Below the pieces are notes generated by a model. It saw nothing but the letters and a program-made list of their open reading frames with translations. It was not told the DNA's origin and did no database searches. 64,000 nt of DNA from Streptomyces sp. CG1. Its GTDB lineage: Bacteria > Actinomycetota > Actinomycetes > Streptomycetales > Streptomycetaceae. The stretch is from the NCBI RefSeq assembly GCF_041080625.1, contig NZ_CP163518.1, forward strand, positions 2,294,001-2,358,000. Reading direction: 5' to 3'. This document shows positions 1-64,000 of this stretch, one piece after another; within the stretch, counting starts at the first letter, position 1, and the number at the start of each line of letters is the position of its first letter. The translations under genes were made by a program, and so were the position numbers.

Positions 1-1
1 G

Positions 2-1075
<1,074 letters not shown>

Positions 1076-1090
1076 TCTGAGGAGCACCCC

Positions 1091-2221
1091 GTGACGACGA
1101 CACCGATCTCCCCGAGCCTCATCGCGACGCTTCCGGGCCGCTACTACACCGACCCGGACGTCTTCCGGCAGGAGCAGGAGACCATCTTCGAGTCCCTGTG
1201 GTTCTGCGCGGTCCGCAGCGCCGATCTGGACCGGCCGGGCGCCTTCCGCACGGTCCAGGTGGGCCGCGAGAACGTCATCATCACCCGCGCGCGCACGGGC
1301 GAGCTGCGCGCCTTCCTGAACGTGTGCCGGCACCGGGGCGCACGGCTGTGCACCGAGGAGTCCGGCGAGGTGCGCCGCACGCTGCAGTGCCCGTACCACG
1401 CATGGACGTACGACCTTGACGGCAAGTTGATCGCGGCACCCAACTTGATCAAGATGCCTGACGTTGATCGGGTCGCGTACGGGTTGATCAAGGTGGCCCT
1501 GCGCGAATGGCTCGGCTACGCCTGGGTGTGTCTCGCCGACGAACCGCCCTCCTTCGAGGACACCGTGATGTACGCGGCCGTGGAACGGCTCGGCGACGCG
1601 GCCGCCATCGAGCACTACGGCACCGAGCAACTGGCCCTCGGCAGACGCATCACCTACGACGTGCGGGCCAATTGGAAGCTGATCGTCGAGAACTTCATGG
1701 AGTGCTACCACTGCGCGACGATCCACCCCGAACTCGTGGAGGTGCTGCCGGAATTCGCCGACGGGTACGCCGCGCAGTACTACGTCGGGCACGGCGCGGA
1801 GTTCGGCACCGGGATCAAGGGGTTCACGGTCGACGGGAGCGCGGGCTTCGCCAAGCTCCCCGAGGTCGGCGCCGACCAGGACCGCCGCTACTACGCCATC
1901 ACGGTCAAGCCGACCGTGTTCGTCAACCTCGTCCCCGACCACGTCATCCTGCACCGGATGTTCCCGCTGGCCGAGGACCGCACGGTCGTGGAGTGCGACT
2001 GGCTGTACGCGCCGGAGGTGGTGGCGTCGGGCGCGGACGTGTCGCACTCCGTGGAGCTGTTCCACCGGGTCAATCTGCAGGACTTCGAGGCGTGCGAGCG
2101 CACCCAGCCCGCGATGTCCTCGCGCGCGTACCGCAGCGGCGGGGTCCTGGTGCCCACCGAGCACCACATCGGGATCTTCCACGAGTGGCTGCTCGGCCGG
2201 CTGGGAGACGCCGATGCCTGA
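1091..2221 (+). CDS. Rieske [2Fe-2S] ring-hydroxylating-type oxygenase alpha subunit (glycine betaine/choline type)
   Basis: Non-haem iron oxygenase of 376 aa starting at GTG behind GAGGAG. Rieske cluster ligands are visible as C79-x-H81 and C100-x2-H103 (VCRHRGARLC and CPYHAWTY). The mononuclear iron site appears as NFMECYHCATIHPEL with H207 and H212. This layout matches glycine betaine dioxygenase (GbcA), choline monooxygenase and carnitine oxygenase relatives. Flanking genes (GcvT, betaine-aldehyde-type dehydrogenase, choline-dehydrogenase-like GMC enzyme) favour oxidative N-demethylation of glycine betaine. Its stop codon overlaps the next start by 8 bp, implying translational coupling. 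No ferredoxin reductase gene is visible nearby. Codons 113-132 carry unusual TTG-ATC leucine-isoleucine pairs (see findings). Substrate is inferred from context, not from residues. Confidence 0.9.
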   Translation: MTTTPISPSLIATLPGRYYTDPDVFRQEQETIFESLWFCAVRSADLDRPGAFRTVQVGRENVIITRARTGELRAFLNVCRHRGARLCTEESGEVRRTLQCPYHAWTYDLDGKLIAAPNLIKMPDVDRVAYGLIKVALREWLGYAWVCLADEPPSFEDTVMYAAVERLGDAAAIEHYGTEQLALGRRITYDVRANWKLIVENFMECYHCATIHPELVEVLPEFADGYAAQYYVGHGAEFGTGIKGFTVDGSAGFAKLPEVGADQDRRYYAITVKPTVFVNLVPDHVILHRMFPLAEDRTVVECDWLYAPEVVASGADVSHSVELFHRVNLQDFEACERTQPAMSSRAYRSGGVLVPTEHHIGIFHEWLLGRLGDADA

Positions 2222-3680
2222 CCTCTACATCGACGGCGCGTGGCGGGGCGCCCTGGACGAGCGCACCCGGGAGATCCGCTGTCCCGCCGACGGCTCCCTG
2301 GTCGGCGTCGTCGACGAGGCCGGCGGCAAGGACACCGTGGAGGCGATCGCGGCGGCCCGGCGGGCCTTCGACGCCGGCCCTTGGCCGTGTACGCCCGGGG
2401 CGGAGCGCGGCGACCTGCTACTGCGGGTCGCGGACCTCCTCGTCCGCGACCGGGACGCCCTGGCCCGCGCCGAATCTCTTGACACCGGCAAGAGATGGGT
2501 GGAGAGCGTGTACGACATGGACGATGTCGTCAACTGTTTCCGGTACTTCGGGCGGCTGGCCACGAGCGAGTCCGGGCGCGTGGTCGACACCGGCCGGGAG
2601 GGCGTCGACAGCCGGGTCGTGTACGAACCGGTCGGCGTCTGCGCACTGATCACGCCATGGAACTATCCGCTGCTGCAGACCGCGTGGAAGGTCGCCCCGG
2701 CCCTCGCCGCGGGCAACACCTTCGTGCTGAAGCCGAGCGAGCTGACCCCGCACACCGCGATCCACCTCATGCGGCTGCTGGCGGAGGCGGGGCTGCCGCC
2801 GGGCGTGGCCAACCTGGTGCTGGGCGCCGGTCCGGAGGCGGGCGCCCCGCTCGGCGACCATCCGGACGTCGACCTGGTCTCCTTCACCGGCGGTCTGCAG
2901 ACCGGACGCCGCCTCATGGCCGCGGCGGCCGGCACGGTGAAGAAGGTCGCGCTCGAACTCGGCGGGAAGAACCCCAACATCGTCTTCGCGGACGCCGACT
3001 TCGAGGCGGCCGTCGACATGGCGCTCACGGCGGTCTTCCTGCACTCCGGGCAGGTCTGCTCGGCCGGGGCCCGGCTGCTGGTCGAGGACGCGCTGCACGA
3101 CCGGTTCGTGGACGAGGTCGTACGCCGGGCTCAACTGATCCGGCTGGGCGGCCCGTTCGACGAACGCGCGCAGGCCGGCCCGCTGATCTCGGCGGCCCAC
3201 CGGGCGAAGGTCGAGGCCTATGTGGCCCGGGGCATCGAGGAGGGCGCGGTGCTGCGCTGCGGCGGCGCCCGGCCCTCCGGCCCCGGCCACGACGAGGGCT
3301 TCTACTACCTCCCGACCGTCCTGGACGCGTGCACGAGCGGTATGTCGGTGGTCCGGGAGGAGTCCTTCGGACCGGTGCTGACCGTCGAGCGGTTCACCAC
3401 CGAGGACGAGGCCGTGCGGCTCGCCAACGACACGATCTACGGCCTCGCGGGCGCCGTGTGGACCGGCGACGAGGCCAGGGCCGCCCGGGTCGCGGCGGGC
3501 CTGCGCCTCGGCACGGTCTGGATCAATGACTACCACCCGTATGTGCCGCAGGCCGAATGGGGTGGTTACAAGCAGTCCGGGTGCGGGCGTGAACTCGGAC
3601 CGGCGGGACTCGCCGAGTACCGCGAGACGAAACACATCTGGCGCACCACCGCGCCGGCACCACAGGGCTGGTTCGACTGA
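2214..3680 (+). CDS. Aldehyde dehydrogenase, betaine-aldehyde type
   Basis: NAD(P)+-dependent aldehyde dehydrogenase of 488 aa, usual family length. Catalytic features: TPWNYPLLQTAWKV (about 148-160), K173 in VLKPSE, the SFTGG nucleotide-binding turn (about 223), general base E248 in LELGGKNPN and nucleophile C282 in SGQVCSAG. Start ATG at 2214 overlaps the upstream oxygenase by 8 bp. In this cluster the natural reaction is betaine aldehyde to glycine betaine, following the choline oxidation catalysed by the GMC enzyme encoded downstream. Related gamma-aminobutyraldehyde or generic aldehyde dehydrogenases share the same motifs, so the substrate rests on context. Confidence 0.9.
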   Translation: MPDLYIDGAWRGALDERTREIRCPADGSLVGVVDEAGGKDTVEAIAAARRAFDAGPWPCTPGAERGDLLLRVADLLVRDRDALARAESLDTGKRWVESVYDMDDVVNCFRYFGRLATSESGRVVDTGREGVDSRVVYEPVGVCALITPWNYPLLQTAWKVAPALAAGNTFVLKPSELTPHTAIHLMRLLAEAGLPPGVANLVLGAGPEAGAPLGDHPDVDLVSFTGGLQTGRRLMAAAAGTVKKVALELGGKNPNIVFADADFEAAVDMALTAVFLHSGQVCSAGARLLVEDALHDRFVDEVVRRAQLIRLGGPFDERAQAGPLISAAHRAKVEAYVARGIEEGAVLRCGGARPSGPGHDEGFYYLPTVLDACTSGMSVVREESFGPVLTVERFTTEDEAVRLANDTIYGLAGAVWTGDEARAARVAAGLRLGTVWINDYHPYVPQAEWGGYKQSGCGRELGPAGLAEYRETKHIWRTTAPAPQGWFD

Positions 3681-3699
3681 CAGCCAGAGGAGTCCCTTC

Positions 3700-5271
3700 A
3701 TGACAGCCACGGAGCAATCGCCAGGCCCACACCACCACGACGATGCCGAACTCGCCGAGTTCGGCTACAAACCCGAACTCAAGCGCACGCTCGGCAACTT
3801 CCACACCTTCGCCGCCGGGATCAGCTACATCTCGATCCTGACCGGCACCTTCCAGCTGTTCTACTTCGGCTACGGCAGCGGCGGTCCGGCCTACTGGTGG
3901 TCGTGGCCGATGGTGTTCGTCGGCCAGTTCATGGTCGCCCTGTGCTTCGCCGAACTCGCCGCCCGCTACCCGGTGGCCGGCTCGGTCTACAACTGGTCGA
4001 AGAAGATCGGCAATCCGCATCTCGGCTGGCTGGCCGGATGGATGATGTTGATCGCATCGATCGTGTCCATCTCGGCGGTCGCGCTGGCCTACCAGTTGAC
4101 GCTGCCGCAGATCTCGTCCACGTTCCAGTTCGTCGGGGACGGCACCGGGAAGTACGACGTGGCGACGAACGCGGTGATCCTGGCGGGCGTGTTGATTCTG
4201 TTCACCACGTTGATCAATGCGTTCGGCGTCAAGTTGATGGCCACGATCAACACAGCGGGTGTCTTCATCGAGTTGATCGCGACCGTTGTATTGATCATCC
4301 TGTTCGCCGTCCACATCACCCGCGGTCCTCAAGTCGTCATGCAGACGAACCACACCGGCGCGGGCTAATCGACCGGCTATCTCGGCGCGTTCCTGGTGGC
4401 TTCACTGGCCTCGGCGTACGTCATGTACGGCTTCGACACCGCCGCCTCGCTCGGCGAGGAGTCCCTGGACCCGTCCCGGAACGCCCCGCGCGCCATCATC
4501 CGCGCGATCGTCGCCTCGTTCATCCTCGGCGGCCTGGTGCTCCTGCTGGCGCTGATGAGCGTCTCCAGCCTCAAGAGCGACAAGCTGTCCACGGACGGTC
4601 TGCAGTACGTGGTGCTCGACGTCCTCGGTCCGACGGCCGGCAAGGCGATGCTGTGGTGCGTGCTGATCGCGGTCACGGTGTGCGCGCTGGCCGTGCACAC
4701 GGCGGCGATCCGGCTGGCGTTCGCCATGGCTCGGGACAACAACCTGCCCGCCTCCTCGCTGCTGGCCCGGGTCAGCCCGCGCTTCAAGACCCCCGTCCTG
4801 CCGGCCGTGATCATCGGCGTGCTGGCGCTGGCGATCCTCGTGGTCAACATCCGCCAGCCGCAGATCTTCACGGTCGTCACGAGCATCGGCATCATCATGA
4901 TCTACCTCGCCTACCTGGGCGTCACCGCGCCCATGCTGGTGGCCCGGCTGCGCGGGAAGTGGCAGCCGGCCGGCGGGGGCAGGTTCTCGCTGGGCCGCTG
5001 GGGACTGCTCGTCAACATCGTCGCGGTCGTGTGGGGCGCGGTCATGACGGTCAACCTCATCTGGCCGCGGGCCGCGGTCTACAACGCGAGCGCGCCGTAC
5101 CACTGGTACCTGCGCTGGGGCGCGGTGCTGTTCGTCGCGGTCATCGCGGGCGGTGGCTTCGCCTACTACTGGTTCGTCCAGCGCCACCGCACCGGCGTGC
5201 TCGCCGAGCACCGGCTGGAGACGGCGTCCGCCGCCTCCTCGGCTCCCCTCACCGCTCCGACGGCCGACTGA
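3700..5271 (+). pseudogene. APC-family amino acid/choline permease interrupted by in-frame TAA
   Basis: Start ATG at 3700 follows GAGGAG. The frame runs to a TAA at 4366-4368 (codon 223) and continues in the same frame to 5271, so read-through would give one protein of about 523 aa with roughly 12 membrane segments, the normal length of an APC permease. The first 222 aa contain NFHTFAAGISYISILTG and about six helices; the second half begins GYLGAFLVASLASAYVMYGFDTAASLGEES, a characteristic APC segment. There is no plausible ribosome-binding site for an independent second half. The neighbouring genes are intact, so this looks like a single nonsense change (or a base-calling error) in an uptake gene for the methylated amine. 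The upstream half is also rich in TTG-ATC codon pairs. Confidence 0.8.
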
Positions 5272-5312
5272 CACCGCCCGAATCCACCTGTTCTGTCAGG
5301 CAAGGAGGTCAC

Positions 5313-6863
5313 ATGAGCATCGATGAGTTCGACTATGTGGTGGTCGGCGGCGGCACGGCGGGCAACGCGGTGGCGGCCCGGCTCTCCGAGAACCCGTCCG
5401 TGACGGTGTGCGTGCTGGAGGCGGGACCGAGCGACGTCGGCGACGACGATGTCCTGCGGCTGGAGCGCTGGATGGGCCTGCTGGAGTCCGGCTACGACTG
5501 GGACTACCCGGTCGAACCACAGGCCAGCGGCAACAGTTTCATGCGGCACGCGCGCGCGAAGGTGCTGGGCGGCTGTTCCTCGCACAATTCCGCCATCGCC
5601 TTCTGGGCGCCGGCGGAGGACCTGGACGACTGGGCCGCCAAGGGCTGTACGGGCTGGAGCGCGGCCGACCTGTTCCCGCTGTACCGGCGGCTGGAGAACA
5701 ACGACGCACCCGGCGATCACCACGGCCGTACCGGCCCGGTGAAGCTGCGCACGCTGAAGGGCGCCGATCCGTGCGGCGCGGCCCTGCTGGAGGCATGCGC
5801 GCAGGCCGGGATACCCACGGTCCCGTTCAACACCGGGAAGACGGTGGTGCGCGGAGCCAACTGGTTCCAGATCAACTCCGACGAGAACAACATCCGCCAG
5901 TCGTCGTCCGTCGCCTATCTGCATCCCGTGCTGGGCAAGCGTCCGAATCTGGACGTCCGGACGGGGGTCCGCGCGAAACGGCTGGTGCTGGAGGGCCGCC
6001 GGTGCGTGGGCGCCGAGTACCTGGACCCGGACCTGGTCCACACGCGCACGGTGCGGGCCCGGCGCGAGGTGATCGTCTCGTGCGGCTCGATCGACTCCCC
6101 CAAGCTGCTGATGCTGTCCGGCATCGGCCCGGCCGGGCAGCTGCGCGAGGTCGGCGTGGACGTCGTCGTCGACTCCCCCGGCGTCGGCGAGAACCTCCAG
6201 GACCACCCCGAGGGCGTGATCATGTGGGAGGCGAAGCAGCCCATGCCCACCCTGTCGAGCCAGTGGTGGGAGGCGGGCATCTTCTACGACACCGAACCCG
6301 GCCTGGACCGGCCCGACCTGATGTTCCACTACGGGTCCGTGCCGTTCGACATGAACACCGCGCGCTGGGGCTACCCCACCTCCGAGAACGCGTTCTGTCT
6401 GACACCCAATGTGACGAAGGCGAGGTCACGCGGCACGGTACGGCTGCGGACCCGCGACTTCCGGGACAAGCCGAGAGTGGATCCGCGGTACTTCACGCAC
6501 GAGCACGATGTGCGGGTGATGACGTACGGGCTGAGGCTGGCGCGCCGCATCGCCGCACAGCCCGCGCTCAGCGGCTGGACGGGCGGGGAGCTGGCTCCGG
6601 GTCCGGACGTCCGGACGGACGACGAGCTGCTGGACTACATCCAGAAGACGCACAACACCGTCTACCACCCGTCCTGCACGGTGAAGATGGGCGCCGACGA
6701 CGACCGCTCGGCCCCGCTCGACCCGCGGCTGCGGGTCAAGGGGGTCGAGGGGCTTCGGGTGGCCGACGGGTCGGTGATGCCGGACCTGATCGCCGTCAAT
6801 CCGTGCATCACGACGATGATGATCGGCGAGAAGTGCGCGGACCTCGTGAAAGAGGACGCGTGA
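5313..6863 (+). CDS. GMC oxidoreductase, choline-dehydrogenase-like
   Basis: FAD-dependent alcohol oxidoreductase of 516 aa; ATG at 5313 is preceded by AAGGAGG. The N-terminus carries the dinucleotide-binding motif GGGTAGNAVAARL (about 12-24). GMC signature regions follow: KVLGGCSSHNSAIAFW and, in the middle, SCGSIDSPKLLMLSGIGP. The C-terminus has the catalytic His in YHPSCTVKMG and the closing ADGSVMPDLIAVNPCITTMMIGEK, with Asn in the second catalytic position. Choline dehydrogenase (choline to betaine aldehyde) is the best fit given the adjacent aldehyde dehydrogenase and Rieske oxygenase. The Gly-Thr usually seen after HP is Ser-Cys here. The stop lies only 3 bp from the stop of the convergent SMC-like gene. 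Confidence 0.88.
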   Translation: MSIDEFDYVVVGGGTAGNAVAARLSENPSVTVCVLEAGPSDVGDDDVLRLERWMGLLESGYDWDYPVEPQASGNSFMRHARAKVLGGCSSHNSAIAFWAPAEDLDDWAAKGCTGWSAADLFPLYRRLENNDAPGDHHGRTGPVKLRTLKGADPCGAALLEACAQAGIPTVPFNTGKTVVRGANWFQINSDENNIRQSSSVAYLHPVLGKRPNLDVRTGVRAKRLVLEGRRCVGAEYLDPDLVHTRTVRARREVIVSCGSIDSPKLLMLSGIGPAGQLREVGVDVVVDSPGVGENLQDHPEGVIMWEAKQPMPTLSSQWWEAGIFYDTEPGLDRPDLMFHYGSVPFDMNTARWGYPTSENAFCLTPNVTKARSRGTVRLRTRDFRDKPRVDPRYFTHEHDVRVMTYGLRLARRIAAQPALSGWTGGELAPGPDVRTDDELLDYIQKTHNTVYHPSCTVKMGADDDRSAPLDPRLRVKGVEGLRVADGSVMPDLIAVNPCITTMMIGEKCADLVKEDA

Positions 6864-6866
6864 ACG

Positions 6867-9800
6867 TCACGCCGGCTTCTTGAACATCCTCGTCGCGGTG
6901 ATCTCGCTGTGCACCGCCTCTCCGGCCTGGGCCTGCTGCGGCAGTCCGGGCCGGAGGTGCTCCTCCACGCTGATGTACTTCAGGCCCGCCCTGAGGTCGG
7001 CGTCGTTGCGCAGCCGGATGACCAGCGGGAACTCGGCGAGCGCGGTGGTGTCGAACAGGCCGGTGGTGTACAGCAGCTGCACACCGAGCGCGTCCGACAC
7101 GGCCCGCTGCAGCTCCAGCAGGTATGTGGCGTTGGCGCGGCCGATGGGGTTGTCCAGGAAGAGCGTGCCGGCGTGCCGGTGCTTGTCCCGGCCTCGGTCG
7201 TTCGAACGCAGGGCGGCCATCGTGCAGTACAACGCGATGGCGGCGGTGAGCAGCTGACCGCCGGAGAACACATCGCCCATCTGGCCGACCGGGACGCGTT
7301 CCGCGCGCAGTACGGCGTCCGGCTTGAGGATCTCGACCGCGACACCCTTCGGCTGAAGGGCGGCTGCGACCCCCCGCAGCAGCAGGGACATGCCGTCGCG
7401 GCGCAGGTCGGAGTTCTTCTTCACAGCCGCGCGCGTGGCCTCGTCGATGACCTCGCCGAGCCGCTCGGTGAGGGTGGCCTGGTCGGGCTCCTCGAAGCGG
7501 ATGCGCAGGAACTCCTGCCCGGACCACTCACCGAGGCCCTCCGGGAGACGGGAGAGCCGCTGGGCGGAGCGCAGGGTGGCGAGGGCGGACTCGACCAGCC
7601 CCCGCAGGCGGTCCACGATCGAGTCGCGGTTGCGCTCCAGCTGGGCCAATTCGTCGGTCAGGACGCGCAGTCGGGGCGCGAAGGCGTCCGCCCACTTCTG
7701 CGCGTGCTCCGGCAGCGCGGCCGCGGGCAGTTCGCGGATCTGCTGCCGGGCGGGAGTGCGGACCTGCTCGTAGCGTGTGGAGTTGGCGTGCCGGACCAGC
7801 ACATCGCCGGCCTCGCGTACGGCCGCCTCGGCGGCGGACAGGTCGGCGGCGCAGCCGCGCAGCGAGCGGCGGGCCTCTGCGGATGAGTGCCGGGCCTCCT
7901 CCAGGCTGCCGGGGTACGGCTCCGGTTCCTCCTGCTCCTCCTCGGGGGCGTGCTCACGCAGCAGGTCGCGGAGCATCGCGGCGATCTCGTCGAAGCCGCC
8001 GACCGCGTCCTCGGCGGCCCGGTGCGCCTCCAGCAGCTCGGCGTGTGCCTCGCGGGCCTCCGTCAACGCCTCGGTGCGGGAGGCCAGTTCGCCGGTCGCG
8101 GTGCGCAGCAGCGCCTGGGCGTGCTCGGCGTCGCGCGGTTGCAGTTCCTCGGGCAGCTCGGTGTGTGCCTCGCCGTCCTCGGGGGAGTGCCGTTCGGCCT
8201 CGCCGCGCAGCCGGCCGAGCTGCTCGCTCGCCGTCGACATGCGGGTCTCCAGGAGCTGCACCAGCTCCTCGGCGCGGGCGGCGGCGGCCTGCCGGGAGGG
8301 ACCATCGGAGCCGTCGGGCGACTGAAGCAGCTGCTCCGCGCGGGTGCGGACCTTGTTGCTGAGCCGGTCCAGATCGGCGCGGGCAGCACTCTCGTCGCTC
8401 TCCGCGCGGGCCTGCTCGGCGCGCAGGTCGGCGCCGACGCCGACCTTCTCATACACCTGGGAGGCGGCCCGGTAGGCCTCGCGGAGGGCGGGCAGGGACG
8501 CCTTGGGGGCGTCCGCGTCCTCGACCGGTACGTCGTCCGGGGCGCCGGCGATCTCGGAGCGCTCGGCGCGCAGGGCGCGGGCGGTGCGGCGGGCGTCGTC
8601 GGCGGCGCGCTGGGCGGCGCGGCGGTCCTCGTCGGCGGCGCGGGCGCGCTCCAGGCAGGCCTGCGCTCGGGCCTCGGACTCCGTCGCCTCGTCGGCGAGT
8701 TCGCGCAGCCGGGCCTGCCAGCCGGCGCGTTCGCGCAGCCGGTGGGCGAGTCCGGCGAGGGCGTCGGCGGCGCGGCGCGCCTTCTGCGCGGTCTCCTGCC
8801 GCTCGTCGCGGACCTGTGCGGCCTCGGCGGCGGCCTCGTCGGCTTCCGCGCGCAAGGTGCGTGCCGCGGCCAGCTCGGCCTCGGTCTCCCCGGCGAACGC
8901 CCGGGACTCCTCGGCGGCCTGGGCCAGCTCGGTGAGGCGGCCGGCGGGGCAGCCGGTGCGCCAGGAGGAGAGCCGGGCCGCCAGTTCGCGGTCCTTGCCG
9001 AGGCGGGCGGCGAGGGTGCGGATCTCCTCGTCGCGCTCGGTCGCCCGCGCGCGCAGCGCCTGCCGTTCCTCGTCAGCGGCGTGCTCGTCGTGCATGGCCG
9101 GGTTCGGCGGCACGAGGAAGACGTCACCGGGTGCGGCGCTGTCGGCGGGCGGCGGGGCGAGCAGGGCGGCGGCCGTGCCGACGGCGACGGCGGAGCGGGG
9201 CAGCAGGGCTGCGTCGCCGAGCGCCTCGCGGGCACGCGCGTGTGTGTCCGGGTCGGTGATGATCACGCCGTCGACCAGTTCCGGGCGGGCGGCGAGCACG
9301 CGTGCGTGGTCGGCGGGGTCGACGGCCTGGGCGAGATAGCGCCAGCCTGGCAGCGCCGGGATGCCGTGCTCGCCGAGGAACTCCACCGTGGCGAGGACGT
9401 CCGGGCCGGGCGGGAGCAGTCCGCCGTCACCGAGGGCGCCGAGGATCCGGGAGTCGTCGGCGGCTGCCGTGCGCAGCTCGAAGAGGTGCCGTTCGGCACT
9501 CGACACGGCGTCGTCCAGCAACTCCCGCAACTCGTCCGCGAAGCGGTCGAGTTCCTCGGAGGTGAGCGGGCCCTCGGCGGGGACGGCGGAGTCCGCCGCA
9601 GACCCCGCGCGCGTGTCGTCGTCCATGTCCGCCCTCGGGGCGGGCACCCGCGCCCGGCCCGGCGCCCCCGGCAGGCTGAGCAGTTCCGCGAGCCGCTCCT
9701 CGGCGGCCAGGGACTCGGCGAGGCGCCGCTCGGCCTCGTGGGCGCGCTCGGCCGCCGTCGCGGCGTCCGCCGCGCGGGCCGCGGTCAGTTCCGCCCGGGA

Positions 9801-11510
9801 CTCCGCGGAGGCCGCCTCGCGCGCGTGCTCGGTGACCTTGCGGGCGGCCTCACGGGCGGCGTCCCAGGCGGCGACGGCGGCCTTCTCGGCGTCGCTGGCG
9901 GCCAGCGCGGCCCGCGCCGGGTCGGCGTCCGGGGCGCTGTCGTCCAGCCAGCCCGCGCGGACCGCCTCGGCGGTCTCCTGCTCCACCTCGGCGAGGCGCT
10001 GGCGCAGATGCCCGGTCTCGCTGCGGGCGCGCTGCGCCTCGGTCGCGGCGGCGGTGGAGTCGCGGTAGGCGCGGTCGCTGACCTCCTGCAGCGCGGCAGA
10101 GCGCTCCTCCCCCTCGTTGGCGAGTGCCTCGGCGCTCTCGGCGGCCGCGTGCAGGGCCCGTACGAGATCCACGGCGGCCTTGGCGCGCGCGGCGAGCGCG
10201 GGCGCGGCGTCCCGCTCGGCCTCCTGGATGGCGGCGGACACCCGCGCGACACGGTCGGCGGCGGCGCGGTGGCGCAGCACGGCCTCGGCGGCCTGCCAGG
10301 CGGAGTGCAGGGTGCGCGCGTCGGCCAGCTCGCGCTTCTGTGCGGCGGCGGACTTCTCGGCGGCGGCGAGCGCCAACGAGGCGTGCCGGAAGGCGAGTTC
10401 GGCGGCGGTCAGGGCGCTGCGTCCGCGGGCGCCCTCGGAGTGCGTGACGGCGTATGCGGCGGCCGTGACCCGCTGGGCGAGGTCCGCGGCCCGCACCCGC
10501 TCCCGCACCGCCCGCGCGGACAGCCTCCGGGCGAGGGTGCGGGTACGGCGCTCGGCGCCGGCGTGGATGTCACGCGCGCGTGAGCGGGCCTCGGCGGCCT
10601 CGACGATCCGGCCGAGCAGGTCGACCGACCCGGCGGTGAAGTCCCGTTCGGCGATCAGTTCGGCGCGTCGGCCCAGCTTGTTGCCGAAGCCGCTGACCAG
10701 GTCGGCGAGGCCGTCGGTGTCACGGGTGTCGGTGACGGCGCGCAGCAGCAGGTCGGTGAAGTCGGAGTCCTTCTTGACCGCGAAGAGACCGGCCGCCTCG
10801 CCCTCGTCGGCGTTCATCTCCCGCTGGTAGCGGAAGAGTTCGGGGTCGAGGCCGAGGTCGCCGAGGTGCTCGATCCAGCGGTCGTGGATCTCCTCCCAGT
10901 GCACCTCCAGATGGGGGTAGGTCTTGCCCGCCTCCATCAGGGCGTCGCGGAAGCCCTTCATGGTGCGGCGCCGGCCCTGGGCGCCGGAGGCGCCCTCGAC
11001 GGGCGGCCGTACGGCGGTGGCCTCGGCGACCGGAAGGTTGTCCAGGCTCAGGCCGGGCCCGGGCCGGAACGAGTACCAGGCCTCGGCGAACTTCCGCGGG
11101 TCGTTGGACACCTGCCGCCCGCGCCACTCGCTCACCTTGCCGACGACGACGCACTCGCCGGTCTGCACATGCTGCCACTCCAGCGCCACGTGTCCGCAGT
11201 CGTCGGCCAGCAGGAACTTGCGCAGCACACCGGAGCTGGCGCCGCCGAGGGTGTTGCGGTGGCCCGGCAGCATGACCGAGAAGATCAGCTTGAGCAGGAC
11301 GGACTTGCCGCCGCCGTTCTCCAGGAAGAGCACGCCGGCGGGCGCGGGCCGGCGCGGCGGGCCGGACGGCTCCTCCTCGAAGAACTCCGCCTGCATGGGC
11401 GCCGGGTCGGGCACGGGCTCGCCGACACCCCGCAGGTCAAGCACGGTGTCGGCATAGCGCGCACCGGCGGGACCGATGGAGTAGAGGCGGACCCGGGACA
11501 GCTCGTACAT
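6867..11510 (-). CDS. Giant SMC/MukB/JetC-like coiled-coil ATPase
   Basis: Protein of 1547 aa built like a Rad50/MukB-type ATPase: an N-terminal head half with Walker A LFLENGGGKS (61-70), about 1300 residues of Ala/Glu/Arg-rich heptad sequence with a probable hinge in the middle, then a C-terminal head half with ABC signature FSGGQ (1415-1419) and Walker B GTLFLDN (D1453, N1454). The residue after the Walker B Asp is Asn rather than the catalytic Glu usual in SMC heads (codon 7149-7151). It is last in a three-gene minus-strand set behind a winged-helix protein and a kleisin-like protein, the gene order of MukFEB/MksFEB and of Wadjet JetABC. No JetD-like nuclease is adjacent. A role in chromosome or plasmid DNA handling is inferred. 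A generic SbcC-like repair ATPase is the alternative. Confidence 0.75.
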   Translation of the reverse strand: MYELSRVRLYSIGPAGARYADTVLDLRGVGEPVPDPAPMQAEFFEEEPSGPPRRPAPAGVLFLENGGGKSVLLKLIFSVMLPGHRNTLGGASSGVLRKFLLADDCGHVALEWQHVQTGECVVVGKVSEWRGRQVSNDPRKFAEAWYSFRPGPGLSLDNLPVAEATAVRPPVEGASGAQGRRRTMKGFRDALMEAGKTYPHLEVHWEEIHDRWIEHLGDLGLDPELFRYQREMNADEGEAAGLFAVKKDSDFTDLLLRAVTDTRDTDGLADLVSGFGNKLGRRAELIAERDFTAGSVDLLGRIVEAAEARSRARDIHAGAERRTRTLARRLSARAVRERVRAADLAQRVTAAAYAVTHSEGARGRSALTAAELAFRHASLALAAAEKSAAAQKRELADARTLHSAWQAAEAVLRHRAAADRVARVSAAIQEAERDAAPALAARAKAAVDLVRALHAAAESAEALANEGEERSAALQEVSDRAYRDSTAAATEAQRARSETGHLRQRLAEVEQETAEAVRAGWLDDSAPDADPARAALAASDAEKAAVAAWDAAREAARKVTEHAREAASAESRAELTAARAADAATAAERAHEAERRLAESLAAEERLAELLSLPGAPGRARVPAPRADMDDDTRAGSAADSAVPAEGPLTSEELDRFADELRELLDDAVSSAERHLFELRTAAADDSRILGALGDGGLLPPGPDVLATVEFLGEHGIPALPGWRYLAQAVDPADHARVLAARPELVDGVIITDPDTHARAREALGDAALLPRSAVAVGTAAALLAPPPADSAAPGDVFLVPPNPAMHDEHAADEERQALRARATERDEEIRTLAARLGKDRELAARLSSWRTGCPAGRLTELAQAAEESRAFAGETEAELAAARTLRAEADEAAAEAAQVRDERQETAQKARRAADALAGLAHRLRERAGWQARLRELADEATESEARAQACLERARAADEDRRAAQRAADDARRTARALRAERSEIAGAPDDVPVEDADAPKASLPALREAYRAASQVYEKVGVGADLRAEQARAESDESAARADLDRLSNKVRTRAEQLLQSPDGSDGPSRQAAAARAEELVQLLETRMSTASEQLGRLRGEAERHSPEDGEAHTELPEELQPRDAEHAQALLRTATGELASRTEALTEAREAHAELLEAHRAAEDAVGGFDEIAAMLRDLLREHAPEEEQEEPEPYPGSLEEARHSSAEARRSLRGCAADLSAAEAAVREAGDVLVRHANSTRYEQVRTPARQQIRELPAAALPEHAQKWADAFAPRLRVLTDELAQLERNRDSIVDRLRGLVESALATLRSAQRLSRLPEGLGEWSGQEFLRIRFEEPDQATLTERLGEVIDEATRAAVKKNSDLRRDGMSLLLRGVAAALQPKGVAVEILKPDAVLRAERVPVGQMGDVFSGGQLLTAAIALYCTMAALRSNDRGRDKHRHAGTLFLDNPIGRANATYLLELQRAVSDALGVQLLYTTGLFDTTALAEFPLVIRLRNDADLRAGLKYISVEEHLRPGLPQQAQAGEAVHSEITATRMFKKPA

Positions 11511-11573
11511 GGCGGACTCTCGTAAGTCTGGTGAAAGGTGCGGTGGTTCAGGGGCTTGTGGCGCTTGTGCGCC

Positions 11574-12452
11574 TCAGGAGTGGAACGGCAGCCCGGCGTC
11601 GGCCACCAGCTCCAGGTCCTCGGTGTCGTCGGCGGGCAGCAGGCTGGCCGTGCCGTCGGTCACCGGTACGACGCCCAGCTCGAGCAGTTCGGCCAGGGCG
11701 GCGCTCCCTGCCATGTCCCGGACCTGGAGCTGGTAGCGGGCCGTGGTGCGGTACGTGCCGCCGCTGTCGTCGCCGGTGCGCTGCAGAAAACCCGAGTCGG
11801 TGAGGAAGGCCAGGGCCTTGGCGACGATGCCGGTGGTGGAGGCGGCCGGGCGGCGGGCGTCCTTGGTGGCGCCGGTGGCGCTGCGTCTGGCCCAGATCCG
11901 CCAGGCGGCCTCAAGGCCGGGCGCGTCGGTCGCCGGGTCGGTGTTCTCGCCCAGTTCCCCGGCCCGTTCCTCCAGGCGCCGGCAGGCCTGCCGTACGAAC
12001 GCGTCGACGCCGTTGACGGTGACGCGGCCGATGTAGGTGTCGTCGGCCAGGTCCTCCGGGCGCGGGAACGCCAGTGCGGCGGCGGCGAGATGGGCGAGGC
12101 CGTGCAGGAAGCGGTCGCCGGAGTCGGCGGCGGTGCGACGCGCGTAGTCACCCATGCGGACGGCGAACACCGAGTCCTCGGCGGCTGTCACGGCCATCCC
12201 CGCCCGCGGGGAGACCTCCAGCACGACGAGGCCCAGACCGGCGGCGACGGCGTCGGCGAGCCGCGCGAACGCCGGGTCGTCCCGGTAGCGGCGCAGCAGC
12301 TCCGTGTACTCCTGGTCCCGCGCGGGCTGCAGCTTGGGCTGCAGCCCGAAGGCGACGAGCCGCGCCGCGTCGGCGGCGTCGGCGGGGGTGGCGGCGGAAC
12401 CGGCCGGCGCGGCGGCGGGCTCGGGCTCACTCCGGTCGACGTGCTCGGTCAC
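11574..12452 (-). CDS. Winged-helix partner of SMC-like ATPase (MukE/JetB-like candidate)
   Basis: Unrecognised protein of about 292 aa. GTG at 12452 has AAGGAG eight bases upstream and is preferred to upstream in-frame alternatives. The first 40 residues are acidic and Ala/Pro-rich. The core is helical, and the C-terminal half (around GIVAKALAFLTDSGFLQRTGD and GTYRTTARYQLQVRDM) looks like a winged-helix unit. It sits 31 bp after the kleisin-like gene and 63 bp before the SMC-like gene. In MukBEF, MksBEF and JetABC systems the middle gene encodes a small tandem winged-helix dimer (MukE/JetB) that binds the kleisin. Position, size and fold suggestion fit that role, but I see no direct sequence signature, so the assignment is inference. 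Confidence 0.6.
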   Translation of the reverse strand: MTEHVDRSEPEPAAAPAGSAATPADAADAARLVAFGLQPKLQPARDQEYTELLRRYRDDPAFARLADAVAAGLGLVVLEVSPRAGMAVTAAEDSVFAVRMGDYARRTAADSGDRFLHGLAHLAAAALAFPRPEDLADDTYIGRVTVNGVDAFVRQACRRLEERAGELGENTDPATDAPGLEAAWRIWARRSATGATKDARRPAASTTGIVAKALAFLTDSGFLQRTGDDSGGTYRTTARYQLQVRDMAGSAALAELLELGVVPVTDGTASLLPADDTEDLELVADAGLPFHS

Positions 12453-12483
12453 GGCTTCGGCTCCTTGTCGCGTTCTTGTTTGC

Positions 12484-14013
12484 TCATGCTGCTTCCGTCC
12501 GGTCCGCAGCCATCCCCGCCGCATCCAGCAACGCGGTCCCCACGATCAGATCGGCCCCGCCGAACTCGGGATCGTCCAGCTCGGTCCCGTCGTCCACGGC
12601 GAACAACAGCTTCTCCTCGCCCTGCCGGTAGGCCGTACCGACAGCGGGACTGGCCGCGTGGACCGCCAACAGGGCCACCAGATAGGCCAGATCGGGATCC
12701 CCGGTCCGCCGTGCCTCGGCCAGCAGGCCCGACAGTCTGCGCGGCGCATCGGCTGGAAGGTCCAGCAGCTCCATCGCGGCGGCCAGTTGCTCCTCGCTGA
12801 ACCGGCTGTCGTCCGGCGTGGCGATCAGATCCGGCTCCGGCATCTCCGCGCCCAGATGCTCCCGCTCCACCGGCGGCGTCAGCAGGATCTCGACAAGGTC
12901 GCCGACCCGAACCGACACCGGCGTACGCAGCCCCGTGCCGTTCGCGAAGAACGCGTCCGTGACCCGGATCGCCTGTTCCAGCGGCAACGGCAGGACGGGG
13001 GCGAGGAGATGGCCGTACAGGTCCGTCCCGGAGGTGGTCGCCGGTGTGGCGAAGGCCTGCCGGTCCTGTTCGGCGCGGAACAGCGGGCCCGCCTCCAGCA
13101 GCCGCGACTGCAGCTGGGTGTGCCGCCGGATGCAGTCCTTGACGATGTCGACCAGCTCGGCGGCACGCCGCTTGTGCTCGGGCTCCTCGGTCTCGTCGCG
13201 GGCCTTGCGGATGTTCGTGAGGATCGCGTTCTCGTGGCGGTAGCGGTCGGCCACGTGGTCCAGGGCCTCGGCGATCATGTCGGGCACGGCGCCCAGCCAG
13301 TCGACCGCGCGGACGTTGCGCCGGGTGGCTTCCAGGGCGCGGCGCAGGGTCTCCGAGTACTGCACCGTGCGGTAGCGGGCCTGCTCGGCGGCGAGCTGGG
13401 CGTCGGCCAGCCGGCCGCGGCTGATCAGCACCTCCAGCTTGACCTCGGCGGCGATCTGGGCGCTGGTGACGTCGGTGTCGAGGGCGCCGACGAGGACGTT
13501 GACCGCCTCGTCCGTCGTGCGCAGATAGACCGTGCCGCCGGGGCCGGGGACCTCTTCGATCAGCTTGAAGTCGTAGTCCCTGCGGACGTACGTGCCGTCC
13601 GAGGCGAAGGTGCCGTAGACGGCGCGGAAACCGCGGTCGACACTGCCGACGTTGATCAGGTTCTCCAGGACCCAGCGGGCCACGCGCTCGTGCTCGGCGG
13701 TGGGCCGGTGCGCGGCCTGGGCGGCGATGCGCGGGACGAGCCGGGCCACGATCTGCTCGTGGTCGGCGCCGGTGTCGAAGTCCATGTTGAGCGTGACCAG
13801 GTCGATGGCGGCGAGAGCCACCTCGGCCATGCCGTACACCGAGTACTCACCGGCCAGATTGGCCTTGCGCGCGTCGAGGTCGTGCAGCGGCGCGGTGCAG
13901 GCGAGCGCGCGCAGCCGCCGCGCCAGTCCCTCGTCGGCGGCCGGGCCCGGTGCCGGGCGCGGCCCCGCGCTGAGCTGGGGCGGAACGCTGTCCGTCGGTG
14001 CAGGCGAAGTCAC
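12484..14013 (-). CDS. Kleisin-like subunit of SMC-like system (MukF/JetA-like candidate)
   Basis: Unrecognised protein of about 509 aa. A GTG start at 14013 is chosen because a TAGTCT -10-like hexamer lies exactly 7 nt upstream, the layout of a leaderless Streptomyces mRNA; an ATG 30 bp further upstream has no ribosome-binding site. The N-terminal third contains a helical/winged-helix-like block (GMAEVALAAIDLVTLNMDF to FRAVYGTFASDGTYVRRDYDFKL). The middle is a long helical stretch (about 190-330) rich in Arg/Glu/Gln. The C-terminus is compact (EEQLAAAMELLDLPADAPRRL). This head-helical-neck-tail plan and its place as first gene before a winged-helix protein and a giant SMC-like ATPase match MukF/MksF/JetA kleisins. 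The identification is structural and contextual only. Confidence 0.6.
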   Translation of the reverse strand: MTSPAPTDSVPPQLSAGPRPAPGPAADEGLARRLRALACTAPLHDLDARKANLAGEYSVYGMAEVALAAIDLVTLNMDFDTGADHEQIVARLVPRIAAQAAHRPTAEHERVARWVLENLINVGSVDRGFRAVYGTFASDGTYVRRDYDFKLIEEVPGPGGTVYLRTTDEAVNVLVGALDTDVTSAQIAAEVKLEVLISRGRLADAQLAAEQARYRTVQYSETLRRALEATRRNVRAVDWLGAVPDMIAEALDHVADRYRHENAILTNIRKARDETEEPEHKRRAAELVDIVKDCIRRHTQLQSRLLEAGPLFRAEQDRQAFATPATTSGTDLYGHLLAPVLPLPLEQAIRVTDAFFANGTGLRTPVSVRVGDLVEILLTPPVEREHLGAEMPEPDLIATPDDSRFSEEQLAAAMELLDLPADAPRRLSGLLAEARRTGDPDLAYLVALLAVHAASPAVGTAYRQGEEKLLFAVDDGTELDDPEFGGADLIVGTALLDAAGMAADRTEAA

Positions 14014-14020
14014 GGTGCAC

Positions 14021-14026
14021 AGACTA
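14021..14026 (-). promoter_or_regulatory. Putative -10 hexamer of leaderless kleisin-like gene
   Basis: On the minus strand TAGTCT lies 7 nt before the GTG at 14013. TANNNT at this distance from a start codon is the usual arrangement for leaderless transcripts in Streptomyces. No convincing -35 was found, so confidence is low. Confidence 0.3.
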
Positions 14027-14106
14027 GGTCCTCGGTCTGACATCGACCCAAACGAGCGGCTCCGCGGTGTTTGGCCGACAGAGCCGACCGATGCGGCACC
14101 GGGCCC

Positions 14107-14796
14107 CTACGGGGCGACCCGTCGCCGGTACACCTCCACCACCCGCTCCAGCGAGTCCCTGAGGTACGTCTCCAGCAGCTGCTCGGCCTCGCGCTTGTCG
14201 CCGGCCTGCAGCGCCCGCAGGATCTCGCGGTTGCGGGCGAGGTAGGGCTCGTGCAGCCGGCGCGGGTCGTCGACGACGTGGAAGGCGAGCCGCAGTTCGG
14301 CGAAGACGCTGCGCATCAGTTCGTCGGTGCGTTCGCTGCCGGCGAGGGCGACCAGTTCCCGATGGAAGTGGATGTTGGCGGTGCCCAGCACCTTCCAGTC
14401 GTTCCCGGCGGCCGCCGACTCGCCCTCGGCCACGGCCGCGGCCACCCCCTCCAGCCCGTACGGCGGCTCGCCGAGCCCGCGGACGACGGCGCACTCGATC
14501 AGGGAGCGCATGCGGTAGATGTCCTCGACGTCCTCGACGGTCAGGACCCGCACGAACACACCGCGGTTGAGTTCGTGGACCAGCAGGCGTTCGTGCGTGA
14601 GCAGCCGGAACGCCTCACGCAGGGTGTTGCGGGACACCCCGAGCGCCCCGCCGATGCCGTCCTCCGACAGCCGGGTGCCGGGCGGGAAGTACCCGTCGGC
14701 GATACGGGTCCGGAGGATGTCCGACACCCGTTCCGCCGTGCTCGTGCGCCCCAGGAGCGCACGGTCGTCGGCCAGTGCCGTCAACTGCTCTGCCAT
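14107..14796 (-). CDS. GntR/FCD-family transcriptional regulator
   Basis: Regulator of 229 aa. The N-terminal GntR winged helix is visible at about 20-85 (AERVSDILRTRIADGYFPPGTRLSE followed by GALGVSRNTLREAFRLL). The rest is an all-helical FCD effector domain with metal-ligand His residues in NIHFHRELVALAG and in the later ELRLAFHVVDDP segment. A 13-bp inverted repeat about 50 bp upstream of the start is a likely own operator. FCD regulators commonly sense small carboxylates and control catabolic genes; whether this one controls the choline cluster, the SMC-like genes or something else cannot be decided from sequence. The SMC-like operon starts about 90 bp downstream on the same strand, with its own putative promoter. 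Confidence 0.88.
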   Translation of the reverse strand: MAEQLTALADDRALLGRTSTAERVSDILRTRIADGYFPPGTRLSEDGIGGALGVSRNTLREAFRLLTHERLLVHELNRGVFVRVLTVEDVEDIYRMRSLIECAVVRGLGEPPYGLEGVAAAVAEGESAAAGNDWKVLGTANIHFHRELVALAGSERTDELMRSVFAELRLAFHVVDDPRRLHEPYLARNREILRALQAGDKREAEQLLETYLRDSLERVVEVYRRRVAP

Positions 14797-14847
14797 GCCC
14801 GGAATTCAATCGCACGTACCGGGACGAGACAACATGCGTATTGAAGG

Positions 14848-14860
14848 ATCGTTGAACGAT
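14848..14860. promoter_or_regulatory. Inverted repeat, probable GntR operator
   Basis: Perfect palindrome ATCGTT-G-AACGAT, 51-64 bp upstream of the GntR/FCD start on the minus strand. Length and form suit a GntR dimer. Autoregulation is inferred. Confidence 0.5.
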
Positions 14861-14932
14861 ACTCCGATCACTGACGGCCACAACGACCCCTCACCGCCGG
14901 CCACCACGGTCCTCGGGTGGCTGTCGACCACC

Positions 14933-14960
14933 GCCGGGCCCGCTCCCGCGCGGGCCCGGC
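14933..14960 (-). terminator. Hairpin downstream of SGNH/glycosyltransferase cassette
   Basis: Perfect 11-bp GC stem (GCCGGGCCCGC and its complement) with a 6-nt loop, about 100 bp after the SGNH hydrolase stop on the minus strand. There is no U-tract, as is common for Streptomyces terminators. The rest of 14797-15057 shows only the GntR operator and no credible gene. Confidence 0.55.
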
Positions 14961-15057
14961 CCGGTGAACTCCTCGGCGGAGCCTGGTCCCCGGCGCGGTC
15001 CAGGTCCGTCGGAAGGGCGCCCGGCGGTCTCGCGGTCAGACCTCCGGCCGCCGGACG

Positions 15058-16119
15058 CTACCCGGTGATCGCGGTGGTCGGTGCCGCCGGCGTTCCGACC
15101 CCCGCGCAGGCCGTGTCCGGCGCGGTGGCCTCGCGGGCCGTGTCCACCCTCGCGGCAGCGAGGACGGTGCCTCCCGTCGTGGCCGCTCGCGCGGGAGCCG
15201 GGATCACCGTCGGGTTCGTGCCCCCAGGGCGCCGCTGAGCCTCGGCGTCCTCTCTGGTGCCCTCCGTCAGAGCCGTCAGGGCCGCGGACACCGCCGCCGA
15301 GGCACTCACGTCGAGGCGGGCACTGGTGCCCCGGGCCCGGTGGCGCATTTCGTCGGCCGCCAGGCGGAACAGCTGCGGCAGCAGATCGTGGCAGCGCCGG
15401 ACCACCCAGCCGGTGCCCGCCGTGGCCAGCCACAGCAGGCTCGCCGCCTTGGTCGGCGCGGGGAACTCCGGCTCGGGTGACGGCGGCTGCCCCGTCGCGC
15501 GGCCCGCCTCGGCGAGCAGGGCGTGGAAGCGGACGGCGAGCTGCCGGTGCCCGCGCTCGCCCGGGTGCAGCCGGTCCGCGCTCCACAGCGCCCGGTCGGT
15601 GATCCAGGTGCCGTCCGCGGCGTGCAGGTGGACGGCCCCGTAGCGCTCGGACAGCGCGTGAACGATCGTGTTGACGGCCCGTTGCCGGCGGGCCAGCGGG
15701 CGGGCCAGGGCGCCCGGCAGGCCCAGCATCGCGCCGGGATCGGGCAGACAGGCGGTGAGCACGGTGGCGCCCGCGCGCGTGAAGGTCGCGTAGACCTGGT
15801 CGAGGTGGGCGGCCACCGCCTGGATGTCGAAGGTGCGGCGCAGTGTGTCGTTGACGCCGATCACCACCGAGACCACGTCGGGACGGAGTTCGAGGGCGGC
15901 CGGCGTCTGCCGCTCCATGACGTCACGGGTCTGTGCGCCGCTGACCGCAAGGTTGGTGAACTGCACGCCGTCGGCCGTCTCGGCGAGGGAGGGCGCGAGC
16001 AGCGCGGCCCAGCCCCGCCAGCCGTCCCCGGCGGGGTCGCCCACGCCCTGGGTGAGCGAGTCCCCGAGGGCGACGAAGCGGACGGGTCTCATGCCCCGCC
16101 CTCCGGCACCGTGCGTCAT
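15058..16119 (-). CDS. SGNH/GDSL-family hydrolase
   Basis: Protein of 353 aa. ATG at 16119 overlaps the stop of the preceding glycosyltransferase as ATGA, so translation is coupled. SGNH blocks: GDSLTQG (block I, nucleophile Ser, about 18-24), the block II region NLAVSGAQTRDV, block III IGVNDTLR, and block V DRLHPGERGH with catalytic Asp and His (about 210). After about residue 230 there is an extra C-terminal tail, Ala/Thr/Arg-rich and probably disordered, ending ITG. No signal peptide or membrane helix is evident. Partnership with two GT4 glycosyltransferases suggests an esterase or acyl-remodelling step on a glycolipid or glycan, but the substrate is unknown. Confidence 0.85.
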   Translation of the reverse strand: MTHGAGGRGMRPVRFVALGDSLTQGVGDPAGDGWRGWAALLAPSLAETADGVQFTNLAVSGAQTRDVMERQTPAALELRPDVVSVVIGVNDTLRRTFDIQAVAAHLDQVYATFTRAGATVLTACLPDPGAMLGLPGALARPLARRQRAVNTIVHALSERYGAVHLHAADGTWITDRALWSADRLHPGERGHRQLAVRFHALLAEAGRATGQPPSPEPEFPAPTKAASLLWLATAGTGWVVRRCHDLLPQLFRLAADEMRHRARGTSARLDVSASAAVSAALTALTEGTREDAEAQRRPGGTNPTVIPAPARAATTGGTVLAAARVDTAREATAPDTACAGVGTPAAPTTAITG

Positions 16120-17291
16120 GCCACGCCCTCCGTCACGGAGCGCCGGACGCCGGTGGGGCGGAGCACCTCGGCGTCGTGGGCCGCCAGGAACGATTCCACG
16201 GCCGTTCCCCAGCCGAAGCACTCGGCACGCGCGCGTGCCGCCTCGCGCCGTTCGGGTTCGCCGCGGTCGAGGAGCATTTCCACGGCGTCGGCGAACGCCT
16301 CGCCGCGGTCGGCGGCGGTGGCCCCGGCGGAGCCGATGACCTCGGGCAGCGCGGAGGACGCGCTCGCCACGACGGGCGTGCCGCACGCCATGGCCTCCAG
16401 GGCGGCGAGCCCGAAGGTCTCGGCGGGCCCGGGCGCGAGGGCGACGTCCGCGCTGGCCTGGAGGGCGCCGAGCGCGGCCCGGTCGGCGACGTGCCCGAGG
16501 AACGTCACCGGCAGCCCGAGCTCCCGCGCGCGCTGCTCGAGGCGGGCCTTGAGCGGTCCGTCCCCGGCCACCACGAGCACCGCCCGCCGCCCGCGGCGCA
16601 GCAGCGCCTCCAGGGCGTCGAGGGCCGTGCCGGGCCGCTTCTCCACGGACAGCCGCGAGCACATGACGAGCAGCGCCTCGCCACCGCGCGCGTGGAGGGT
16701 GCGCAGGCCCGGGTCGTGCAGCGTGGGGTGCCGTTCCATCAGGTCGACACCGAGGGGAGCGCGTACGACGTTGCGGGCGCCGATGCGCACGAACTCGCGC
16801 TCGGCGAACTCGGTCGTGCACACCACCCGCGAGTAGACGTGCGCGGTACGGGTGTTGAGGGCGTCGGCTGCCCGGCGGGAGAGGTTCTCGGACAGACCCC
16901 AGGTGCGCAGCACGCCGTCGGCGGTCTCGTGGGAGACCATCACGGCGGGCACGCGCGCGCGGCGGGCCCAGCGGCCGGTCCAGCGCAGGGTCGTACGGTC
17001 GGAGACCTCCAGGCGGTCCGGGGCCAGCTCCTCCAGGAGGGCGGCCACGCGCCGCTTGTCGGTGAGGACGCGGTAGCCGCCGGTGCCGGGCAGCAGCGGG
17101 CCGGGCAGGGTGATGACCCGGCCCTGCTCGGTGTCGCGGTCGGTGTGCCGTTCGCCGGGCACGATGAGCACCGCTTCATGGCCGGCGGCCTGGAAGCCCT
17201 TGCCGAGCTCGCGCAGGGCGGTGCGCAGACCGCCGGAGGCCGGGGCGACGAAGTTGGCGAGCCGGACGATGCGCAGGGACTGGCCGGTCAT
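16116..17291 (-). CDS. GT4-family glycosyltransferase (second of pair)
   Basis: GT-B fold glycosyltransferase of 391 aa. ATG at 17291 forms an ATGA overlap with the preceding gene. N-terminal Rossmann half contains a Gly-rich acceptor loop (FVAPASGGLRTALRELGKG) and a SHETADGVLRTWG region. The C-terminal half has the donor-site features MCSRLSVEKRPGTALDAL, VVAGDGPLKARLE, FLGHVADRAALGAL and the EX7E motif in ETFGLAALEAMACGTPVVAS. This matches GT4 mannosyl/glucosyltransferases acting on phosphatidylinositol mannosides or polyprenyl/diacylglycerol acceptors. It is the middle gene of a three-gene coupled cassette. Sugar and acceptor are not determined. Confidence 0.87.
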   Translation of the reverse strand: MTGQSLRIVRLANFVAPASGGLRTALRELGKGFQAAGHEAVLIVPGERHTDRDTEQGRVITLPGPLLPGTGGYRVLTDKRRVAALLEELAPDRLEVSDRTTLRWTGRWARRARVPAVMVSHETADGVLRTWGLSENLSRRAADALNTRTAHVYSRVVCTTEFAEREFVRIGARNVVRAPLGVDLMERHPTLHDPGLRTLHARGGEALLVMCSRLSVEKRPGTALDALEALLRRGRRAVLVVAGDGPLKARLEQRARELGLPVTFLGHVADRAALGALQASADVALAPGPAETFGLAALEAMACGTPVVASASSALPEVIGSAGATAADRGEAFADAVEMLLDRGEPERREAARARAECFGWGTAVESFLAAHDAEVLRPTGVRRSVTEGVA

Positions 17292-18415
17292 GCCGCCACC
17301 GCCGTCCTGCGGGCGGCGAGGACGTCGCCGTAGTGGGCGATCAGCTGATCGCCCACGGCGGCCCACGTGCGGCCCTCGACCATGGTGCGCGCGGCGGTGC
17401 CGAACGCGGCCCGCCGCGCCGGGTCGGCGGCCAGCTCGCGGACGGCCTCCGTGACGGCGGTGATGTCGCGCGGCGGGACGAGCAGTCCGGTACGGCCGTG
17501 GGCGACCAGGTCGAGCGGACCGCCGGCGGCGGGTGCGACGACCGGGACCCCGCTGGCCATGGCCTCCTGGACGGTCTGGCAGAACGTCTCGAAGGGACCG
17601 GTGTGCGCGAACACGTCCAGCGAGGCGAAGATCCGCGCGAGGTCGCCGCCGGTGCGGCGGCCGAGGAAGACGGCGCCGGGCAGGGCCTCGGTGAGGTGGG
17701 CGTGGCTGGGACCGTCGCCGACGATCACGACCTTGACGCCCGGCAGGCCGCAGGCTCCGGCGAGGAGTTCGACGTGCTTCTCGGGGGCGAGCCGGCCGAC
17801 GTAACCGACGATGACCTCGCCGTCGGGGGCGAGTTCGCGGCGTAGGGCCTCGTCACGGAGATCTGGCCGGAAACGTACGGTGTCCACGCCGCGCGGCCAC
17901 AGCCGGACCCGGGGCACTCCGTGCGCCTCCAGGTCGCCGAGGGCGGCGCTGGAGGGGGCCAGGGTGCGGTCGGCGGCGGAGTGCACGGAGCGGATCCGCC
18001 GCCAGGCGGCCGCCTCGCCCGCACCCATGTAGGTGCGCGCGTATCCGGCCAGGTCGGTCTGGTAGACGGCGACGGCGGGGATGCCGAGCTTGGCGGCGGC
18101 GGCCATGCCACGGACGCCGAGGACGAAGGGGCTGGCGAGATGGACCACGTCGGCGCGGTGCTCGACGAGCGCCGCGGCGAGGCGCCTGCTGGGAAGGGCG
18201 ACGCGGACCTGGGGGTAGCCGGGGAGCGGGAGGGAGGGGATCCGGACGACCGGGCACGGGGCGTCCGTGTCCGGTCCGCTGCCCGGAGCGGGGGCGGGGG
18301 CGACGACGAGCGGATGGTGACCGCGATCTACGAGGTGCCGGGCGGTCTGGAGCGCGCAGTGGGCCACGCCGTTCACATCGGGGGGAAAGGATTCGGTCAC
18401 GATGACGACACGCAT
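17288..18415 (-). CDS. GT4-family glycosyltransferase, MgtA/PimB-like
   Basis: GT-B glycosyltransferase of 375 aa starting at ATG 18415 (MRVVIVTESFPPDVNGVAHC). The N-terminal ESFPPDVNGV loop and DVVHLASPFVLGVRG are typical of GDP-mannose-dependent alpha-mannosyltransferases such as mycobacterial MgtA and corynebacterial MgtB. The donor half shows YVGRLAPEKHVELLAG, VIVGDGPSHAHL, VFLGRRTGGDLARIFAS and the EX7E segment ETFCQTVQEAMASGVPVVAP. It is first in a cassette with a second GT4 enzyme and an SGNH hydrolase, all linked by 4-bp overlaps, which suggests fixed stoichiometry in one pathway. Mannosylation of a lipid acceptor is inferred from family resemblance. Confidence 0.87.
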   Translation of the reverse strand: MRVVIVTESFPPDVNGVAHCALQTARHLVDRGHHPLVVAPAPAPGSGPDTDAPCPVVRIPSLPLPGYPQVRVALPSRRLAAALVEHRADVVHLASPFVLGVRGMAAAAKLGIPAVAVYQTDLAGYARTYMGAGEAAAWRRIRSVHSAADRTLAPSSAALGDLEAHGVPRVRLWPRGVDTVRFRPDLRDEALRRELAPDGEVIVGYVGRLAPEKHVELLAGACGLPGVKVVIVGDGPSHAHLTEALPGAVFLGRRTGGDLARIFASLDVFAHTGPFETFCQTVQEAMASGVPVVAPAAGGPLDLVAHGRTGLLVPPRDITAVTEAVRELAADPARRAAFGTAARTMVEGRTWAAVGDQLIAHYGDVLAARRTAVAA

Positions 18416-18555
18416 ACGGGTGTTGTCGCCGTGCAGGACGTGGCCGCGTCGACTTCGATCTTTCCGCTCGGGGAACGTCCCATGAGCGTTGGGCTGCGCA
18501 CCCGAGCAGGTCAGACGACCGTCATGACCGCCTGGCCTGCGGGACACCCGGTGTT

Positions 18556-18587
18556 CACCCGGCGGGCGGTCGTCCGCCCGCCGGGTG
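18556..18587 (-). terminator. Strong hairpin terminator after HEAT-repeat gene
   Basis: Perfect 14-bp stem CACCCGGCGGGCGG with tetraloop TCGT and its exact complement, starting 12 nt past the stop of the HEAT-repeat gene on the minus strand. The remaining bases up to the glycosyltransferase start at 18415 carry no gene and should hold that cassette's promoter. Confidence 0.75.
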
Positions 18588-18598
18588 CGTGCGCGAGG

Positions 18599-20017
18599 TC
18601 AGCCGAGAGCGGCGTCGGGTCCGAAGCGGCTGCGGACCGCCGTCTGCACCTCAGCCTCCTCGGCCGGGTCGGCGGCCAGGCGGCGCAGGCGCTCCACGAC
18701 CCGGGTGTCGCCGGTCTCGGCGTGCCGGGCGGCGAGTTCGCGGGTGGTCTCCTCGCAGTCCCACAGGCATTCGACGGCGAAGCCGGTGGCGAAGGAGGGG
18801 TCGGTGGCGGCCAGGGCGCGGGCGGCGCGCCCGCGGAGATGGGAGGAGGCCGTCTCGCGGTAGATGTGGCGCAGGACGGGGGCGGCGCAGGCGATGCCGA
18901 GGCGGCCGGTGCCGTCGACGAGGGTCCACAGCGTGGGCGCGTCGGGTCCTTCGCCGCGTACGGCCTCGCGGAGGGCGCCGAGGACGAGGTCGCGGTCCTG
19001 GACGCCGCCGCGGCAGGCGAGCATGCGTCCGGCGGCGGCCCCGAGCACATCAGGGCGCTGCGCCCAGCGGCGCGCACGGTCGACGGCGGCGATACTGCGC
19101 ATCCGTTCGAAGGCGTCGACGGCGGCCTCCACGACGACGATCGTGCCGTCGATGACGGCGGCCTCGATCAGGTCGAGCGCCTCGGGGTCGTTGCTGTCGG
19201 CGAGGTAGCGCAGCGCGGTGCAGCGGGCGCCGTCGATGCCGGTCCGGGCGGCCTGGACGATCTCCGGCCGGTCCTCGGGGCCGGCCACGGCGACCAGGCA
19301 GCGGGCGGCCGGCACATGGAGGGCGGCGCCGCGCTCGATGCCCTGCTGGGCCCATTCGAAGACGGCGCGCACGCTCCATCCGGGGCGTGGGCCGGTGGGC
19401 CGCATCTGGCGCTGCCAGCGGTCGAAACAGCCGGTCTCCTGTGCGGCACGCACGCGCGTGGCGATCGACGCGCGCGGATCCTCGGCCCACAGACGCCAGG
19501 GCCTCGGCTCGAAGGCGTCGCGTACGGCGGCGGCCAGCTCGGCCTCGCCCTCGGGGTCGGTGGCGAAGCGGGCCAGGACGGGCGCGGCGAGGGCGCGCAG
19601 GCCCGCGTCGTCGTCCCTGAGGGCCAGCTCGTCCAGGGCCCAGGCCCAGCTGGAGCCGTGGGCGGCGTACCTGCGGAGCAGGTCGAGCGCGTCCTGCCTG
19701 CCGTAGGAGGCGAGGTGCCCGAGCACGGCCAGCGCGAGGCCGGTGCGGGACTCGTCGGTGTCGAGGACGTCCTCGGGGTCGAAGAGGTGCGCCTCGATCG
19801 CGTCCAGCCCGCCGTTCAGGTCGAGGTAGAGCCGGGCGTAGTAGAGGGAGCGGTTCTCCACCTGCCAGTCGTGGCGGGGATCGCGCAGCACACAGTGGTT
19901 CAGGGCCGCGAGCGCTTCGGCGCGCGGGGCGGTGAGCGCGTGCAGCGTGCCGTCGCCGCGGCCCCGCTGGAGCAGGCCGAGCAGCGTACCGCTGGGCGCT
20001 ATGACCGGATCGAACAT
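18599..20017 (-). CDS. HEAT-repeat-like helical protein
   Basis: Protein of 472 aa beginning at ATG 20017 with GAGG about 10 bases upstream. It is made almost entirely of short amphipathic helix pairs resembling HEAT/PBS-lyase-type repeats, for example ALAVLGHLASYGRQDALDLL, LRGRAARALAATDPSFATGF, RELAARHAETGDTRVVERL and CTALRYLADSNDPEALDLIEAA. No catalytic motif, signal peptide or membrane helix is visible. Such proteins are usually protein-protein scaffolds. It stands alone with its own terminator and is followed on the same strand, after about 300 bp, by a glycosyltransferase cassette. Function unknown. Confidence 0.82.
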   Translation of the reverse strand: MFDPVIAPSGTLLGLLQRGRGDGTLHALTAPRAEALAALNHCVLRDPRHDWQVENRSLYYARLYLDLNGGLDAIEAHLFDPEDVLDTDESRTGLALAVLGHLASYGRQDALDLLRRYAAHGSSWAWALDELALRDDDAGLRALAAPVLARFATDPEGEAELAAAVRDAFEPRPWRLWAEDPRASIATRVRAAQETGCFDRWQRQMRPTGPRPGWSVRAVFEWAQQGIERGAALHVPAARCLVAVAGPEDRPEIVQAARTGIDGARCTALRYLADSNDPEALDLIEAAVIDGTIVVVEAAVDAFERMRSIAAVDRARRWAQRPDVLGAAAGRMLACRGGVQDRDLVLGALREAVRGEGPDAPTLWTLVDGTGRLGIACAAPVLRHIYRETASSHLRGRAARALAATDPSFATGFAVECLWDCEETTRELAARHAETGDTRVVERLRRLAADPAEEAEVQTAVRSRFGPDAALG

Positions 20018-20315
20018 GGGAAACAGCCTCACATCAAGCGTCGACGCAACCGGAGAACACGCACTACCTGGCCGCGTGACACAACGTCGGAGCGCCCGCC
20101 GTCTCTTGCTTGCTGTAGACCATCTCTCTGCCTCTCGTCTGTGGCCCATGCGGACCGCATCACGGCCCGCGCGGTGCGGCAACACCTGCCCAGCCATCGC
20201 GTCCGTGAATCACGTCGTCATGATGACCCGCGGTGTGTGCTGCCGCGACCGTATTTCCGGCGGCCCTTTACCGCCTCCCCCGTTTTCCGTGTCGTACCTG
20301 CTCAGGACATGCGCG
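20018..20315. other. Intergenic stretch with no recognised gene
   Basis: About 300 bp between two minus-strand genes. It should contain the HEAT-repeat gene promoter and the ankyrin gene terminator. I see no coding pattern, RNA gene or strong repeat, only a weak GGCGG/CCGCC pair near 20260. Confidence 0.5.
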
Positions 20316-20708
20316 TCAGTGCGCGCCGAACAGCTCCAGGAGTTCCGTCTTGCCGAACATCCGGGCGGTGTCGACTGCCGACGGCGTCCCCGCCGCGGGG
20401 TCGGCGCCCCCCTCCAGGAGTGCCTTGATCACTTCCGTCTCGCCCTTGAAGACCGCACCCGCGAGCGGGGTCTGGCCTCGGTCGTTGATCTGGTCCGCCG
20501 CGGCGCCCCGGGCGAGCAGGGCGCGCACCGCCTCGGCGTGGCCGTGGTAGGCGGCGAGCATCACCAGGGAGTCACCGCGGTCGTTGGTGAGGCTGGCCGG
20601 AACGCCGGCGTCGACGTACGCCACCAGTGCCTCGGTCTGCCCCTGCCGGGCCAGGTCGAAGATCTTGGTCGCCAGCTCCACGACCTCGGGGTCGGGGGCT
20701 TCGCTCAT
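20316..20708 (-). CDS. Small ankyrin-repeat protein
   Basis: Protein of 130 aa. The ATG at 20708 (MSEAPDPEVVELATKIFDLARQGQ) is preferred; upstream in-frame extension is Ser/Pro/Arg-rich and unlike the family. Three ankyrin units are clear: TEALVAYVDAGVPASLTNDRGDS, LVMLAAYHGHAEAVRALLARGAAADQINDRGQT and PLAGAVFKGETEVIKALLEGGADP, with a capping helix at the end. Single-domain ankyrin proteins of this size are common in Streptomyces and act as binding modules. No partner is encoded alongside and the role is unknown. Confidence 0.88.
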   Translation of the reverse strand: MSEAPDPEVVELATKIFDLARQGQTEALVAYVDAGVPASLTNDRGDSLVMLAAYHGHAEAVRALLARGAAADQINDRGQTPLAGAVFKGETEVIKALLEGGADPAAGTPSAVDTARMFGKTELLELFGAH

Positions 20709-21019
20709 CGGCCGGACCGCCTCTCCTGGAAACTTCGGGGACTTCGGGGAGCGTACGGCACCGAGCGGAACACGGCCGTACGAGTGAATCGCCAGCGTAC
20801 TGGCTCGCGCGGCACATGACCCGATGTGCCCGAGGTAAAGATCAGCATCAGCCGCCGCCTGAGGCAAGACCCCGTCGCGACCGGGCCGGAACTACTACGC
20901 AAACCGAGCGAAATAGGCCGAAATTCACCCAGTTGCACCTTTAATAGTATGGATACATCCTGTGATCCTGGAAGAACTCATGGTGACTGTCCCCCACCTT
21001 CGACACCAGGAGGCCCGAA
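20709..21019 (+). promoter_or_regulatory. smeA upstream region with WhiA-like GACAC site
   Basis: Divergent region between the ankyrin gene and smeA. It includes an unusually AT-rich patch at 20939-20956 (CTTTAATAGTATGGATAC) and a GACAC pentamer at 21002-21006, the core recognised by WhiA, next to the AGGAGG of smeA. smeA-sffA is known to be expressed in sporulating aerial hyphae; WhiA control here is inferred from one pentamer, which will often occur by chance. Confidence 0.35.
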
Positions 21020-21214
21020 ATGATCCTCTCCGTCTCAGGCGTCATGATTCTCGGCGTCGTCGTCTTCCTCTTCTTCCGCAAAGACGGCCTCAAGGGCTCG
21101 CACGCATGCACGTCGGCCCTGTTCGGCTTCTACCTGGCCAGCACGGGGATCGCCCCCAGCATCAAGGCCGGCGGCGAGAGCCTGGCGAGCCTCCTAGGCG
21201 GCATCAAGTTCTGA
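21020..21214 (+). CDS. smeA: Small membrane protein SmeA
   Basis: Protein of 64 aa starting at ATG 21020 behind CAGGAGG. A single membrane segment spans about residues 3-20 (SVSGVMILGVVVFLFF), followed by RKDGLKGSHACTSALFGFYLAS with a second weakly hydrophobic patch. Size, composition and the immediately downstream FtsK-like gene match the characterised S. coelicolor smeA-sffA locus, where SmeA recruits SffA to sporulation septa and deletion disturbs chromosome segregation and septum placement. smeA-like genes also accompany Tra-type genes on actinomycete plasmids. The next gene starts 31 bp downstream. Confidence 0.87.
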   Translation: MILSVSGVMILGVVVFLFFRKDGLKGSHACTSALFGFYLASTGIAPSIKAGGESLASLLGGIKF

Positions 21215-21245
21215 CCCCGCTCGCACGCACCATCAGGAGACAGCA

Positions 21246-22853
21246 GTGCCCCGGCGTCCCCTCCCCCGCATTCTGAGCAAGGACAGCGCCCAGATCGCCC
21301 GGATGCAGATCGCCCGGAGCCGGGAACTGGCCCGGACGGCGGCCGACAGCGCCACCGACGTCCTCCACCCGCTGATCACCGTCACGCGCGGGCTGCGCCT
21401 GCTGGCCGCGGCCGGGCGGCGCAGATGGGCGGACACGCCCAAGGACAAGCGCGGGCCCCTGCTGTTCCTGGTGGCCTCCCTGATCCTGGCCGTGGCACTG
21501 CTGCCGTACGGGCCGCTGCTCGCCGTCATCACCGTGATGGCGACGGCGGCCTGGCAGGGCCGCGACCGCACCCCACCGGCCCCCGAAGGACCCGACGAGT
21601 CCCAGACCGAACGGCTGCAGATCCTCTACGAGGCCCTCGTGCCGTACTTCTCCAGCCCCGAGGACCCGGCGCCGCTCTACACACACGGCGGGGAGTGGGA
21701 GAAGGCCGTCCCCGACTACGAGTTCGACGACGCCGGCCGCGTCGCTCACCTCGTCATCCGCTACCCCGCCTACTTCCCGGACGGCGAGCACGAGGCCCGC
21801 GCGCGGATCGAGCAGTTGCTCACCGCGAAGGCCGGGCGGGGCCGCGAGTACCGCTTCGCGTGGGACGAGGAGGGCAACCAGCTCACCGTCACCGTGCTTC
21901 CCCCGCTGCCCGCCGACATCCCGGCCCAGCACTTCGTCACGGCGCCCGGCGAGACCGTCCTCGGCTTCACCGACCCGAGCGAGATCCAGCGCACGCTTCC
22001 CCTCTCCTACGGAGAGGAACAGATCGACGTGCCGCCGGTCGTCTGGCGCACCGGCATCCGCTCCACCGAACCGCATCTGCTGGCCATGGGCCACCCCGGC
22101 GCCGGCACCTCGACCCTGCTGCGCTCCATCGCCCTGCAGGCCCTCCAGTACGGCGATGTGCTGATCGTCGACGGCGGCGGCACCGGCGAGTACGCCTGTC
22201 TGACCGGCCGCAGCGGCGTGCTGGCCGTGGAGTGCGCGCTGCCCGGGGCGCTGCCGAGCCTGGAGTGGGCCGCACAGGAGACCGAGCGGCGGCTCATCGC
22301 CATCAACCTGGCCCGGCAGGCGGGCGATCCGCCGCCGGCCGACGCCCGGCGCGCGCTGTGGATCCTGGTGGACCGCCCGTCCGTCTTCACCCACCTCGCC
22401 GCGGCGGACGGCCGCAAGGACCCGCAGGAGCTGCTCCAGGTGCCGCTGCGGCACGGGCGCGCGGCGAACGTGACGGTCGTCGTGGGCGAGCAGTTCGACG
22501 GCGCGGAGGCGCTCGGCGACGCGGTACGGCAGCACACACGCGCGCGTGTCGTGCTCGGGCCCGCGACGGCCCGGCAGGTGGAAGCGGTGCTCGGGGCTCC
22601 GCCGCACACCACGCCGCTGGGGCAGGTGCCGCCGGGGCGGGGGTATGCGCGGCTGGGGGCCGGGCCGGTGCACCGGCTTCAGGTGCCGCGTACGCCGGAT
22701 CCGTACGACGACGCGACGAGTGACGCGGATCGGCAGGCGGTGCTGGAGTTGCTGCCGGCCCGGACGACGCCGGTGGAGACCGACGCGTCCGCGCCGACGG
22801 ATCTGACGAAACGGACGGTGTCCGCGGAAGCGGTGGCTGCCGAGCCTTCATAA
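21246..22853 (+). CDS. sffA: SpoIIIE/FtsK-like septal protein SffA
   Basis: Protein of 535 aa; GTG at 21246 follows AGGAG. The N-terminal cytosolic part is basic, then one hydrophobic hairpin lies at about 70-105 (LFLVASLILAVALLPYGPLLAVITVMATAAW). The C-terminal half is an FtsK/SpoIIIE-like ATPase region. The Walker A-like loop reads GHPGAGTST with Thr288 where the invariant Lys should be, and the Walker B-like strand is ARRALWILVDRP. Position directly after smeA identifies it as SffA, which in S. coelicolor localises to sporulation septa in a SmeA-dependent way and is functionally distinct from the translocase FtsK. The degenerate P-loop suggests weak or no ATP hydrolysis. The C-terminal 60 residues are acidic and probably flexible. 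Confidence 0.87.
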   Translation: MPRRPLPRILSKDSAQIARMQIARSRELARTAADSATDVLHPLITVTRGLRLLAAAGRRRWADTPKDKRGPLLFLVASLILAVALLPYGPLLAVITVMATAAWQGRDRTPPAPEGPDESQTERLQILYEALVPYFSSPEDPAPLYTHGGEWEKAVPDYEFDDAGRVAHLVIRYPAYFPDGEHEARARIEQLLTAKAGRGREYRFAWDEEGNQLTVTVLPPLPADIPAQHFVTAPGETVLGFTDPSEIQRTLPLSYGEEQIDVPPVVWRTGIRSTEPHLLAMGHPGAGTSTLLRSIALQALQYGDVLIVDGGGTGEYACLTGRSGVLAVECALPGALPSLEWAAQETERRLIAINLARQAGDPPPADARRALWILVDRPSVFTHLAAADGRKDPQELLQVPLRHGRAANVTVVVGEQFDGAEALGDAVRQHTRARVVLGPATARQVEAVLGAPPHTTPLGQVPPGRGYARLGAGPVHRLQVPRTPDPYDDATSDADRQAVLELLPARTTPVETDASAPTDLTKRTVSAEAVAAEPS

Positions 22854-22940
22854 GGCACCGTGCGCCGGGGCCGGGCGGGGGTCGGGTCGCTTGCCTGCGT
22901 GTGCAGGGTGCCGTGCTGCAACGCCGACGGTCCTGCAGTT

Positions 22941-23013
22941 CCCCAAGGGGCGCGGGGCTGTATTTGACATACGGCTCCGCCGCGGGGCGCGACCAGCCCC
23001 CACGCACCCGCAG
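22941..23013 (+). repeat. Intergenic repeat copy A, terminator-like
   Basis: First of three related sequences in this window (others at 41131-41180 and 46942-46996). The shared core is GGGGCGCGGGG, then a spacer, then CAGCCCCCACGCACCCGCA. This copy has extra bases in the loop. It lies between the convergent stops of sffA and the MocR-type regulator, where a bidirectional terminator is expected. Confidence 0.55.
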
Positions 23014-23054
23014 TCGTCACACCACGACGCGCCCCGAGCCATCAGGCGCCCCAC

Positions 23055-24560
23055 CTACGCCACAAACGTACGCGGCGCCTCCGCGCCTCCCGTGCCCCCG
23101 GTTTCCACCAGCCGAGCCGCAGCAGCAAGCCGTACCGCCGCTTCCTCCGCCACCGCTCCCCCCACCGTGAACGGAAGCCGGACATAGCCCTCGAAGGCGC
23201 CGTCGACGCCGAAGCGAGGGCCGGAAGGGACGCGGACGCCGGTTCGCTCGCCCGCTTCGGCGAGCCGGGAGCCGGACAGGCCGCCGGCCCGGACCCACAG
23301 GGTCAGCCCGCCCTTCGGGATCTCGAACTCCCAGGTGGGCAGTTCGCGCCGGATCGCCGCCACCAGCGCGTCCCGGTTCTCGCGGGCCTGGGCCCGGCGC
23401 ACCTCGACCGCCTGCTCCCAACCCCCCGTACTGAACAGCCAGTTGACGGCGAGCTGCTCCAGCACCGGCGTACCGAGATCGGCGTACGCCCGCGCGGCGA
23501 CCAGACTGCGGATGACGTCCGGCGCCGCCCGCACCCAGCCGATGCGCATGCCCGCCCAGAACGCCTTGCTGGCCGAGCCGACCGTGATGACGGTCGAGCC
23601 CGCCGGGTCGAAGGCGCAGACCCGGCGCGGCATGCTGCGCGCGTACTCCTCGTCCACCCACAGCTCGGTCATCGTCTCGTCGGCGACGAGCACCGTGCCG
23701 GCCGAGCGCGCCGCGTCCACCAGCCGACGCCGCTGGTCCTCGTCGGCGAGCGCACCGGTGGGGTTGTGGAAGTCGGCGACCACGTACGCGAGCCGGGGTG
23801 CGGCCTCGCGCAGAACCTGACGCCAGCGGTCCATGTCCCAGCCGGACAGGCCCTCGGCCATCGCGACGGGGACCAGACGCGCTCCGGCCTCGCGCATCAG
23901 CTGCAGGATGTTGGCGTAGGACGGCGATTCGACGGCGATGCGTTCACCGCGGCCCGCGAAGAGGTGACAGATCGCGTCGATGGCGCCCATCGCGCCGGTC
24001 GTCACCATGATCTGTTCGGGCATCGTGGGGATCCCGGCCGCGGTGTACCGCTCGGCGATCATCGAGCGCAGCGCGGGCAGGCCGGCCGGGTAGTCGCCGT
24101 GCGTGTGGGCGTACGGCGGCAGTTCCTCCAGGGCACCCTGCACGGCACGGGTGAGCCACGGCTCGGGGGCCGGCAGCGAGGCACAGCCCAGGTCGATCAC
24201 CGAACCCAAGGCCTCAGGGGGCAGGGGCTCGAGGCCCCGGGCGGGCAGCGGGTTGCCCGCCGGTACGGCGGTCCAGCTGCCCGCGCCGCGCCGGGACTCC
24301 AGGAAGCCCTCGGTGCGCAGCGCCTCGTACGCGGCCGCGACGGTGGTGCGGCTCACGGAGAGGGCGAGGGCGAGTTCGCGCTCGGCGGGCAGCCGGGCCG
24401 CCACCGGGACGCGCCCTTCGAGCACCAGCAGCCGGATGCCGTCGGCGAGGGCGCGGTAGGCGGGCGGACGGCGGGTGCCGGGGCCGGCCGGGCGCTCCTG
24501 CTGGGAGTTGAGGAGCCGGGCCAGCTGGGCGGCCCCCATCGCAGAGGTCCACTGCGCCAT
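23055..24560 (-). CDS. MocR-family regulator: GntR winged helix fused to aminotransferase-like PLP domain
   Basis: Protein of 501 aa starting at ATG 24560. The winged helix occupies about 30-100 (YRALADGIRLLVLEGRVPVAARLPAERELALALSVSRTTVAAAYEALR). The rest is a fold-type-I PLP domain: MVTTGAMGAIDAICHLFAGRGERIAVESPSYANILQLM, the DFHNPTGAL loop, DETMTELWVD, and the PLP-lysine segment GSASKAFWAGMRIGWVRA. MocR proteins use PLP or a PLP-aldimine as effector. It is divergent from a YczE-type membrane protein, the same pairing as B. subtilis YczR-YczE, so it probably controls that gene. A palindrome in the shared promoter is a likely operator. Confidence 0.9.
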   Translation of the reverse strand: MAQWTSAMGAAQLARLLNSQQERPAGPGTRRPPAYRALADGIRLLVLEGRVPVAARLPAERELALALSVSRTTVAAAYEALRTEGFLESRRGAGSWTAVPAGNPLPARGLEPLPPEALGSVIDLGCASLPAPEPWLTRAVQGALEELPPYAHTHGDYPAGLPALRSMIAERYTAAGIPTMPEQIMVTTGAMGAIDAICHLFAGRGERIAVESPSYANILQLMREAGARLVPVAMAEGLSGWDMDRWRQVLREAAPRLAYVVADFHNPTGALADEDQRRRLVDAARSAGTVLVADETMTELWVDEEYARSMPRRVCAFDPAGSTVITVGSASKAFWAGMRIGWVRAAPDVIRSLVAARAYADLGTPVLEQLAVNWLFSTGGWEQAVEVRRAQARENRDALVAAIRRELPTWEFEIPKGGLTLWVRAGGLSGSRLAEAGERTGVRVPSGPRFGVDGAFEGYVRLPFTVGGAVAEEAAVRLAAAARLVETGGTGGAEAPRTFVA

Positions 24561-24592
24561 GTCGATCAGTCCACCTTCCCCGAATTGGCCAT

Positions 24593-24608
24593 GGATGGCG
24601 ATCCATCC
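24593..24608. promoter_or_regulatory. Palindrome in MocR-YczE divergent promoter
   Basis: Perfect inverted repeat GGATGG-CGAT-CCATCC, 33 bp from the MocR start and 55 bp from the membrane-protein start. Placement midway between divergent genes suggests a regulator site. Confidence 0.5.
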
Positions 24609-24662
24609 CAAGCCACAGAGTGACATGCGTCAGGCCACCGCCACCACCCAGGGGGGTATCTC

Positions 24663-25316
24663 ATGTCCGATCGCAGCCATCTCGCACGACGGCTGATCCA
24701 GCTGTACGCCGGGCTCGCGCTCTACGGCGCGAGTGCCGCGCTGCTGCTGCGGGCGGGCCTGGGCATGGAGCCCTGGGGAGTACTGCACCAGGGGCTCGCG
24801 AAGCTGACCGGACTGACCATCGGGGTCGTGTCGATCATCGTGGGAGCGGCGGTGCTGCTCCTGTGGATCCCGCTGCGCCAGCGCCCGGGGCTCGGCACGG
24901 TGTCGAACGTCTTCGCCGTCGGCCTCGCGATGGACGGCACGCTCGCACTCGTCCCGGACGTGCACTCCCTGGCCGTACGCGTGCCGGTGCTGCTCGCGGG
25001 CATCGTGCTGAACGGCGTGGCGACCGGCCTGTACATCTCGGCGCGTTTCGGGCCGGGTCCGCGCGACGGGCTCATGACGGGCCTGCACCGGCGCACCGGC
25101 CGCTCGATCCGGCTGATCCGGACCGGGATCGAGGTGGCGGTGGTGGTCACCGGCTTCCTGCTGGGGGGCACGATCGGTGTCGGCACCGTGCTGTACGCCG
25201 TGTCCATCGGACCGCTGGCGCAGCTGTTCCTGCGGGTGTTCGCCGTCCCGGCGGCATCGAGCCGAAGCACGGTCGTTGCCGAAGCGACACCGGAGCGGGC
25301 GATACTGCGTTCGTGA
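24663..25316 (+). CDS. YczE/YyaS-type integral membrane protein
   Basis: Membrane protein of 217 aa with about five to six hydrophobic segments, starting at ATG 24663 behind a G-rich tract. The segment LRAGLGMEPWGVLHQGLAKLTGLTIGVVSIIVGAAVLLLW and the ARFGPGPRDGLMTGLHRRTGRSIRLIRTGIEV loop are characteristic of the YczE/YyaS/YitT group. Its divergent partner is a MocR regulator, a conserved association. A transport or sensing role linked to vitamin B6 or amino-acid metabolism has been suspected for the group but is not established. Its stop overlaps the next start as GTGA. Confidence 0.85.
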   Translation: MSDRSHLARRLIQLYAGLALYGASAALLLRAGLGMEPWGVLHQGLAKLTGLTIGVVSIIVGAAVLLLWIPLRQRPGLGTVSNVFAVGLAMDGTLALVPDVHSLAVRVPVLLAGIVLNGVATGLYISARFGPGPRDGLMTGLHRRTGRSIRLIRTGIEVAVVVTGFLLGGTIGVGTVLYAVSIGPLAQLFLRVFAVPAASSRSTVVAEATPERAILRS

Positions 25317-26089
25317 GCCTCACGACACCGCCCAAGCGCCACCCGTACCTCGACCACCCGGGCCCCATAGCCTTCGCCCACCGGGGAGGAGCCGCCGACG
25401 GGATCGAGAACACCGTGGCGCAGTTCCGGCGTGCGGTCGACATGGGTTACCGGTACATCGAGACCGATGTGCACGCCACGGCCGACGGCCGGCTCGTCGC
25501 CTTCCACGACTCGTCCCTGGACCGGGTCACCGACGGCGCGGGCCGGATCGCGGACCTGCCGTGGGAGGACGTACGGCACGCACGCGTGGGCGGCCGTGAA
25601 CCGGTGCCGCTGTTCGAGGAGTTGCTGGAGACCTTCCCCGAGGTCCGCTGGAACGTCGACATCAAGGCGGAGCCCGCCCTGCGGCCCCTGCTGGACCTGA
25701 TCGAGCGCACGGAGGCCTGGGACCGGGTCTGCGTGGGCTCGTTCTCCGAGGCCCGGGTGCTGCGCGCCCAGCGGCTGGCCGGGCCGCGGCTGGCCACCTC
25801 GTTCGGCACGCGCGGCGTGCTGAGTCTGCGCCTGCGCTCGTGGGGGCTGCCGGCCGCCGTGCGCCGGTCCGCCGTCGCGGCGCAGGTGCCCGAGGCCCAG
25901 TCGGGCGTCCCGGTGGTCGACCAGCGCTTCGTCCGCGCCGCCCACGCATACGGGTTGCAGGTGCACGTGTGGACGATCAACGAGCCGGAACGGATGCACC
26001 GGCTTCTGGACCTGGGAGTCGATGGCATCATGACCGATCACATCGACACGTTGCGCAAGGTCATGGAAGACCGCGGCGTCTGGGTCTGA
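25313..26089 (+). CDS. Glycerophosphodiester phosphodiesterase family protein
   Basis: Protein of 258 aa; the GTG at 25313 overlaps the preceding stop (GTGA), fixing the start. GDPD motifs: AHRGGAADGIENTVAQFRRAVDMGYRYIETDVHATADGRLVAFHD (HR, E, and E-x-D metal and catalytic residues), then WNVDIKAE, and C-terminal LQVHVWTINEPERMHRLLDLGVDGIMTD. There is no signal peptide, so it is a cytosolic type acting on glycerophosphodiesters from lipid turnover. Coupling to the membrane protein upstream implies co-expression but not necessarily common function. Confidence 0.9.
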   Translation: MSLTTPPKRHPYLDHPGPIAFAHRGGAADGIENTVAQFRRAVDMGYRYIETDVHATADGRLVAFHDSSLDRVTDGAGRIADLPWEDVRHARVGGREPVPLFEELLETFPEVRWNVDIKAEPALRPLLDLIERTEAWDRVCVGSFSEARVLRAQRLAGPRLATSFGTRGVLSLRLRSWGLPAAVRRSAVAAQVPEAQSGVPVVDQRFVRAAHAYGLQVHVWTINEPERMHRLLDLGVDGIMTDHIDTLRKVMEDRGVWV

Positions 26090-26143
26090 CACCCGGCCGC
26101 CGGGCCCGAGCCTTCGCAGTTGAACGGGGAAGCGAGGGCACGG

Positions 26144-27490
26144 GTGGGAACCGACACCGTGCGGACACCGGCGGCGGACGAGACCGCCGGTCTGCGCCGC
26201 GAGCAACGCGGCTGGTACTTCTACGACTGGGCGTGCTCGGTCTATTCGACGAGCGTGGTGACGGTCTTCCTCGGGCCGTATCTCACCGCGGTCGCCGAGC
26301 GGGCCGCGGACGCCGACGGCTATGTGCATCCGCTGGGCGTCCCGGTCCGGGCGGGCTCCTTCTTTGCCTACTCGGTGTCCCTGTCGGTGATCCTGGCCGT
26401 CGTGGTGATGCCGCTGGTGGGCAGCGCGGCCGACCGGACGGGCCGCAAGAAGCCGCTGCTCGCGGCGGCGGCGTACACCGGGGCCGCCGCGACCACGGGC
26501 ATGTTCTTCCTCGACGGCGACCGGTATCTGCTCGGCGGGGTGCTGCTGGTGGTGGCCAACGCCGCGCAGTCGGTCGGGATGATGCTCTACAACTCCTATC
26601 TGCCGCAGATCGCCCCGCCCGAGCAGCGCGACGCGGTCTCCTCACGGGGGTGGGCCTTCGGCTACGCGGCGGGCTCCACGGTCCTCGTCGCCAACCTGGT
26701 CCTGTACTCGGCGCACGGCTCCTTCGGCCTGACCGAGACGGCCGCGGTCCGCATCTGTCTGGCCTCGGCGGGCCTGTGGTGGGGTGCGTTCACGCTCGTA
26801 CCGCTGCGCAGGCTGCGCGACCGGCACGCGCGCGTGGAGCGCGCCACGGCACCCGGGCTCCGGCAGCTCGCGGCGACGGTCCGGGACCTGCGCCGGTACC
26901 CGCTGACGCTCGGCTTCCTGCTGGCGTACCTCATCTACAACGACGGCATCCAGACGGTGATCTCCCAGGCCTCCGTCTACGGCTCACAGGAACTGGGCCT
27001 CGGGCAGTCGACGCTCATCGTGGCCGTGCTGCTGGTGCAGGTGCTGGCCGTGGCGGGCGCGCTGGGGATGGGCCGGCTGGCCCGGACGTACGGCGCCCAG
27101 CGCACGATCCTGGGCTCGCTGGTGGCCTGGACGGTCACCCTGGCGGCCGGATACTTCCTCCCCGCGAAGGCGCCGGTGTTCTTCTTCGTGCTGGCCGCCG
27201 GGATCGGCCTGGTCCTCGGGGGAAGCCAAGCCCTGTCCCGCTCGCTGTTCTCGCACCTCGTGCCGCCCGGCAAGGAGGCCGAATACTTCTCCGCGTACGA
27301 GATGAGCGACCGCGGGATGAGCTGGCTCGGGCCGCTGCTGTTCGGCGTGACCTACCAGCTGACCGGAAGCTACCGGTCCGCGATCATCTCGCTGGTGGCC
27401 TTCTTCATCATCGGATTCGCCCTGCTCGCGCGGGTCCCGGTGCGCCGGGCGATCGCCGAGGCGGGCAACCCGGTACCCGAGAAGATTTAG
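26144..27490 (+). CDS. MFS transporter, UMF1/Atg22-like
   Basis: Twelve-helix transporter of about 448 aa. GTG at 26144 is preferred because GAGGG lies 6 nt upstream; a TTG 24 bp further up lacks a ribosome-binding site. The N-terminal GWYFYDWACSVYSTSVVTVFLGPYL is diagnostic of the UMF1/Atg22 (vacuole effluxer-like) MFS group. The loop SAADRTGRKKPLLA is the MFS motif between helices 2 and 3. Eukaryotic Atg22 exports amino acids from vacuoles; bacterial substrates are not established. It follows GDPD by about 55 bp on the same strand. Confidence 0.87.
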   Translation: MGTDTVRTPAADETAGLRREQRGWYFYDWACSVYSTSVVTVFLGPYLTAVAERAADADGYVHPLGVPVRAGSFFAYSVSLSVILAVVVMPLVGSAADRTGRKKPLLAAAAYTGAAATTGMFFLDGDRYLLGGVLLVVANAAQSVGMMLYNSYLPQIAPPEQRDAVSSRGWAFGYAAGSTVLVANLVLYSAHGSFGLTETAAVRICLASAGLWWGAFTLVPLRRLRDRHARVERATAPGLRQLAATVRDLRRYPLTLGFLLAYLIYNDGIQTVISQASVYGSQELGLGQSTLIVAVLLVQVLAVAGALGMGRLARTYGAQRTILGSLVAWTVTLAAGYFLPAKAPVFFFVLAAGIGLVLGGSQALSRSLFSHLVPPGKEAEYFSAYEMSDRGMSWLGPLLFGVTYQLTGSYRSAIISLVAFFIIGFALLARVPVRRAIAEAGNPVPEKI

Positions 27491-27526
27491 CCTCGATTTA
27501 GCGCTCAACCCGAAAGGGCGGTAGTG

Positions 27527-27550
27527 TACGCCTTTGGCCTGCCAGGCGTA
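27527..27550. terminator. Inverted repeat downstream of MFS gene
   Basis: Perfect 7-bp stem TACGCCT/AGGCGTA with a 10-nt loop, 37 bp after the MFS stop. It may terminate that gene or act as an operator in the long rbpA upstream region. Confidence 0.4.
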
Positions 27551-27587
27551 CCGTTACTGCGCGTCAAAGATGCCGAAACGCTGGGTG

Positions 27588-27605
27588 ACATCTGCTAGCA
27601 GATGT
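27588..27605. promoter_or_regulatory. 18-bp perfect palindrome upstream of rbpA
   Basis: ACATCTGCTAGCAGATGT reads the same on both strands and is centred about 183 bp upstream of the rbpA start and 109 bp upstream of its sigma-R promoter. TGACA lies just outside both arms. It looks like a dimeric repressor or activator site; the regulator is not identified. Confidence 0.5.
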
Positions 27606-27692
27606 GACAAACCGGGCGCTGGTGGGTACGACATTTGTCAGCAAGGCTGCGGCTACGACGGCGACGCACGACCCGGAACGGGACACGGAACG

Positions 27693-27718
27693 GGAATCTT
27701 TACCGCCGACCGGACGTT
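27693..27718 (+). promoter_or_regulatory. Sigma-R promoter of rbpA
   Basis: GGAAT at 27693-27697 and GTT at 27716-27718 are separated by exactly 18 bp, the consensus of thiol-stress sigma factor SigR. rbpA is a known SigR target in S. coelicolor. Transcription should start a few bases after 27720, giving a leader of about 55 nt. Confidence 0.85.
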
Positions 27719-27779
27719 GACCGGATGACGACGACAGCGACACCTGTCCTGTGGGCGACAAGCCCGGGAGGCACGATTC

Positions 27780-28154
27780 ATGAGTGAGCGAGCTCTTCGC
27801 GGTACGCGTCTCGTGGTGACCAGCTACGAGACGGACCGCGGTATCGACCTGGCCCCGCGCCAGGCCGTGGAGTACGCATGTGAGAAGGGGCACCGTTTCG
27901 AGATGCCCTTCTCCGTCGAGGCGGAGATCCCGCCGGAGTGGGAGTGCAAGGTCTGCGGGGCCCAGGCACTCCTCGTCGACGGCGACGGCCCTGAGGAGAA
28001 GAAGGCCAAGCCCGCGCGTACCCACTGGGACATGCTGATGGAGCGGCGCACCCGTGAGGAACTCGAAGAGGTCCTCGAGGAGCGCCTGGCGGTTCTGCGC
28101 TCGGGGGCGATGAACATCGCGGTTCACCCCCGGGACAGCCGTAAGTCGGCCTAG
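27780..28154 (+). CDS. rbpA: RNA polymerase-binding protein RbpA
   Basis: Protein of 124 aa, ATG at 27780 behind GGGAGG. RbpA binds RNA polymerase together with group 1 and some group 2 sigma factors and stimulates open-complex formation. Visible parts: the N-terminal tail with RGTRLVVTSYETDRGIDLAPRQ, the core domain with YACEKGHRFEMPF and ECKVCG (Cys/His pattern of the zinc-type core), a basic linker (EKKAKPARTHWDMLMERRT) and the C-terminal sigma-interaction helices (REELEEVLEERLAVLR). It is preceded by a consensus SigR promoter, so thiol oxidative stress induces it. A strong bidirectional terminator follows. Confidence 0.97.
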   Translation: MSERALRGTRLVVTSYETDRGIDLAPRQAVEYACEKGHRFEMPFSVEAEIPPEWECKVCGAQALLVDGDGPEEKKAKPARTHWDMLMERRTREELEEVLEERLAVLRSGAMNIAVHPRDSRKSA

Positions 28155-28193
28155 TCCCTGCGGGGCTGGGCCGGGATACAGCGCACATTGAAC

Positions 28194-28236
28194 AACCGCG
28201 GGCGCCGTACGTGTATCACGTACGGCGCCCGCGGTT
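28194..28236. terminator. 20-bp perfect hairpin between rbpA and fxsA-like gene
   Basis: Left arm 28194-28213 and right arm 28217-28236 are exact complements over 20 bp with a 3-nt TAT loop, flanked by AA and TT. It lies between convergent genes 40 bp after rbpA and 19 bp after the FxsA stop, so it should terminate both transcripts. Confidence 0.85.
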
Positions 28237-28254
28237 TGTGTGTCTCAAGCGCGC

Positions 28255-28812
28255 TCAGCGCGTCAGCGGAGGGTACTGCTCCCCCGGCTCCGGCCGGTCG
28301 TCCTCCCTGATGACCTCGCCCTGGACGACCTTGCCGTCGGGGCGGTGGATACGGGCCTGCTGGAAGGCATCGCCGAAGCTGCCCGGGGCCGCCGTGCGCA
28401 GCCTCTTGTCCAGGGCGTTCTCGGCGTACCGGCTCACAGCCTTCTGGACCGGCGGTATGAGCAGGAACAAGCCGGCCACGTCGGAGACCAGACCGGGGAT
28501 CATCAGCAGCAGGCCGCCGAGCATCATCAGGCCGTTGCCACCGCCGCGCTCCGGCGAACCGCCCCGCTGCAGCGCCTCGTTCAGGCTCTGGAAGGCACGG
28601 CGGCCCGCCCGCTTGATGACCACGGAGCCGGCCACGAAGCCTGCGACGAGCAGCAGGAACACGGCGAACCCGCCGACCGCGCCCGCGACCAGGGTCAGCA
28701 GCCAGATCTCCAGCACCAGCCAGGCGGCGACCCCCAGCGGCAGATACCTGCGCAGCCGGGAGCGCCGGGGCCGGGTGGTGGGATGCGGAGAGGTCGGAGC
28801 GCCAGTCGTCAT
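28255..28812 (-). CDS. FxsA-family membrane protein
   Basis: Protein of 185 aa with three to four hydrophobic segments (LPLGVAAWLVLEIWLLTLVAGAVGG, FAVFLLLVAGFVAGSVVIKRAG, LMMLGGLLLMIPGLVSDVAGLFLLIPPV). The LMIPGLVSDVAGLFLLIPPVQ stretch is the FxsA hallmark (E. coli FxsA was named for suppressing F-plasmid exclusion of phage T7). The C-terminus is cytosolic and charged with VVQGEVIREDD. ATG at 28812. It sits beside polyprenol-phosphate mannose synthase on the same strand. Cellular role unknown. Confidence 0.87.
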   Translation of the reverse strand: MTTGAPTSPHPTTRPRRSRLRRYLPLGVAAWLVLEIWLLTLVAGAVGGFAVFLLLVAGFVAGSVVIKRAGRRAFQSLNEALQRGGSPERGGGNGLMMLGGLLLMIPGLVSDVAGLFLLIPPVQKAVSRYAENALDKRLRTAAPGSFGDAFQQARIHRPDGKVVQGEVIREDDRPEPGEQYPPLTR

Positions 28813-28891
28813 GCTCCCAGTGTGCCTGGCAGCGGCTCAGCGTGGGATAAAGGGGACGATCAGCCTGAGCTGTACGACGCGCCGACCGGGC

Positions 28892-29701
28892 CTAGGCCTG
28901 CTTGGCGGCCCGGCCGCCGCCCAGGTTCTTGAGCTTGGCGACCCGCTCCGAGGCACCCCAGGCGGTGACCCGCCACAGCGCCTCGACGAGGATGTTCTTG
29001 CTCATCTTGGAGTCGCCGAGTTCGCGCTCGACGAAGGTGATCGGGACCTCGACCACGTGGAAGCCGGCCTTGACCGCGCGGCGGGCCAGGTCGACCTGGA
29101 AGCAGTAGCCCTGGGAGGCGACCTCGTCCAGGCCCAGGCCCTGCAGGGTCTCGCGGCGGAACGCGCGGTAGCCACCGGTGATGTCGCGCAGCGGCAGGTC
29201 CAGGGCGAGCCGGGAGTAGAGGCTGCCGCCGCGGGAGATGAACTCGCGGGACTTGGGCCAGTTCACCACGCGGCCGCCGGGCACCCAGCGGGAGCCGAGC
29301 ACCAGGTCGGCGCTCTTGAGGGCGGTGAGCAGCCGGGGCAGTTCCTCGGGCTGGTGGGAGCCGTCGGCGTCCATCTCGACCAGCACGCCGTAGCCGTTCT
29401 CCAGGCCCCACCGGAAGCCCGCGAGGTAGGCGGCGCCGAGGCCCTCCTTGCCCTTGCGGTGCATGACCTGGACGTTCTCGTCCTCGGCGGCCAGTTCGTC
29501 GGCGAGCTTGCCGGTGCCGTCGGGACTGTTGTCGTCCGCGATCAGTACGTGCGCCTCAGGGACGGCCTTGCGCACCCGGCCCACGATGGTCTTGATGTTC
29601 TCCGCCTCGTTGTAGGTCGGAATGATCACCAAGGCCGTGCCGAGCGGACCGAACTGCCTCCCCTGGTCGTTGGCCGCCAGGGTCCCGTCGCCGTCGTTCA
29701 C
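28892..29701 (-). CDS. ppm1: Polyprenol-phosphate mannosyltransferase (Ppm1/dolichol-phosphate-mannose synthase type)
   Basis: GT2-family enzyme of 269 aa from GTG at 29701, chosen because AGAAGGGG lies just upstream; an ATG 36 bp earlier is possible. It makes polyprenyl-phosphate mannose from GDP-mannose, the donor for protein O-mannosylation and lipoglycans. Motifs: VIIPTYNEAENI, HVLIADDNSPDGTGKLAD, VEMDADGSHQPEELPRLL (DAD metal motif), VLGSRWVPGG and DITGGYRAFRRETL. It lacks the N-acyltransferase domain fused in M. tuberculosis Ppm1, as is usual in Streptomyces, where Lnt is separate. In S. coelicolor the orthologue is needed for phage phiC31 infection and normal antibiotic sensitivity. 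Confidence 0.92.
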   Translation of the reverse strand: MNDGDGTLAANDQGRQFGPLGTALVIIPTYNEAENIKTIVGRVRKAVPEAHVLIADDNSPDGTGKLADELAAEDENVQVMHRKGKEGLGAAYLAGFRWGLENGYGVLVEMDADGSHQPEELPRLLTALKSADLVLGSRWVPGGRVVNWPKSREFISRGGSLYSRLALDLPLRDITGGYRAFRRETLQGLGLDEVASQGYCFQVDLARRAVKAGFHVVEVPITFVERELGDSKMSKNILVEALWRVTAWGASERVAKLKNLGGGRAAKQA

Positions 29702-29809
29702 TGCTGCCCCTTCTGGTCGTACGCAGGGGTCCACCATAGTGGTCGCGGCCTGGCGTGACGTACCACCTCGGTCGTATAGCGGTGTCGATTACGCAAGAGA
29801 GGGGTAAGA

Positions 29810-30004
29810 ATGCGTGTTTCGGCTCCCCCGCAGCGTGCCGTTGTGGTTGCCCCGCCACGGCGGATGGGGGCCCGGCGCCCTTCGGGCCGACCTGGGACCC
29901 GCTGGCTGCGGATCGACCGAAAGCCGTTGTCTACTGAGCGCACGGGCCCCACCCGGGTCACACCTTGCCGGGCCGGAACGTTCCCTCGGCGGCGCGGGCG
30001 CTGA
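29810..30004 (+). other. Possible small Arg-rich reading frame; rest of gap empty
   Basis: In the 555-bp gap between ppm1 and the amidohydrolase a 64-codon frame starts at ATG 29810 with GAGAGGGG five bases upstream, a good ribosome-binding site. The predicted peptide is Arg/Pro-rich with no domain (begins MRVSAPPQRAVVVAPPRR). Codon bias is weak evidence in such GC-rich DNA, so it may be spurious. Nothing else was recognised between 29702 and 30256 apart from the expected ppm1 promoter. Confidence 0.25.
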
Positions 30005-30256
30005 GCCTGGCTCCCAGCGACGGTGCCCCGGTGCGGCACACCGTCCCTGACCCAGCGGCGCTGCGACGAGTTGCACGAACGCTCCCCGGTCGGGCGTCCG
30101 GTGGTGGACTCGGCCGAACCTACCGGCCCCCGGCCGTCGACTGTCAACAGCCCTCTGAGCTGCTACGACGGCTCAGAATCCGGGTTTGTCGGCGAGGATG
30201 CGCAGGTCGGGCGGCGGGGCACTGGCGGCCGATCGCCACCGCGCCCCGCCCGTAGA

Positions 30257-31879
30257 TCACTCGCCCGGCCCTACGAACACGGTCCGTCCGCCCACCACGG
30301 TGCGCAGACAGACCGGCAGGTCGTGGCCCGGGGTGAGGTCGGGCAGGCCGGGCGTGCCCGAGCGGGGGTCGGTCGACCAGCGGGCCACCCGGTCGTCGGG
30401 GGCCTGGACGACCAGCTCATCGGTGCGCCAGACGGCATAGTCGGCGGGTGCGCCCGGTACCAGGACGCCCGCGTCGTCCCGCCCCACGGCCCGCCAGCCG
30501 CCACGCGTGTGCGCCGTGAAGGCGGCCCGCACGGAGACCCGGTGCTCGGGCGTGTGATGGAACGCGGCGGCGCGGACGGTGCCCCAGGGGTCGAGCGGGG
30601 TGACCGGGCTGTCGGAGCCGAAGGCGAGGGGCACGCCCGCGCGCAGCAGGGCCGAGAAGGGGTTGAGGGTGCGGGCCCGCCCGGCGCCCAGCCGCCGGGC
30701 GTACATGCCGTCCTCGCCGCCCCACAGCGCGTCGAACGCGGGCTGTACGGAGGCGATCAGGCCCAGCTCGGCGAATCCGGCGATCGTCTCGGGGGTCAGC
30801 ATCTCGGCGTGCTCGACGCGATGGCGGGCGGCGCGGATCCGGGCGAGACCGACCTTGTCGGCGGCGGCGCGCACACCCTCCACGACGGCGCTCACGGCTG
30901 CGTCCCCGATCGCGTGGAAGCCGGCCTGCAGGCCCGCCTCCGTGCAGGCGACGACATGGGCCGCTACGGCCTCGGCGTCCAGGTAGGCGGTGCCGGCGTG
31001 ATCGGCGTCGGCGTACGGCTCGTGCAGGCAGGCGGTGTGCGAGCCGAGGGCGCCGTCGGCGAAGAGGTCGCCGGCCGCGCCCACGGCGCCCAGTTCCCGC
31101 GCCCTGGCCACGCCTTCATCGGTCCGTTCGGCCCAGTAGCCGACCACGCGGGGGCCGGGCACTTCGGCGGCGAGCCTCAGCAGACCGGTGAAGTCGTCCT
31201 CGGAGGAGATCTGCGGACCGCCGCACTCGTGGACCGAGCCGATGCCGAGGGAGGCCGCGTGGGCGAGGGCCGTGCGCTGGGCCTCGGCGCGCTGGGCCGG
31301 GGTGATGGCGGCGAGCGCGGCCTGGCGTACGGCGTGGTGGTCGTCCTTGGTGAGCGGGGCGTCCGTGCGCGGGATGTCGCCGGCGACCAGGTCCAGCAGG
31401 GCGGTGGTGACGACCGCCGAGTGCACGTCGATGCGGGAGAGGTACAGCGGGCGGCCGCCGGTCGCCTCGTCGAGTTCGGCGCGCGTCGGCGGGCGGCCGC
31501 CGGGCCAGCGGGCGGCGTCCCAGCCGTGGCCCAGCAGGACGCGGTCGTCCGGCCGGCCGGCGGCGAAGTCGCGGACCAGGGCGAGGGCCGCGTCCAGGGA
31601 GGGGGCGGCCGAGAGGTCCAGGCCGGTCAGGGCGAGACCGGTGGCGGTGGTGTGCACATGGGCGTCGGTGAAGGCCGGGGTGACGAGGGCGCCGTCGAGG
31701 TCGAGCACCTCGTCCACGCCGTCGACGAAGGCGTCGGCGGCGCCCTCCGAGCCGACCCAGGCCACTTGGCCGCGCTCCACCACCATCGCCGTGGCGAACG
31801 GGTCTGCGGGGCTGTGCACCTCTCCTCGGCGCAGGAGGACGGTCTTGGGGGGCTCGGGGTCGGCGGTGCGGTCGTTCAT
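30257..31879 (-). CDS. Amidohydrolase family 3 (YtcJ-like) metal-dependent hydrolase
   Basis: Protein of 540 aa from ATG 31879. Amidohydro_3 features: N-terminal beta-sandwich strands with ALVTPAFTDAHVHTTATGL (HxH metal ligands at about 75-77), DRVLLGHGWDAARW, GIGSVHECGGPQI, HAIGDAAVSAVVEGVRAAADKVG, RHRVEHAEMLTPETIAGFAELGLIASVQPAFD and FGSDSPVTPLDPW (Asp). This set is typical of YtcJ-type amidohydrolases, whose substrates are mostly unknown N-substituted amides or formamides. An Lrp-type regulator is encoded 81 bp beyond on the same strand, upstream in transcription. No signal peptide. Confidence 0.88.
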   Translation of the reverse strand: MNDRTADPEPPKTVLLRRGEVHSPADPFATAMVVERGQVAWVGSEGAADAFVDGVDEVLDLDGALVTPAFTDAHVHTTATGLALTGLDLSAAPSLDAALALVRDFAAGRPDDRVLLGHGWDAARWPGGRPPTRAELDEATGGRPLYLSRIDVHSAVVTTALLDLVAGDIPRTDAPLTKDDHHAVRQAALAAITPAQRAEAQRTALAHAASLGIGSVHECGGPQISSEDDFTGLLRLAAEVPGPRVVGYWAERTDEGVARARELGAVGAAGDLFADGALGSHTACLHEPYADADHAGTAYLDAEAVAAHVVACTEAGLQAGFHAIGDAAVSAVVEGVRAAADKVGLARIRAARHRVEHAEMLTPETIAGFAELGLIASVQPAFDALWGGEDGMYARRLGAGRARTLNPFSALLRAGVPLAFGSDSPVTPLDPWGTVRAAAFHHTPEHRVSVRAAFTAHTRGGWRAVGRDDAGVLVPGAPADYAVWRTDELVVQAPDDRVARWSTDPRSGTPGLPDLTPGHDLPVCLRTVVGGRTVFVGPGE

Positions 31880-31960
31880 GGCGGACAGTTTCTCTCGCCG
31901 CCGGGAGTCGGCCGTACCTGGGGCGTGTCGTAGAGGCACCCGGGAGGCCCGCAACGCTGG

Positions 31961-32401
31961 TCAGATCCGTGGCGGGCGGGCCTCGTACGGTGTCGACAGC
32001 ACGACCGTGGTCCGGGTCGAGACGCCCGCCAGGGATCGCAGCCGGGCCAGGAGTTCCTCCAGCTCGTGCGGGGTCGCCACGCGGACCTTGAGGATGTAGT
32101 TCTCGTCGCCGGCGACGCTGTGGCAGGCCTCGATCTCGGGGACGCCGGCGAGGCGGTCCGCGATGTCGTCGGGGGCGCTGGGGTCGAACGGTTTCACCGA
32201 AATGAACGCGGTGAGCGGCAACCCGACGGCCTCGGGGTCGACCACCGCGGCGTAGCCGCGGATGACGCCACGCTGTTCCAGCCGGCGCACCCGCTGGTGC
32301 ACGGCCGACGTGGACAGGCCCGTGGCCTTGCCCAGGTCTGTGTAGCTCATCCGCCCGTCCTTGACGAGCAGCTGCACGATCTGTCGGTCCAGCTCCTCCA
32401 T
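31961..32401 (-). CDS. Lrp/AsnC-family transcriptional regulator
   Basis: Regulator of 146 aa; ATG at 32401 (MEELDRQIVQLLVKDGRMSY) is the family-standard start. The AsnC helix-turn-helix is at about 5-60 (TDLGKATGLSTSAVHQRVRRLEQRGVIRGYAAVVDPEAVG). The RAM effector domain follows: AFISVKPF, VPEIEACHSVAGDENYILKVRVATPHELEELLARL and VSTRTTVVLSTPYEARPP. Family members respond to amino acids. The adjacent amidohydrolase downstream could be a target. Confidence 0.92.
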   Translation of the reverse strand: MEELDRQIVQLLVKDGRMSYTDLGKATGLSTSAVHQRVRRLEQRGVIRGYAAVVDPEAVGLPLTAFISVKPFDPSAPDDIADRLAGVPEIEACHSVAGDENYILKVRVATPHELEELLARLRSLAGVSTRTTVVLSTPYEARPPRI

Positions 32402-32645
32402 GGCGCCAAAACCTACAGTGCGCTTGATCCCCTGGGATAGCCGAGAGCGCAGGTCATGGCCGGTTCGATACAAAAAGCACCGCATAAGGCCCGCACCGCG
32501 CACCTGCATGCGGCATGTGACGAACGACACACACCCCGAACGGGCTCCGTGATGTTCTCGTGATTACCGCCGAGGGTGGACGGGAAGTGCTTGCTGTGGT
32601 CGAGGCCGCAGCGCCTTCACGGCCCAGCCTTAGGGGGAGAATCCC

Positions 32646-33083
32646 ATGCAGAGTGTCCATCACCCTGGTCGGTCCACGTCCAAGCGGCAGCAGCAGGCTG
32701 TCGAGCCCGAACCGGAGGGTGTCGAACCCGACGCCCTGGACGACGAACTGGACGCCTACGACACCTTCGAGGGGTACCGGGTGATCTGCCCGGACTGCGC
32801 GCAGCCGATCGCGCTGCTGGCGGACGAGGAGGTGCTGCCGGAGCACGCGCTGTGCGCCTCGCCGTGGAACCCGTTCGGGCTCACCGTCTGTGCGGGTACG
32901 GGCCGTTCGGCGGCGGAGGCCCGCCCCGCGGACGAGTCCGCCGAACCGCAGGAGCAGGACACCGCCCTGCTGCTGACGCTCCCCCAGGGTCTGAACTGGC
33001 GGACGCAGCCCTTCTCGCACGTCGGCGGCCCGGGCTCGCGTCCGATGCGCGTGCCGGCGATGCGCGGCCAGGCCGCCGCCTGA
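32646..33083 (+). CDS. Conserved hypothetical protein with CPDC motif
   Basis: Protein of 145 aa, ATG at 32646 behind AGGGGGAGA. A low-complexity acidic N-terminus (EPEPEGVEPDALDDELDAYDTFEGY) leads into VICPDCAQPIALLADEEVLPEHALC, which looks like a small metal-binding knuckle (CxxC plus later Cys/His), then NPFGLTVCAGTG. The C-terminus is flexible. I do not recognise a family with known function. It is divergent from the Lrp regulator (244 bp apart) and convergent with the phosphotransferase. Confidence 0.75.
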   Translation: MQSVHHPGRSTSKRQQQAVEPEPEGVEPDALDDELDAYDTFEGYRVICPDCAQPIALLADEEVLPEHALCASPWNPFGLTVCAGTGRSAAEARPADESAEPQEQDTALLLTLPQGLNWRTQPFSHVGGPGSRPMRVPAMRGQAAA

Positions 33084-33108
33084 GCCCCTCCCGACCGGGC
33101 CCGGCTCA
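33081..33108. terminator. Symmetric hairpin spanning two convergent stop codons
   Basis: TGAGCC at 33081-33086 pairs with GGCTCA at 33103-33108 around a 16-nt GC-rich loop. The arms contain the stop of the plus-strand hypothetical gene and the stop of the minus-strand phosphotransferase. Short stem, so a weak terminator at best. Confidence 0.35.
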
Positions 33109-34200
33109 ACCCCAGTACGTGCCCTGCACCATGGCGCGCAGGCTGTCGTGGTGCAGGATCAGTGTGTCCGGGTCCGCCGGGACGGCGAGCTCCCCGAAGT
33201 ACGCCTGGCGGTAGGCGATGCGCAGCATGACGATCGCGTGCCGCAGGGCGGCGTAGAGGGTGTGGAAGTCCATGTCGCGCGGGGTGTGGCCGGTCAGGCG
33301 GGCGTAGCGGGCCTCGACCCGGTCGCGGCGCAGGAAGTCGGGCAGTCCGCGCTGTCCGGAGGCGACCGTGAGGTCGTGGAAGAAGCGGTGCAGATAGATG
33401 GTCCAGCCGAGGTCGACCTCGCGCGGGGCGAGTGCCGCCATCTCCCAGTCCAGGACGGCGACGGGGTCGAAACCGTCGTAGACGATGTTGCCGATGCGTG
33501 CGTCGCCCCAGCTGAGGACGGGTGTGCCGGGATCGCTCGGCCACAGCTCCTCCAGCCGGCCGAAGGCGGACTCGATGAGGGGTGAGCGGGGCAGTCCGTC
33601 GATCACCCAGGCGTAGTAGGCGCGTTGGGCCTTCACATGCCGGCGCAGGGTGTCTCCGGGACCGGGTGGGGTGAGGAACTCGGCCTCGGCCGACGGCACT
33701 TGGTCGTGCAGGCGGGCCAGCAGTGCGACGGTGGCGGCCTCCAGGTGCTCGCGCTCGGCGTCGCCCGCCGCGTGCAGCCAGCTGCCCTCGTAGGTGTACG
33801 GCATGACGTCCGGCGGCACGCGCCCGGCGATCCGCTCCATGACGAAGAACGGCGCCCCGAGCGGGCCCGGATCCTCCTCCAGCCACAGCACGCGGGGCAC
33901 CGGCACGTCCGTGTGCTCGGCGACCAGACGCAGGGTGCGGTACTGGCGGGCCATGTCGTACGAGGGGAAGACGGTGTACGCCGCCGGGTCCGCCGCCAGC
34001 CGCAACGCGCAGGCCTTCCACGGTGCTTCGGGGTGCTCAAGGTCGAACAGCAGGGTCTCGCTGGACATGCCGTTGGAGGCCGGGACGGTGACGCCGGTGG
34101 CCTTGGCGCCGGGCAGCCGGGTGCCGAGCCAGGCGGTGAGGCGGCGGGTCAGCTCTTCTGGGTCGCGGGTGGTGGTGCGGGGACGGGGTGCCGTGGCCAT
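33106..34200 (-). CDS. APH-type phosphotransferase (kinase-like fold)
   Basis: Protein of 364 aa, ATG at 34200. Belongs to the aminoglycoside-phosphotransferase/choline-kinase-like fold. Visible motifs: SNGMSSETLLFDL (nucleotide loop), ACALRLAAD, PVPRVLWLEEDPGPLGAPFFVMERIAGRVPPDVMPY, the catalytic region LSWGDARIGNIVYDGFDPVAVLDWEMAALAPREVDLGW (catalytic D, metal N and D). This is the ACAD10/11-like branch rather than a resistance enzyme. It lies 14 bp after a protein of unknown function on the same strand, with an acyl-CoA dehydrogenase gene beyond. A role in phosphorylating a hydroxyacyl substrate for lipid catabolism is an inference from ACAD10/11. Confidence 0.85.
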   Translation of the reverse strand: MATAPRPRTTTRDPEELTRRLTAWLGTRLPGAKATGVTVPASNGMSSETLLFDLEHPEAPWKACALRLAADPAAYTVFPSYDMARQYRTLRLVAEHTDVPVPRVLWLEEDPGPLGAPFFVMERIAGRVPPDVMPYTYEGSWLHAAGDAEREHLEAATVALLARLHDQVPSAEAEFLTPPGPGDTLRRHVKAQRAYYAWVIDGLPRSPLIESAFGRLEELWPSDPGTPVLSWGDARIGNIVYDGFDPVAVLDWEMAALAPREVDLGWTIYLHRFFHDLTVASGQRGLPDFLRRDRVEARYARLTGHTPRDMDFHTLYAALRHAIVMLRIAYRQAYFGELAVPADPDTLILHHDSLRAMVQGTYWG

Positions 34201-34214
34201 GGCGGGCTCCTCCC

Positions 34215-35321
34215 TCAGGGTGCGACCGAGTCGAAGCCCGTGAAGCCGCTCGGGTCGTGCCGCCCGAACGAGCCGTGTTCGAAGATGCCGTGACCGGTCT
34301 GCCCGTCGAGCCGGAAGCGGGCGGAGTGGTCGGTGACGCCGTAGCCGGCCAGCGGGTGGGGTTGGGTCAGGTCGTAGGTACGGCGGTCGGTCCAGCCGGG
34401 GCCCCGCCAGGTCCCGTGCTGCCAGTCGTCCGCCGGCGGATAGCCCGCGCCGAGCGCGAGTGGTGAGGAGGCCAGGATCTCGACGTCCAGTTTCTGCGGG
34501 CCCCGGGTGTCCCCCAGATGGATGACAGCACGTTCCGGGTGGCGGGTGCCGGAGCGGTAGTCGATCTCCGCCCGGGGCCAGCCCAGTTGGCGGTCGCGGT
34601 GGCCGGGGCGGACCAGGGTGGCGTCGTTCAGGGAGCGGTAACCGTCGGCGTCCTCCTGGGTGATGACCATCAGGAAGCGGTCCGTGAAGCGGACCGGGCA
34701 CCAGATCCAGTGGAAGCCCTCGGCGGGATGGTCGGCGGCGAGCCGCCCGCCGTCCTCGCCCGGCACCGGCCGCACGCCCCAGCTGCGGTCCCGGGTGCCG
34801 GTCCAGTCGTCCGCGGTGACCCGGAACTCCGCTCCCGCGGCCCGTATCACGCCCTCGGCGGTGCCGGCCTGCACGTAGCGGCGGCCCTCCAGGGTGAGCC
34901 GGTCGCCTCGGCGCTGCACATGGCGCGGCTCCCAGAGGGCGGGGAAGGCGGCCGTCCAGGTGAGGTCGTACGACAGCTGCTCGTCCTCGCAGATCAGGCG
35001 CAGTTCCTCGAGCGGCCGCGGGACCTCGATGCGCAGCGGGCCGACGGCGAGCCGCATCCGGTCCCCGCCCAGGGCGTCCGAGGCGCGGACGGCGTGCAGG
35101 ATGTCGCCGGTGCGCAGGGTGGCGTAGGCGTCGATCACGCCCAGGTTGGGGTAGACGCCGAGGCCGAGGATGAGCAGGGCGCGGCCGGCGTGGTCGAAGA
35201 CGTGGAAGATGCAGCGGTCGTAGGCGTTGCGGTCGCCCGTCGCCACGTGCTTCATGGACAGTGGTACCTGGTGCACCGGGTACTCGTCGAGCGGTACGGG
35301 ACGGTCGTCGGCCACGGGCAC
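34215..35321 (-). CDS. Conserved protein of unknown function paired with APH kinase
   Basis: Protein of 368 aa from GTG 35321 with AGGGGG just upstream. Predominantly beta-strand with many aromatic residues (FHVFDHAGRALLILGLGVYPNLGVIDAYATLR, FHWIWCPVRFTDRFLMVITQEDADGYRSLNDA, LTQPHPLAGYGVTDHSARFRLDGQTGHGIFEHGSFG), which suggests a double beta-barrel/lipocalin-like fold similar to hydroxyneurosporene-synthase-type proteins. No catalytic motif is recognised. The 14-bp spacing to the APH-type gene suggests a two-gene unit. Confidence 0.75.
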   Translation of the reverse strand: MPVADDRPVPLDEYPVHQVPLSMKHVATGDRNAYDRCIFHVFDHAGRALLILGLGVYPNLGVIDAYATLRTGDILHAVRASDALGGDRMRLAVGPLRIEVPRPLEELRLICEDEQLSYDLTWTAAFPALWEPRHVQRRGDRLTLEGRRYVQAGTAEGVIRAAGAEFRVTADDWTGTRDRSWGVRPVPGEDGGRLAADHPAEGFHWIWCPVRFTDRFLMVITQEDADGYRSLNDATLVRPGHRDRQLGWPRAEIDYRSGTRHPERAVIHLGDTRGPQKLDVEILASSPLALGAGYPPADDWQHGTWRGPGWTDRRTYDLTQPHPLAGYGVTDHSARFRLDGQTGHGIFEHGSFGRHDPSGFTGFDSVAP

Positions 35322-35450
35322 CCCCTGAGCGATGGTCGGCTGACGGTATGTCAGATGAGCTCAGGAGGCCAGAGCGCGGACGGGACACCTGAACTGACGC
35401 CCGATTCCGGCAGGCGGTGACCTGTCCGGCCCGTTCCGCGTTGCCCAGGT

Positions 35451-35693
35451 ATGACCCCCACGTACTGGGCCACCGGGCGTCAGAGCCGCGTCTTCGTCCC
35501 CCGCCCCGCAGAATCGCTTCGGCCGCCCGTGCCGCAGGACCCGCCCATCTACCTCGATCTCATGCGGATCTGGGCCGACCGGGGCCGGACCCTGCCGGGC
35601 CGCCACGACCCGGAGTGGATCAGGCTGGCGGCTCCGACGGTCCGCACGGGGCAGTTCAGCGAGCTTCGGGTCCCGCCACGTGACGGGCGATGA
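35451..35693 (+). CDS. Small hypothetical protein
   Basis: Frame of 80 codons from ATG 35451 with a weak CCAGG upstream. The sequence around PPIYLDLMRIWADRGRTLPGRHDPEWIRLAAP looks like a small Streptomyces protein type with a conserved GRTLPGRHDPEW core. It is divergent from the unknown-function gene and its 3' end overlaps the convergent acyl-CoA dehydrogenase gene by 38 bp. Function unknown; the start could be further downstream. Confidence 0.5.
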   Translation: MTPTYWATGRQSRVFVPRPAESLRPPVPQDPPIYLDLMRIWADRGRTLPGRHDPEWIRLAAPTVRTGQFSELRVPPRDGR

Positions 35694-36828
35694 CCATCCG
35701 CTGGATCTGGTTGGTGCCCTCGACGATCTGCAGGACCTTGGCCTCGCGCATATAGCGCTCGGCCGGGAAGTCGGCGGTGTAGCCGTACCCGCCGAGTATC
35801 TGCACGGCGTCCGTCGTGACCTTCATGGCCGCGTCGGTGCAGTGCAGCTTGGCCATGGCGGCCTGCTTGGCGAACGGCTTGCCCGCGTCACGCAGCCGAG
35901 CCGCGGCGAGATAGAGCGCTCGGCCGGCCTCGATCTGGGTGGCCATGTCGGCGATCATGAAGCGCAGCCCCTGGAAGTCGGCGATGGGGCGCCCGAACTG
36001 ACTGCGCCGGGTGGCGTAGCCGACCGCCTCGTCCAGCGCGGCCTGGGCGAGGCCGATCGCGCAGGCCGCGATGCCGAGCCGCCCGGAGTCCAGGGCGGAC
36101 AGGGCGATGAAGAAGCCCTGTCCCTCCTCGCCGAGCCGCCGGTCGTCGCCGACCCGGACGCCGTCGAAGTGGACCTGGGCGGTGGGTGAGCCCTTCATGC
36201 CCATCTTCTTCTCGGGCGCCGCCCCGCTCAGGCCCGGCGCGTCACCGGGGACCAGGAAGGCGGTGATCCCGCGCGGGCCGTCCTCGCCGGTGCGGGTCAT
36301 GACGGTGTAGAAGTCGGCGATGCCGCCGTGCGTGATCCAGGCCTTGGTGCCGTTGATCACCCAGTCGTCGCCCTCCCGGACGGCTCTCGTCCGCAGTGAG
36401 GCGGCGTCGGAGCCCGAGGACGGCTCGGAGAGGCAGTACGCGCCGAGCAGGCCGCCGCCGAGCATGGCGGGCAGATGCTCGACCTGCTGCTGCTTGGTGC
36501 CGTAGGTGGCGAGGGCGTAGGAGGCGAGGGTGTGCACGCTGACGCCGAGGCCCACGGTGAGCCGCGCGGCGGCCAGCTCCTCCAGGACCTGGAGATAGAC
36601 CTCGTAGGGCTGGTCACCGCCGCCGTACTCGGAGTCGTACGGCAGGCCGAGCAGGCCGGACTCGGAGAGCAGGGTGAAGACCTCGCGCGGGAAGCGGCCC
36701 GCGTCCTCCTCCTCGGCGGCCCTCGGCGCTATCTCGCGCTGGGCGATGTTCCGGACGAGGGCGAGCAGATCCCGCGCCTCCTCCGTCGGCAGCTGACGCT
36801 CCACCGGCTGCGGGTCGCGGTCGGACAT
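35656..36828 (-). CDS. Acyl-CoA dehydrogenase
   Basis: FAD enzyme of 390 aa, ATG at 36828. Family signatures: AYCLSEPSSGSDAASLRTRAV (ACADS signature 1), WVINGTKAWITHGGIADFYTVMTRT, and near the C-terminus the second signature QILGGYGYTADFPAERYMREAKVLQIVEGTNQIQRMVIAR, where the catalytic Glu lies in IVEGTNQIQ. Acts in beta-oxidation or branched-chain acyl-CoA breakdown. It stands alone on the minus strand with a 3' overlap on a small plus-strand gene. Substrate chain length cannot be told. Confidence 0.93.
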   Translation of the reverse strand: MSDRDPQPVERQLPTEEARDLLALVRNIAQREIAPRAAEEEDAGRFPREVFTLLSESGLLGLPYDSEYGGGDQPYEVYLQVLEELAAARLTVGLGVSVHTLASYALATYGTKQQQVEHLPAMLGGGLLGAYCLSEPSSGSDAASLRTRAVREGDDWVINGTKAWITHGGIADFYTVMTRTGEDGPRGITAFLVPGDAPGLSGAAPEKKMGMKGSPTAQVHFDGVRVGDDRRLGEEGQGFFIALSALDSGRLGIAACAIGLAQAALDEAVGYATRRSQFGRPIADFQGLRFMIADMATQIEAGRALYLAAARLRDAGKPFAKQAAMAKLHCTDAAMKVTTDAVQILGGYGYTADFPAERYMREAKVLQIVEGTNQIQRMVIARHVAGPEAR

Positions 36829-37039
36829 GGCGTCGTGTCTCCTCCCTGGTCGGGCACCGGCGGTCTGGCCCGTCGGGTGGGGGCGGCTCCGCCTGGTCTT
36901 TCCTGAGGCCGAAGGCGCCCGCTCCCGGGTCTCGGAAGCGGCTGACCAGCGGCTGTGCGCTGTGAGTATGCCCGATCAGCGACCTCCCGTCACCAGTTAA
37001 CGACCGCTTACTTCAAGAATCCAGTCGGAACCTTCCGAG

Positions 37040-37075
37040 CCATCGGAATCGCCATCGGGATCACCATCGAAGACC
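37040..37075. repeat. Three imperfect 12-bp direct repeats upstream of chiD promoter
   Basis: CCATCGGAATCG, CCATCGGGATCA and CCATCGAAGACC follow each other without gaps, ending 23 bp before the first chitinase-promoter repeat. They might be binding sites or chance low-complexity. The remainder of 36829-37039 shows no gene. Confidence 0.35.
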
Positions 37076-37097
37076 CCACCGAAGCCGTCGCCGAAAT

Positions 37098-37138
37098 TGG
37101 TCCGAACCATTGACGGAGTGGTCTAGTCCTCCTACTGT
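37098..37138 (+). promoter_or_regulatory. Chitinase-type promoter with paired repeats and DasR-like site
   Basis: TGGTCCGAACC (37098-37108) and AGTGGTCTAGTCC (37117-37129) flank and overlap a -35 TTGACG at 37110-37115, with -10 TACTGT at 37133-37138 (17-bp spacer). Paired direct repeats over the -35 are the known control element for chitin induction and glucose repression of Streptomyces chitinase genes, and the second repeat resembles the DasR operator consensus ACTGGTCTAGACCACT. Confidence 0.8.
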
Positions 37139-37207
37139 GCATGACCAACGCTTTACCGCGTTCATGCCAATCGGCGCGCGTTCCCCTCCCCCACGAGGAG
37201 ACACCCG

Positions 37208-38440
<1,233 letters not shown>

Positions 38441-38467
38441 AGCCTGTCCTGGCCCCCTGGGCAGGGG

Positions 38468-38505
38468 ACCTGGGAGCGGGGGACCACGAGCCCCCGCTCC
38501 CAGGT
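38468..38505. terminator. 15-bp perfect hairpin between chiD and TetR gene
   Basis: ACCTGGGAGCGGGGG and its exact complement separated by an 8-nt loop. It lies between two convergent genes and should stop transcription from both sides. Confidence 0.85.
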
Positions 38506-38508
38506 GTG

Positions 38509-39162
38509 TCAGGCGTCGCGGCGGGCCGGCTGCGGCGCCGGGTAGGCCGGGTCCAGTTCCTCGACGGCGCGCAGGGCTCCGCCGAGGGTCTTCACCAGAA
38601 GGTCGCGCATGGTGTCGCGGGACAGCTCGGGGTGGTCGATCCAGTCCAGGGTCGCGCCCTCCACGCTGCACACCCAGGAGAGCAGGCCCATCCGGGGCAG
38701 CGGAGCGATGTCACTGCGGCCGTAGGCCCCTTCGGCGATCGTGGCGATGATCGCCTCGCGCACGCCGTCCCGGATGGAGTGCACCTCGGCGTCGAAGCCG
38801 ACGCCGCCGCTGACGATGGTGCGGTACGCGGCCTGGTGGTGCTCGGCGTAGCGCAGATAGCCGTCGATGGTGCGGTGGACGCGGTCCACGGCGGGCAGCT
38901 CCAGCCCGCTCGCGGCGGAGGTGACCAGATCGGCGACGGAGTCCTGGACGATCGCCAGGTAATAGCCGCGCTTGGACTGGAAGTAGTAGTAGATCAGCCC
39001 CTTGGCGACATGCGCCTGGCGGGCGATGTCGTCCATGGACAGCGCGTCGTAGGACGTGTCGGCGAACAACTTCCGCCCGATGGCGATGAGTTCGGCGCGA
39101 CGGGCCAGCGAGCGCTCGGTGCCGCGCATCCGGGGACGGACGGCGGCACGCTGATGCGGCAT
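38509..39162 (-). CDS. TetR-family transcriptional regulator
   Basis: Regulator of about 217 aa. The HTH is clear: RAELIAIGRKLFADTSYDALSMDDIARQAHVAKGLIYYYFQSKRGYYLAIV. The C-terminal ligand domain has no identifiable specificity. ATG at 39162 (MPHQRAAVRPRMRG) is chosen because a palindrome suitable as operator lies just upstream; an ATG at 39201 would place the operator immediately before the start. Neither has a good ribosome-binding site. Its target is unknown; autoregulation is likely. Confidence 0.85.
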   Translation of the reverse strand: MPHQRAAVRPRMRGTERSLARRAELIAIGRKLFADTSYDALSMDDIARQAHVAKGLIYYYFQSKRGYYLAIVQDSVADLVTSAASGLELPAVDRVHRTIDGYLRYAEHHQAAYRTIVSGGVGFDAEVHSIRDGVREAIIATIAEGAYGRSDIAPLPRMGLLSWVCSVEGATLDWIDHPELSRDTMRDLLVKTLGGALRAVEELDPAYPAPQPARRDA

Positions 39163-39206
39163 ATTCAATTTCGACCCTGTTCCAGGCGGTCGGCGGGACA
39201 TCCGCA

Positions 39207-39222
39207 GTATGTCAGAACATGC
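39207..39222. promoter_or_regulatory. Imperfect palindrome, probable TetR operator
   Basis: GTATGT-CAGA-ACATGC has arms matching at five of six positions and sits 45 bp upstream of the preferred TetR start. Confidence 0.4.
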
Positions 39223-39254
39223 CGCACACGTGAGCGGTCGCGCGAGCAGTGGAG

Positions 39255-39395
39255 TCAGAGCAGGCCGAGCTGGGTCACGAGCATCGCGAGGACCGCCACG
39301 AGGACCCAGCCCATGACGTGCTCGAGGATCTTCGGGCCGTCTTCCTGGGGGCCGCCGGTGCGGGCGCGGGTGGCGGTGGCCGGGTGTGCGGTCAT
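39255..39395 (-). CDS. 46-aa single-pass membrane protein
   Basis: Short frame starting at ATG 39395 (MTAHPATATRARTGG). A charged N-terminal half with QEDGPKILEHVMG is followed by one membrane helix, WVLVAVLAMLVTQLGLL, reaching the C-terminus. Composition and the sharp soluble-to-membrane boundary support a real tail-anchored-like peptide. The region just upstream is an array of 13-bp tandem repeats, so expression may be specially controlled. Function unknown. Confidence 0.65.
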   Translation of the reverse strand: MTAHPATATRARTGGPQEDGPKILEHVMGWVLVAVLAMLVTQLGLL

Positions 39396-39413
39396 GGTGT
39401 TACTCGCAGAGGT

Positions 39414-39519
39414 CGGACGTACAGAACGGACGTACACAACGGACGTACAGAATGGATGTACGGAACGCATGTACGGATCGGATGTACCGAGCGGACCCTC
39501 ATCCGTCGGATGTACGGAG
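39414..39519. repeat. 13-bp tandem repeat array
   Basis: Six adjacent units of 13 bp (39414-39491), a degenerate spacer (39492-39506) and a further unit (39507-39519). Unit 1 is CGGACGTACAGAA; later units drift to CGGATGTACGGAG. All intact units keep the core GTAC. The array lies directly upstream of the 46-aa membrane protein gene and downstream of the C39-like peptidase gene. A period of 13 is not a multiple of 3, and no frame through it encodes a repeated peptide, which points to a DNA-level or RNA-level role. Confidence 0.85.
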
Positions 39520-39587
39520 CGGGCCCCACCCGTTTGTCCACCTTGCCACCCTCGGCGCCTTTTGCGGTGATGAGCTTGCTCACACGG

Positions 39588-40952
39588 TCAGCGCACACCC
39601 ACCGCCGCGAGCGCCTTGCGCTGGCGCGGGCTCGGGTGGGCCGGGAAGTACAGGTAGCAGACTCCCCCGGTGCCGGAGACGACCTTGCCGGAGGCGTTGT
39701 ACCGCTTGGTGCGCAGCCAGATGTTCTCGAACTCCCGCCGCAGATAGACCCGCCGTACCGCGTCGTCGTCCGGCGAGGCCGGGTCGCCCGCGATCACATC
39801 GCCGTCCGCCGTGAAGCCGATCACGGTCATCAGGTGGCCGGCGGTGCCATAGCCGGCGCCGGTCAGCTCGGTCTTCAGGAACGACTGGGACGTTATGGCG
39901 GGGATGCCGGCCGCGATCAGCGTCTCCAGGTCGGTGAGCGAGGCGAGCCGGGTGACCACGCCCTGGAGTCCCTGGAACGTGGCCGCGTAGGCCGCGTTGA
40001 ACGGCCAGTTCCCGCAGCCCTCGTACTGGTAGTCGTAGGTGAAGCGGGCCGCGTTGTCGACCTGCGGGTCGGCGTAGGAGGGGTCCACCCAGGCGAGCTG
40101 CTCGGGGGTGAGCCGGCCGCCCCAGTACTCGACGATCATCTGCGAGGAGGTGGGGCTGCACCAGGCCTCGCCGCCGTTGTCGTACTGCGGGTACTGACCC
40201 TTGTGGATCTCCTGCGAGTAGCGCGGGACGGACAGTTCCTGGGCGAGGCCGGGGACGGAGGCCTGCACGGTGAAGCGGTCGGGGACGTCGGAGCCCATGG
40301 CGCCGAGCCGCCACACGGTGGGGGTCAGGTGCGTGCCGGGCTTGCGGTAGAGGGTGAGGCGCAGCCGGTACGACGTCAGGCGCAGGCCGGTGCTCGCGTC
40401 GTCGATGGCGAAGGTGTCGGTCGAGACGGCGCTCTTGCCGTCGCTCTGGCCGTCCACCGAGGTCCGCTTGATGTCCTGGTCACCTGCCGCCCAGCGGCCC
40501 ATCACGTACCAGGGGGTCTCGGTGCCGTCGGAGTACGTGCCCCGCAGCTCGACCTGGAGCCAGGTGCCGTCGGGGGTGTGCGCGTTCCAGGAGGCGACGA
40601 CCTCGGTGGCGGGGACGGTGAGCCGGTGCACCGGGGAGGTCCAGACGGCGTACTCCCAGGTGGCGGTCGTGCCGGTGTGCGGGTCGGTGTAGTCGCTGCG
40701 GCCGGCGGGGGCGCCGATGACCACGCCGGGGCGGGCGCCGGAGACGGCGCGGGTGCCCTGGGCGGTGCCTAGGCGCCACTCGCGGTACGTGGTCCAGGCG
40801 TGGTAGTCGATCGGGCGGGCCTGCGCCGGGGCGGTGTCGTCGGCGTCGGGGCGCTGCGCGGTGGCGGCAGCGGGGACCGTACCGCCGGCCACCGCCGCGG
40901 CGACGGCGACGGCGAGGACGGTTCTGCGGGACGGCTGCTGGGCTCTGCTCAT
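39588..40952 (-). CDS. Secreted C39-like papain-fold peptidase
   Basis: Protein of 454 aa from ATG 40952. N-terminus SRRTVLAVAVAAAVAGGTVPAAATA is a twin-arginine-like or Sec signal peptide. Residues about 40-235 form a beta-rich region (TATWEYAVWTSPVHRLTVPATEVVASWNAHTPDGTWLQVELRG). The C-terminal domain is peptidase C39-like: catalytic Cys in NGGEAWCSPTSSQMIVEYWGG, His in GTAGHLMTVIGFTADGDVI and Asp/Asn in AGDPAS. It should act outside the cell on peptides or cell-wall-linked proteins. A 13-bp repeat array follows its stop. Confidence 0.87.
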   Translation of the reverse strand: MSRAQQPSRRTVLAVAVAAAVAGGTVPAAATAQRPDADDTAPAQARPIDYHAWTTYREWRLGTAQGTRAVSGARPGVVIGAPAGRSDYTDPHTGTTATWEYAVWTSPVHRLTVPATEVVASWNAHTPDGTWLQVELRGTYSDGTETPWYVMGRWAAGDQDIKRTSVDGQSDGKSAVSTDTFAIDDASTGLRLTSYRLRLTLYRKPGTHLTPTVWRLGAMGSDVPDRFTVQASVPGLAQELSVPRYSQEIHKGQYPQYDNGGEAWCSPTSSQMIVEYWGGRLTPEQLAWVDPSYADPQVDNAARFTYDYQYEGCGNWPFNAAYAATFQGLQGVVTRLASLTDLETLIAAGIPAITSQSFLKTELTGAGYGTAGHLMTVIGFTADGDVIAGDPASPDDDAVRRVYLRREFENIWLRTKRYNASGKVVSGTGGVCYLYFPAHPSPRQRKALAAVGVR

Positions 40953-41130
40953 GGGCGCGAATACCCCCAGGTGTCCGGGTCGGGGCTGGGCTGCTGCACG
41001 GTTTTTCGCCAACTATGGAGCAGGCGGCATGGCCCTGCCAGCACTTCGGCGCATGCGGCGCGATGAATATTGGTCTGGGCCACTGTAAGGACGGCTGAGG
41101 GTGAGTTTCGCCCGCCCGCGCCGGGCGGGG

Positions 41131-41180
41131 TGCCGCAGGGGGAACTGTGCGAGCAACCCCCACGCACCCCCACCCGGGCA
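41131..41180 (+). repeat. Intergenic repeat copy B, terminator-like
   Basis: Shares GGGGAACTGTGCGAGCA and CCCCCACGCACCC with copy C at 46942-46996. GGGG...CTG can pair with CAA/G...CCCC as a hairpin. It lies just beyond the stop of the APC permease on the minus strand. Confidence 0.55.
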
Positions 41181-41198
41181 CGGCGAGCACCCACCCCG

Positions 41199-42740
41199 TC
41201 AGATGAGATCCATCGCCGCGACCTCGTCGGGGCGGCCATAGCTGATCGGCCCCTGGAAGCGGCGGCGGGCCGTGGCGAACCACCACACCGTCGCCACGAC
41301 CAGGACCGCGGCCAGCGCGATCGGTGCGTAGTTGAAGGAGTCGACGGTGATCGGCGAGGCCTGCGGCAGCATGAACAGGACGCTGCTGAGCACGATCCAG
41401 ATCACCGCGAGCCAGCCGACCGGCCGGCCCCAGCGGCCCAGGTGCCACGGGCCGGGCTGGAACTCGTCACCGAGCCGCAGCCGCAGGAAGATCGGCACGG
41501 CGTAGGCGAGGAACAGGCCGACCACATTGACGCTGACGATCGCGGTGAAGGCGGTGTGCGACCACCAGCCCGGCACGACCAGGGCCAGCGAGCAGACCAC
41601 CGCGAGCCACACCGCCTTCACGGGCGTACGGGTGCGCGGTGAGACGGAGTGCCACCAGCGGGAGCCGGGCATGGCGCCGTCGCGGGAGAACGCGAAGATC
41701 TGCCGGGTGTTGCTGGTGAGGTTGGCGAGACCGCAGAAGAGCATCGCGCCGATGACGATGAGCAGCATCACCTTGGCCGTGCCGAGTCCGAGGCCGTCGA
41801 TGAGAATCTGGACCGGCGGCGCATCCGAACCGGCCACCTTGGCGTAGTCGCCAATGCTATAGACCAATGCCAGCATCAGGATCAGGCCGGTGATCGCCGA
41901 ATAGCCGATGGCACGCGTGATCCCCTTGGGCGCGTTGACCGTCGCGTGGACCGTTTCCTCGGACATGTGGAAGCTGCCGTCGAACCCGGTGAACGTCCAG
42001 CTCGCCACCAGCAGGCCGAGCATGCCGCCGTAAAGCCCGTTCGTGAAGCCGGTGTTGTTCTCGAAATGGGTCACGAACGACGCCGGCTGATGGTGATCGG
42101 GCATCACTATGAGTGCGCCCACGATCACGACGAGTCCGACCAGCAGCCACCACACGGAAATGCGGTTCAGTACGGCGACGAGCTGGACGGTGTAGGTGTT
42201 GGCGAGGCCCTGCACGACGATGATCAGGGCCGTGATCAGCACCGTCTGGTGCGCGGTCGGCTGGTAGGAGGGCCACTGCAGATGCATGAAGGCCTGGATG
42301 AAGGTGGCGGCCGCATACCCGGTGGCGGCGGTGCCGCCGATCTGGCCGACGAAGTTCAGCCAGCCCGTGAACCAGGACCAGGCGCCCTTGTGCCGCTTTG
42401 CAAGTTTACCGGCGGAGAAATACAGGGCGCCGCTCGTCGGAAAAGCCGAGGCGACTTCCGCCATGGCCGCACCGATGAGCAGCACCATGACACAGACGCC
42501 GATCCAGCCGAATACGAGAATGCGGGGGCCACCCGCGTTCATACCGAATCCGAAGGACGAGAAAATACCCGAGAGGATATTGATGATGGTGAACGAGATC
42601 GCGAAATTGTCGAACGCCTGGAAGCGCCGGGTGAGTTTCCGCGGATAGCCCATCGCATGCAGGGTCGCGTCATCGTCGAGCAGGACCGCGTCTTCTCCCG
42701 CGCGGGCCTTCGCCCGTGGGGTCGACATCCGTTCCGACAC
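41199..42740 (-). CDS. APC-family amino acid permease
   Basis: Membrane transporter of about 513 aa with 12 helices; GTG at 42740 is preferred because AAAGG lies 7 nt upstream (an ATG four codons later is possible). Family marks: YPRKLTRRFQAFDNFAISFTIINILSGIFSSFGFGMNAGGPRILVFGW, WTFTGFDGSFHMSEET, SNTRQIFAFSRDGAMPGSRWWHSVSPRTRTPVKAVWL and WHLGRWGRPVGWLAVIW. It resembles GABA/amino-acid/choline permeases of the BAT1/GabP-like branch. It is an intact relative of the interrupted permease at 3700-5271, though diverged. It is followed 46 bp upstream in transcription by a TTA-containing helical-repeat gene on the same strand. Confidence 0.9.
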   Translation of the reverse strand: MSERMSTPRAKARAGEDAVLLDDDATLHAMGYPRKLTRRFQAFDNFAISFTIINILSGIFSSFGFGMNAGGPRILVFGWIGVCVMVLLIGAAMAEVASAFPTSGALYFSAGKLAKRHKGAWSWFTGWLNFVGQIGGTAATGYAAATFIQAFMHLQWPSYQPTAHQTVLITALIIVVQGLANTYTVQLVAVLNRISVWWLLVGLVVIVGALIVMPDHHQPASFVTHFENNTGFTNGLYGGMLGLLVASWTFTGFDGSFHMSEETVHATVNAPKGITRAIGYSAITGLILMLALVYSIGDYAKVAGSDAPPVQILIDGLGLGTAKVMLLIVIGAMLFCGLANLTSNTRQIFAFSRDGAMPGSRWWHSVSPRTRTPVKAVWLAVVCSLALVVPGWWSHTAFTAIVSVNVVGLFLAYAVPIFLRLRLGDEFQPGPWHLGRWGRPVGWLAVIWIVLSSVLFMLPQASPITVDSFNYAPIALAAVLVVATVWWFATARRRFQGPISYGRPDEVAAMDLI

Positions 42741-42786
42741 AGATCGGCCTTTCTCTCGAGGGGGGTGGAAAGGGGACGAACAGGGG

Positions 42787-43743
42787 TCAGTCGGGGCGTG
42801 GGACGGGCAGGCCGCAGGCACGCCGGGCCCGGGAGAGCTGCTCGACGGGGTCACCGAACGCGCTCCAGGGCATGCGCGAGGCGTACGGGCCCATCGCCAT
42901 GAACACCGCCCGGGCCTCGAACTCGCGCTGGGCCATGACCAGCGCATGCGCCAGGTAGGCCAGGTCGAGCACGGGGGTGAAGCGATAATCGGCCACCGCG
43001 GGCAGCCAGTTCTGGTAGATCGCCAGCGCGGTGGAGCGCCACTGCGGCTGTTCCCAGATGCGGTCGGCGAGCAGCTGGGTGGGGTTGTAGCTCTCCACCA
43101 GGGCCACCAGGGGCAGCAGCCGCAGGGCGGAGTCGGCGGGCGCCCGCTGACTGAGGAAGGCGGCCACGTCCCAGGCGGCGTTGACCGAGCCGCCGTACCG
43201 CGTGAAGAAGCACGACAGGAAGCGGTGATGACCCTCGCGGTTCCACGGGTCCAGCGACAGGATGTGCGAGAACAGCCGCCAGGGGCCGGGCGGGGCGGTG
43301 AGCAGGCCCTGCGGGGCCGGGTCGCGCAGCCGGTGCAGCCGGGCCATGGCGAGCTTGGCGACCCAGGGCGTGGGGTCCTCGGGGGTCATGGCGGCGGCCC
43401 GGTCGCAGGCGGCCAGCGCGATCCGCTCCAGCGCCTCGGCGCGCTCGTCGCCCGCGTCGGCGGCCCGCAGTGCGCGCTGCACCGCCACCCGCGCCCACAT
43501 CAGCGCGGCCTCGGGCGTCGGCTCCTCGGTGAGCCAGCGCTCGACGAGATCGGTGCCGGCCGCCTCGGAGGCGAGGACCAGCGAGCGATGCGCGCGCAGG
43601 GCGAAGTCGGAACGCGTCTCGGCGAGCGCCTCGTGCGCGTATCGATAACGTCCGGCACGTACATCGACGCATACGCTCGCCAGGACACGGTCGTCGGCCG
43701 CCGGATGCCACACATAGTGCCCTTCGAATAACTCCGCGGCCAT
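42787..43743 (-). CDS. TPR-like helical protein with TTA codon
   Basis: Protein of 318 aa, ATG at 43743. Codon 5 is TTA (43729-43731 on the plus strand read as TAA), the rare leucine codon decoded only by bldA tRNA, so its translation should be confined to later development. The protein is all-helical with TPR-like units (ERAEALERIALAACDRAAAMTPEDPTPWVAKLAMARLHRL, LSLDPWNREGHHRFLSCFFTRYGGSVNAAWDVAAFL). No catalytic motif, signal or membrane helix is evident. Function unknown; the EccA-like gene about 1.3 kb away also has a helical N-terminus and a TTA codon. Confidence 0.78.
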   Translation of the reverse strand: MAAELFEGHYVWHPAADDRVLASVCVDVRAGRYRYAHEALAETRSDFALRAHRSLVLASEAAGTDLVERWLTEEPTPEAALMWARVAVQRALRAADAGDERAEALERIALAACDRAAAMTPEDPTPWVAKLAMARLHRLRDPAPQGLLTAPPGPWRLFSHILSLDPWNREGHHRFLSCFFTRYGGSVNAAWDVAAFLSQRAPADSALRLLPLVALVESYNPTQLLADRIWEQPQWRSTALAIYQNWLPAVADYRFTPVLDLAYLAHALVMAQREFEARAVFMAMGPYASRMPWSAFGDPVEQLSRARRACGLPVPRPD

Positions 43744-43940
43744 GTCCCCCTGCCAGTCCCCGTACGATGCACAGCAGTTGCGCTGGAGGCACCCTACTCA
43801 GCAGCGGGCGGCCCCGGAACGCCGAATTCGACATATCGGTCAGGGGATTCGCGAATGTTTATCCCCACGATTGACTGGCTGCCAGCCGATGATTCAAACC
43901 GCGACCTTTCCGCCCCCGCGGCCTACCCGGCCCTGCCGCT

Positions 43941-44597
43941 ATGGGCCACTACTACACTGTTCCCGGAAAACCGCCCGCATCGACCCACACCCGGGGAACC
44001 ACCATTCGCGACCTCGCCGCCCGGCTGCGCGGGCTTCCCCCCTCCGTCGGGCCGGTCCGGCTGATCGGTGTCGACGGGCACGCCGGCTCGGGCAAGTCCA
44101 CCTTCGCCGGGCATCTGGCCGCGGCGCTCGGCGGGGCTCCGGTGCTGCATCTCGACGACATTGCCAGCCACGAGCAGCTCTTCGCGTGGACCGACCGGCT
44201 CATGGCCCAGGTGATCCGCCCGCTCGCCCGCGGCGAGAGCGCGCACTACACGCCCTACGACTGGCGCGCCCGCAGGTTCGCCGCCCCGTACCCGCTGCCG
44301 GCCGCACCCGTGGTCCTCGTCGAGGGCGTCGGCGCCGGTCGCCGGGCACTGCGGCCGTATCTGGCCCTGCTGCTGTGGATGGAGCTGCGCCGGGAGGAGT
44401 CCTGGACGCGTGGGCAGTTGCGGGACGGGCCGGAGCAGCGGGAGTTCTGGGACGGCTGGGTCGCCGCGGAGCGCGCGCACTTCTCCTTGGACCCTTCGCG
44501 CCCCCATGCCGATCTCCTGGTGCTGCAGACGCCGGCGGGGTACGAGGTGCTTCCGGGGCCTGAGTCAACCCCTGGGCTGGACCAAAGCGTGACCTAG
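43941..44597 (+). CDS. P-loop uridine-kinase-like protein
   Basis: Protein of 218 aa. The ATG at 43941 lacks a good ribosome-binding site, so the start is uncertain. Walker A is GVDGHAGSGKSTFAGHLA (about 44-60). LDDIASHEQLFAWTDRLM resembles the acceptor-binding region of uridine kinase/phosphoribulokinase-like enzymes, and VVLVEGVGAGRRALRPYLALLLWMEL is the Walker B-like strand. The short C-terminal DLLVLQTPAG fits this P-loop group. It probably phosphorylates a nucleoside or another small molecule; the substrate is unknown. Confidence 0.8.
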   Translation: MGHYYTVPGKPPASTHTRGTTIRDLAARLRGLPPSVGPVRLIGVDGHAGSGKSTFAGHLAAALGGAPVLHLDDIASHEQLFAWTDRLMAQVIRPLARGESAHYTPYDWRARRFAAPYPLPAAPVVLVEGVGAGRRALRPYLALLLWMELRREESWTRGQLRDGPEQREFWDGWVAAERAHFSLDPSRPHADLLVLQTPAGYEVLPGPESTPGLDQSVT

Positions 44598-44673
44598 AGT
44601 GACGGACCGTCCGCGTTGTGGTGAAGTCGTGAAGACCCTTGTGGGGGAACTTTTCCGAGTGCCCCAACTCGGC

Positions 44674-44703
44674 TTGACCTGGGGCCCGTACAGGTCTTAC
44701 GTT
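44674..44703 (+). promoter_or_regulatory. Putative housekeeping promoter of small transcript
   Basis: TTGACC at 44674-44679 and TACGTT at 44698-44703 with an 18-bp spacer, preceded by a 6-bp inverted repeat CCGAGT/ACTCGG (44655-44672). The promoter faces a hairpin 37 bp downstream rather than an open reading frame. Confidence 0.45.
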
Positions 44704-44709
44704 CTCAAT

Positions 44710-44778
44710 GTGCGGTGATTCGGAGCCGCCCATGGACGCGAAGCCCCCGGTTGTTCCCCCGTGATCGGGGGCTTCGTT
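44710..44778 (+). ncRNA. Candidate small RNA or attenuated leader
   Basis: Predicted transcript of about 70 nt from the promoter at 44674-44703 to a perfect 10-bp hairpin GAAGCCCCCG/CGGGGGCTTC (44740-44749 and 44766-44775) whose 16-nt loop contains CCCCC. No ribosome-binding site and frame is apparent. It could be a free sRNA or a leader of the EccA-like gene that starts at 45051. The other bases of 44598-45050 show no gene. Confidence 0.35.
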
Positions 44779-45050
44779 CTGCCCGCGCACAGTTTTCCGG
44801 GCGCCCCCCGCACCGATCCGCTCACCCTGGGTCACGGAGCGCCGTGCGCCCCGTCTGCTCCCACCTCGTCAAACGGCCTGTGCGGCACCCTTCGGCACGC
44901 GGTCGTCGCGCGGGTACGATGCCCTCGGTGCGACCTTCGAGAATGCCTTGCACCGGTAACTCCGGTCCGCGGCACGGTGGTTCGGCCGCGGCGGCAGCCG
45001 GGTGATCGCCCGGTGGTGAACCACGGGGGCACGGTCTGTGGGGGGACGGG

Positions 45051-46913
45051 ATGGACTTCGGCACGCAGGGCCCCGAGGCCCCGGCCGACCTGGCCTGGCT
45101 GCGGGGGGTGGATGCCTACACGATGGGCGCCTATCCGCAGGCGGAGGAGGAGTTCCGCACCGCGGTGCGGATGGATCCGGGGATGGCGGACGGCTGGCTC
45201 GGACTGCACGCGCTGCGGGTCGACACGACGACCTCGCTGCTCAGGATGTTCCGGCACCGCGATCGCTTCGGCGAACAGCGGGCCCGACACCGCAGGACAC
45301 TCAACTCCTGGTACTGGCTGGGCTGGTGGGTGCAGCCGGTGCTGGAGAGCCCCCGTGATCTGTTACTCGCGCACGCCTCGCACTGGCTCGACGGCCGGCA
45401 CGTACCTGAGCTGGACCGGGCCCTGGCCGGACTCCCGCCCGTGGACACCGACCCCCAGGTCCGCTTCCTGCACGCCTGCCGCTCCTATCTGGTCAAGGAC
45501 TGGGAGCAGCTGGTACGGCACACCGACCCGCTGCTGGACGACGCGATGCTCGGCATCGAGGCGGGTCTGTTCGGTGGCATGGCCAGAGTCCGGCTGGAGA
45601 TGTACGGCCAGGCCGAGCCGCTGCTCTCGGCGGCGCTGATGCGCTGCCGCAGCGAGCAGCCGCAGCGCAAGGAGCTGCGCTACTGGCTGGCCCGGGCGCA
45701 CGAGGGAACGGGCCGCTCGGCGGCGGCGCTCCCCCTGTACCGGGCCGTGCACCGCGTCGACCCCGCCTTCATGGACACGTCGGCGCGGCTGGCGGCGATC
45801 GCCGAGGGCGACGGGTACGACGACACGGCCGACCTCGCCGCGATCACCCTGACCGGTGCCGGGCAGGACAGCGTGGACGGGCCGGACGGCTTCGATCCGC
45901 TCTTCGGCGCCGAGGGCCGCGATCTGCGGCTGCCGGAACCGGATCTGCCGACCGGACCGTTGCCGTCGGCGGCGGACCCGACGGTACGGCTGAAGACCGG
46001 GACCTCCTCGTCGCCGATCCCGGCCGGGCCGACCGATCCCGCCCTGCTGGAGGAGGCGCTCGCCGAGCTGGAGCGCATGGTCGGGCTGGAGCCGGTGAAA
46101 CGCCAGGTCAAGGCGTTGTCCGCGCAGTTGAACATGGCACGGCTGCGGGCCGGCCAGGGGCTGCCGGTGCAGCCGCCGAAACGGCATTTCGTCTTCTCGG
46201 GGCCGTCGGGGACGGGGAAGACCACGGTGGCCCGGATCCTCGGCCGGGTCTTCTACGCGCTGGGCCTGCTCGGCGGGGACCACCTGGTGGAGGCCCAGCG
46301 GGCCGATCTGGTCGGCGAGTATCTCGGCCAGACGGCGGTGAAGGCCAACGAGCTGATCGACTCCGCGATCGGCGGGGTGCTGTTCGTGGACGAGGCGTAC
46401 TCGCTGTCCAACTCCGGGTACGGCAAGGGGGACGCGTACGGCGACGAGGCCCTGCAGGTGCTGCTGAAGCGGGCCGAGGACAACCGGGACCATCTGGTGG
46501 TGATCCTGGCCGGCTATCCGGAGGGCATGGACCGGCTGCTCGCCGCCAACCCCGGGCTGTCCTCGCGTTTCACGACCCGTGTCGACTTCCCCTCCTACCG
46601 GCCGCAGGAACTCACCGAGATCGGGAAGGTGCTGGCGGCGGAGAACGGGGACATGTGGGACGAGGAGGCGCAGGACGAGCTGCGCTCGATCGCCGGGCAT
46701 GTGGTCGAGCAGGGATGGATCGACGAGTTGGGCAACGGGCGGTTTCTGCGGACGCTGTACGAGAAGAGCTGTGCGTATCGGGATCTTCGGCTGTCCTCGT
46801 ACCTGGGCTCACTGTCGCGGGAGGACTTGGCGACGCTGCGGTTGCCGGATCTGATGCAGGCATATGGAGAGGTGCTGTCGGGACGGGGGCCGCAGGATCC
46901 GCCGGCGATGTAG
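45051..46913 (+). CDS. EccA-like AAA+ ATPase (CbxX family) with N-terminal TPR region, TTA codon
   Basis: Protein of 620 aa, ATG at 45051 behind a G-rich Shine-Dalgarno. The N-terminal third is TPR-like (DLAWLRGVDAYTMGAYPQAEEEFRTAVRMDPGMADGWLGL); a Pro/Asp-rich linker lies at about 285-325. The C-terminal half is a CbxX/SpoVK AAA+ domain: VGLEPVKRQVKAL, Walker A FSGPSGTGKTT, pore-loop region RADLVGEYLGQTAVK, Walker B GVLFVDEAYSL, sensor LVVILAGYPEGM and Arg finger SSRF. This TPR-AAA+ plan and length match EccA of type VII (ESX) secretion, but no ESX genes are adjacent. Codon 105 is TTA (45363-45365), so synthesis should depend on bldA. Confidence 0.88.
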   Translation: MDFGTQGPEAPADLAWLRGVDAYTMGAYPQAEEEFRTAVRMDPGMADGWLGLHALRVDTTTSLLRMFRHRDRFGEQRARHRRTLNSWYWLGWWVQPVLESPRDLLLAHASHWLDGRHVPELDRALAGLPPVDTDPQVRFLHACRSYLVKDWEQLVRHTDPLLDDAMLGIEAGLFGGMARVRLEMYGQAEPLLSAALMRCRSEQPQRKELRYWLARAHEGTGRSAAALPLYRAVHRVDPAFMDTSARLAAIAEGDGYDDTADLAAITLTGAGQDSVDGPDGFDPLFGAEGRDLRLPEPDLPTGPLPSAADPTVRLKTGTSSSPIPAGPTDPALLEEALAELERMVGLEPVKRQVKALSAQLNMARLRAGQGLPVQPPKRHFVFSGPSGTGKTTVARILGRVFYALGLLGGDHLVEAQRADLVGEYLGQTAVKANELIDSAIGGVLFVDEAYSLSNSGYGKGDAYGDEALQVLLKRAEDNRDHLVVILAGYPEGMDRLLAANPGLSSRFTTRVDFPSYRPQELTEIGKVLAAENGDMWDEEAQDELRSIAGHVVEQGWIDELGNGRFLRTLYEKSCAYRDLRLSSYLGSLSREDLATLRLPDLMQAYGEVLSGRGPQDPPAM

Positions 46914-46941
46914 GTGCGGCGGCACACGAACCCGACGGCAC

Positions 46942-46996
46942 CGCAACCCCCTGGGGGCGCGGGGAACTGTGCGAGCAGCCCCCCACGCACCCGCAG
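46942..46996 (+). repeat. Intergenic repeat copy C, terminator-like
   Basis: CCCCCTGGGGGCGCGGGG, then AACTGTGCGAGCAG, then CCCCCCACGCACCCGCAG. GGGG-AA-CTG pairs with CAG-CCCC to form a hairpin. It lies between the convergent stops of the EccA-like and CBS-domain genes. Confidence 0.6.
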
Positions 46997-47007
46997 GCGA
47001 CAACGGT

Positions 47008-48096
47008 CTACGTAGCCAGCGCTTCCTCCGGCTCTCCGCTCACCCGCGGCTCTGCCAGTTTCACGTCGGCCGTCTCCCGGTGGGCCGGGTCTCGGACCTC
47101 GCCGACCAGCAGCTCCAGTACATCCTCCAGGGCGACCAGGCCCAGGACCTTGCCAGAGCTACCGGCGACCTGGGCCAGATGCGTGGCCGCTCGGCGCATG
47201 ACGGTCAGGGCGTCGTCGAGCGGGAGCTCGGCTCGGAGGGTGGTCATGGGGCGCCAGACGCGTTGTGGGACGGCGCGGTCGGACTCCTCCAGGTCCAGGA
47301 CGTCCTTGACGTGGACGTATCCCATGAAGGGGCCCTTGTCCGTCGCGGCGACCGGGAAGCGGGAGTACCCCGTGCGGGCCGTCAGCGCGACGATCTCGCC
47401 CGGGGTGACCGAAGGGGTCACGGTGACCAGAGACTCGCGGCGCAGCAGGACGTCGGTCACCGGGCGGGAGCCCAGTTCCAGGGCGTCCTCCAGGCGCTCC
47501 CGCTCCTCGGGGCCGAGCAGGCCCGCCTGGCCGGAGTCCTCCAGCAGACGGTTCAGCTGTTCGCTGGTGACCACCGCTTCCACCTCGTCCTTGGGCTCGA
47601 CCCGGAACAGGCGCAGGATGGCCTGGGCGCAGGCGCCGAGGGCAACCGTGATCGGCTTGCACAGGCGGGCGAACGCCACCAGGCCGGGGCTGAGCCAGAG
47701 CGCCGCCTTCTCGGGCGCCGCCATCGCCAGGTTCTTCGGCACCATCTCGCCGATGACCAGGTGGAAGAAGACGACCGCTGCCAGCGCGATCACATACCCG
47801 AGCGGGTGGACCATGCCGTCCGGGAGGTGGACCGCCTCGAACACCGGCTCCAGCAGATGCGCCACCGTCGGCTCGGCGACCGCGCCGAGTGTCAGGGAGC
47901 ACACGGTGATGCCGAACTGGGCCGCGGCCATCATCTGGGGCAGCCGCTCCAGGCCGTAGAGGACCTGGCGGGCCCGCGCCGTGCCCAGCGGTTCGATCTG
48001 GCTGCGGCGGACGGAGACGAGCGCGAACTCGGCGCCGACGAAGAAGCCGTTGGCAAGCACGAGCAGCGCGGCGAAGACCAGTTGGAGGACGCTCAT
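47008..48096 (-). CDS. DUF21/CBS-domain membrane protein, short paralogue
   Basis: Protein of 362 aa from ATG 48096, overlapping the preceding gene as ATGA. N-terminal DUF21/CNNM membrane domain with four helices (LQLVFAALLVLANGFFVGAEFALVSVRRSQIEPL, VIALAAVVFFHLVIGEMVPKNLAMAAPEKAALW). Two CBS repeats follow (VTDVLLRRESLVTVTPSVTPGEIVALTARTGYSRFPV, and GKVLGLVALEDVLELLVGEVRD). It lacks the CorC/HlyC C-terminal domain present in the neighbour. CNNM/CorC proteins are linked to magnesium or cobalt efflux. The tandem pair probably forms a heterodimer. Confidence 0.9.
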   Translation of the reverse strand: MSVLQLVFAALLVLANGFFVGAEFALVSVRRSQIEPLGTARARQVLYGLERLPQMMAAAQFGITVCSLTLGAVAEPTVAHLLEPVFEAVHLPDGMVHPLGYVIALAAVVFFHLVIGEMVPKNLAMAAPEKAALWLSPGLVAFARLCKPITVALGACAQAILRLFRVEPKDEVEAVVTSEQLNRLLEDSGQAGLLGPEERERLEDALELGSRPVTDVLLRRESLVTVTPSVTPGEIVALTARTGYSRFPVAATDKGPFMGYVHVKDVLDLEESDRAVPQRVWRPMTTLRAELPLDDALTVMRRAATHLAQVAGSSGKVLGLVALEDVLELLVGEVRDPAHRETADVKLAEPRVSGEPEEALAT

Positions 48097-49427
48097 CGGG
48101 CGGCCTCCATCACGTTCGCCGCCGGAGCCGTCCTGACCAGGCGGACCCGCTCGGCGCGGTAGTGGCCGACCTGGCGGACCGAGAGCCGCCAGCCGGGTAG
48201 TTCGGCCCGGTCACCGGGGGCCGGAATGCGGCCCAGTACGTCGGCGACGAGCCCGGCGACCGTCTCGTACGGCCCCTCGGGCACGTCGAGGCCTATGCGC
48301 TGGAGGATGTCGACGCGGCAGCTGCCGTCGACGTCCCAGGCGGGTCTGCCGTCCTCGGGCGGGGCGGCGGCCAGCTCGGGCGTGTCCGTGGCGTCGTGCT
48401 CGTCGCGGACCTCGCCGACGAGTTCCTCGACGATGTCCTCCAGGGTGACCACGCCCGCCGTGCCGCCGTACTCGTCGACGACGACGGCGATGGGCTGCTC
48501 GGAGCGGAGCCGGGCGAGCAGGGGCTGGACCGGCAGGGTCTCGGGGACCAGCAGCGCCTTGCGGGCGATACGGGTCACCGGGGTGCGCAGCCGGTCGCGC
48601 ACGGGGACGGCGAGGGCGTCCTTGAGGTGGGCCATGCCGACGATGTCGTCGATCTTCTCCCGGTAGACGGGGAAGCGGGACAGGCCGGTGGCCCGGGTGA
48701 GATTGACGACGTCCTCGGCGGTGGCCGAGTCCTGCAGGGCACTGACCTTCACCCGCGGGGTCATGACGTGCTGGGCGGTCAGCTCGCCCAGGGACAGGGT
48801 GCGTACGAACAGGTCGGCCGTGTCCTGCTCCAGGGCGCCTGCCTGGGCGGAGTGCCGGGCGAGGGACACCAGTTCGCCGGGGGTACGGGCGGAGGCCAGT
48901 TCCTCGGCCGGCTCCACGCCGAGCGCCCGCACCAGCCGGTTGGCGACCGTGTTGAGCGCGGCGATCACCGGGCGGAACAGCCGGGAGAAGTGGTGCTGCG
49001 GGCCGGCCACGAACCGGGCGACATGCAGCGGCTTGGACACCGCCCAGTTCTTCGGCACGAGCTCACCGACCACCATCTGGACGGCCGAGGCCAGCAGCAT
49101 GCCGACGACCACGGCGATGCCGGAGACAGCTCCGTCGGGGATGCCGAGGGCGGCGACCGGGCCGCGCAGCAGCCGGGCCAGCGCCGGTTCGGCGAGCATG
49201 CCGACGACGAGGGAGGTAATGGTGATGCCGAGTTGGGTGCCGGAGAGCTGGAAGGACAGCTCCTTGAGCGACTCGGCGACCCGGCGGGCCCGTCGGTCGC
49301 CGTCGGCGGCGGCCTGCTCGGCTTCCGTCGACTCGACCGTCACCAGGCCGAACTCGGCCGCCACGAAGAAGCCATTGGCGAGGATCAGCAGGAAAGCCGC
49401 TCCGAGGAGCAGCAGGGAGATGGTCAC
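48093..49427 (-). CDS. CNNM/CorC-family (hemolysin-like) membrane protein with CBS and CorC domains
   Basis: Protein of 444 aa, GTG at 49427 behind a GGCGGTGG tract. Domains: DUF21 with four membrane helices (SLLLLGAAFLLILANGFFVAAEFGLVTVESTEAEQAA to VVVGMLLASAVQMVVGELVPKNWAVSKPLHVARF), two CBS repeats (VMTPRVKVSALQDSATAEDVVNLTRATGLSRFPVY; VVDEYGGTAGVVTLEDIVEELVGEV), then a CorC/HlyC domain (WDVDGSCRVDILQRIGLDVPEGPYETVAGLVADVLGRIP). Family members bind ATP through CBS and export Mg2+. Its stop is coupled to a shorter paralogue. No Mg riboswitch was seen upstream. Confidence 0.92.
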   Translation of the reverse strand: MTISLLLLGAAFLLILANGFFVAAEFGLVTVESTEAEQAAADGDRRARRVAESLKELSFQLSGTQLGITITSLVVGMLAEPALARLLRGPVAALGIPDGAVSGIAVVVGMLLASAVQMVVGELVPKNWAVSKPLHVARFVAGPQHHFSRLFRPVIAALNTVANRLVRALGVEPAEELASARTPGELVSLARHSAQAGALEQDTADLFVRTLSLGELTAQHVMTPRVKVSALQDSATAEDVVNLTRATGLSRFPVYREKIDDIVGMAHLKDALAVPVRDRLRTPVTRIARKALLVPETLPVQPLLARLRSEQPIAVVVDEYGGTAGVVTLEDIVEELVGEVRDEHDATDTPELAAAPPEDGRPAWDVDGSCRVDILQRIGLDVPEGPYETVAGLVADVLGRIPAPGDRAELPGWRLSVRQVGHYRAERVRLVRTAPAANVMEAAR

Positions 49428-49551
49428 GCTGCCACCGCCTTCCCGGTATGTCGGGTCGGGGCGGCGCAGGTACTACAGGACGATCCGTCCATCGCTGGAG
49501 GGAGTCACTCCTCGGGTAGCAGGAACCCCTGTGCACCGGGTGGCGTCAAGG

Positions 49552-49580
49552 GGCGGAGGCGCAGCGAAAGGGCCTCCGCC
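49552..49580 (-). terminator. Hairpin after PH-domain/hisG operon
   Basis: Perfect 9-bp stem GGCGGAGGC/GCCTCCGCC with an 11-nt loop, about 50 bp beyond the PH-domain gene stop on the minus strand. It probably ends the rib-his operon. An AT-rich ATTAAT patch lies next to it. Confidence 0.65.
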
Positions 49581-49630
49581 ACCAGATTAATCAAGACACG
49601 GGCCGCTCGGGCAGGGTAGGCACCCCCCAG

Positions 49631-50086
49631 TCAGCCCTGATCTTCCGTCGGATGGGCCGTGGAGCGGGCTTCGGCGAGGGCCCGCAGGGCCTGCGCGTCG
49701 GCGATGGCGCGCTGCTTGGCGAGGCCCGGCTGGATGCCGAGCGCGGGCAGGCTGGTGCCGTCGCTGAGGTTGAGGAACACCCAGGGATCGCCCGGACGGA
49801 GGTTGACCTGGAGGATCTCCGCCCAGTCCAGGCGCCGCTTGCTGGCGATGTTCACCACGGTGACGCCGGACTCGTCGGCGACGACCTTCACCCGGGCCAG
49901 CAGGGCCAGGACCCAGAAGATCAGCGCCCCGGTGACGGCGAAGCTCGCCCGCTCCCCCGGGCCGAGCTGCTCCAGCAGCAGCCCGATCGTGGAGACGGTC
50001 AGGAAGATCACGGCACCGGCGGTGAGCAGGATGGCCCGGGTGTGGCCCGGCCGGAAGGTGACGGGAAGGGTGGGAGTGTCGGACAT
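49631..50086 (-). CDS. PH-domain membrane protein
   Basis: Protein of 151 aa, ATG at 50086. Two hydrophobic segments (AILLTAGAVIFLTVSTIGLLL; FAVTGALIFWVLALLARVKVV) precede a bacterial PH-like region (VVADESGVTVVNIASKRRLDWAEILQVNLRPGDPWVFLNLSDGTSLPALGIQ). It begins 14 bp after hisG and looks like the last gene of the operon. Small PH proteins of this type are common at the end of the actinomycete hisG operon; the function is unknown. Confidence 0.85.
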   Translation of the reverse strand: MSDTPTLPVTFRPGHTRAILLTAGAVIFLTVSTIGLLLEQLGPGERASFAVTGALIFWVLALLARVKVVADESGVTVVNIASKRRLDWAEILQVNLRPGDPWVFLNLSDGTSLPALGIQPGLAKQRAIADAQALRALAEARSTAHPTEDQG

Positions 50087-50100
50087 CTGGTGCGTGTCCC

Positions 50101-50949
50101 TTACAGGCGGCAGGCGTGGATGGCCGTGGTGAGGATGGCGCGGGCACCGATGGCGTACAGGTCGTCCATGATCCGCTGCGCCTCCTTGGCGGGGACCATG
50201 GCGCGGACCGCGACCCAGCCCTCGTTGTGCAGCGGGGAGACGGTCGGGGACTCCAGGCCGGGGGTGAGCGCGACGGCCTTCTCGAGCTGCTCGACGCGGC
50301 AGTCGTAGTCCATCATCACGTACGTCCGGGCGACCAGGACGCCCTGGAGGCGGCGCAGGAACTGCTGGACCTTCGGTTCCTCGGTGTCGGCGCCGGTGCG
50401 GCGGATGACGATCGCCTCGGACTTCATGATCGGCTCGCCGAAGACCTCCAGGCCGGCGTTGCGCAGGCTGGTGCCGGTCTCCACGACGTCGGCGATGACC
50501 TCGGCGACGCCCAGCTCGATCGCGGTCTCCACGGCGCCGTCCAGGTGGACGACGGAGGCGTCGATGCCGCTGTCGGCGAGGTGCCCCGCGACGATGCCCT
50601 CGTAGGAGGTGGCGACCGTCTTGCCCTTGAGGTCCTGGATGCCGTTCGCGGTGTTCGGCTTGGCGGCGAACCGGAAGGTGGAGCGGGCGAACCCGAGCGG
50701 CAGGATCTCCTCGGCGTCGGCGCCGGAGTCGATCAGCAGATCGCGGCCGGTGATGCCCATGTCGAGGCGGCCGGAGGCGACGTAGATCGCGATGTCGCGG
50801 GGGCGGAGGTAGAAGAACTCGACCTCGTTCACCGGATCGACGATCCGCAGCTCCTTGGACTCGCGGCGCTGCTGGTAGCCGGCCTCATGCAGCATCTCCG
50901 CCGCAGGGCCGGAGAGTGAACCCTTGTTGGGGACGGCGATGCGCAGCAT
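50101..50949 (-). CDS. hisG: ATP phosphoribosyltransferase
   Basis: First enzyme of histidine biosynthesis (ATP + PRPP), 282 aa, the long HisG form with a C-terminal regulatory domain that gives histidine feedback inhibition. Motifs: LRIAVPNKGSLSG at the start, RPRDIAIYVASGRLDMGITGRD, VATSYEGIVAGHLAD, DGAVETAIELGVAEVIADVVETGTSLRNAGLEVFGEPI (PRPP loop), and C-terminal TYVMMDYDCRVEQLEKAVALTPGLESPTVSPLHNEGWVAVRAMV. It follows hisE by 62 bp in the rib-his operon. Confidence 0.97.
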   Translation of the reverse strand: MLRIAVPNKGSLSGPAAEMLHEAGYQQRRESKELRIVDPVNEVEFFYLRPRDIAIYVASGRLDMGITGRDLLIDSGADAEEILPLGFARSTFRFAAKPNTANGIQDLKGKTVATSYEGIVAGHLADSGIDASVVHLDGAVETAIELGVAEVIADVVETGTSLRNAGLEVFGEPIMKSEAIVIRRTGADTEEPKVQQFLRRLQGVLVARTYVMMDYDCRVEQLEKAVALTPGLESPTVSPLHNEGWVAVRAMVPAKEAQRIMDDLYAIGARAILTTAIHACRL

Positions 50950-51011
50950 GAGGTCGGCTTCCTTTGCGTGAAGGGGTTTCTACGGCTCGTACGGCTTGCA
51001 CAGCGGGCGGT

Positions 51012-51284
51012 TCACAGATGGGCGTAGACGTCGTCCAGGGAGATCCCGCGGGCGACCATCATCACCTGGACGTGGTACAGCAGCTGGGAGATCTCCTCGG
51101 CGGCCGCCTCCTTGCCCTCGTACTCGGCGGCCATCCAGACCTCGGCGGCCTCTTCGACGACCTTCTTGCCGATGGCATGGACGCCCTTGCCGACCAGCTC
51201 TGCGGTGCGGGAGGTGGCGGGGTCGCCGTGGGCGGCCTTCTGCTGGAGCTCGGTGAAGAGCTCCTCGAACGTCTTCTTGGACAT
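51012..51284 (-). CDS. hisE: Phosphoribosyl-ATP pyrophosphatase
   Basis: Second step of histidine synthesis, 90 aa from ATG 51284 with GAGG upstream (a GTG 12 bp earlier lacks one). All-alpha MazG-like pyrophosphatase: [18 protein letters not shown], then [37 protein letters not shown] with the E-x2-E ... E-x2-x-D type metal-binding pattern. Encoded between ribH and hisG. Confidence 0.96.
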
Positions 51285-51318
51285 GGTGGTCCTCACCCTA
51301 CGCGCTCCGGCCGGTGCC

Positions 51319-51804
51319 TCAGTGCCAGGGTTCGGATACTGAGCGGAGCGTGGCGGCGGTCGCGACCGCGGCGGTCACCGCCTCGTGGCCCTTGTCCTCG
51401 TTCGAACCCTCCAGGCCGGCCCGGTCCAGGGCCTGCTCCTCGGTGTCGCAGGTGAGCAGGCCGAAGCCGACGGGGACGCCGGTCTCGACGCTGACCTGGG
51501 TGAGGCCCTGGGTGACGCCCTGGCACACGTAGTCGAAGTGGGGGGTGCCGCCGCGGATGACCACGCCGAGGGCGACCACGGCGTCGTAGCCGCGCCCGGC
51601 CAGCGCCTTGGCGGCGACCGGCAGTTCGAAGCTGCCGGGGACCCGGATCAGGGTCGGCTCGTCGATCCCCAGGTCGTGCAGGGCGCGCAGGGCGCCGTTC
51701 ACCAGACCGTCCATCACCTGCACGTGCCACTGCGCCGCGATGACGGCGACCCTGAGGTCGCTCGCGTTGCGTACGGACAGTTCCGGTGCACCCTTGCCGC
51801 TCAC
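51319..51804 (-). CDS. ribH: 6,7-dimethyl-8-ribityllumazine synthase
   Basis: Penultimate enzyme of riboflavin synthesis, 161 aa, GTG at 51804 behind AAGGAG. Signature parts: [97 protein letters not shown] (active-site GTPHFD with His). It forms hollow 60-mers or pentamers in the family. Confidence 0.97.
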
Positions 51805-51824
51805 GTGTCTCCTTCGTGCCTTCG

Positions 51825-51845
51825 TGCTTACTGCTTACTGCTTAC
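51825..51845. repeat. Three 7-bp tandem repeats over the ribBA stop
   Basis: TGCTTAC three times in tandem between ribH and ribBA, overlapping the ribBA TAA; an 8-bp CTTCGTGC duplication sits beside it. On the minus strand the repeat supplies several extra stop codons. Confidence 0.6.
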
Positions 51846-53155
51846 TTGTTGCCACAGGTGGCCGCGACCGCGGCCGCAGAAGCGGTCACGGCGGGCGTGT
51901 CCAGCCAGGGCAGGTCGTGCCCCATCCGGTCGCGCTTGGTGCGCAGATACCGGAGATTGTGCTCGCCGGCCTGGATCGGCATGGGCTCGCGGCCGGTGAC
52001 CTTCAGGCCGTGGCGCAGCAGTGCGTCGGACTTGTCGGGGTTGTTGGTCATCAGCCGGACGCTGTGCACGCCGAGGTCGGCGAGGATCCGCGCGCCGGCG
52101 CCGTAGTCGCGGGCGTCGGCGGGCAGGCCGAGTTCGAGGTTGGCGTCGAGGGTGTCGCGGCCCTGCTCCTGGAGCTCGTACGCCCGGAGCTTGGACAGCA
52201 GACCGACGCCCCGCCCCTCGTGGCCGCGCAGATAGACCACCACGCCCCGGCCCTCGTCCTGGATGCGCTCCAGGGCGGTGTCCAGCTGGGGGCCGCAGTC
52301 ACAGCGCAGGGAGCCGAAGACGTCGCCGGTGAGGCATTCGGAGTGGACGCGGACCAGGACGTCCTCGCCGTCGCCGATCTCGCCGTGGACCAGGGCGACG
52401 TGCTCGACGCCGTCGACGGTGGAGCGGTAGCCGTAGGCGGTGAACGTGCCGTGCCGGGTGGGCAGTCGGGTCTCTGCCTCGCGGCGGACCGTGGGCTCGC
52501 TGCTGCGGCGGTAGGCGATCAGGTCCTCGATGGAGATGATCGTCAGGCCGTGCTTGCGGGCGAACGGGATCAGCTCGGGCAGGCGGAGCATCCGGCCGTC
52601 CTCGCCGGCGATCTCCACGATGGCGCCGGCCGGGCGGAGCCCCGCGAGCCGGGCGAGGTCCACGGCGGCCTCGGTGTGGCCGTTGCGGACGAGGACGCCG
52701 CCGGGCTTGGCGCGCAGCGGGAACACATGGCCGGGGCGGACGAAGTCCGTCGGCTCCGCCGTGCCGCTCGCCAGCAGCTGGAGCGTGGTGGCGCGGTCGG
52801 CGGCCGAGATGCCGGTGCTCACGCCGTGCGCGGCGGAGGCGTCGACCGACACCGTGAACGCCGTCTTCATCGACTCGGTGTTGTCCTCGACCATCTGCGG
52901 CAGCCGCAGCCGGTCCAGCTCCGGGCCCTCCATGGGGGCGCAGATGAGTCCCCGGCACTCGCTCATCATGAAGGCGACGATCTCGGGAGTCGCCTTCTCG
53001 GCGGCGACGACGAGGTCGCCCTCGTTCTCCCGGTCCTCGTCGTCCACGACGACGACCGGCCGGCCGGCCGCGATGTCGGCGATCGCCTGCTCGACGGGGT
53101 CGAGCCCGAAGCTCTCGATGGTGTCCGTGGCGTACAGGGGCGGTGCCGAGGTCAT
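51842..53155 (-). CDS. ribBA: Bifunctional 3,4-dihydroxy-2-butanone-4-phosphate synthase/GTP cyclohydrolase II
   Basis: Protein of 437 aa; ATG at 53155 overlaps the ribM stop as ATGA. N-terminal RibB half (about 1-215): [23 protein letters not shown], and [16 protein letters not shown] near the active site. C-terminal RibA half: [43 protein letters not shown] with the zinc Cys set, [18 protein letters not shown], and [15 protein letters not shown]. It supplies both early branches of riboflavin synthesis. Confidence 0.96.
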
Positions 53156-53793
53156 GCCGGGGCTCCTTCCAGGACGGGCTGCGGGCTCCGGCGGGAGCGC
53201 AGCCACCAGTCGCGCATGCCCCACAGGACGAGCGCGCCGTAAATGACGTAGACAAAGCCGGAGAAGGCGTAGCCGTTGGCGAAGTTGAGGGGGACGCCGA
53301 CGACGTCGACGAGCAGCCAGGCGATCCAGAACTCGACCATGCCCTTGGCCTGCGCGTACATGGCGACGACCGTGCCGACGAAGATGTAGGCGTCGGGCCA
53401 GGGGTCCCAGGACAGGGACGGGTAGGCCGTGAAGAGCAGGGCCACCGCGACCGTGCCGGCGGCGGCCGCGCCGAGCATCGCCGCGCGCTCGCGCCAGGTG
53501 GCGAAGCGGGGGGCGATGTGGCCGTCCGCGGACCGGCCCTTGCTGCGCTGCCACTGCCACCAGCCGTACAGCGCCACGGCCATGACGACGGTCTGCTTGC
53601 CGGCGCTGCCGGTCAGATGGCCGTAGAAGGCGGCGAAGAGGACCAGGCCGGAGAGGAACTGCACGGGCCAGGTCCACAGGGAGCGGCGCCAGCCGAGCGC
53701 GAGGGTGATCAGGCCGAGGATGTTGCCGACCATGTCCGACCAGATGATGCGCTGGCCGAAGAGGGTGAAGGCCTCGGAGTTCAGCCAGTTCAC
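53152..53793 (-). CDS. ribM: PnuC-family riboflavin transporter RibM (PnuX)
   Basis: Membrane protein of 213 aa with about six to seven helices; GTG at 53793 overlaps the ribE stop as GTGA. PnuC-fold marks: [58 protein letters not shown] and [21 protein letters not shown]. PnuC proteins take up nicotinamide riboside, but the version inside actinomycete ribE-ribM-ribBA-ribH operons transports riboflavin (and roseoflavin), as shown for S. davawensis RibM. FMN-riboswitch control fits that role. Confidence 0.92.
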
Positions 53794-54398
53794 TTGCCCG
53801 CTCCCTGGGCGCGGTCGCCGAGGAGGCGCTCGACGTACTTGGCGACGACGTCGACCTCGAGGTTGACCGGGTCGCCGGGCTGCTTCACGCCGAGCGTGGT
53901 CAGGTCGAGGGTGGTCGGGATGAGGCTGACGGAGAAGTAGTCCGGGCCGGCTTCCACGACGGTGAGGCTGATGCCGTCGACGGTGATGGAGCCCTTCTCG
54001 ACCACATAGCGGGCGAGGTCCGCGGGGAGCGAGATCTTCACGATCTCCCAGTTCTCGGAGGGCTTGCGCTCCAACACCGCACCGGTGCCGTCGACATGGC
54101 CCTGCACGATGTGCCCGCCGAGGCGCGCGCCCACGGCCATGGGGCGCTCCAGGTTGACCCGGGAGCCGACGGTGAGTGCGCCGAGGCTGGAGCGGTTCAG
54201 GGTCTCGGCCATGACGTCGGCGGTGAACTCGTCGCCCTCGTGCTCCACGACGGTGAGACAGACGCCGTTCACGGCGATGGAGTCGCCGTGCTGCGCGCCC
54301 TCGGTCACGACGGGGCCACGGAGCTTGAAGCGGGAGGCGTCGCCGAGGTTCTCGACGGCGGTGACCTCACCCAGCTCTTCGACGATTCCGGTGAACAC
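53790..54398 (-). CDS. ribE: Riboflavin synthase alpha subunit
   Basis: Protein of 202 aa from GTG 54398 behind AGGAGG. It dismutates two lumazine molecules to riboflavin. Duplicated lumazine-binding halves are visible: [17 protein letters not shown] and [36 protein letters not shown], then [17 protein letters not shown] and [35 protein letters not shown]. First gene of the operon, under an FMN riboswitch in a leader of roughly 290 nt or more. Confidence 0.96.
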
Positions 54399-54505
54399 TT
54401 CCCGGGTCCTCCTGCCTCTTCGGGCACGGACTCCGGGGCCTGTCGATGACGACAGAATGTACGGGTGAGCAGTGAGCACACCGGGGCGACGCCGAAAGAG
54501 GGACC

Positions 54506-54520
54506 CGTCCCGTAGGGACG
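54506..54520 (-). terminator. Short hairpin between FMN riboswitch and ribE
   Basis: CGTCCC-GTA-GGGACG lies 43 bp downstream of the aptamer on the minus strand, and TCTTTC follows. It may be the expression platform (terminator arm). Confidence 0.4.
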
Positions 54521-54562
54521 AGCCCAGAGTCGGCGGCGCGCATGTGTGCATGCTCGCCCGCC

Positions 54563-54691
54563 GCGCACTGCCTCCCATCCGGACTTTAACCGTCGGTCCA
54601 GGAATTTCACCTGGTCAACCGGCCGCTGGAAGCGACCGGGTCGCGGACTGTAACCGCCGGTTCGGACTTTCACCGACCCCGGAGTGCGCTG
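54563..54691 (-). promoter_or_regulatory. FMN riboswitch (RFN element)
   Basis: On the minus strand the RFN consensus is clear: GGTCGGTGAAAGTCCG near the 5' side, GGTTACAGTCCGCGACCCGG, then GGTTGACCAGGTGAAATTCC, and CGACGGTTAAAGTCCGGATG, closed by a P1 stem pairing GCGCACTCC with GGCAGTGCGC. It senses FMN and represses ribE-ribM-ribBA-ribH. Confidence 0.95.
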
Positions 54692-54832
54692 CTTCTGGTA
54701 CAGAGCCAGTGTGCCACGCCGGGTGGCCCCGCAGACAGGCGAGGGGTGTGGGCTCCCTCACAGTGCGTGTCATGGGCCTTGCGCGGTGCAGTCGCGGCGT
54801 ACAACTTCCCTACCGCCAGGGAGGATTGACCG

Positions 54833-54875
54833 TGGTCCGGACCCATTGACCACACTGGTCTAGTCCTTTTAGGGT
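54833..54875 (+). promoter_or_regulatory. Orphan chitinase-type promoter
   Basis: TGGTCCGGACC (54833-54843), TTGACC -35 (54846-54851) and ACTGGTCTAGTCC (54854-54866), with TAGGGT at 54870-54875 as likely -10, repeat the architecture of the chiD promoter at 37098-37138 almost base for base. No chitinase or signal peptide follows; the next good gene is an NmrA-like reductase 190 bp away. A 64-codon frame from about 54874 has no secretion signal and is probably spurious. Confidence 0.7.
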
Positions 54876-55064
54876 GCGGACGGGTCCGGTGGCGGTGACG
54901 ACGGCCCTTGCCCGCCGCCGGACCGCCAGCCCGCATTCGCCGAGGCCGTCACCGGCGTACCGCGCGCGGCATTCGGCCGATGTCACATTTCCCGGGGGCT
55001 GCGCGGTCCCAATGGACGAGGGTGCTCCGACCGGGGGCACACGGAGTCCGAAGGGACGAACAGC

Positions 55065-55808
55065 ATGACCGCGATCCTGGTGACCGGCGGGACCGGCACG
55101 CTCGGCCGGCGGGTGACGGAGCGGCTGCGTACGGACGGGCACGAGGTACGGGTGCTCAGCCGGCACACACAGCCGTACGCCGTCGATCTGCGCGTGGGCG
55201 GGAGCGGGCTGGACGCCGCGCTCGCCGGTGCGGAGACCGTGGTGCACTGCGCGAGCTCGCCGCGCGGCGGGGACGAGGAGGCCGCCGCGCGGCTGATCGC
55301 GGCGGCCCGGCGGGCCGGAGTGGGCCATCTGGTCTACATCTCCATCGTCGGCATCGACCGGGTGCCCCTCGGCTACTACAGGACCAAGCTGGCCGTGGAG
55401 CGCCGGATCGAGGCGTCGGGACTCGGCTGGACCGTCCTGCGCACGACCCAGTTCCACGACCTGCTGGTCACGATCCTGGGCGGGCTGGCCAAGCCGCCGG
55501 TCATGCTGGTCCCGGCCGGGGTCCCGGACCAGCCGGTGGAGGTGCGCGAAGTCGCGGACCGCCTGGCCGAGTTGGCGCTCACCGCGCCGGCCGGACGGGT
55601 GGCGGACATGGGCGGCCCCGAAGTCCGGACCCTGGACTCCCTGGCCCGCGCCTACCTCCACGCGACCGGCCGGCGCCGGGCCGTGGCACAGGTACCGCTG
55701 TTCGGCCGGACCTACCGCGCCGCTCGCGCAGGCGGACTGCTGACACCCGAACAAGCCGTGGGGAAGGCGACGTTCGAGGAGTATCTGGGCCGGCGGTTCC
55801 GGGGCTGA
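55065..55808 (+). CDS. NmrA/SDR-type NAD(P)-binding protein
   Basis: Protein of 247 aa, ATG at 55065. Atypical short-chain dehydrogenase with Rossmann motif ILVTGGTGTLGRRVTERL (about 4-21). The middle LVYISIVGIDRVPLGYYRTKLAVERRIEASGLGWTVLRTTQFHDLL carries a Tyr-x3-Lys-like YYRTK but is of the NmrA/NAD(P)H-binding type, which often acts as reductase or redox sensor. It sits behind the orphan chitinase-type promoter, so it may now be controlled by chitin/DasR signals, though the 190-bp leader makes this uncertain. Confidence 0.87.
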   Translation: MTAILVTGGTGTLGRRVTERLRTDGHEVRVLSRHTQPYAVDLRVGGSGLDAALAGAETVVHCASSPRGGDEEAAARLIAAARRAGVGHLVYISIVGIDRVPLGYYRTKLAVERRIEASGLGWTVLRTTQFHDLLVTILGGLAKPPVMLVPAGVPDQPVEVREVADRLAELALTAPAGRVADMGGPEVRTLDSLARAYLHATGRRRAVAQVPLFGRTYRAARAGGLLTPEQAVGKATFEEYLGRRFRG

Positions 55809-55833
55809 CGAGGCGGCTGGGAGGGGCGGTCGG

Positions 55834-57102
55834 TCAGTTCCGGTCCGGAGGTGCGAAGAGTTCGTCCTGGGCACGGTCGCGGGCCGTCAGCAGGGCGCCG
55901 CGCAGGACCGCCGTGCCGCCCAGGGTGCTTGCCCGTACCTCCGTGCGCAGGGGTGACATGCGGCGGAGCCGCTTCTCTACGAGCCGGGCCAGCGTCGGGC
56001 CGCCGGCCTGGCCGGCCTCTCCGCCGAGCACCACGCAGCCGGGGTCGAGCACGGCCACCACGGACGCGGCTCCGATGGCGATCCGGTCGGCGAGGGCGCG
56101 GAGGAAGCGGCCGGCGGGCCGTTCGGCACCGCAAGGCGCCGCGTCCGCGGGGCCGGCCTCGCCCGCTGTCTCCGCCACGGCCTTGTGGATCACCTCCGCC
56201 GCGCCCGGTCCGTCCATCGTGGCCGGGACCGGCAGGCCGCATTCCGCCGCCAGGGAGCCGATGGCCGCCGCCCCGGCCAGCGAGTGGAAGCCTCCGTCGC
56301 AGTCCCGCGCCGAGGGAAGGGAGCCGGTGCCCGGGACCGGCAGGAAGCCGATCTCGCCGGTGCCGCCCGAGGCGCCGCGGCGGAGCGTGCCGTCCAGGAC
56401 GACCGCCGCGCCGACACCGTGCCCCAGCCAGAGCAGGACGAAGGTGTCGCGGTCCCGGGCGGCACCCTCGCGCTGTTCGGCCAGGGCGGCGAGGTTGGTC
56501 TCGTTCTCCAGGGTGACGCGGGCCCCGGGCAGCCGGTCCTGCAGGGCGGCGGCCAGACTGCGGTGCCAGGCGGGCAGGCCGCCGGAGTCGCGCAGATCGC
56601 CGGTGGCCGGGTCTATGAGGCCCGGCGCGCCGATGCCGACGGTGTGCAGCCTCCCCCGTGCGCGCACGCCCTCGCGCGACGGCGCCCCCATGGCCCCGGC
56701 CTTCTTCGCGGTCCGCTCCACCGCGGCCACCGCCTGCTCCACGGCCGGCCCGGTCCCGGTGTCCCCGCCGATCGGCACGGACGTCTCGGCGAGCACCCGT
56801 CCGACCAGGTCGGAGACCAGGACGTCGACACCCCCGGTACGGACGTCGAGCGCGGCCAGATGAGCCTGGTCGGCGACGATGCCGTACAGCCGGGCGTTGG
56901 GGCCCCGGCGCTGTTCGCCGGACTCGCCGACCACCGTGATCAGCCCGGCGGCGCCGAGTCGTTCCACGAGGTCGGCGACCGTCGGCCGGGACAGGCCCGT
57001 CAGCTGCTTCAACTGGCCTGCCGTGAGCGGGCCTTCCTGCTGGAGCAGGCTCAGGGCGAGCCGGTCGTTGATGGCCCGGGCGGTGCTGGGCGATGCGGGC
57101 AT
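55834..57102 (-). CDS. ROK-family transcriptional regulator
   Basis: Protein of 422 aa, ATG at 57102 with GGGAGGA upstream. N-terminal MarR-like HTH (NDRLALSLLQQEGPLTAGQLKQLTGLSRPTVADLVERLGAAGLI), then a ROK sugar-kinase-like domain: ALDVRTGGVDVLVSDLVGRVL, VGIGAPGLIDPATGDL, ENETNLAALAEQ, LGHGVGAAVVLDGTLRRGASGGTGEIGFLPV. The usual CxCGxxGC zinc motif after EIG is not present (PSARDCDGGFHS instead). It is divergent from an MFS transporter with a palindrome between them, so it probably represses that gene and itself in response to a sugar. Confidence 0.92.
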   Translation of the reverse strand: MPASPSTARAINDRLALSLLQQEGPLTAGQLKQLTGLSRPTVADLVERLGAAGLITVVGESGEQRRGPNARLYGIVADQAHLAALDVRTGGVDVLVSDLVGRVLAETSVPIGGDTGTGPAVEQAVAAVERTAKKAGAMGAPSREGVRARGRLHTVGIGAPGLIDPATGDLRDSGGLPAWHRSLAAALQDRLPGARVTLENETNLAALAEQREGAARDRDTFVLLWLGHGVGAAVVLDGTLRRGASGGTGEIGFLPVPGTGSLPSARDCDGGFHSLAGAAAIGSLAAECGLPVPATMDGPGAAEVIHKAVAETAGEAGPADAAPCGAERPAGRFLRALADRIAIGAASVVAVLDPGCVVLGGEAGQAGGPTLARLVEKRLRRMSPLRTEVRASTLGGTAVLRGALLTARDRAQDELFAPPDRN

Positions 57103-57155
57103 GACGGGAATCCTCCCAGATCCACGCGGCACGGGACGGCCACAAAACTCTCTAT

Positions 57156-57178
57156 CTATCAGGCAGGGTCCCTGATAG
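57156..57178. promoter_or_regulatory. Palindromic operator between ROK regulator and MFS gene
   Basis: Perfect inverted repeat CTATCAGG-N7-CCTGATAG, 54 bp from the ROK start and 48 bp from the MFS start. Size and place fit a ROK dimer operator. Confidence 0.6.
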
Positions 57179-57225
57179 TTTACGCCGCGTCAGCGGGGCG
57201 GCAGCCACCCGGGGAGGGGCAGACG

Positions 57226-58440
57226 ATGAAGGACGTGAGCTACGAGCGCCGCGAGGTGAAACGCGCCCGGTACGCCGTGGCGGCGGTGTTCACCGTGCAC
57301 GGCGCCGTCACCGGCTCGTTCGCGACCCGGGTGCCGTGGATCCAGGACCATGCCTCGCTGGGCGCGGGGCAGCTCGGCTTCGCGCTCGCCTTCGGGGCGC
57401 TCGGCGCCTCGTGCGCGATGCCGCTGGCGGGCCGGATCAGCCATCGCCTCGGCAGCCGTACGGCGCTGCGCGGCCTGATCGCGCTGTGGACGCTGTCGCT
57501 GATCCTGCCGTCCCTCGCGCCCGACCTGTACACGCTGTGCCTGGCGATCTTCCTGTACGGCGCGAGCTCGGGCATGGCCGACGTCGCCATGAACGCGCTC
57601 GGCGTGGAGGTCGAGCGGCTGCTCGGAAAGTCGGTCATGTCGGGGCTGCACGGCATGTGGAGCACGGGCGCCCTGATCGGCTCGGCGGCGGGCACCCTGG
57701 CCGCACACCTCGGCGCGGACGCCCGTCTGCACTTCACGCTGGCGGCGGCCACCCTCACCGTCCTCGGCGTCGTGGCCGCCGGCTGGGTCCTGGACGTGCA
57801 GCCGGCCGACGACGAGGAGCCGCCGCCGAGGTTCGCGCTGCCGCCGCGGTCGGCGCTCCTGATCGGCGCGATGGGCTTCTGCGCGGTGTTCGCGGAGGGG
57901 GCGAGCCTGGACTGGTCGGCGGTGTTCCTGCGGAACCGGATGGACACGTCGGCCGCTCTCGCGGCGGCCACGACCACCGGGTTCATGCTGACCATGGCCA
58001 TGGCCCGGATCAGCGGGGACGCGGTGGTGAACCGCTTCGGTGCGGTGCGCACCGTGCGCGCCGGTGGCGTGCTGGCCGCGTTCGGCGGGCTGCTGATCGT
58101 CCTCGCGGGCTATCCGGCGCTGGCGATGGCCGGGTTCGCGCTGATGGGCCTCGGCATCGCGGTCGTCGTACCGCTGTGCTTCGCGGCGGCCGGGCATGCG
58201 GGACCGAACCCCAGTCAGGCCATAGCGGGCGTGGCGACGATCACCTACACCTCGGGGCTGATCGCGCCGAGCCTGATCGGCGGGGTGGCCCAGGCGACCA
58301 GCCTGGTGGTGTCGTTCTGCGTGGTGACGGCGCTGGCCTGCGGGCTCGCGGTGTTCGCGGGCGTGCTGCGCACGGCCGAGCGCGGCGGCCGGACCGAGGT
58401 CAGCCGGCCTGCCGCAGCAGTTCCCGGCCCACGGCCCTGA
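57226..58440 (+). CDS. MFS transporter, sugar-efflux/fucose-permease-like
   Basis: Transporter of 404 aa, ATG at 57226 behind GGGGAGGGG. Twelve helices are expected; helix 1 reads RARYAVAAVFTVHGAVTGSFATRVPWIQDHASLGAGQLGFAL, with LAGRISHRLGSRTALRG in the helix 2-3 loop. SGMADVAMNALGVEVERLLGKSVMSGLHGMWSTGALIGSAAG is characteristic of the YbjJ/fucose-permease-like branch. Divergent ROK regulator suggests a sugar or sugar-derivative substrate. The 3' end overlaps the convergent thioesterase gene by 41 bp. Confidence 0.88.
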   Translation: MKDVSYERREVKRARYAVAAVFTVHGAVTGSFATRVPWIQDHASLGAGQLGFALAFGALGASCAMPLAGRISHRLGSRTALRGLIALWTLSLILPSLAPDLYTLCLAIFLYGASSGMADVAMNALGVEVERLLGKSVMSGLHGMWSTGALIGSAAGTLAAHLGADARLHFTLAAATLTVLGVVAAGWVLDVQPADDEEPPPRFALPPRSALLIGAMGFCAVFAEGASLDWSAVFLRNRMDTSAALAAATTTGFMLTMAMARISGDAVVNRFGAVRTVRAGGVLAAFGGLLIVLAGYPALAMAGFALMGLGIAVVVPLCFAAAGHAGPNPSQAIAGVATITYTSGLIAPSLIGGVAQATSLVVSFCVVTALACGLAVFAGVLRTAERGGRTEVSRPAAAVPGPRP

Positions 58441-58858
58441 AAGTGTCGGTCCACGGCGTGGGCCGCAGCGTCGACGCGTCCAGCCGGACCAGCACGCGGG
58501 CGCCCTGGGCGTAGGTCTGCACCCCGTCCGCCGAGCAGAAGCGGAAGCCGTAGGTCAGTCCGGTGGTGCCGAGCCGTTCCAGCCAGAGGTGGACGGCGTA
58601 GGTGCCGGGGCTGGTCACGGGCGTCTCGTAGCTGATGCGCAGTTCGCGGACGGCGTTGCAGGCGTCGCCGGCCGCGTGCCAGTCGCCGTCGAAGCGGACG
58701 CCGTACGCGTTCCACAGCTCGGTCCAGGCGCGCTCGACCAGCAGCGGGAAGCGGGCGTTGTGCAGCAGGCCGAGCGCGTCGAGGTCGTCGAAGTGCACGG
58801 TGACGGGGATCAGCCGACCGAAGGAGACGACGGGCGCGATCGGGGCTTCGGCGGTCAC
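58400..58858 (-). CDS. Hotdog-fold acyl-CoA thioesterase
   Basis: Protein of 152 aa from GTG 58858, chosen because AGGAG lies 8 nt upstream; an ATG 39 bp earlier is possible. The 4-hydroxybenzoyl-CoA thioesterase/YbgC-type active-site segment is FDDLDALGLLHNARFPLLVERAW (Asp, then GLLHNARF). ELRISYETPVTSPGTYAVHLWLERLG is the second conserved strand pair. It hydrolyses acyl-CoA esters. A palindrome suited to a TetR-type regulator precedes it. Confidence 0.88.
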   Translation of the reverse strand: MTAEAPIAPVVSFGRLIPVTVHFDDLDALGLLHNARFPLLVERAWTELWNAYGVRFDGDWHAAGDACNAVRELRISYETPVTSPGTYAVHLWLERLGTTGLTYGFRFCSADGVQTYAQGARVLVRLDASTLRPTPWTDTFRAVGRELLRQAG

Positions 58859-58898
58859 GGGTGGGGCTCCTGAACATGGCTGCTGAGACGGATACATA

Positions 58899-58914
58899 CT
58901 AAGCGACCGCTCAG
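58899..58914. promoter_or_regulatory. Near-palindrome upstream of thioesterase
   Basis: CTAAGCG-AC-CGCTCAG, arms matching at six of seven positions, about 40-56 bp before the thioesterase start. The form resembles operators of TetR-type fatty-acid-metabolism repressors; no regulator gene is adjacent. Confidence 0.45.
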
Positions 58915-58943
58915 GAGTCCTGGCCGGGGCCCGCTCAGCCCAC

Positions 58944-60200
58944 TCAGCCCGCTATCGAGTCCAGTTGCTCAGCGGCGGGCCGCAGCGCCCACAGGTCCCC
59001 GCCGGGCGGCACATCCAGCTTCGGCACGGCCGCCTGGGCCGCCGTGTCCCCCGCGTCCGCCGCCGCGTGCACGACGTCGGTGGCCGCGTACCGGTGGAAC
59101 TCCAGCTCAGGATGCGGCCACGCGGCGGCGCCGGTCGCGGCCGGCAGCAGATAGTCGACCGCCTTGAACAGGCTCTGCCCGTCCGGGCCCCGATACGACC
59201 ACAGGTCCACGCCCACGTGCCGGCCGACGGCCGCGAGCCGGCTGTAGGCGACCAGGTCGAAGGTGGAGTAGTGCCAGCTGCGGGTGCGCGCGAGTTCCTG
59301 CGGCTGGCTGCCGTCGGCCGCGATCTGCGGGTCGATCCGCTTGGCGCGCGCGTCGAGCACCGTGCGCCGGGCGAGGGCGGTGTCACCGGTGGCGTAGGCG
59401 AGGGCGGCGAGCTGCATGTCGTAGAAGGTGCCGTGGTTGTTGGCGGCGGCGCCTTCCTGGTGGCCGAAGTCGCTGTTCTTCAGCCAGTCGAGGAAGGCGG
59501 CGTTCCACTCGCCCATCGCCGTGCGGTCCTCGGTGCTCCAGCCGGGGGCGCCGGTGGCCAGGATCGCCTGGGCGTCGAGGACGCCGGTGTAGGACTGGGA
59601 GAAGTCGATGATGCCGATGGACCGGCCGTCGTACTTGCACGGGATGAACTGGGCGTGGTTCAGATCGGGGTTCATCCGGGTGGCCGGGGCGAGGAACCAG
59701 GTGCGCAGGATCTGCCCGGCCTTCTCGGCGTAGGCGCGCTTGCCCGTGTAGTACCAGGCGAGCGACAGGTCGTACGTCGAGCCGAAGACCTTCCCGGCGT
59801 TCTGCCGGTCCGTTCCGCTGTCGACCTCCGGATTGCGGTGCCCGTCGCGCTCCACGTACGGGCAGCCCCACGGGTTGTCGGCGGTGGGCTCGGTGGTGGG
59901 CCACCAGTAGGGGGCCTGACTCAGGTACTCGTGGACGTCGCCGCCGGGTGCGGGTTTCGGCTTGTCGACGACCGTCCAGGGACCCTGGTCCAGCCAGCCG
60001 TCGGCGCGCGTGGTCAAGTCCTTGAGCATGCGCCGCAGTTGGGGGTCGCGTTCGAGGCGGGCGCGCGTCTGCAGGAGGCGGCCGCCGTCCAGGACTGCGG
60101 TCCTCGGGGCCTTGGGAGCGGCGTTCGCGGACGGGACGAGCACCAGGCCGAACGTCACCACCGCGGCCAGCAGCACGGCGGCACGGGATCTTCCATGCAT
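58944..60200 (-). CDS. Secreted alginate-lyase-family polysaccharide lyase
   Basis: Protein of 418 aa, ATG at 60200 behind AGGAGG. Signal peptide GRSRAAVLLAAVVTFGLVLVPSANA, cleavage after about residue 27. The mature part is an alginate-lyase-type (alpha/alpha) toroid: YLSQAPYWWPTTEPTADNPWG, SGTDRQNAGKVFGSTYDLSLAWYYTGKRAYAEKAGQILRTWFLAPATRMNPDLNHAQFIP, EGAAANNHGTFYDMQLAALAYATGD and RSWHYSTFDLVAYSRLAAVG. Conserved Asn-Asn-His (NNHGTFYD) and Tyr fit beta-elimination chemistry of the PL5/PL38-type families. Glucuronan, alginate or another uronic polymer is the likely substrate. Confidence 0.87.
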   Translation of the reverse strand: MHGRSRAAVLLAAVVTFGLVLVPSANAAPKAPRTAVLDGGRLLQTRARLERDPQLRRMLKDLTTRADGWLDQGPWTVVDKPKPAPGGDVHEYLSQAPYWWPTTEPTADNPWGCPYVERDGHRNPEVDSGTDRQNAGKVFGSTYDLSLAWYYTGKRAYAEKAGQILRTWFLAPATRMNPDLNHAQFIPCKYDGRSIGIIDFSQSYTGVLDAQAILATGAPGWSTEDRTAMGEWNAAFLDWLKNSDFGHQEGAAANNHGTFYDMQLAALAYATGDTALARRTVLDARAKRIDPQIAADGSQPQELARTRSWHYSTFDLVAYSRLAAVGRHVGVDLWSYRGPDGQSLFKAVDYLLPAATGAAAWPHPELEFHRYAATDVVHAAADAGDTAAQAAVPKLDVPPGGDLWALRPAAEQLDSIAG

Positions 60201-60229
60201 CGGGCTCCCTCCTGAGATCAATCAGATAT

Positions 60230-60244
60230 GTGAACTCTGTTCAC
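60230..60244. promoter_or_regulatory. Palindrome in lyase-permease divergent promoter
   Basis: GTGAAC-TCT-GTTCAC, a perfect 6-bp inverted repeat, 30-44 bp upstream of the lyase start. It would overlap the lyase -10/-35 region, consistent with a repressor site. Confidence 0.5.
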
Positions 60245-60297
60245 GAGCAGGACCGTGCGAGCGTAGAGCCGCTCGTCACCCGTGACAATGGTGCGGA

Positions 60298-60328
60298 CCG
60301 GCTTCACACACATAGGACCCGGCTTCAC
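60298..60328. repeat. Two direct repeats upstream of permease
   Basis: CCGGCTTCAC occurs at 60298-60307 and 60319-60328, exactly 21 bp apart (two helical turns), 26-56 bp before the permease start. Confidence 0.45.
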
Positions 60329-60353
60329 GGACGTGAGAAAGCGAAATCCCACC

Positions 60354-61760
60354 ATGGACCTCGGCGTGCGCTGGAAACTGCACGGTGACGGGCGCACGCC
60401 CGCGCCCGGAGCGGTGGTACGCCCCGATGAACGGCTCTCCTGGCCCCGCACGGTGGGCCTGGGCGCCCAGCACGTGGTCGCGATGTTCGGCGCGTCCTTC
60501 GTGGCGCCCGTGCTCATGGGGCTCGACCCCAATCTCGCCATCATGATGTCGGGCGTGGCGACCGCGATCTTCCTGCTGGCCACCCGCGGCCGCGTTCCCA
60601 GCTATCTCGGGTGCTCACTGTCGTTCGTGGGCGTGGCCGCCGTCATCCGTGCCCAGGGCGGGACGAGTGCCACCGTGACCGGCGCGGTGTTCGTCGTAGG
60701 CATCGCGCTGTTCCTCGTCGGGCTCGCGGTGCAGCGGTTCGGCGCACGGATCATCCATGCCGCGATGCCGCCGATCGTCACCGGCGCGGTCGTCATGCTG
60801 ATCGGCTTCAACCTCGCGCCGGTGACCGCCTCCACCTACTGGCCGCAGGACCAGTGGACGGCCCTGCTGGTCATGCTGTTCACCGGTTTCGCCGTGGTCT
60901 GCCTGCGCGGCTTCTGGTCCCGGATCGCGATCTTCCTCGGCCTGGTCTTCGGGTACGCGATCTCCTGGGCCTTCGACCGGATCTTCGGCAGGATCCACTC
61001 CACGAGCCCGAGCGGCCAGGTCACCGACCACTGGCGGCTGGACCTCTCCGGCGTCTCCAAGGCCGACTGGATCGGCCTGCCGCATTTCCACGGGCCGTCC
61101 TTCCAGTGGTCGGCGGTCCTGGTCGCGCTTCCGGTCGTCATCGCCCTGGTCGCGGAGAACACGGGCCACGTCAAGGCGGTCGGCGAGATGACCGGCGACC
61201 CGCTGGACGACAAGCTCGGTACGGCGATCTCGGCGGACGGCGTCGCCTCCATGCTGTCCACCGCGGTGGGCGGCCCGCCGAACACCACCTACTCCGAGAA
61301 CATCGGCGTGATGGCCGCGACCCGCGTCTACTCCACCGCCGCCTACTGGGCCGCCGCCGGATTCGCGCTGCTCTTCGGCGTCTGCCCGAAGTTCGGCGCG
61401 ATCGTGGCCGCGATCCCGGGCGGGGTCCTCGGCGGCATCACCGTGATCCTCTACGGCATGATCGGCCTGCTCGGCGCCCAGATCTGGCTGCACGCCAGGG
61501 TCGACCTGCGCAACCCGCTGAACCTGGTCCCGGCCGCCGCGGGCATCATCATCGGCGTCGGCAACGTGAGCATGAAGTTCACCGGCAACTTCTCGCTCAG
61601 CGGCATCGCCCTCGGCACCCTGGTCGTCATCACCGGCTACCACACGCTGCGCGCCTTCGCCCCGGCCCATCTGAAGAAGCAGGAACCGCTGCTGGACGAG
61701 GGCACGTCCGCCTACGACGCGGAGGCCGGCGGCGCGGAGTCTCCGCGCGCCAAGTCGTAG
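60354..61760 (+). CDS. Uracil/xanthine permease (NCS2 family)
   Basis: Transporter of 468 aa; ATG at 60354 (MDLGVRWKLHGDGRTPAPG) is the family-like start. NCS2 features: TVGLGAQHVVAMFGASFVAPVLMGLDPNLAIMMSG (helix 1), and the substrate/proton motif LVAENTGHVKAVGEMTGDPLDDKLGTAISADGVASMLSTAVGGPPNTTYSENIGVMAATRVYS. The Glu in AENTGH and NTTYSENIG are the UraA-type uracil-binding residues. Fourteen helices expected. The 3' end overlaps the convergent GH6 gene by 49 bp. Confidence 0.92.
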   Translation: MDLGVRWKLHGDGRTPAPGAVVRPDERLSWPRTVGLGAQHVVAMFGASFVAPVLMGLDPNLAIMMSGVATAIFLLATRGRVPSYLGCSLSFVGVAAVIRAQGGTSATVTGAVFVVGIALFLVGLAVQRFGARIIHAAMPPIVTGAVVMLIGFNLAPVTASTYWPQDQWTALLVMLFTGFAVVCLRGFWSRIAIFLGLVFGYAISWAFDRIFGRIHSTSPSGQVTDHWRLDLSGVSKADWIGLPHFHGPSFQWSAVLVALPVVIALVAENTGHVKAVGEMTGDPLDDKLGTAISADGVASMLSTAVGGPPNTTYSENIGVMAATRVYSTAAYWAAAGFALLFGVCPKFGAIVAAIPGGVLGGITVILYGMIGLLGAQIWLHARVDLRNPLNLVPAAAGIIIGVGNVSMKFTGNFSLSGIALGTLVVITGYHTLRAFAPAHLKKQEPLLDEGTSAYDAEAGGAESPRAKS

Positions 61761-62920
61761 GCGTACGACGGGGTGAACGTGCCGGCCGTGCCCCGGCAGC
61801 CGTCGGACTCCCCCGGCGGCTTCACCCACAGGTAGGCGTCGATCCTGGCCTCGCCGGTGTCGAGGGTCGGGGTCCGGCCGATCTTCCGCCCGGCCGGGTC
61901 GCACCACTGGCCGTCCGGCGGGGCGCCGTTGCCGTTGCGGCTGGTGTCGATCACGGCGCCGAGGCGCGCGGGGCCTCCGAGCGCAGCCAGGACCCGACGG
62001 TCGTAGGCGATCTCGTCAGCGGTGGTGCGGAAGTTGGAGACGTTACTGAAGACGCCGTCGGAGTCGGCCGCGCCCGCCTGGCGCAGCAGGGCGGCCTGCT
62101 TGTCCGGCGGGTTCCAGCCGGAGTGGCCGGCGTCGTAGTAGACCCGCGCCCGTGGATCGGCCGCCTTGAGCACGCGGCCCGCGCGGGCCAGCGAGGCGAA
62201 CCGGGCGGCGCGGTCGGCGTGGGGCAGGCAGTCGGACTGGGCGACGGAGTCCGGCTCCAGGATGACGATCGCCTCACCCGAGCCCAGCCCCCGGGCGAAG
62301 GCGTCGATCCAGGCGTCGTAGGAGGCGAGGTCCGGCGCGCCGCCTTTGGAGGCGCCGCCGCAGTCCCGGTCCGGGATGGCGTACGGCACGAGCACCGGGA
62401 CTTGGCGCAGCGCCACCGCGCCCGCGGTCACCGCGCGCACCCGGGCGGCGATGGTGCCCGGATCCGGGTCGGCGAACCACACGGCGGCCGGCCGGTCGGC
62501 GATCCGGGAGGCGATGACGGCGGTGCGCGGATCTCCGGGGTGGGCGCCGACCCAGTCCAGCACCTGGGAGTCGGGGTGGCGGTACAGGAGCGGTGGCACG
62601 GGGGCGGTCGGCTGCTTTCCGTCGGTCGGGGCGGGCGCGCTGCCCGGCGGGGCCGGCCGGGGCGTCGGTGTGCGGGCGGCCGGCGAGCCCCCCGTGGGCG
62701 ACGGTGACGGTGTGCCCGGCATGAGCGCAGGAGCGGGCGGGCGGGTCGCCTCGGTCCGGGCCTGGTCGGAGCCGCGGTCGGTGCCGAGCGCCGAGATCAC
62801 CCCGGTGATGGAGCCGGCCAGGGTCACCACCGAGGCCGCCGTCACCATCAGCCCGCGCCGTACAGCACGCCGGCGCGCGGCCCGGCGTTCGGCCAAGCGC
62901 CTGGCGCGTAAGCCTGACAC
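61712..62920 (-). CDS. GH6-family beta-1,4-glucanase with N-terminal membrane segment and TTA codon
   Basis: Protein of 402 aa; GTG at 62920 lies behind GGGGGAGG. Codon 4 is TTA (62909-62911), implying bldA dependence. A basic N-terminus then GLMVTAASVVTLAGSITGVISALG (about 24-47) acts as signal peptide or anchor. A Pro/Ser/Thr linker reaches about residue 115, followed by the GH6 domain: WFADPDPG, VPYAIPDRDCGGASKGG (catalytic Asp region), IVILEPDSVAQSDCL, YYDAGHSGWNPP, FSNVSNFRTT, and IDTSRNGNGAPPDGQWCDPAGRKIG with YLWVKPPGESDG. No cellulose-binding module. No CebR operator was found upstream. Confidence 0.92.
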   Translation of the reverse strand: MSGLRARRLAERRAARRRAVRRGLMVTAASVVTLAGSITGVISALGTDRGSDQARTEATRPPAPALMPGTPSPSPTGGSPAARTPTPRPAPPGSAPAPTDGKQPTAPVPPLLYRHPDSQVLDWVGAHPGDPRTAVIASRIADRPAAVWFADPDPGTIAARVRAVTAGAVALRQVPVLVPYAIPDRDCGGASKGGAPDLASYDAWIDAFARGLGSGEAIVILEPDSVAQSDCLPHADRAARFASLARAGRVLKAADPRARVYYDAGHSGWNPPDKQAALLRQAGAADSDGVFSNVSNFRTTADEIAYDRRVLAALGGPARLGAVIDTSRNGNGAPPDGQWCDPAGRKIGRTPTLDTGEARIDAYLWVKPPGESDGCRGTAGTFTPSYAYDLARGDSAPPASAS

Positions 62921-63028
62921 GCTGCGCCTCCCCCTCGCATCCGCACCGCGACCGTCCGTTCCCCCGTTCCGGCGAAGCACCGGGCCGGTCGGGCCCGCCG
63001 GCCGGCCCGGGGCTGGGACCCTTCCCCC

Positions 63029-63715
63029 ATGGCGCAGTTGGAACACTTCACCACCCCCGTCGACGCGGTCGTCTCCCGGATGCGCGCCATCGAGGCCGCC
63101 CTGCCCGAGCGGGACGGTGTCGCCGTGTTCAACCGCGTCTACCTCACCGTCACCGAGGAGGTCGACCGGCGCCTGGACGCCGGGGAGTTCCCCGACCGAC
63201 GGGCGGCGATCGCGCTGGACGTGCGGTTCGCCGAGCGCTATCTGGCGGCGGTCGACGCGGCGGCCGCGGACCGCCGTCCGCCCGCCTGCTGGCGTCCGCT
63301 GTTCCAGCTCCGCCACCATCCCGGAGTACGGCCGCTGCAGTTCGCGCTGGCGGGCATCAACGCGCACATCGGGCACGATCTGGCGCTCGCCGTGGTGGAC
63401 GCCTGCCGTACGCTCGGCTGCGAACCGCCCGAGCTGGAGGACGAGTTCGACCGCGTGGGCGATCTCCTCGGCTCGCTGGAGGAGCGCGTCCGCGAGGATC
63501 TGATGCCGGGTCCCGATCTGCTCCAGATCGCCGACCCGCTCACCCATCTGCTGGCCTCGTGGAGCCTGGAGCGGGCCCGCGACGCGGCCTGGGCGGCGGC
63601 CCGGGCCCTGTGGGCGCTGCGCCACTGCACCGATGTCGCCGAGGAGTTCACCGAACGGCTGGACGCGGTGGTGGGATTCGCGGGACGGATGCTGCTCACG
63701 CCTCTCGGTGACTGA
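63029..63715 (+). CDS. DUF5995-family protein
   Basis: Protein of 228 aa, ATG at 63029, divergent from the GH6 gene with a shared 108-bp promoter region. The all-helical sequence (RMRAIEAALPERDGVAVFNRVYLTVTEEVDRRL; FAERYLAAVDAA; WRPLFQLRHHPGVRPLQFALAGINAHIGHDLALAVVDACR) is the DUF5995 pattern, with conserved FN.(V)YL and GxNAHIxxDL. Conserved His and Asp in GINAHIGHDL suggest a metal or ligand site. Function unknown. Confidence 0.85.
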   Translation: MAQLEHFTTPVDAVVSRMRAIEAALPERDGVAVFNRVYLTVTEEVDRRLDAGEFPDRRAAIALDVRFAERYLAAVDAAAADRRPPACWRPLFQLRHHPGVRPLQFALAGINAHIGHDLALAVVDACRTLGCEPPELEDEFDRVGDLLGSLEERVREDLMPGPDLLQIADPLTHLLASWSLERARDAAWAAARALWALRHCTDVAEEFTERLDAVVGFAGRMLLTPLGD

Positions 63716-63902
63716 CGCTCTGTTCGATGACCAGGTCGAACAGCTCCTCCTTGCTGCGCACATGACAGTACAAGGAGGGCGACTTGATGTTCAGCGCCGT
63801 GGCGAGGCCACGCATGCTGAAGGCGTCGGCGCCCTGGGTCTCGAGGGGTTCCAGGGCGACGCGGACGACAGCGCATTCCCATCGTCTCGCGTCGCGCGCA
63901 AA
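63696..63902 (-). pseudogene. Remnant of a TetR-family regulator
   Basis: A frame bounded by stops (TAG at 63903-63905, TGA at 63696-63698 on the minus strand) encodes ALEPLETQGADAFSMRGLA and then TALNIKSPSLYCHVRSKEEL, a clear TetR helix-turn-helix, then FDLVIEQSVSHREA and stop. The start-side residues usual in this family are missing, no usable start codon precedes the HTH, and the ligand domain is absent. It overlaps the end of the DUF5995 gene by 20 bp. Beyond it, to 64000, I see nothing. Confidence 0.65.
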
Positions 63903-64000
63903 CTAGCACCGCTAGGGTACTTCGGCCCTCCCGGCAACGGGTCTTCCGGTTCGGCTGCCCCCCTACGCGCCAGGGCCCGCCGTGTCCTGGAGGGACGTGG

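Follow-up and report, generated by a model that had tools for sequence, protein, structure and literature searches.

A JetD-less Jet/Muk-type SMC operon in the core genome of Streptomycetaceae with a probable DNA-damage promoter

The window, a stretch of 64,000 nt from Streptomyces sp. CG1 (GCF_041080625.1, NZ_CP163518.1, positions 2,294,001 to 2,358,000, forward strand), encodes a JetA-JetB-JetC set of the Wadjet type III kind on the minus strand of window positions 6867 to 14013. With a probability of about 0.58, we consider that it specifies a Jet/Muk-type SMC complex that is independent of JetD and forms part of both the Streptomycetaceae core genome and the RecA-NDp (PafBC-type) damage regulon. 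Its function probably lies in repairing DNA or caring for chromosomes, and less likely in defence against plasmids.

Composition of the gene set

An earlier note on this DNA had described three adjacent minus-strand genes as a JetD-less MukBEF/Wadjet-like SMC system. This description is supported: JetA and JetC were assigned to the type III families by profile, and no JetD was found. The genes are as follows.

6867..11510, minus strand: JetC3-type SMC ATPase, 1547 aa (PADLOC JetC3 profile PDLC00588, 1409 bits)
11574..12452, minus strand: JetB-type winged-helix (KITE-like) subunit, 292 aa, named for its place between JetA and JetC
12484..14013, minus strand: JetA3-type kleisin, 509 aa, GTG start

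JetA matched the PADLOC JetA3 profile PDLC00567 at 619 bits, while JetB, which was not matched by the PADLOC JetB3 profile, aligns at 40 to 50% identity with JetB from seven JetABCD3 loci. The ScpA-family kleisin expected of an SMC-ScpAB complex was not recognized in JetA, which remained without any match in the Pfam profile search. Structure prediction of the two smaller proteins, proposed as a check in the earlier note, suggests a kleisin-like, MukF-like fold for JetA and, weakly, a winged-helix-like fold for JetB. The lack of such folds had been named there as grounds for abandoning the reading; the fold matches point instead to MukF and MukE. Specifically, the best Foldseek matches of JetA were MukF-containing entries, the two best having low TM-scores of 0.18 to 0.19 over the query, and those of JetB were MukE-MukF entries and chain C of JetABC, with weak E values of 0.018 to 0.058. 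When JetA and JetB were searched by sequence against solved structures at E values up to 10, no MukF or MukE was among the matches, and none of the MukB, MukF, and MukE models of Pfam or NCBIfam matched the Jet proteins.

In JetC, the following elements were located.

7128..7163, minus strand: Walker B, LFLDNPIGRANA, identical in 83 of 93 core JetC open reading frames (ORFs), not found in 10
7218..7268, minus strand: ABC signature motif, FSGGQLLTAAIALYCTM, unchanged in 83 of the 93 core JetC ORFs, with no match in 10
9066..9443, minus strand: probable hinge domain, about residues 690 to 815, placed by composition only
11283..11327, minus strand: Walker A, FLENGGGKSVLLKLI, unchanged in 84 of the 93 core JetC ORFs, the pattern having missed 9

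The ATPase motifs are thus intact in the core set. The hinge region is rich in G/P and hydrophobic residues and is flanked by two long A/E/R/L-rich, coil-like stretches. Walker B of SMC proteins usually contains a catalytic Glu, where JetC has Asn; the resulting DNP triplet is also present in 10/10 accessory and 5/5 Frankia JetC proteins. A clear grouping of the ATPase with SbcC/Rad50 would have spoken against the earlier reading, but no SbcC/Rad50 family model of Pfam or NCBIfam matched JetC, and its sequence contains no CxxC (zinc hook).

Distribution, conservation, and absence of JetD

The Jet locus is not a patchy island but part of the core genome of the Streptomycetaceae. JetA3 was present in 240 of 246 Streptomyces genomes (237 of the 239 good ones) and in 148 of 150 Streptomycetaceae genomes, covering 17/17 genera. 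Most other families of the same order were without it (12 of 15), so that the operon was either gained by, or kept only in, the Streptomycetaceae. Core JetA proteins form a single branch of the tree (support 100/99), and JetA distances follow those of RpoB among 14 Streptomyces (Spearman 0.77; 0 of 2,000 permutations as high). With dN/dS values of 0.07 for JetA and 0.11 for JetC, the core set is evidently under purifying selection. One uninterrupted frame spans over 88% of JetA in 93/93 core loci and of JetB in 87; for JetC the number is 76, to which inspection added six. The same genome encodes ScpA at another place; the Jet complex would therefore be additional to SMC-ScpAB, not a replacement for it.

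The earlier note had seen no JetD nearby and proposed a search of the genome for JetD domains. That search agrees with it: neither JetD3 profiles nor PF09983 (JetD_C) revealed a JetD in the window or in the 11.1-Mb genome. In the draw of 150 Streptomycetaceae genomes used for the JetA3 count, JetD3 profiles matched 15, one of them marginally (E 0.004). The four-gene JetABCD3 loci of some Streptomyces are separate, divergent copies, with 28 to 58% identity to the core proteins. The grouping of JetD-less versus JetD-bearing sets was supported at 90/92 in the JetA tree, which carried long-branch warnings, and at just 65/76 in the JetB+JetC tree; the latter value is too low to establish that JetD was lost just once.

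A candidate DNA-damage promoter

Two conserved elements precede JetA.

14021..14042, minus strand: RecA-NDp (PafBC-type) promoter motif, TGTCAGACC-N7-TAGTCT, at -29 of JetA
14043..14054, minus strand: conserved block CGTTTGGGTCGA, adjoining the promoter motif on its upstream side (21 core upstream regions aligned)

By virtue of this motif, jetABC is probably part of the RecA-NDp (PafBC-type) DNA-damage regulon. Between the -10 element and the GTG codon of JetA lie 7 nt, and the mRNA is therefore probably leaderless. The RecA-NDp/PafBC consensus, which we take to be tTGTCRgtg-N8-TAnnnT, is matched by the JetA motif except at the less conserved TG, where it has AC; among the genome sites described below, 49 of 76 have TG and 7 have AC, and the AC variant is shared with the SbcD and LigA sites. 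In the block CGTTTGGGTCGA, CGTTT is invariant and the remainder mostly kept across the 21 regions, whereas DNA farther upstream aligns poorly.

The pattern TGTCRG-N10-TANNNT was found at JetA in 91 of 93 core loci, at an identical offset in 90 of those 91. In the 80 core loci taken from genome contigs it occurred at JetA in every case (80 of 81 motif sites), with one other site in the 3.24 million strand-bases covered. Within the window, the JetA site was the sole match against 0.04 expected, for a pattern written after the site had been seen. Genome-wide, TGTCAG-N10-TANNNT yielded 76 sites, versus 1 for the reversed-pattern control. They lie upstream of RecA, UvrA, UvrB, RuvC, Ung, SbcD, DnaE, DnaX, RadA, XseA, LigA, and others, and also upstream of AlkZ-like and MGMT genes. 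The motif was absent from Frankia JetABC (0/5), which speaks against the proposal. A similar motif lies near the JetA start in 5 of 9 JetD-bearing loci; the promoter alone thus does not exclude defence. Also counting against it, a motif search reported in passages of PMC9380542 suggested that S. venezuelae has not conserved the PafBC motif of Mycobacterium smegmatis.

Proposed role and alternatives

The complex would comprise a JetC dimer, the JetA kleisin, and the JetB winged-helix subunit. Upon DNA damage, the operon may be switched on through a promoter of its own, which probably gives a leaderless mRNA; JetABC would then load on chromosomal DNA and use ATP to extrude or tether loops, so that broken or stalled sister chromosomes could be kept together or compact during repair. 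It would descend from a JetABCD3 ancestor, probably by nuclease loss, as was likewise proposed for MksBEF of Pseudomonas aeruginosa in passages of PMC10586767. A bolder version, to which we give somewhat less than even odds, regards the complex as a near-universal second condensin of the Streptomycetaceae, derived from a plasmid-killing Wadjet by nuclease loss and placed under the DNA-damage regulon. It would be a bacterial counterpart of Smc5/6, devoted to holding or compacting damaged chromosomes and co-expressed with recA, uvrAB, ruvC, and other repair genes.

Of the two options left by the earlier note, a chromosome organizer, now with a damage link added, is favoured by the family-wide presence, the RpoB-like divergence, and the RecA-NDp-type promoter; a defence system with another effector is less favoured. 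In the latter case, JetABC would be a conserved plasmid or phage sensor with an unlinked effector or a different nuclease, and would be turned on by damage-type control at foreign-DNA entry or during active repair. We regard this as unlikely, even though JetABC is closely homologous to the components of type III Wadjet, JetABCD3 loci of the same genus can bear a similar promoter, and neighbourhood analysis is blind to unlinked effectors. Even conservation within a genus can also be displayed by widespread defence systems (passages of PMC10482375). Family-wide presence and RpoB-like divergence speak against this reading. The genome itself yielded no JetD3 or JetD_C, the window's genes past JetC are poorly kept (the best in 23/80 core loci; GMC in 16/80 and 2/13; the loci extend a median of about 4 kb past JetC), and Bacillus subtilis Wadjet needs all four subunits against plasmids according to passages of PMC10586767.

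Less likely still is a non-cutting restraint of plasmids or integrative elements, which might for instance be trapped topologically, suppressed in copy number, or kept out of spores. In passages of PMC10586767, JetABC is regarded as the component of Wadjet that senses shape, and MksB of Corynebacterium glutamicum affects plasmid copy number, not chromosome organization; however, null alleles of its nuclease gene mksG also change copy number (both in passages of PMC10123090), so that the plasmid effect needs the cutter, and the DNA-repair regulon context fits chromosomal damage better. Decay of a Wadjet island after loss of its nuclease is very improbable. JetD was indeed not found, and among the 93 core JetC there seem to be one with a lone frame break and another with several, but this reading is contradicted by the mostly open frames across the 93 core loci, by ATPase motifs identical wherever found, and by dN/dS values far below 1.

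The set preferred here shares with Wadjet type III the JetA3 and JetC3 profile families, the order A-B-C, the DNP Walker B, and, at some Streptomyces JetABCD3 loci, the RecA-NDp-like promoter; it differs by the lack of a detected JetD, by its status as a family-wide core gene set, and by its divergence from JetD-bearing copies. Like Escherichia coli MukBEF, it includes subunits whose predicted folds best match MukF- and MukE-containing entries, although at low TM-scores; unlike it, it shows no MukF/MukE sequence match, and its host also has ScpA. RecN is not known to act with kleisin or KITE partners, whereas the Streptomyces set is a three-gene complex. Both are SMC-type, and the DNA damage response in which RecN is placed by the abstracts considered is the proposed setting of JetABC. 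MksBEF of P. aeruginosa is likewise chromosomal and devoid of JetD/MksG, but the Streptomyces set belongs to another sequence family (type III JetC, 1547 aa), matched no MukB/MukE/MukF model, and lies behind a DNA-damage-type promoter. Mycobacterial EptABCD/MksBEFG and C. glutamicum MksBEFG are also second SMC-type complexes of actinomycetes; unlike the Streptomyces set, which has no detected nuclease, they are nuclease-bearing and plasmid-acting (passages of PMC10586767 and PMC10123090).

In passages of the Streptomyces condensin papers PMC8410768 and PMC13121528 the word Wadjet does not occur, and those on Mks/MukB concern other bacteria. PADLOC labels MukFEB-like sets "Wadjet other" (passages of PMC9252829), and Streptomyces may therefore be credited with a Wadjet-type defence it does not possess. 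If the proposal is true, a damage-tied second SMC complex in nearly every genome would call for a reinterpretation of chromosome folding, spore segregation, and repair in Streptomyces, and would offer a plain example of defence machinery converted to housekeeping through loss of its weapon. The 76-site regulon bears on whether a LexA-independent damage response exists in Streptomyces, a question raised but not settled in passages of PMC9380542.

Finally, JetA is adjoined by a regulator gene.

14107..14796, minus strand: GntR/FCD-family regulator (Pfam FCD and GntR)

It is a conserved neighbour, kept in 79/80 and 11/13 core loci, and lies outside the complex as counted here.

Distribution of the core JetABC set and of JetD

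The core set and its promoter occupy the following positions of the window:
6867-14013, minus strand: JetA, JetB and JetC genes, without JetD (core set)
14021..14042, minus strand: promoter motif of the RecA-NDp/PafBC (DNA-damage) type before the JetA GTG

Of 246 Streptomyces genomes sampled evenly across the genus, 240 carried JetA of the type III Wadjet family (JetA3), as did 237 of the 239 of good quality; in a sample of 150 Streptomycetaceae genomes from 17 of 17 genera, it was detected in 148. The profile of the type III nuclease, JetD3, matched 15 of the same 150 genomes, one of them marginally, and PF09983 matched at least 29 of the 246 Streptomyces genomes, a lower bound because the JetD-bearing locus L129 is missed by PF09983. 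In other families of the same order, JetA3 was absent from 12 of 15 genomes, and one of the three matches was weak (27 bits). A class-wide sample was positive in 16 of 148 genomes, i.e., 11 Streptomyces and 5 from a second family, taken from named homologues to be that of Frankia/Pseudofrankia; these five loci showed no JetD in the 2.2 to 4.0 kb available past JetC. The core JetABC is part of the core gene set and not an island. Among the single-contig Streptomyces genomes with a listed place for core JetA, its distance from the nearer chromosome end is approximately 7 to 20% of the total length in 22 of 24, as read by hand from rounded sizes; the locus studied here lies at 2.3 of 11.0 Mb.

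Ten Streptomyces loci (L104, L120 to L124, and L126 to L129) carry JetD directly after JetC or overlapping its end; they look complete except for L126, truncated by a contig end, and L123, with JetC spread across two frames. Their JetA, JetB, and JetC share 28 to 58% identity (best segment) with the core proteins. Since two JetA3 matches were present in each of the nine genomes whose JetD-bearing locus includes JetA, the JetD-bearing set is an additional copy; in genome G112, about 0.3 Mb separates it from the core set. At a further locus (L125, G356:C1:1231000-1250900), a JetD3 gene has only a short JetC match nearby, JetA and JetB matches being absent; the gene may be left over from a Wadjet III locus that has decayed, or its product may work with other partners.

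The description of the set as JetD-less in the earlier note was borne out. The genome of Streptomyces sp. CG1 (11.1 Mb, 2 contigs, 100% complete) contained no match to JetD_C and none to a JetD3 profile built from an alignment of seven JetD proteins (13 of 68 first-look candidates scored), and a six-frame search covering the window as well as the core loci found no JetD, with at least 1 kb of DNA beyond JetC in 83 of the 92 core loci containing JetC. In a control, a profile built from ten JetD proteins, L129 not among them, recovered the L129 JetD at E 1e-68. Although homologous to the JetABC part of Wadjet, the core set is not itself classed as a Wadjet system, since JetD was sought and not found.

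Inheritance and selection

Core copies and Frankia copies each form a single branch of the JetA tree (support 100/99 in both cases), and the JetD-bearing copies lie across a branch of support 90/92 from the JetD-less ones, with a long-branch warning from the program, foremost for L128. As the corresponding branch of the JetB+JetC tree reaches just 65/76, a single loss of JetD is graded as likely. Protein distances of JetA follow those of RpoB, with Spearman coefficients of 0.77 for 14 Streptomyces genomes and 0.85 for 19 genomes including Frankia (0 of 2000 permutations as high in either case); for the five Frankia genomes only, the coefficient was 0.87, but this was reached by 101 of 2000 permutations. 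Median dN/dS against the window was 0.07 for JetA and 0.11 for JetC (14 pairs each), and 0.21 for JetB (10 pairs), the N-terminus of which is variable.

Across 93 core loci, of which 80 were the top-ranking ones among 561 or more relatives and hence biased to close kin and 13 came from evenly drawn genomes, a single open frame spanned >88% of the length in 93 (JetA), 87 (JetB), and 76 (JetC) cases; of the other JetC, 8 run into a contig end, 6 reflect artefacts of the alignment, 2 contain frame breaks, and 1 was not recovered. Neighbourhood conservation, which the earlier note had proposed to check, holds on the JetA side, where the adjoining GntR regulator is kept in 79/80 and 11/13 core loci; past JetC, the best-kept window gene is found in 23/80.

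Promoter motif of JetA and related sites in the genome

The DNA 5' of JetA is variable among species apart from some 45 bases immediately preceding the GTG (21 loci), which include TGTCAGACC-N7-TAGTCT. This fits the RecA-NDp/PafBC consensus, tTGTCRgtg-N8-TAnnnT. The pattern TGTCRG-N10-TANNNT precedes JetA in 91 of 93 core loci, at an identical distance in 90 of the 91; the two loci without it, L115 and L130, are each one base off at R, and a 94th locus, L027, is too short and lies outside this count. In the 80 core loci from genome contigs (L027 included; 3.24 million strand-bases), the pattern occurs 81 times, 80 of these at JetA, such that every locus has its site. The RecA-NDp type is documented at Streptomyces recA and SCO6735 (PMC5087735), and the PafBC motif closely resembles it (PMC8223512). 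The five Frankia loci lack such a motif at JetA.

In the Streptomyces sp. CG1 genome, TGTCAG-N10-TANNNT occurs 76 times (L155 to L230), compared with once for a reversed-pattern control. A GC3-supported ORF starts within 260 nt of 65 of the 76 sites, and in 37 of the 65 the start lies 4 to 10 nt past the -10 element (JetA at 7). TGTCAG is followed by TG in 49 sites and by AC in 7, JetA, SbcD, and LigA among these. Forty of the 65 ORFs were annotated, the first 20 chosen mostly for repair/replication-like N-termini and the second 20 drawn from the remainder, unnamed at the time of choice; 15 and 4, respectively, i.e., 19/40, encode repair/replication-type proteins. The first group comprises RecA, UvrA, UvrB, RuvC, Ung, SbcD, a RarA-like ATPase, a DEDDh exonuclease, DnaE, DnaX, RadA, XseA, a UvrD/PcrA-like helicase, LigA (start 181 nt from its site), and a YoaA/DinG-like helicase, with the RarA-like, UvrD-like, and YoaA/DinG-like proteins and the cut UvrA piece under curated cut-offs. 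The second comprises an AlkZ-like glycosylase, a PD-(D/E)XK nuclease, a RecD2-type HHH protein, and an O6-methylguanine methyltransferase. The remaining 21 are mixed or unnamed (ribosomal protein S6, CoaE, RimO, a Mur ligase, HAD, FolB, a sigma-factor-like protein, a WGR protein, and others). Two proteins with sigma-70 region 2 occur at sites of this apparent RecA-NDp-type regulon. For S. venezuelae, PMC9380542 states that a first search suggested a lack of conservation of the M. smegmatis PafBC motif; the genome-wide count points to probable use of a closely similar motif by Streptomyces sp. CG1, and the 76-site regulon is relevant to the question of a LexA-independent damage response in Streptomyces.

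Chromosomal role or defence

Taken together, conservation, RpoB-like divergence, purifying selection, the lack of a nuclease, and apparent membership in the DNA-damage regulon suggest, with a probability of roughly 0.58, that core JetABC is a chromosomal SMC complex for damaged DNA, alongside SMC-ScpAB; ScpA is encoded in the genome. By analogy with Jet/Muk relatives, the complex might act by loop extrusion or sister tethering. The promoter itself is no proof of a repair role, since a similar motif precedes JetA in 5 of 9 JetD-bearing loci (L104, L120, L123, L124, and L128, four of them mutually close kin), 39 to 61 nt before the first possible start; where JetD-bearing loci carry it, Wadjet defence in Streptomyces may be damage-inducible. 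That the core set serves instead as a conserved sensor in plasmid/phage defence appears rather improbable on the same evidence. It gains from a report that the commonest defence systems within a genus frequently show an even distribution across it (PMC10482375), which weakens the universality argument for a chromosomal role; the chromosomal complex was weighed slightly lower, and the defence sensor slightly higher, on this account.

An origin by nuclease loss was previously proposed for MksBEF of P. aeruginosa (PMC10586767); compared with that proposal, core JetABC would be a separate case, one that belongs to the type III lineage, extends through the whole family, and comes with a hint as to its regulation. 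Among the entries listed by literature searches, with preprints and most subscription papers outside their scope, none describes JetABC, or any second SMC complex, as belonging to the Streptomyces core; an earlier description elsewhere is possible. In the accessible text of two Streptomyces condensin papers (PMC8410768 and PMC13121528), "Wadjet" is absent, and "Mks" is absent from the former and occurs twice in the latter, for M. smegmatis.

Two further features were observed:
18599-20197: HEAT-repeat-like protein (below the Pfam cut-off), near JetABC in 65/80 core loci
7128-7163: Walker B motif of type III JetC

This Walker B motif reads LDNP, with Asn at the catalytic position, where the usual residue is Glu.
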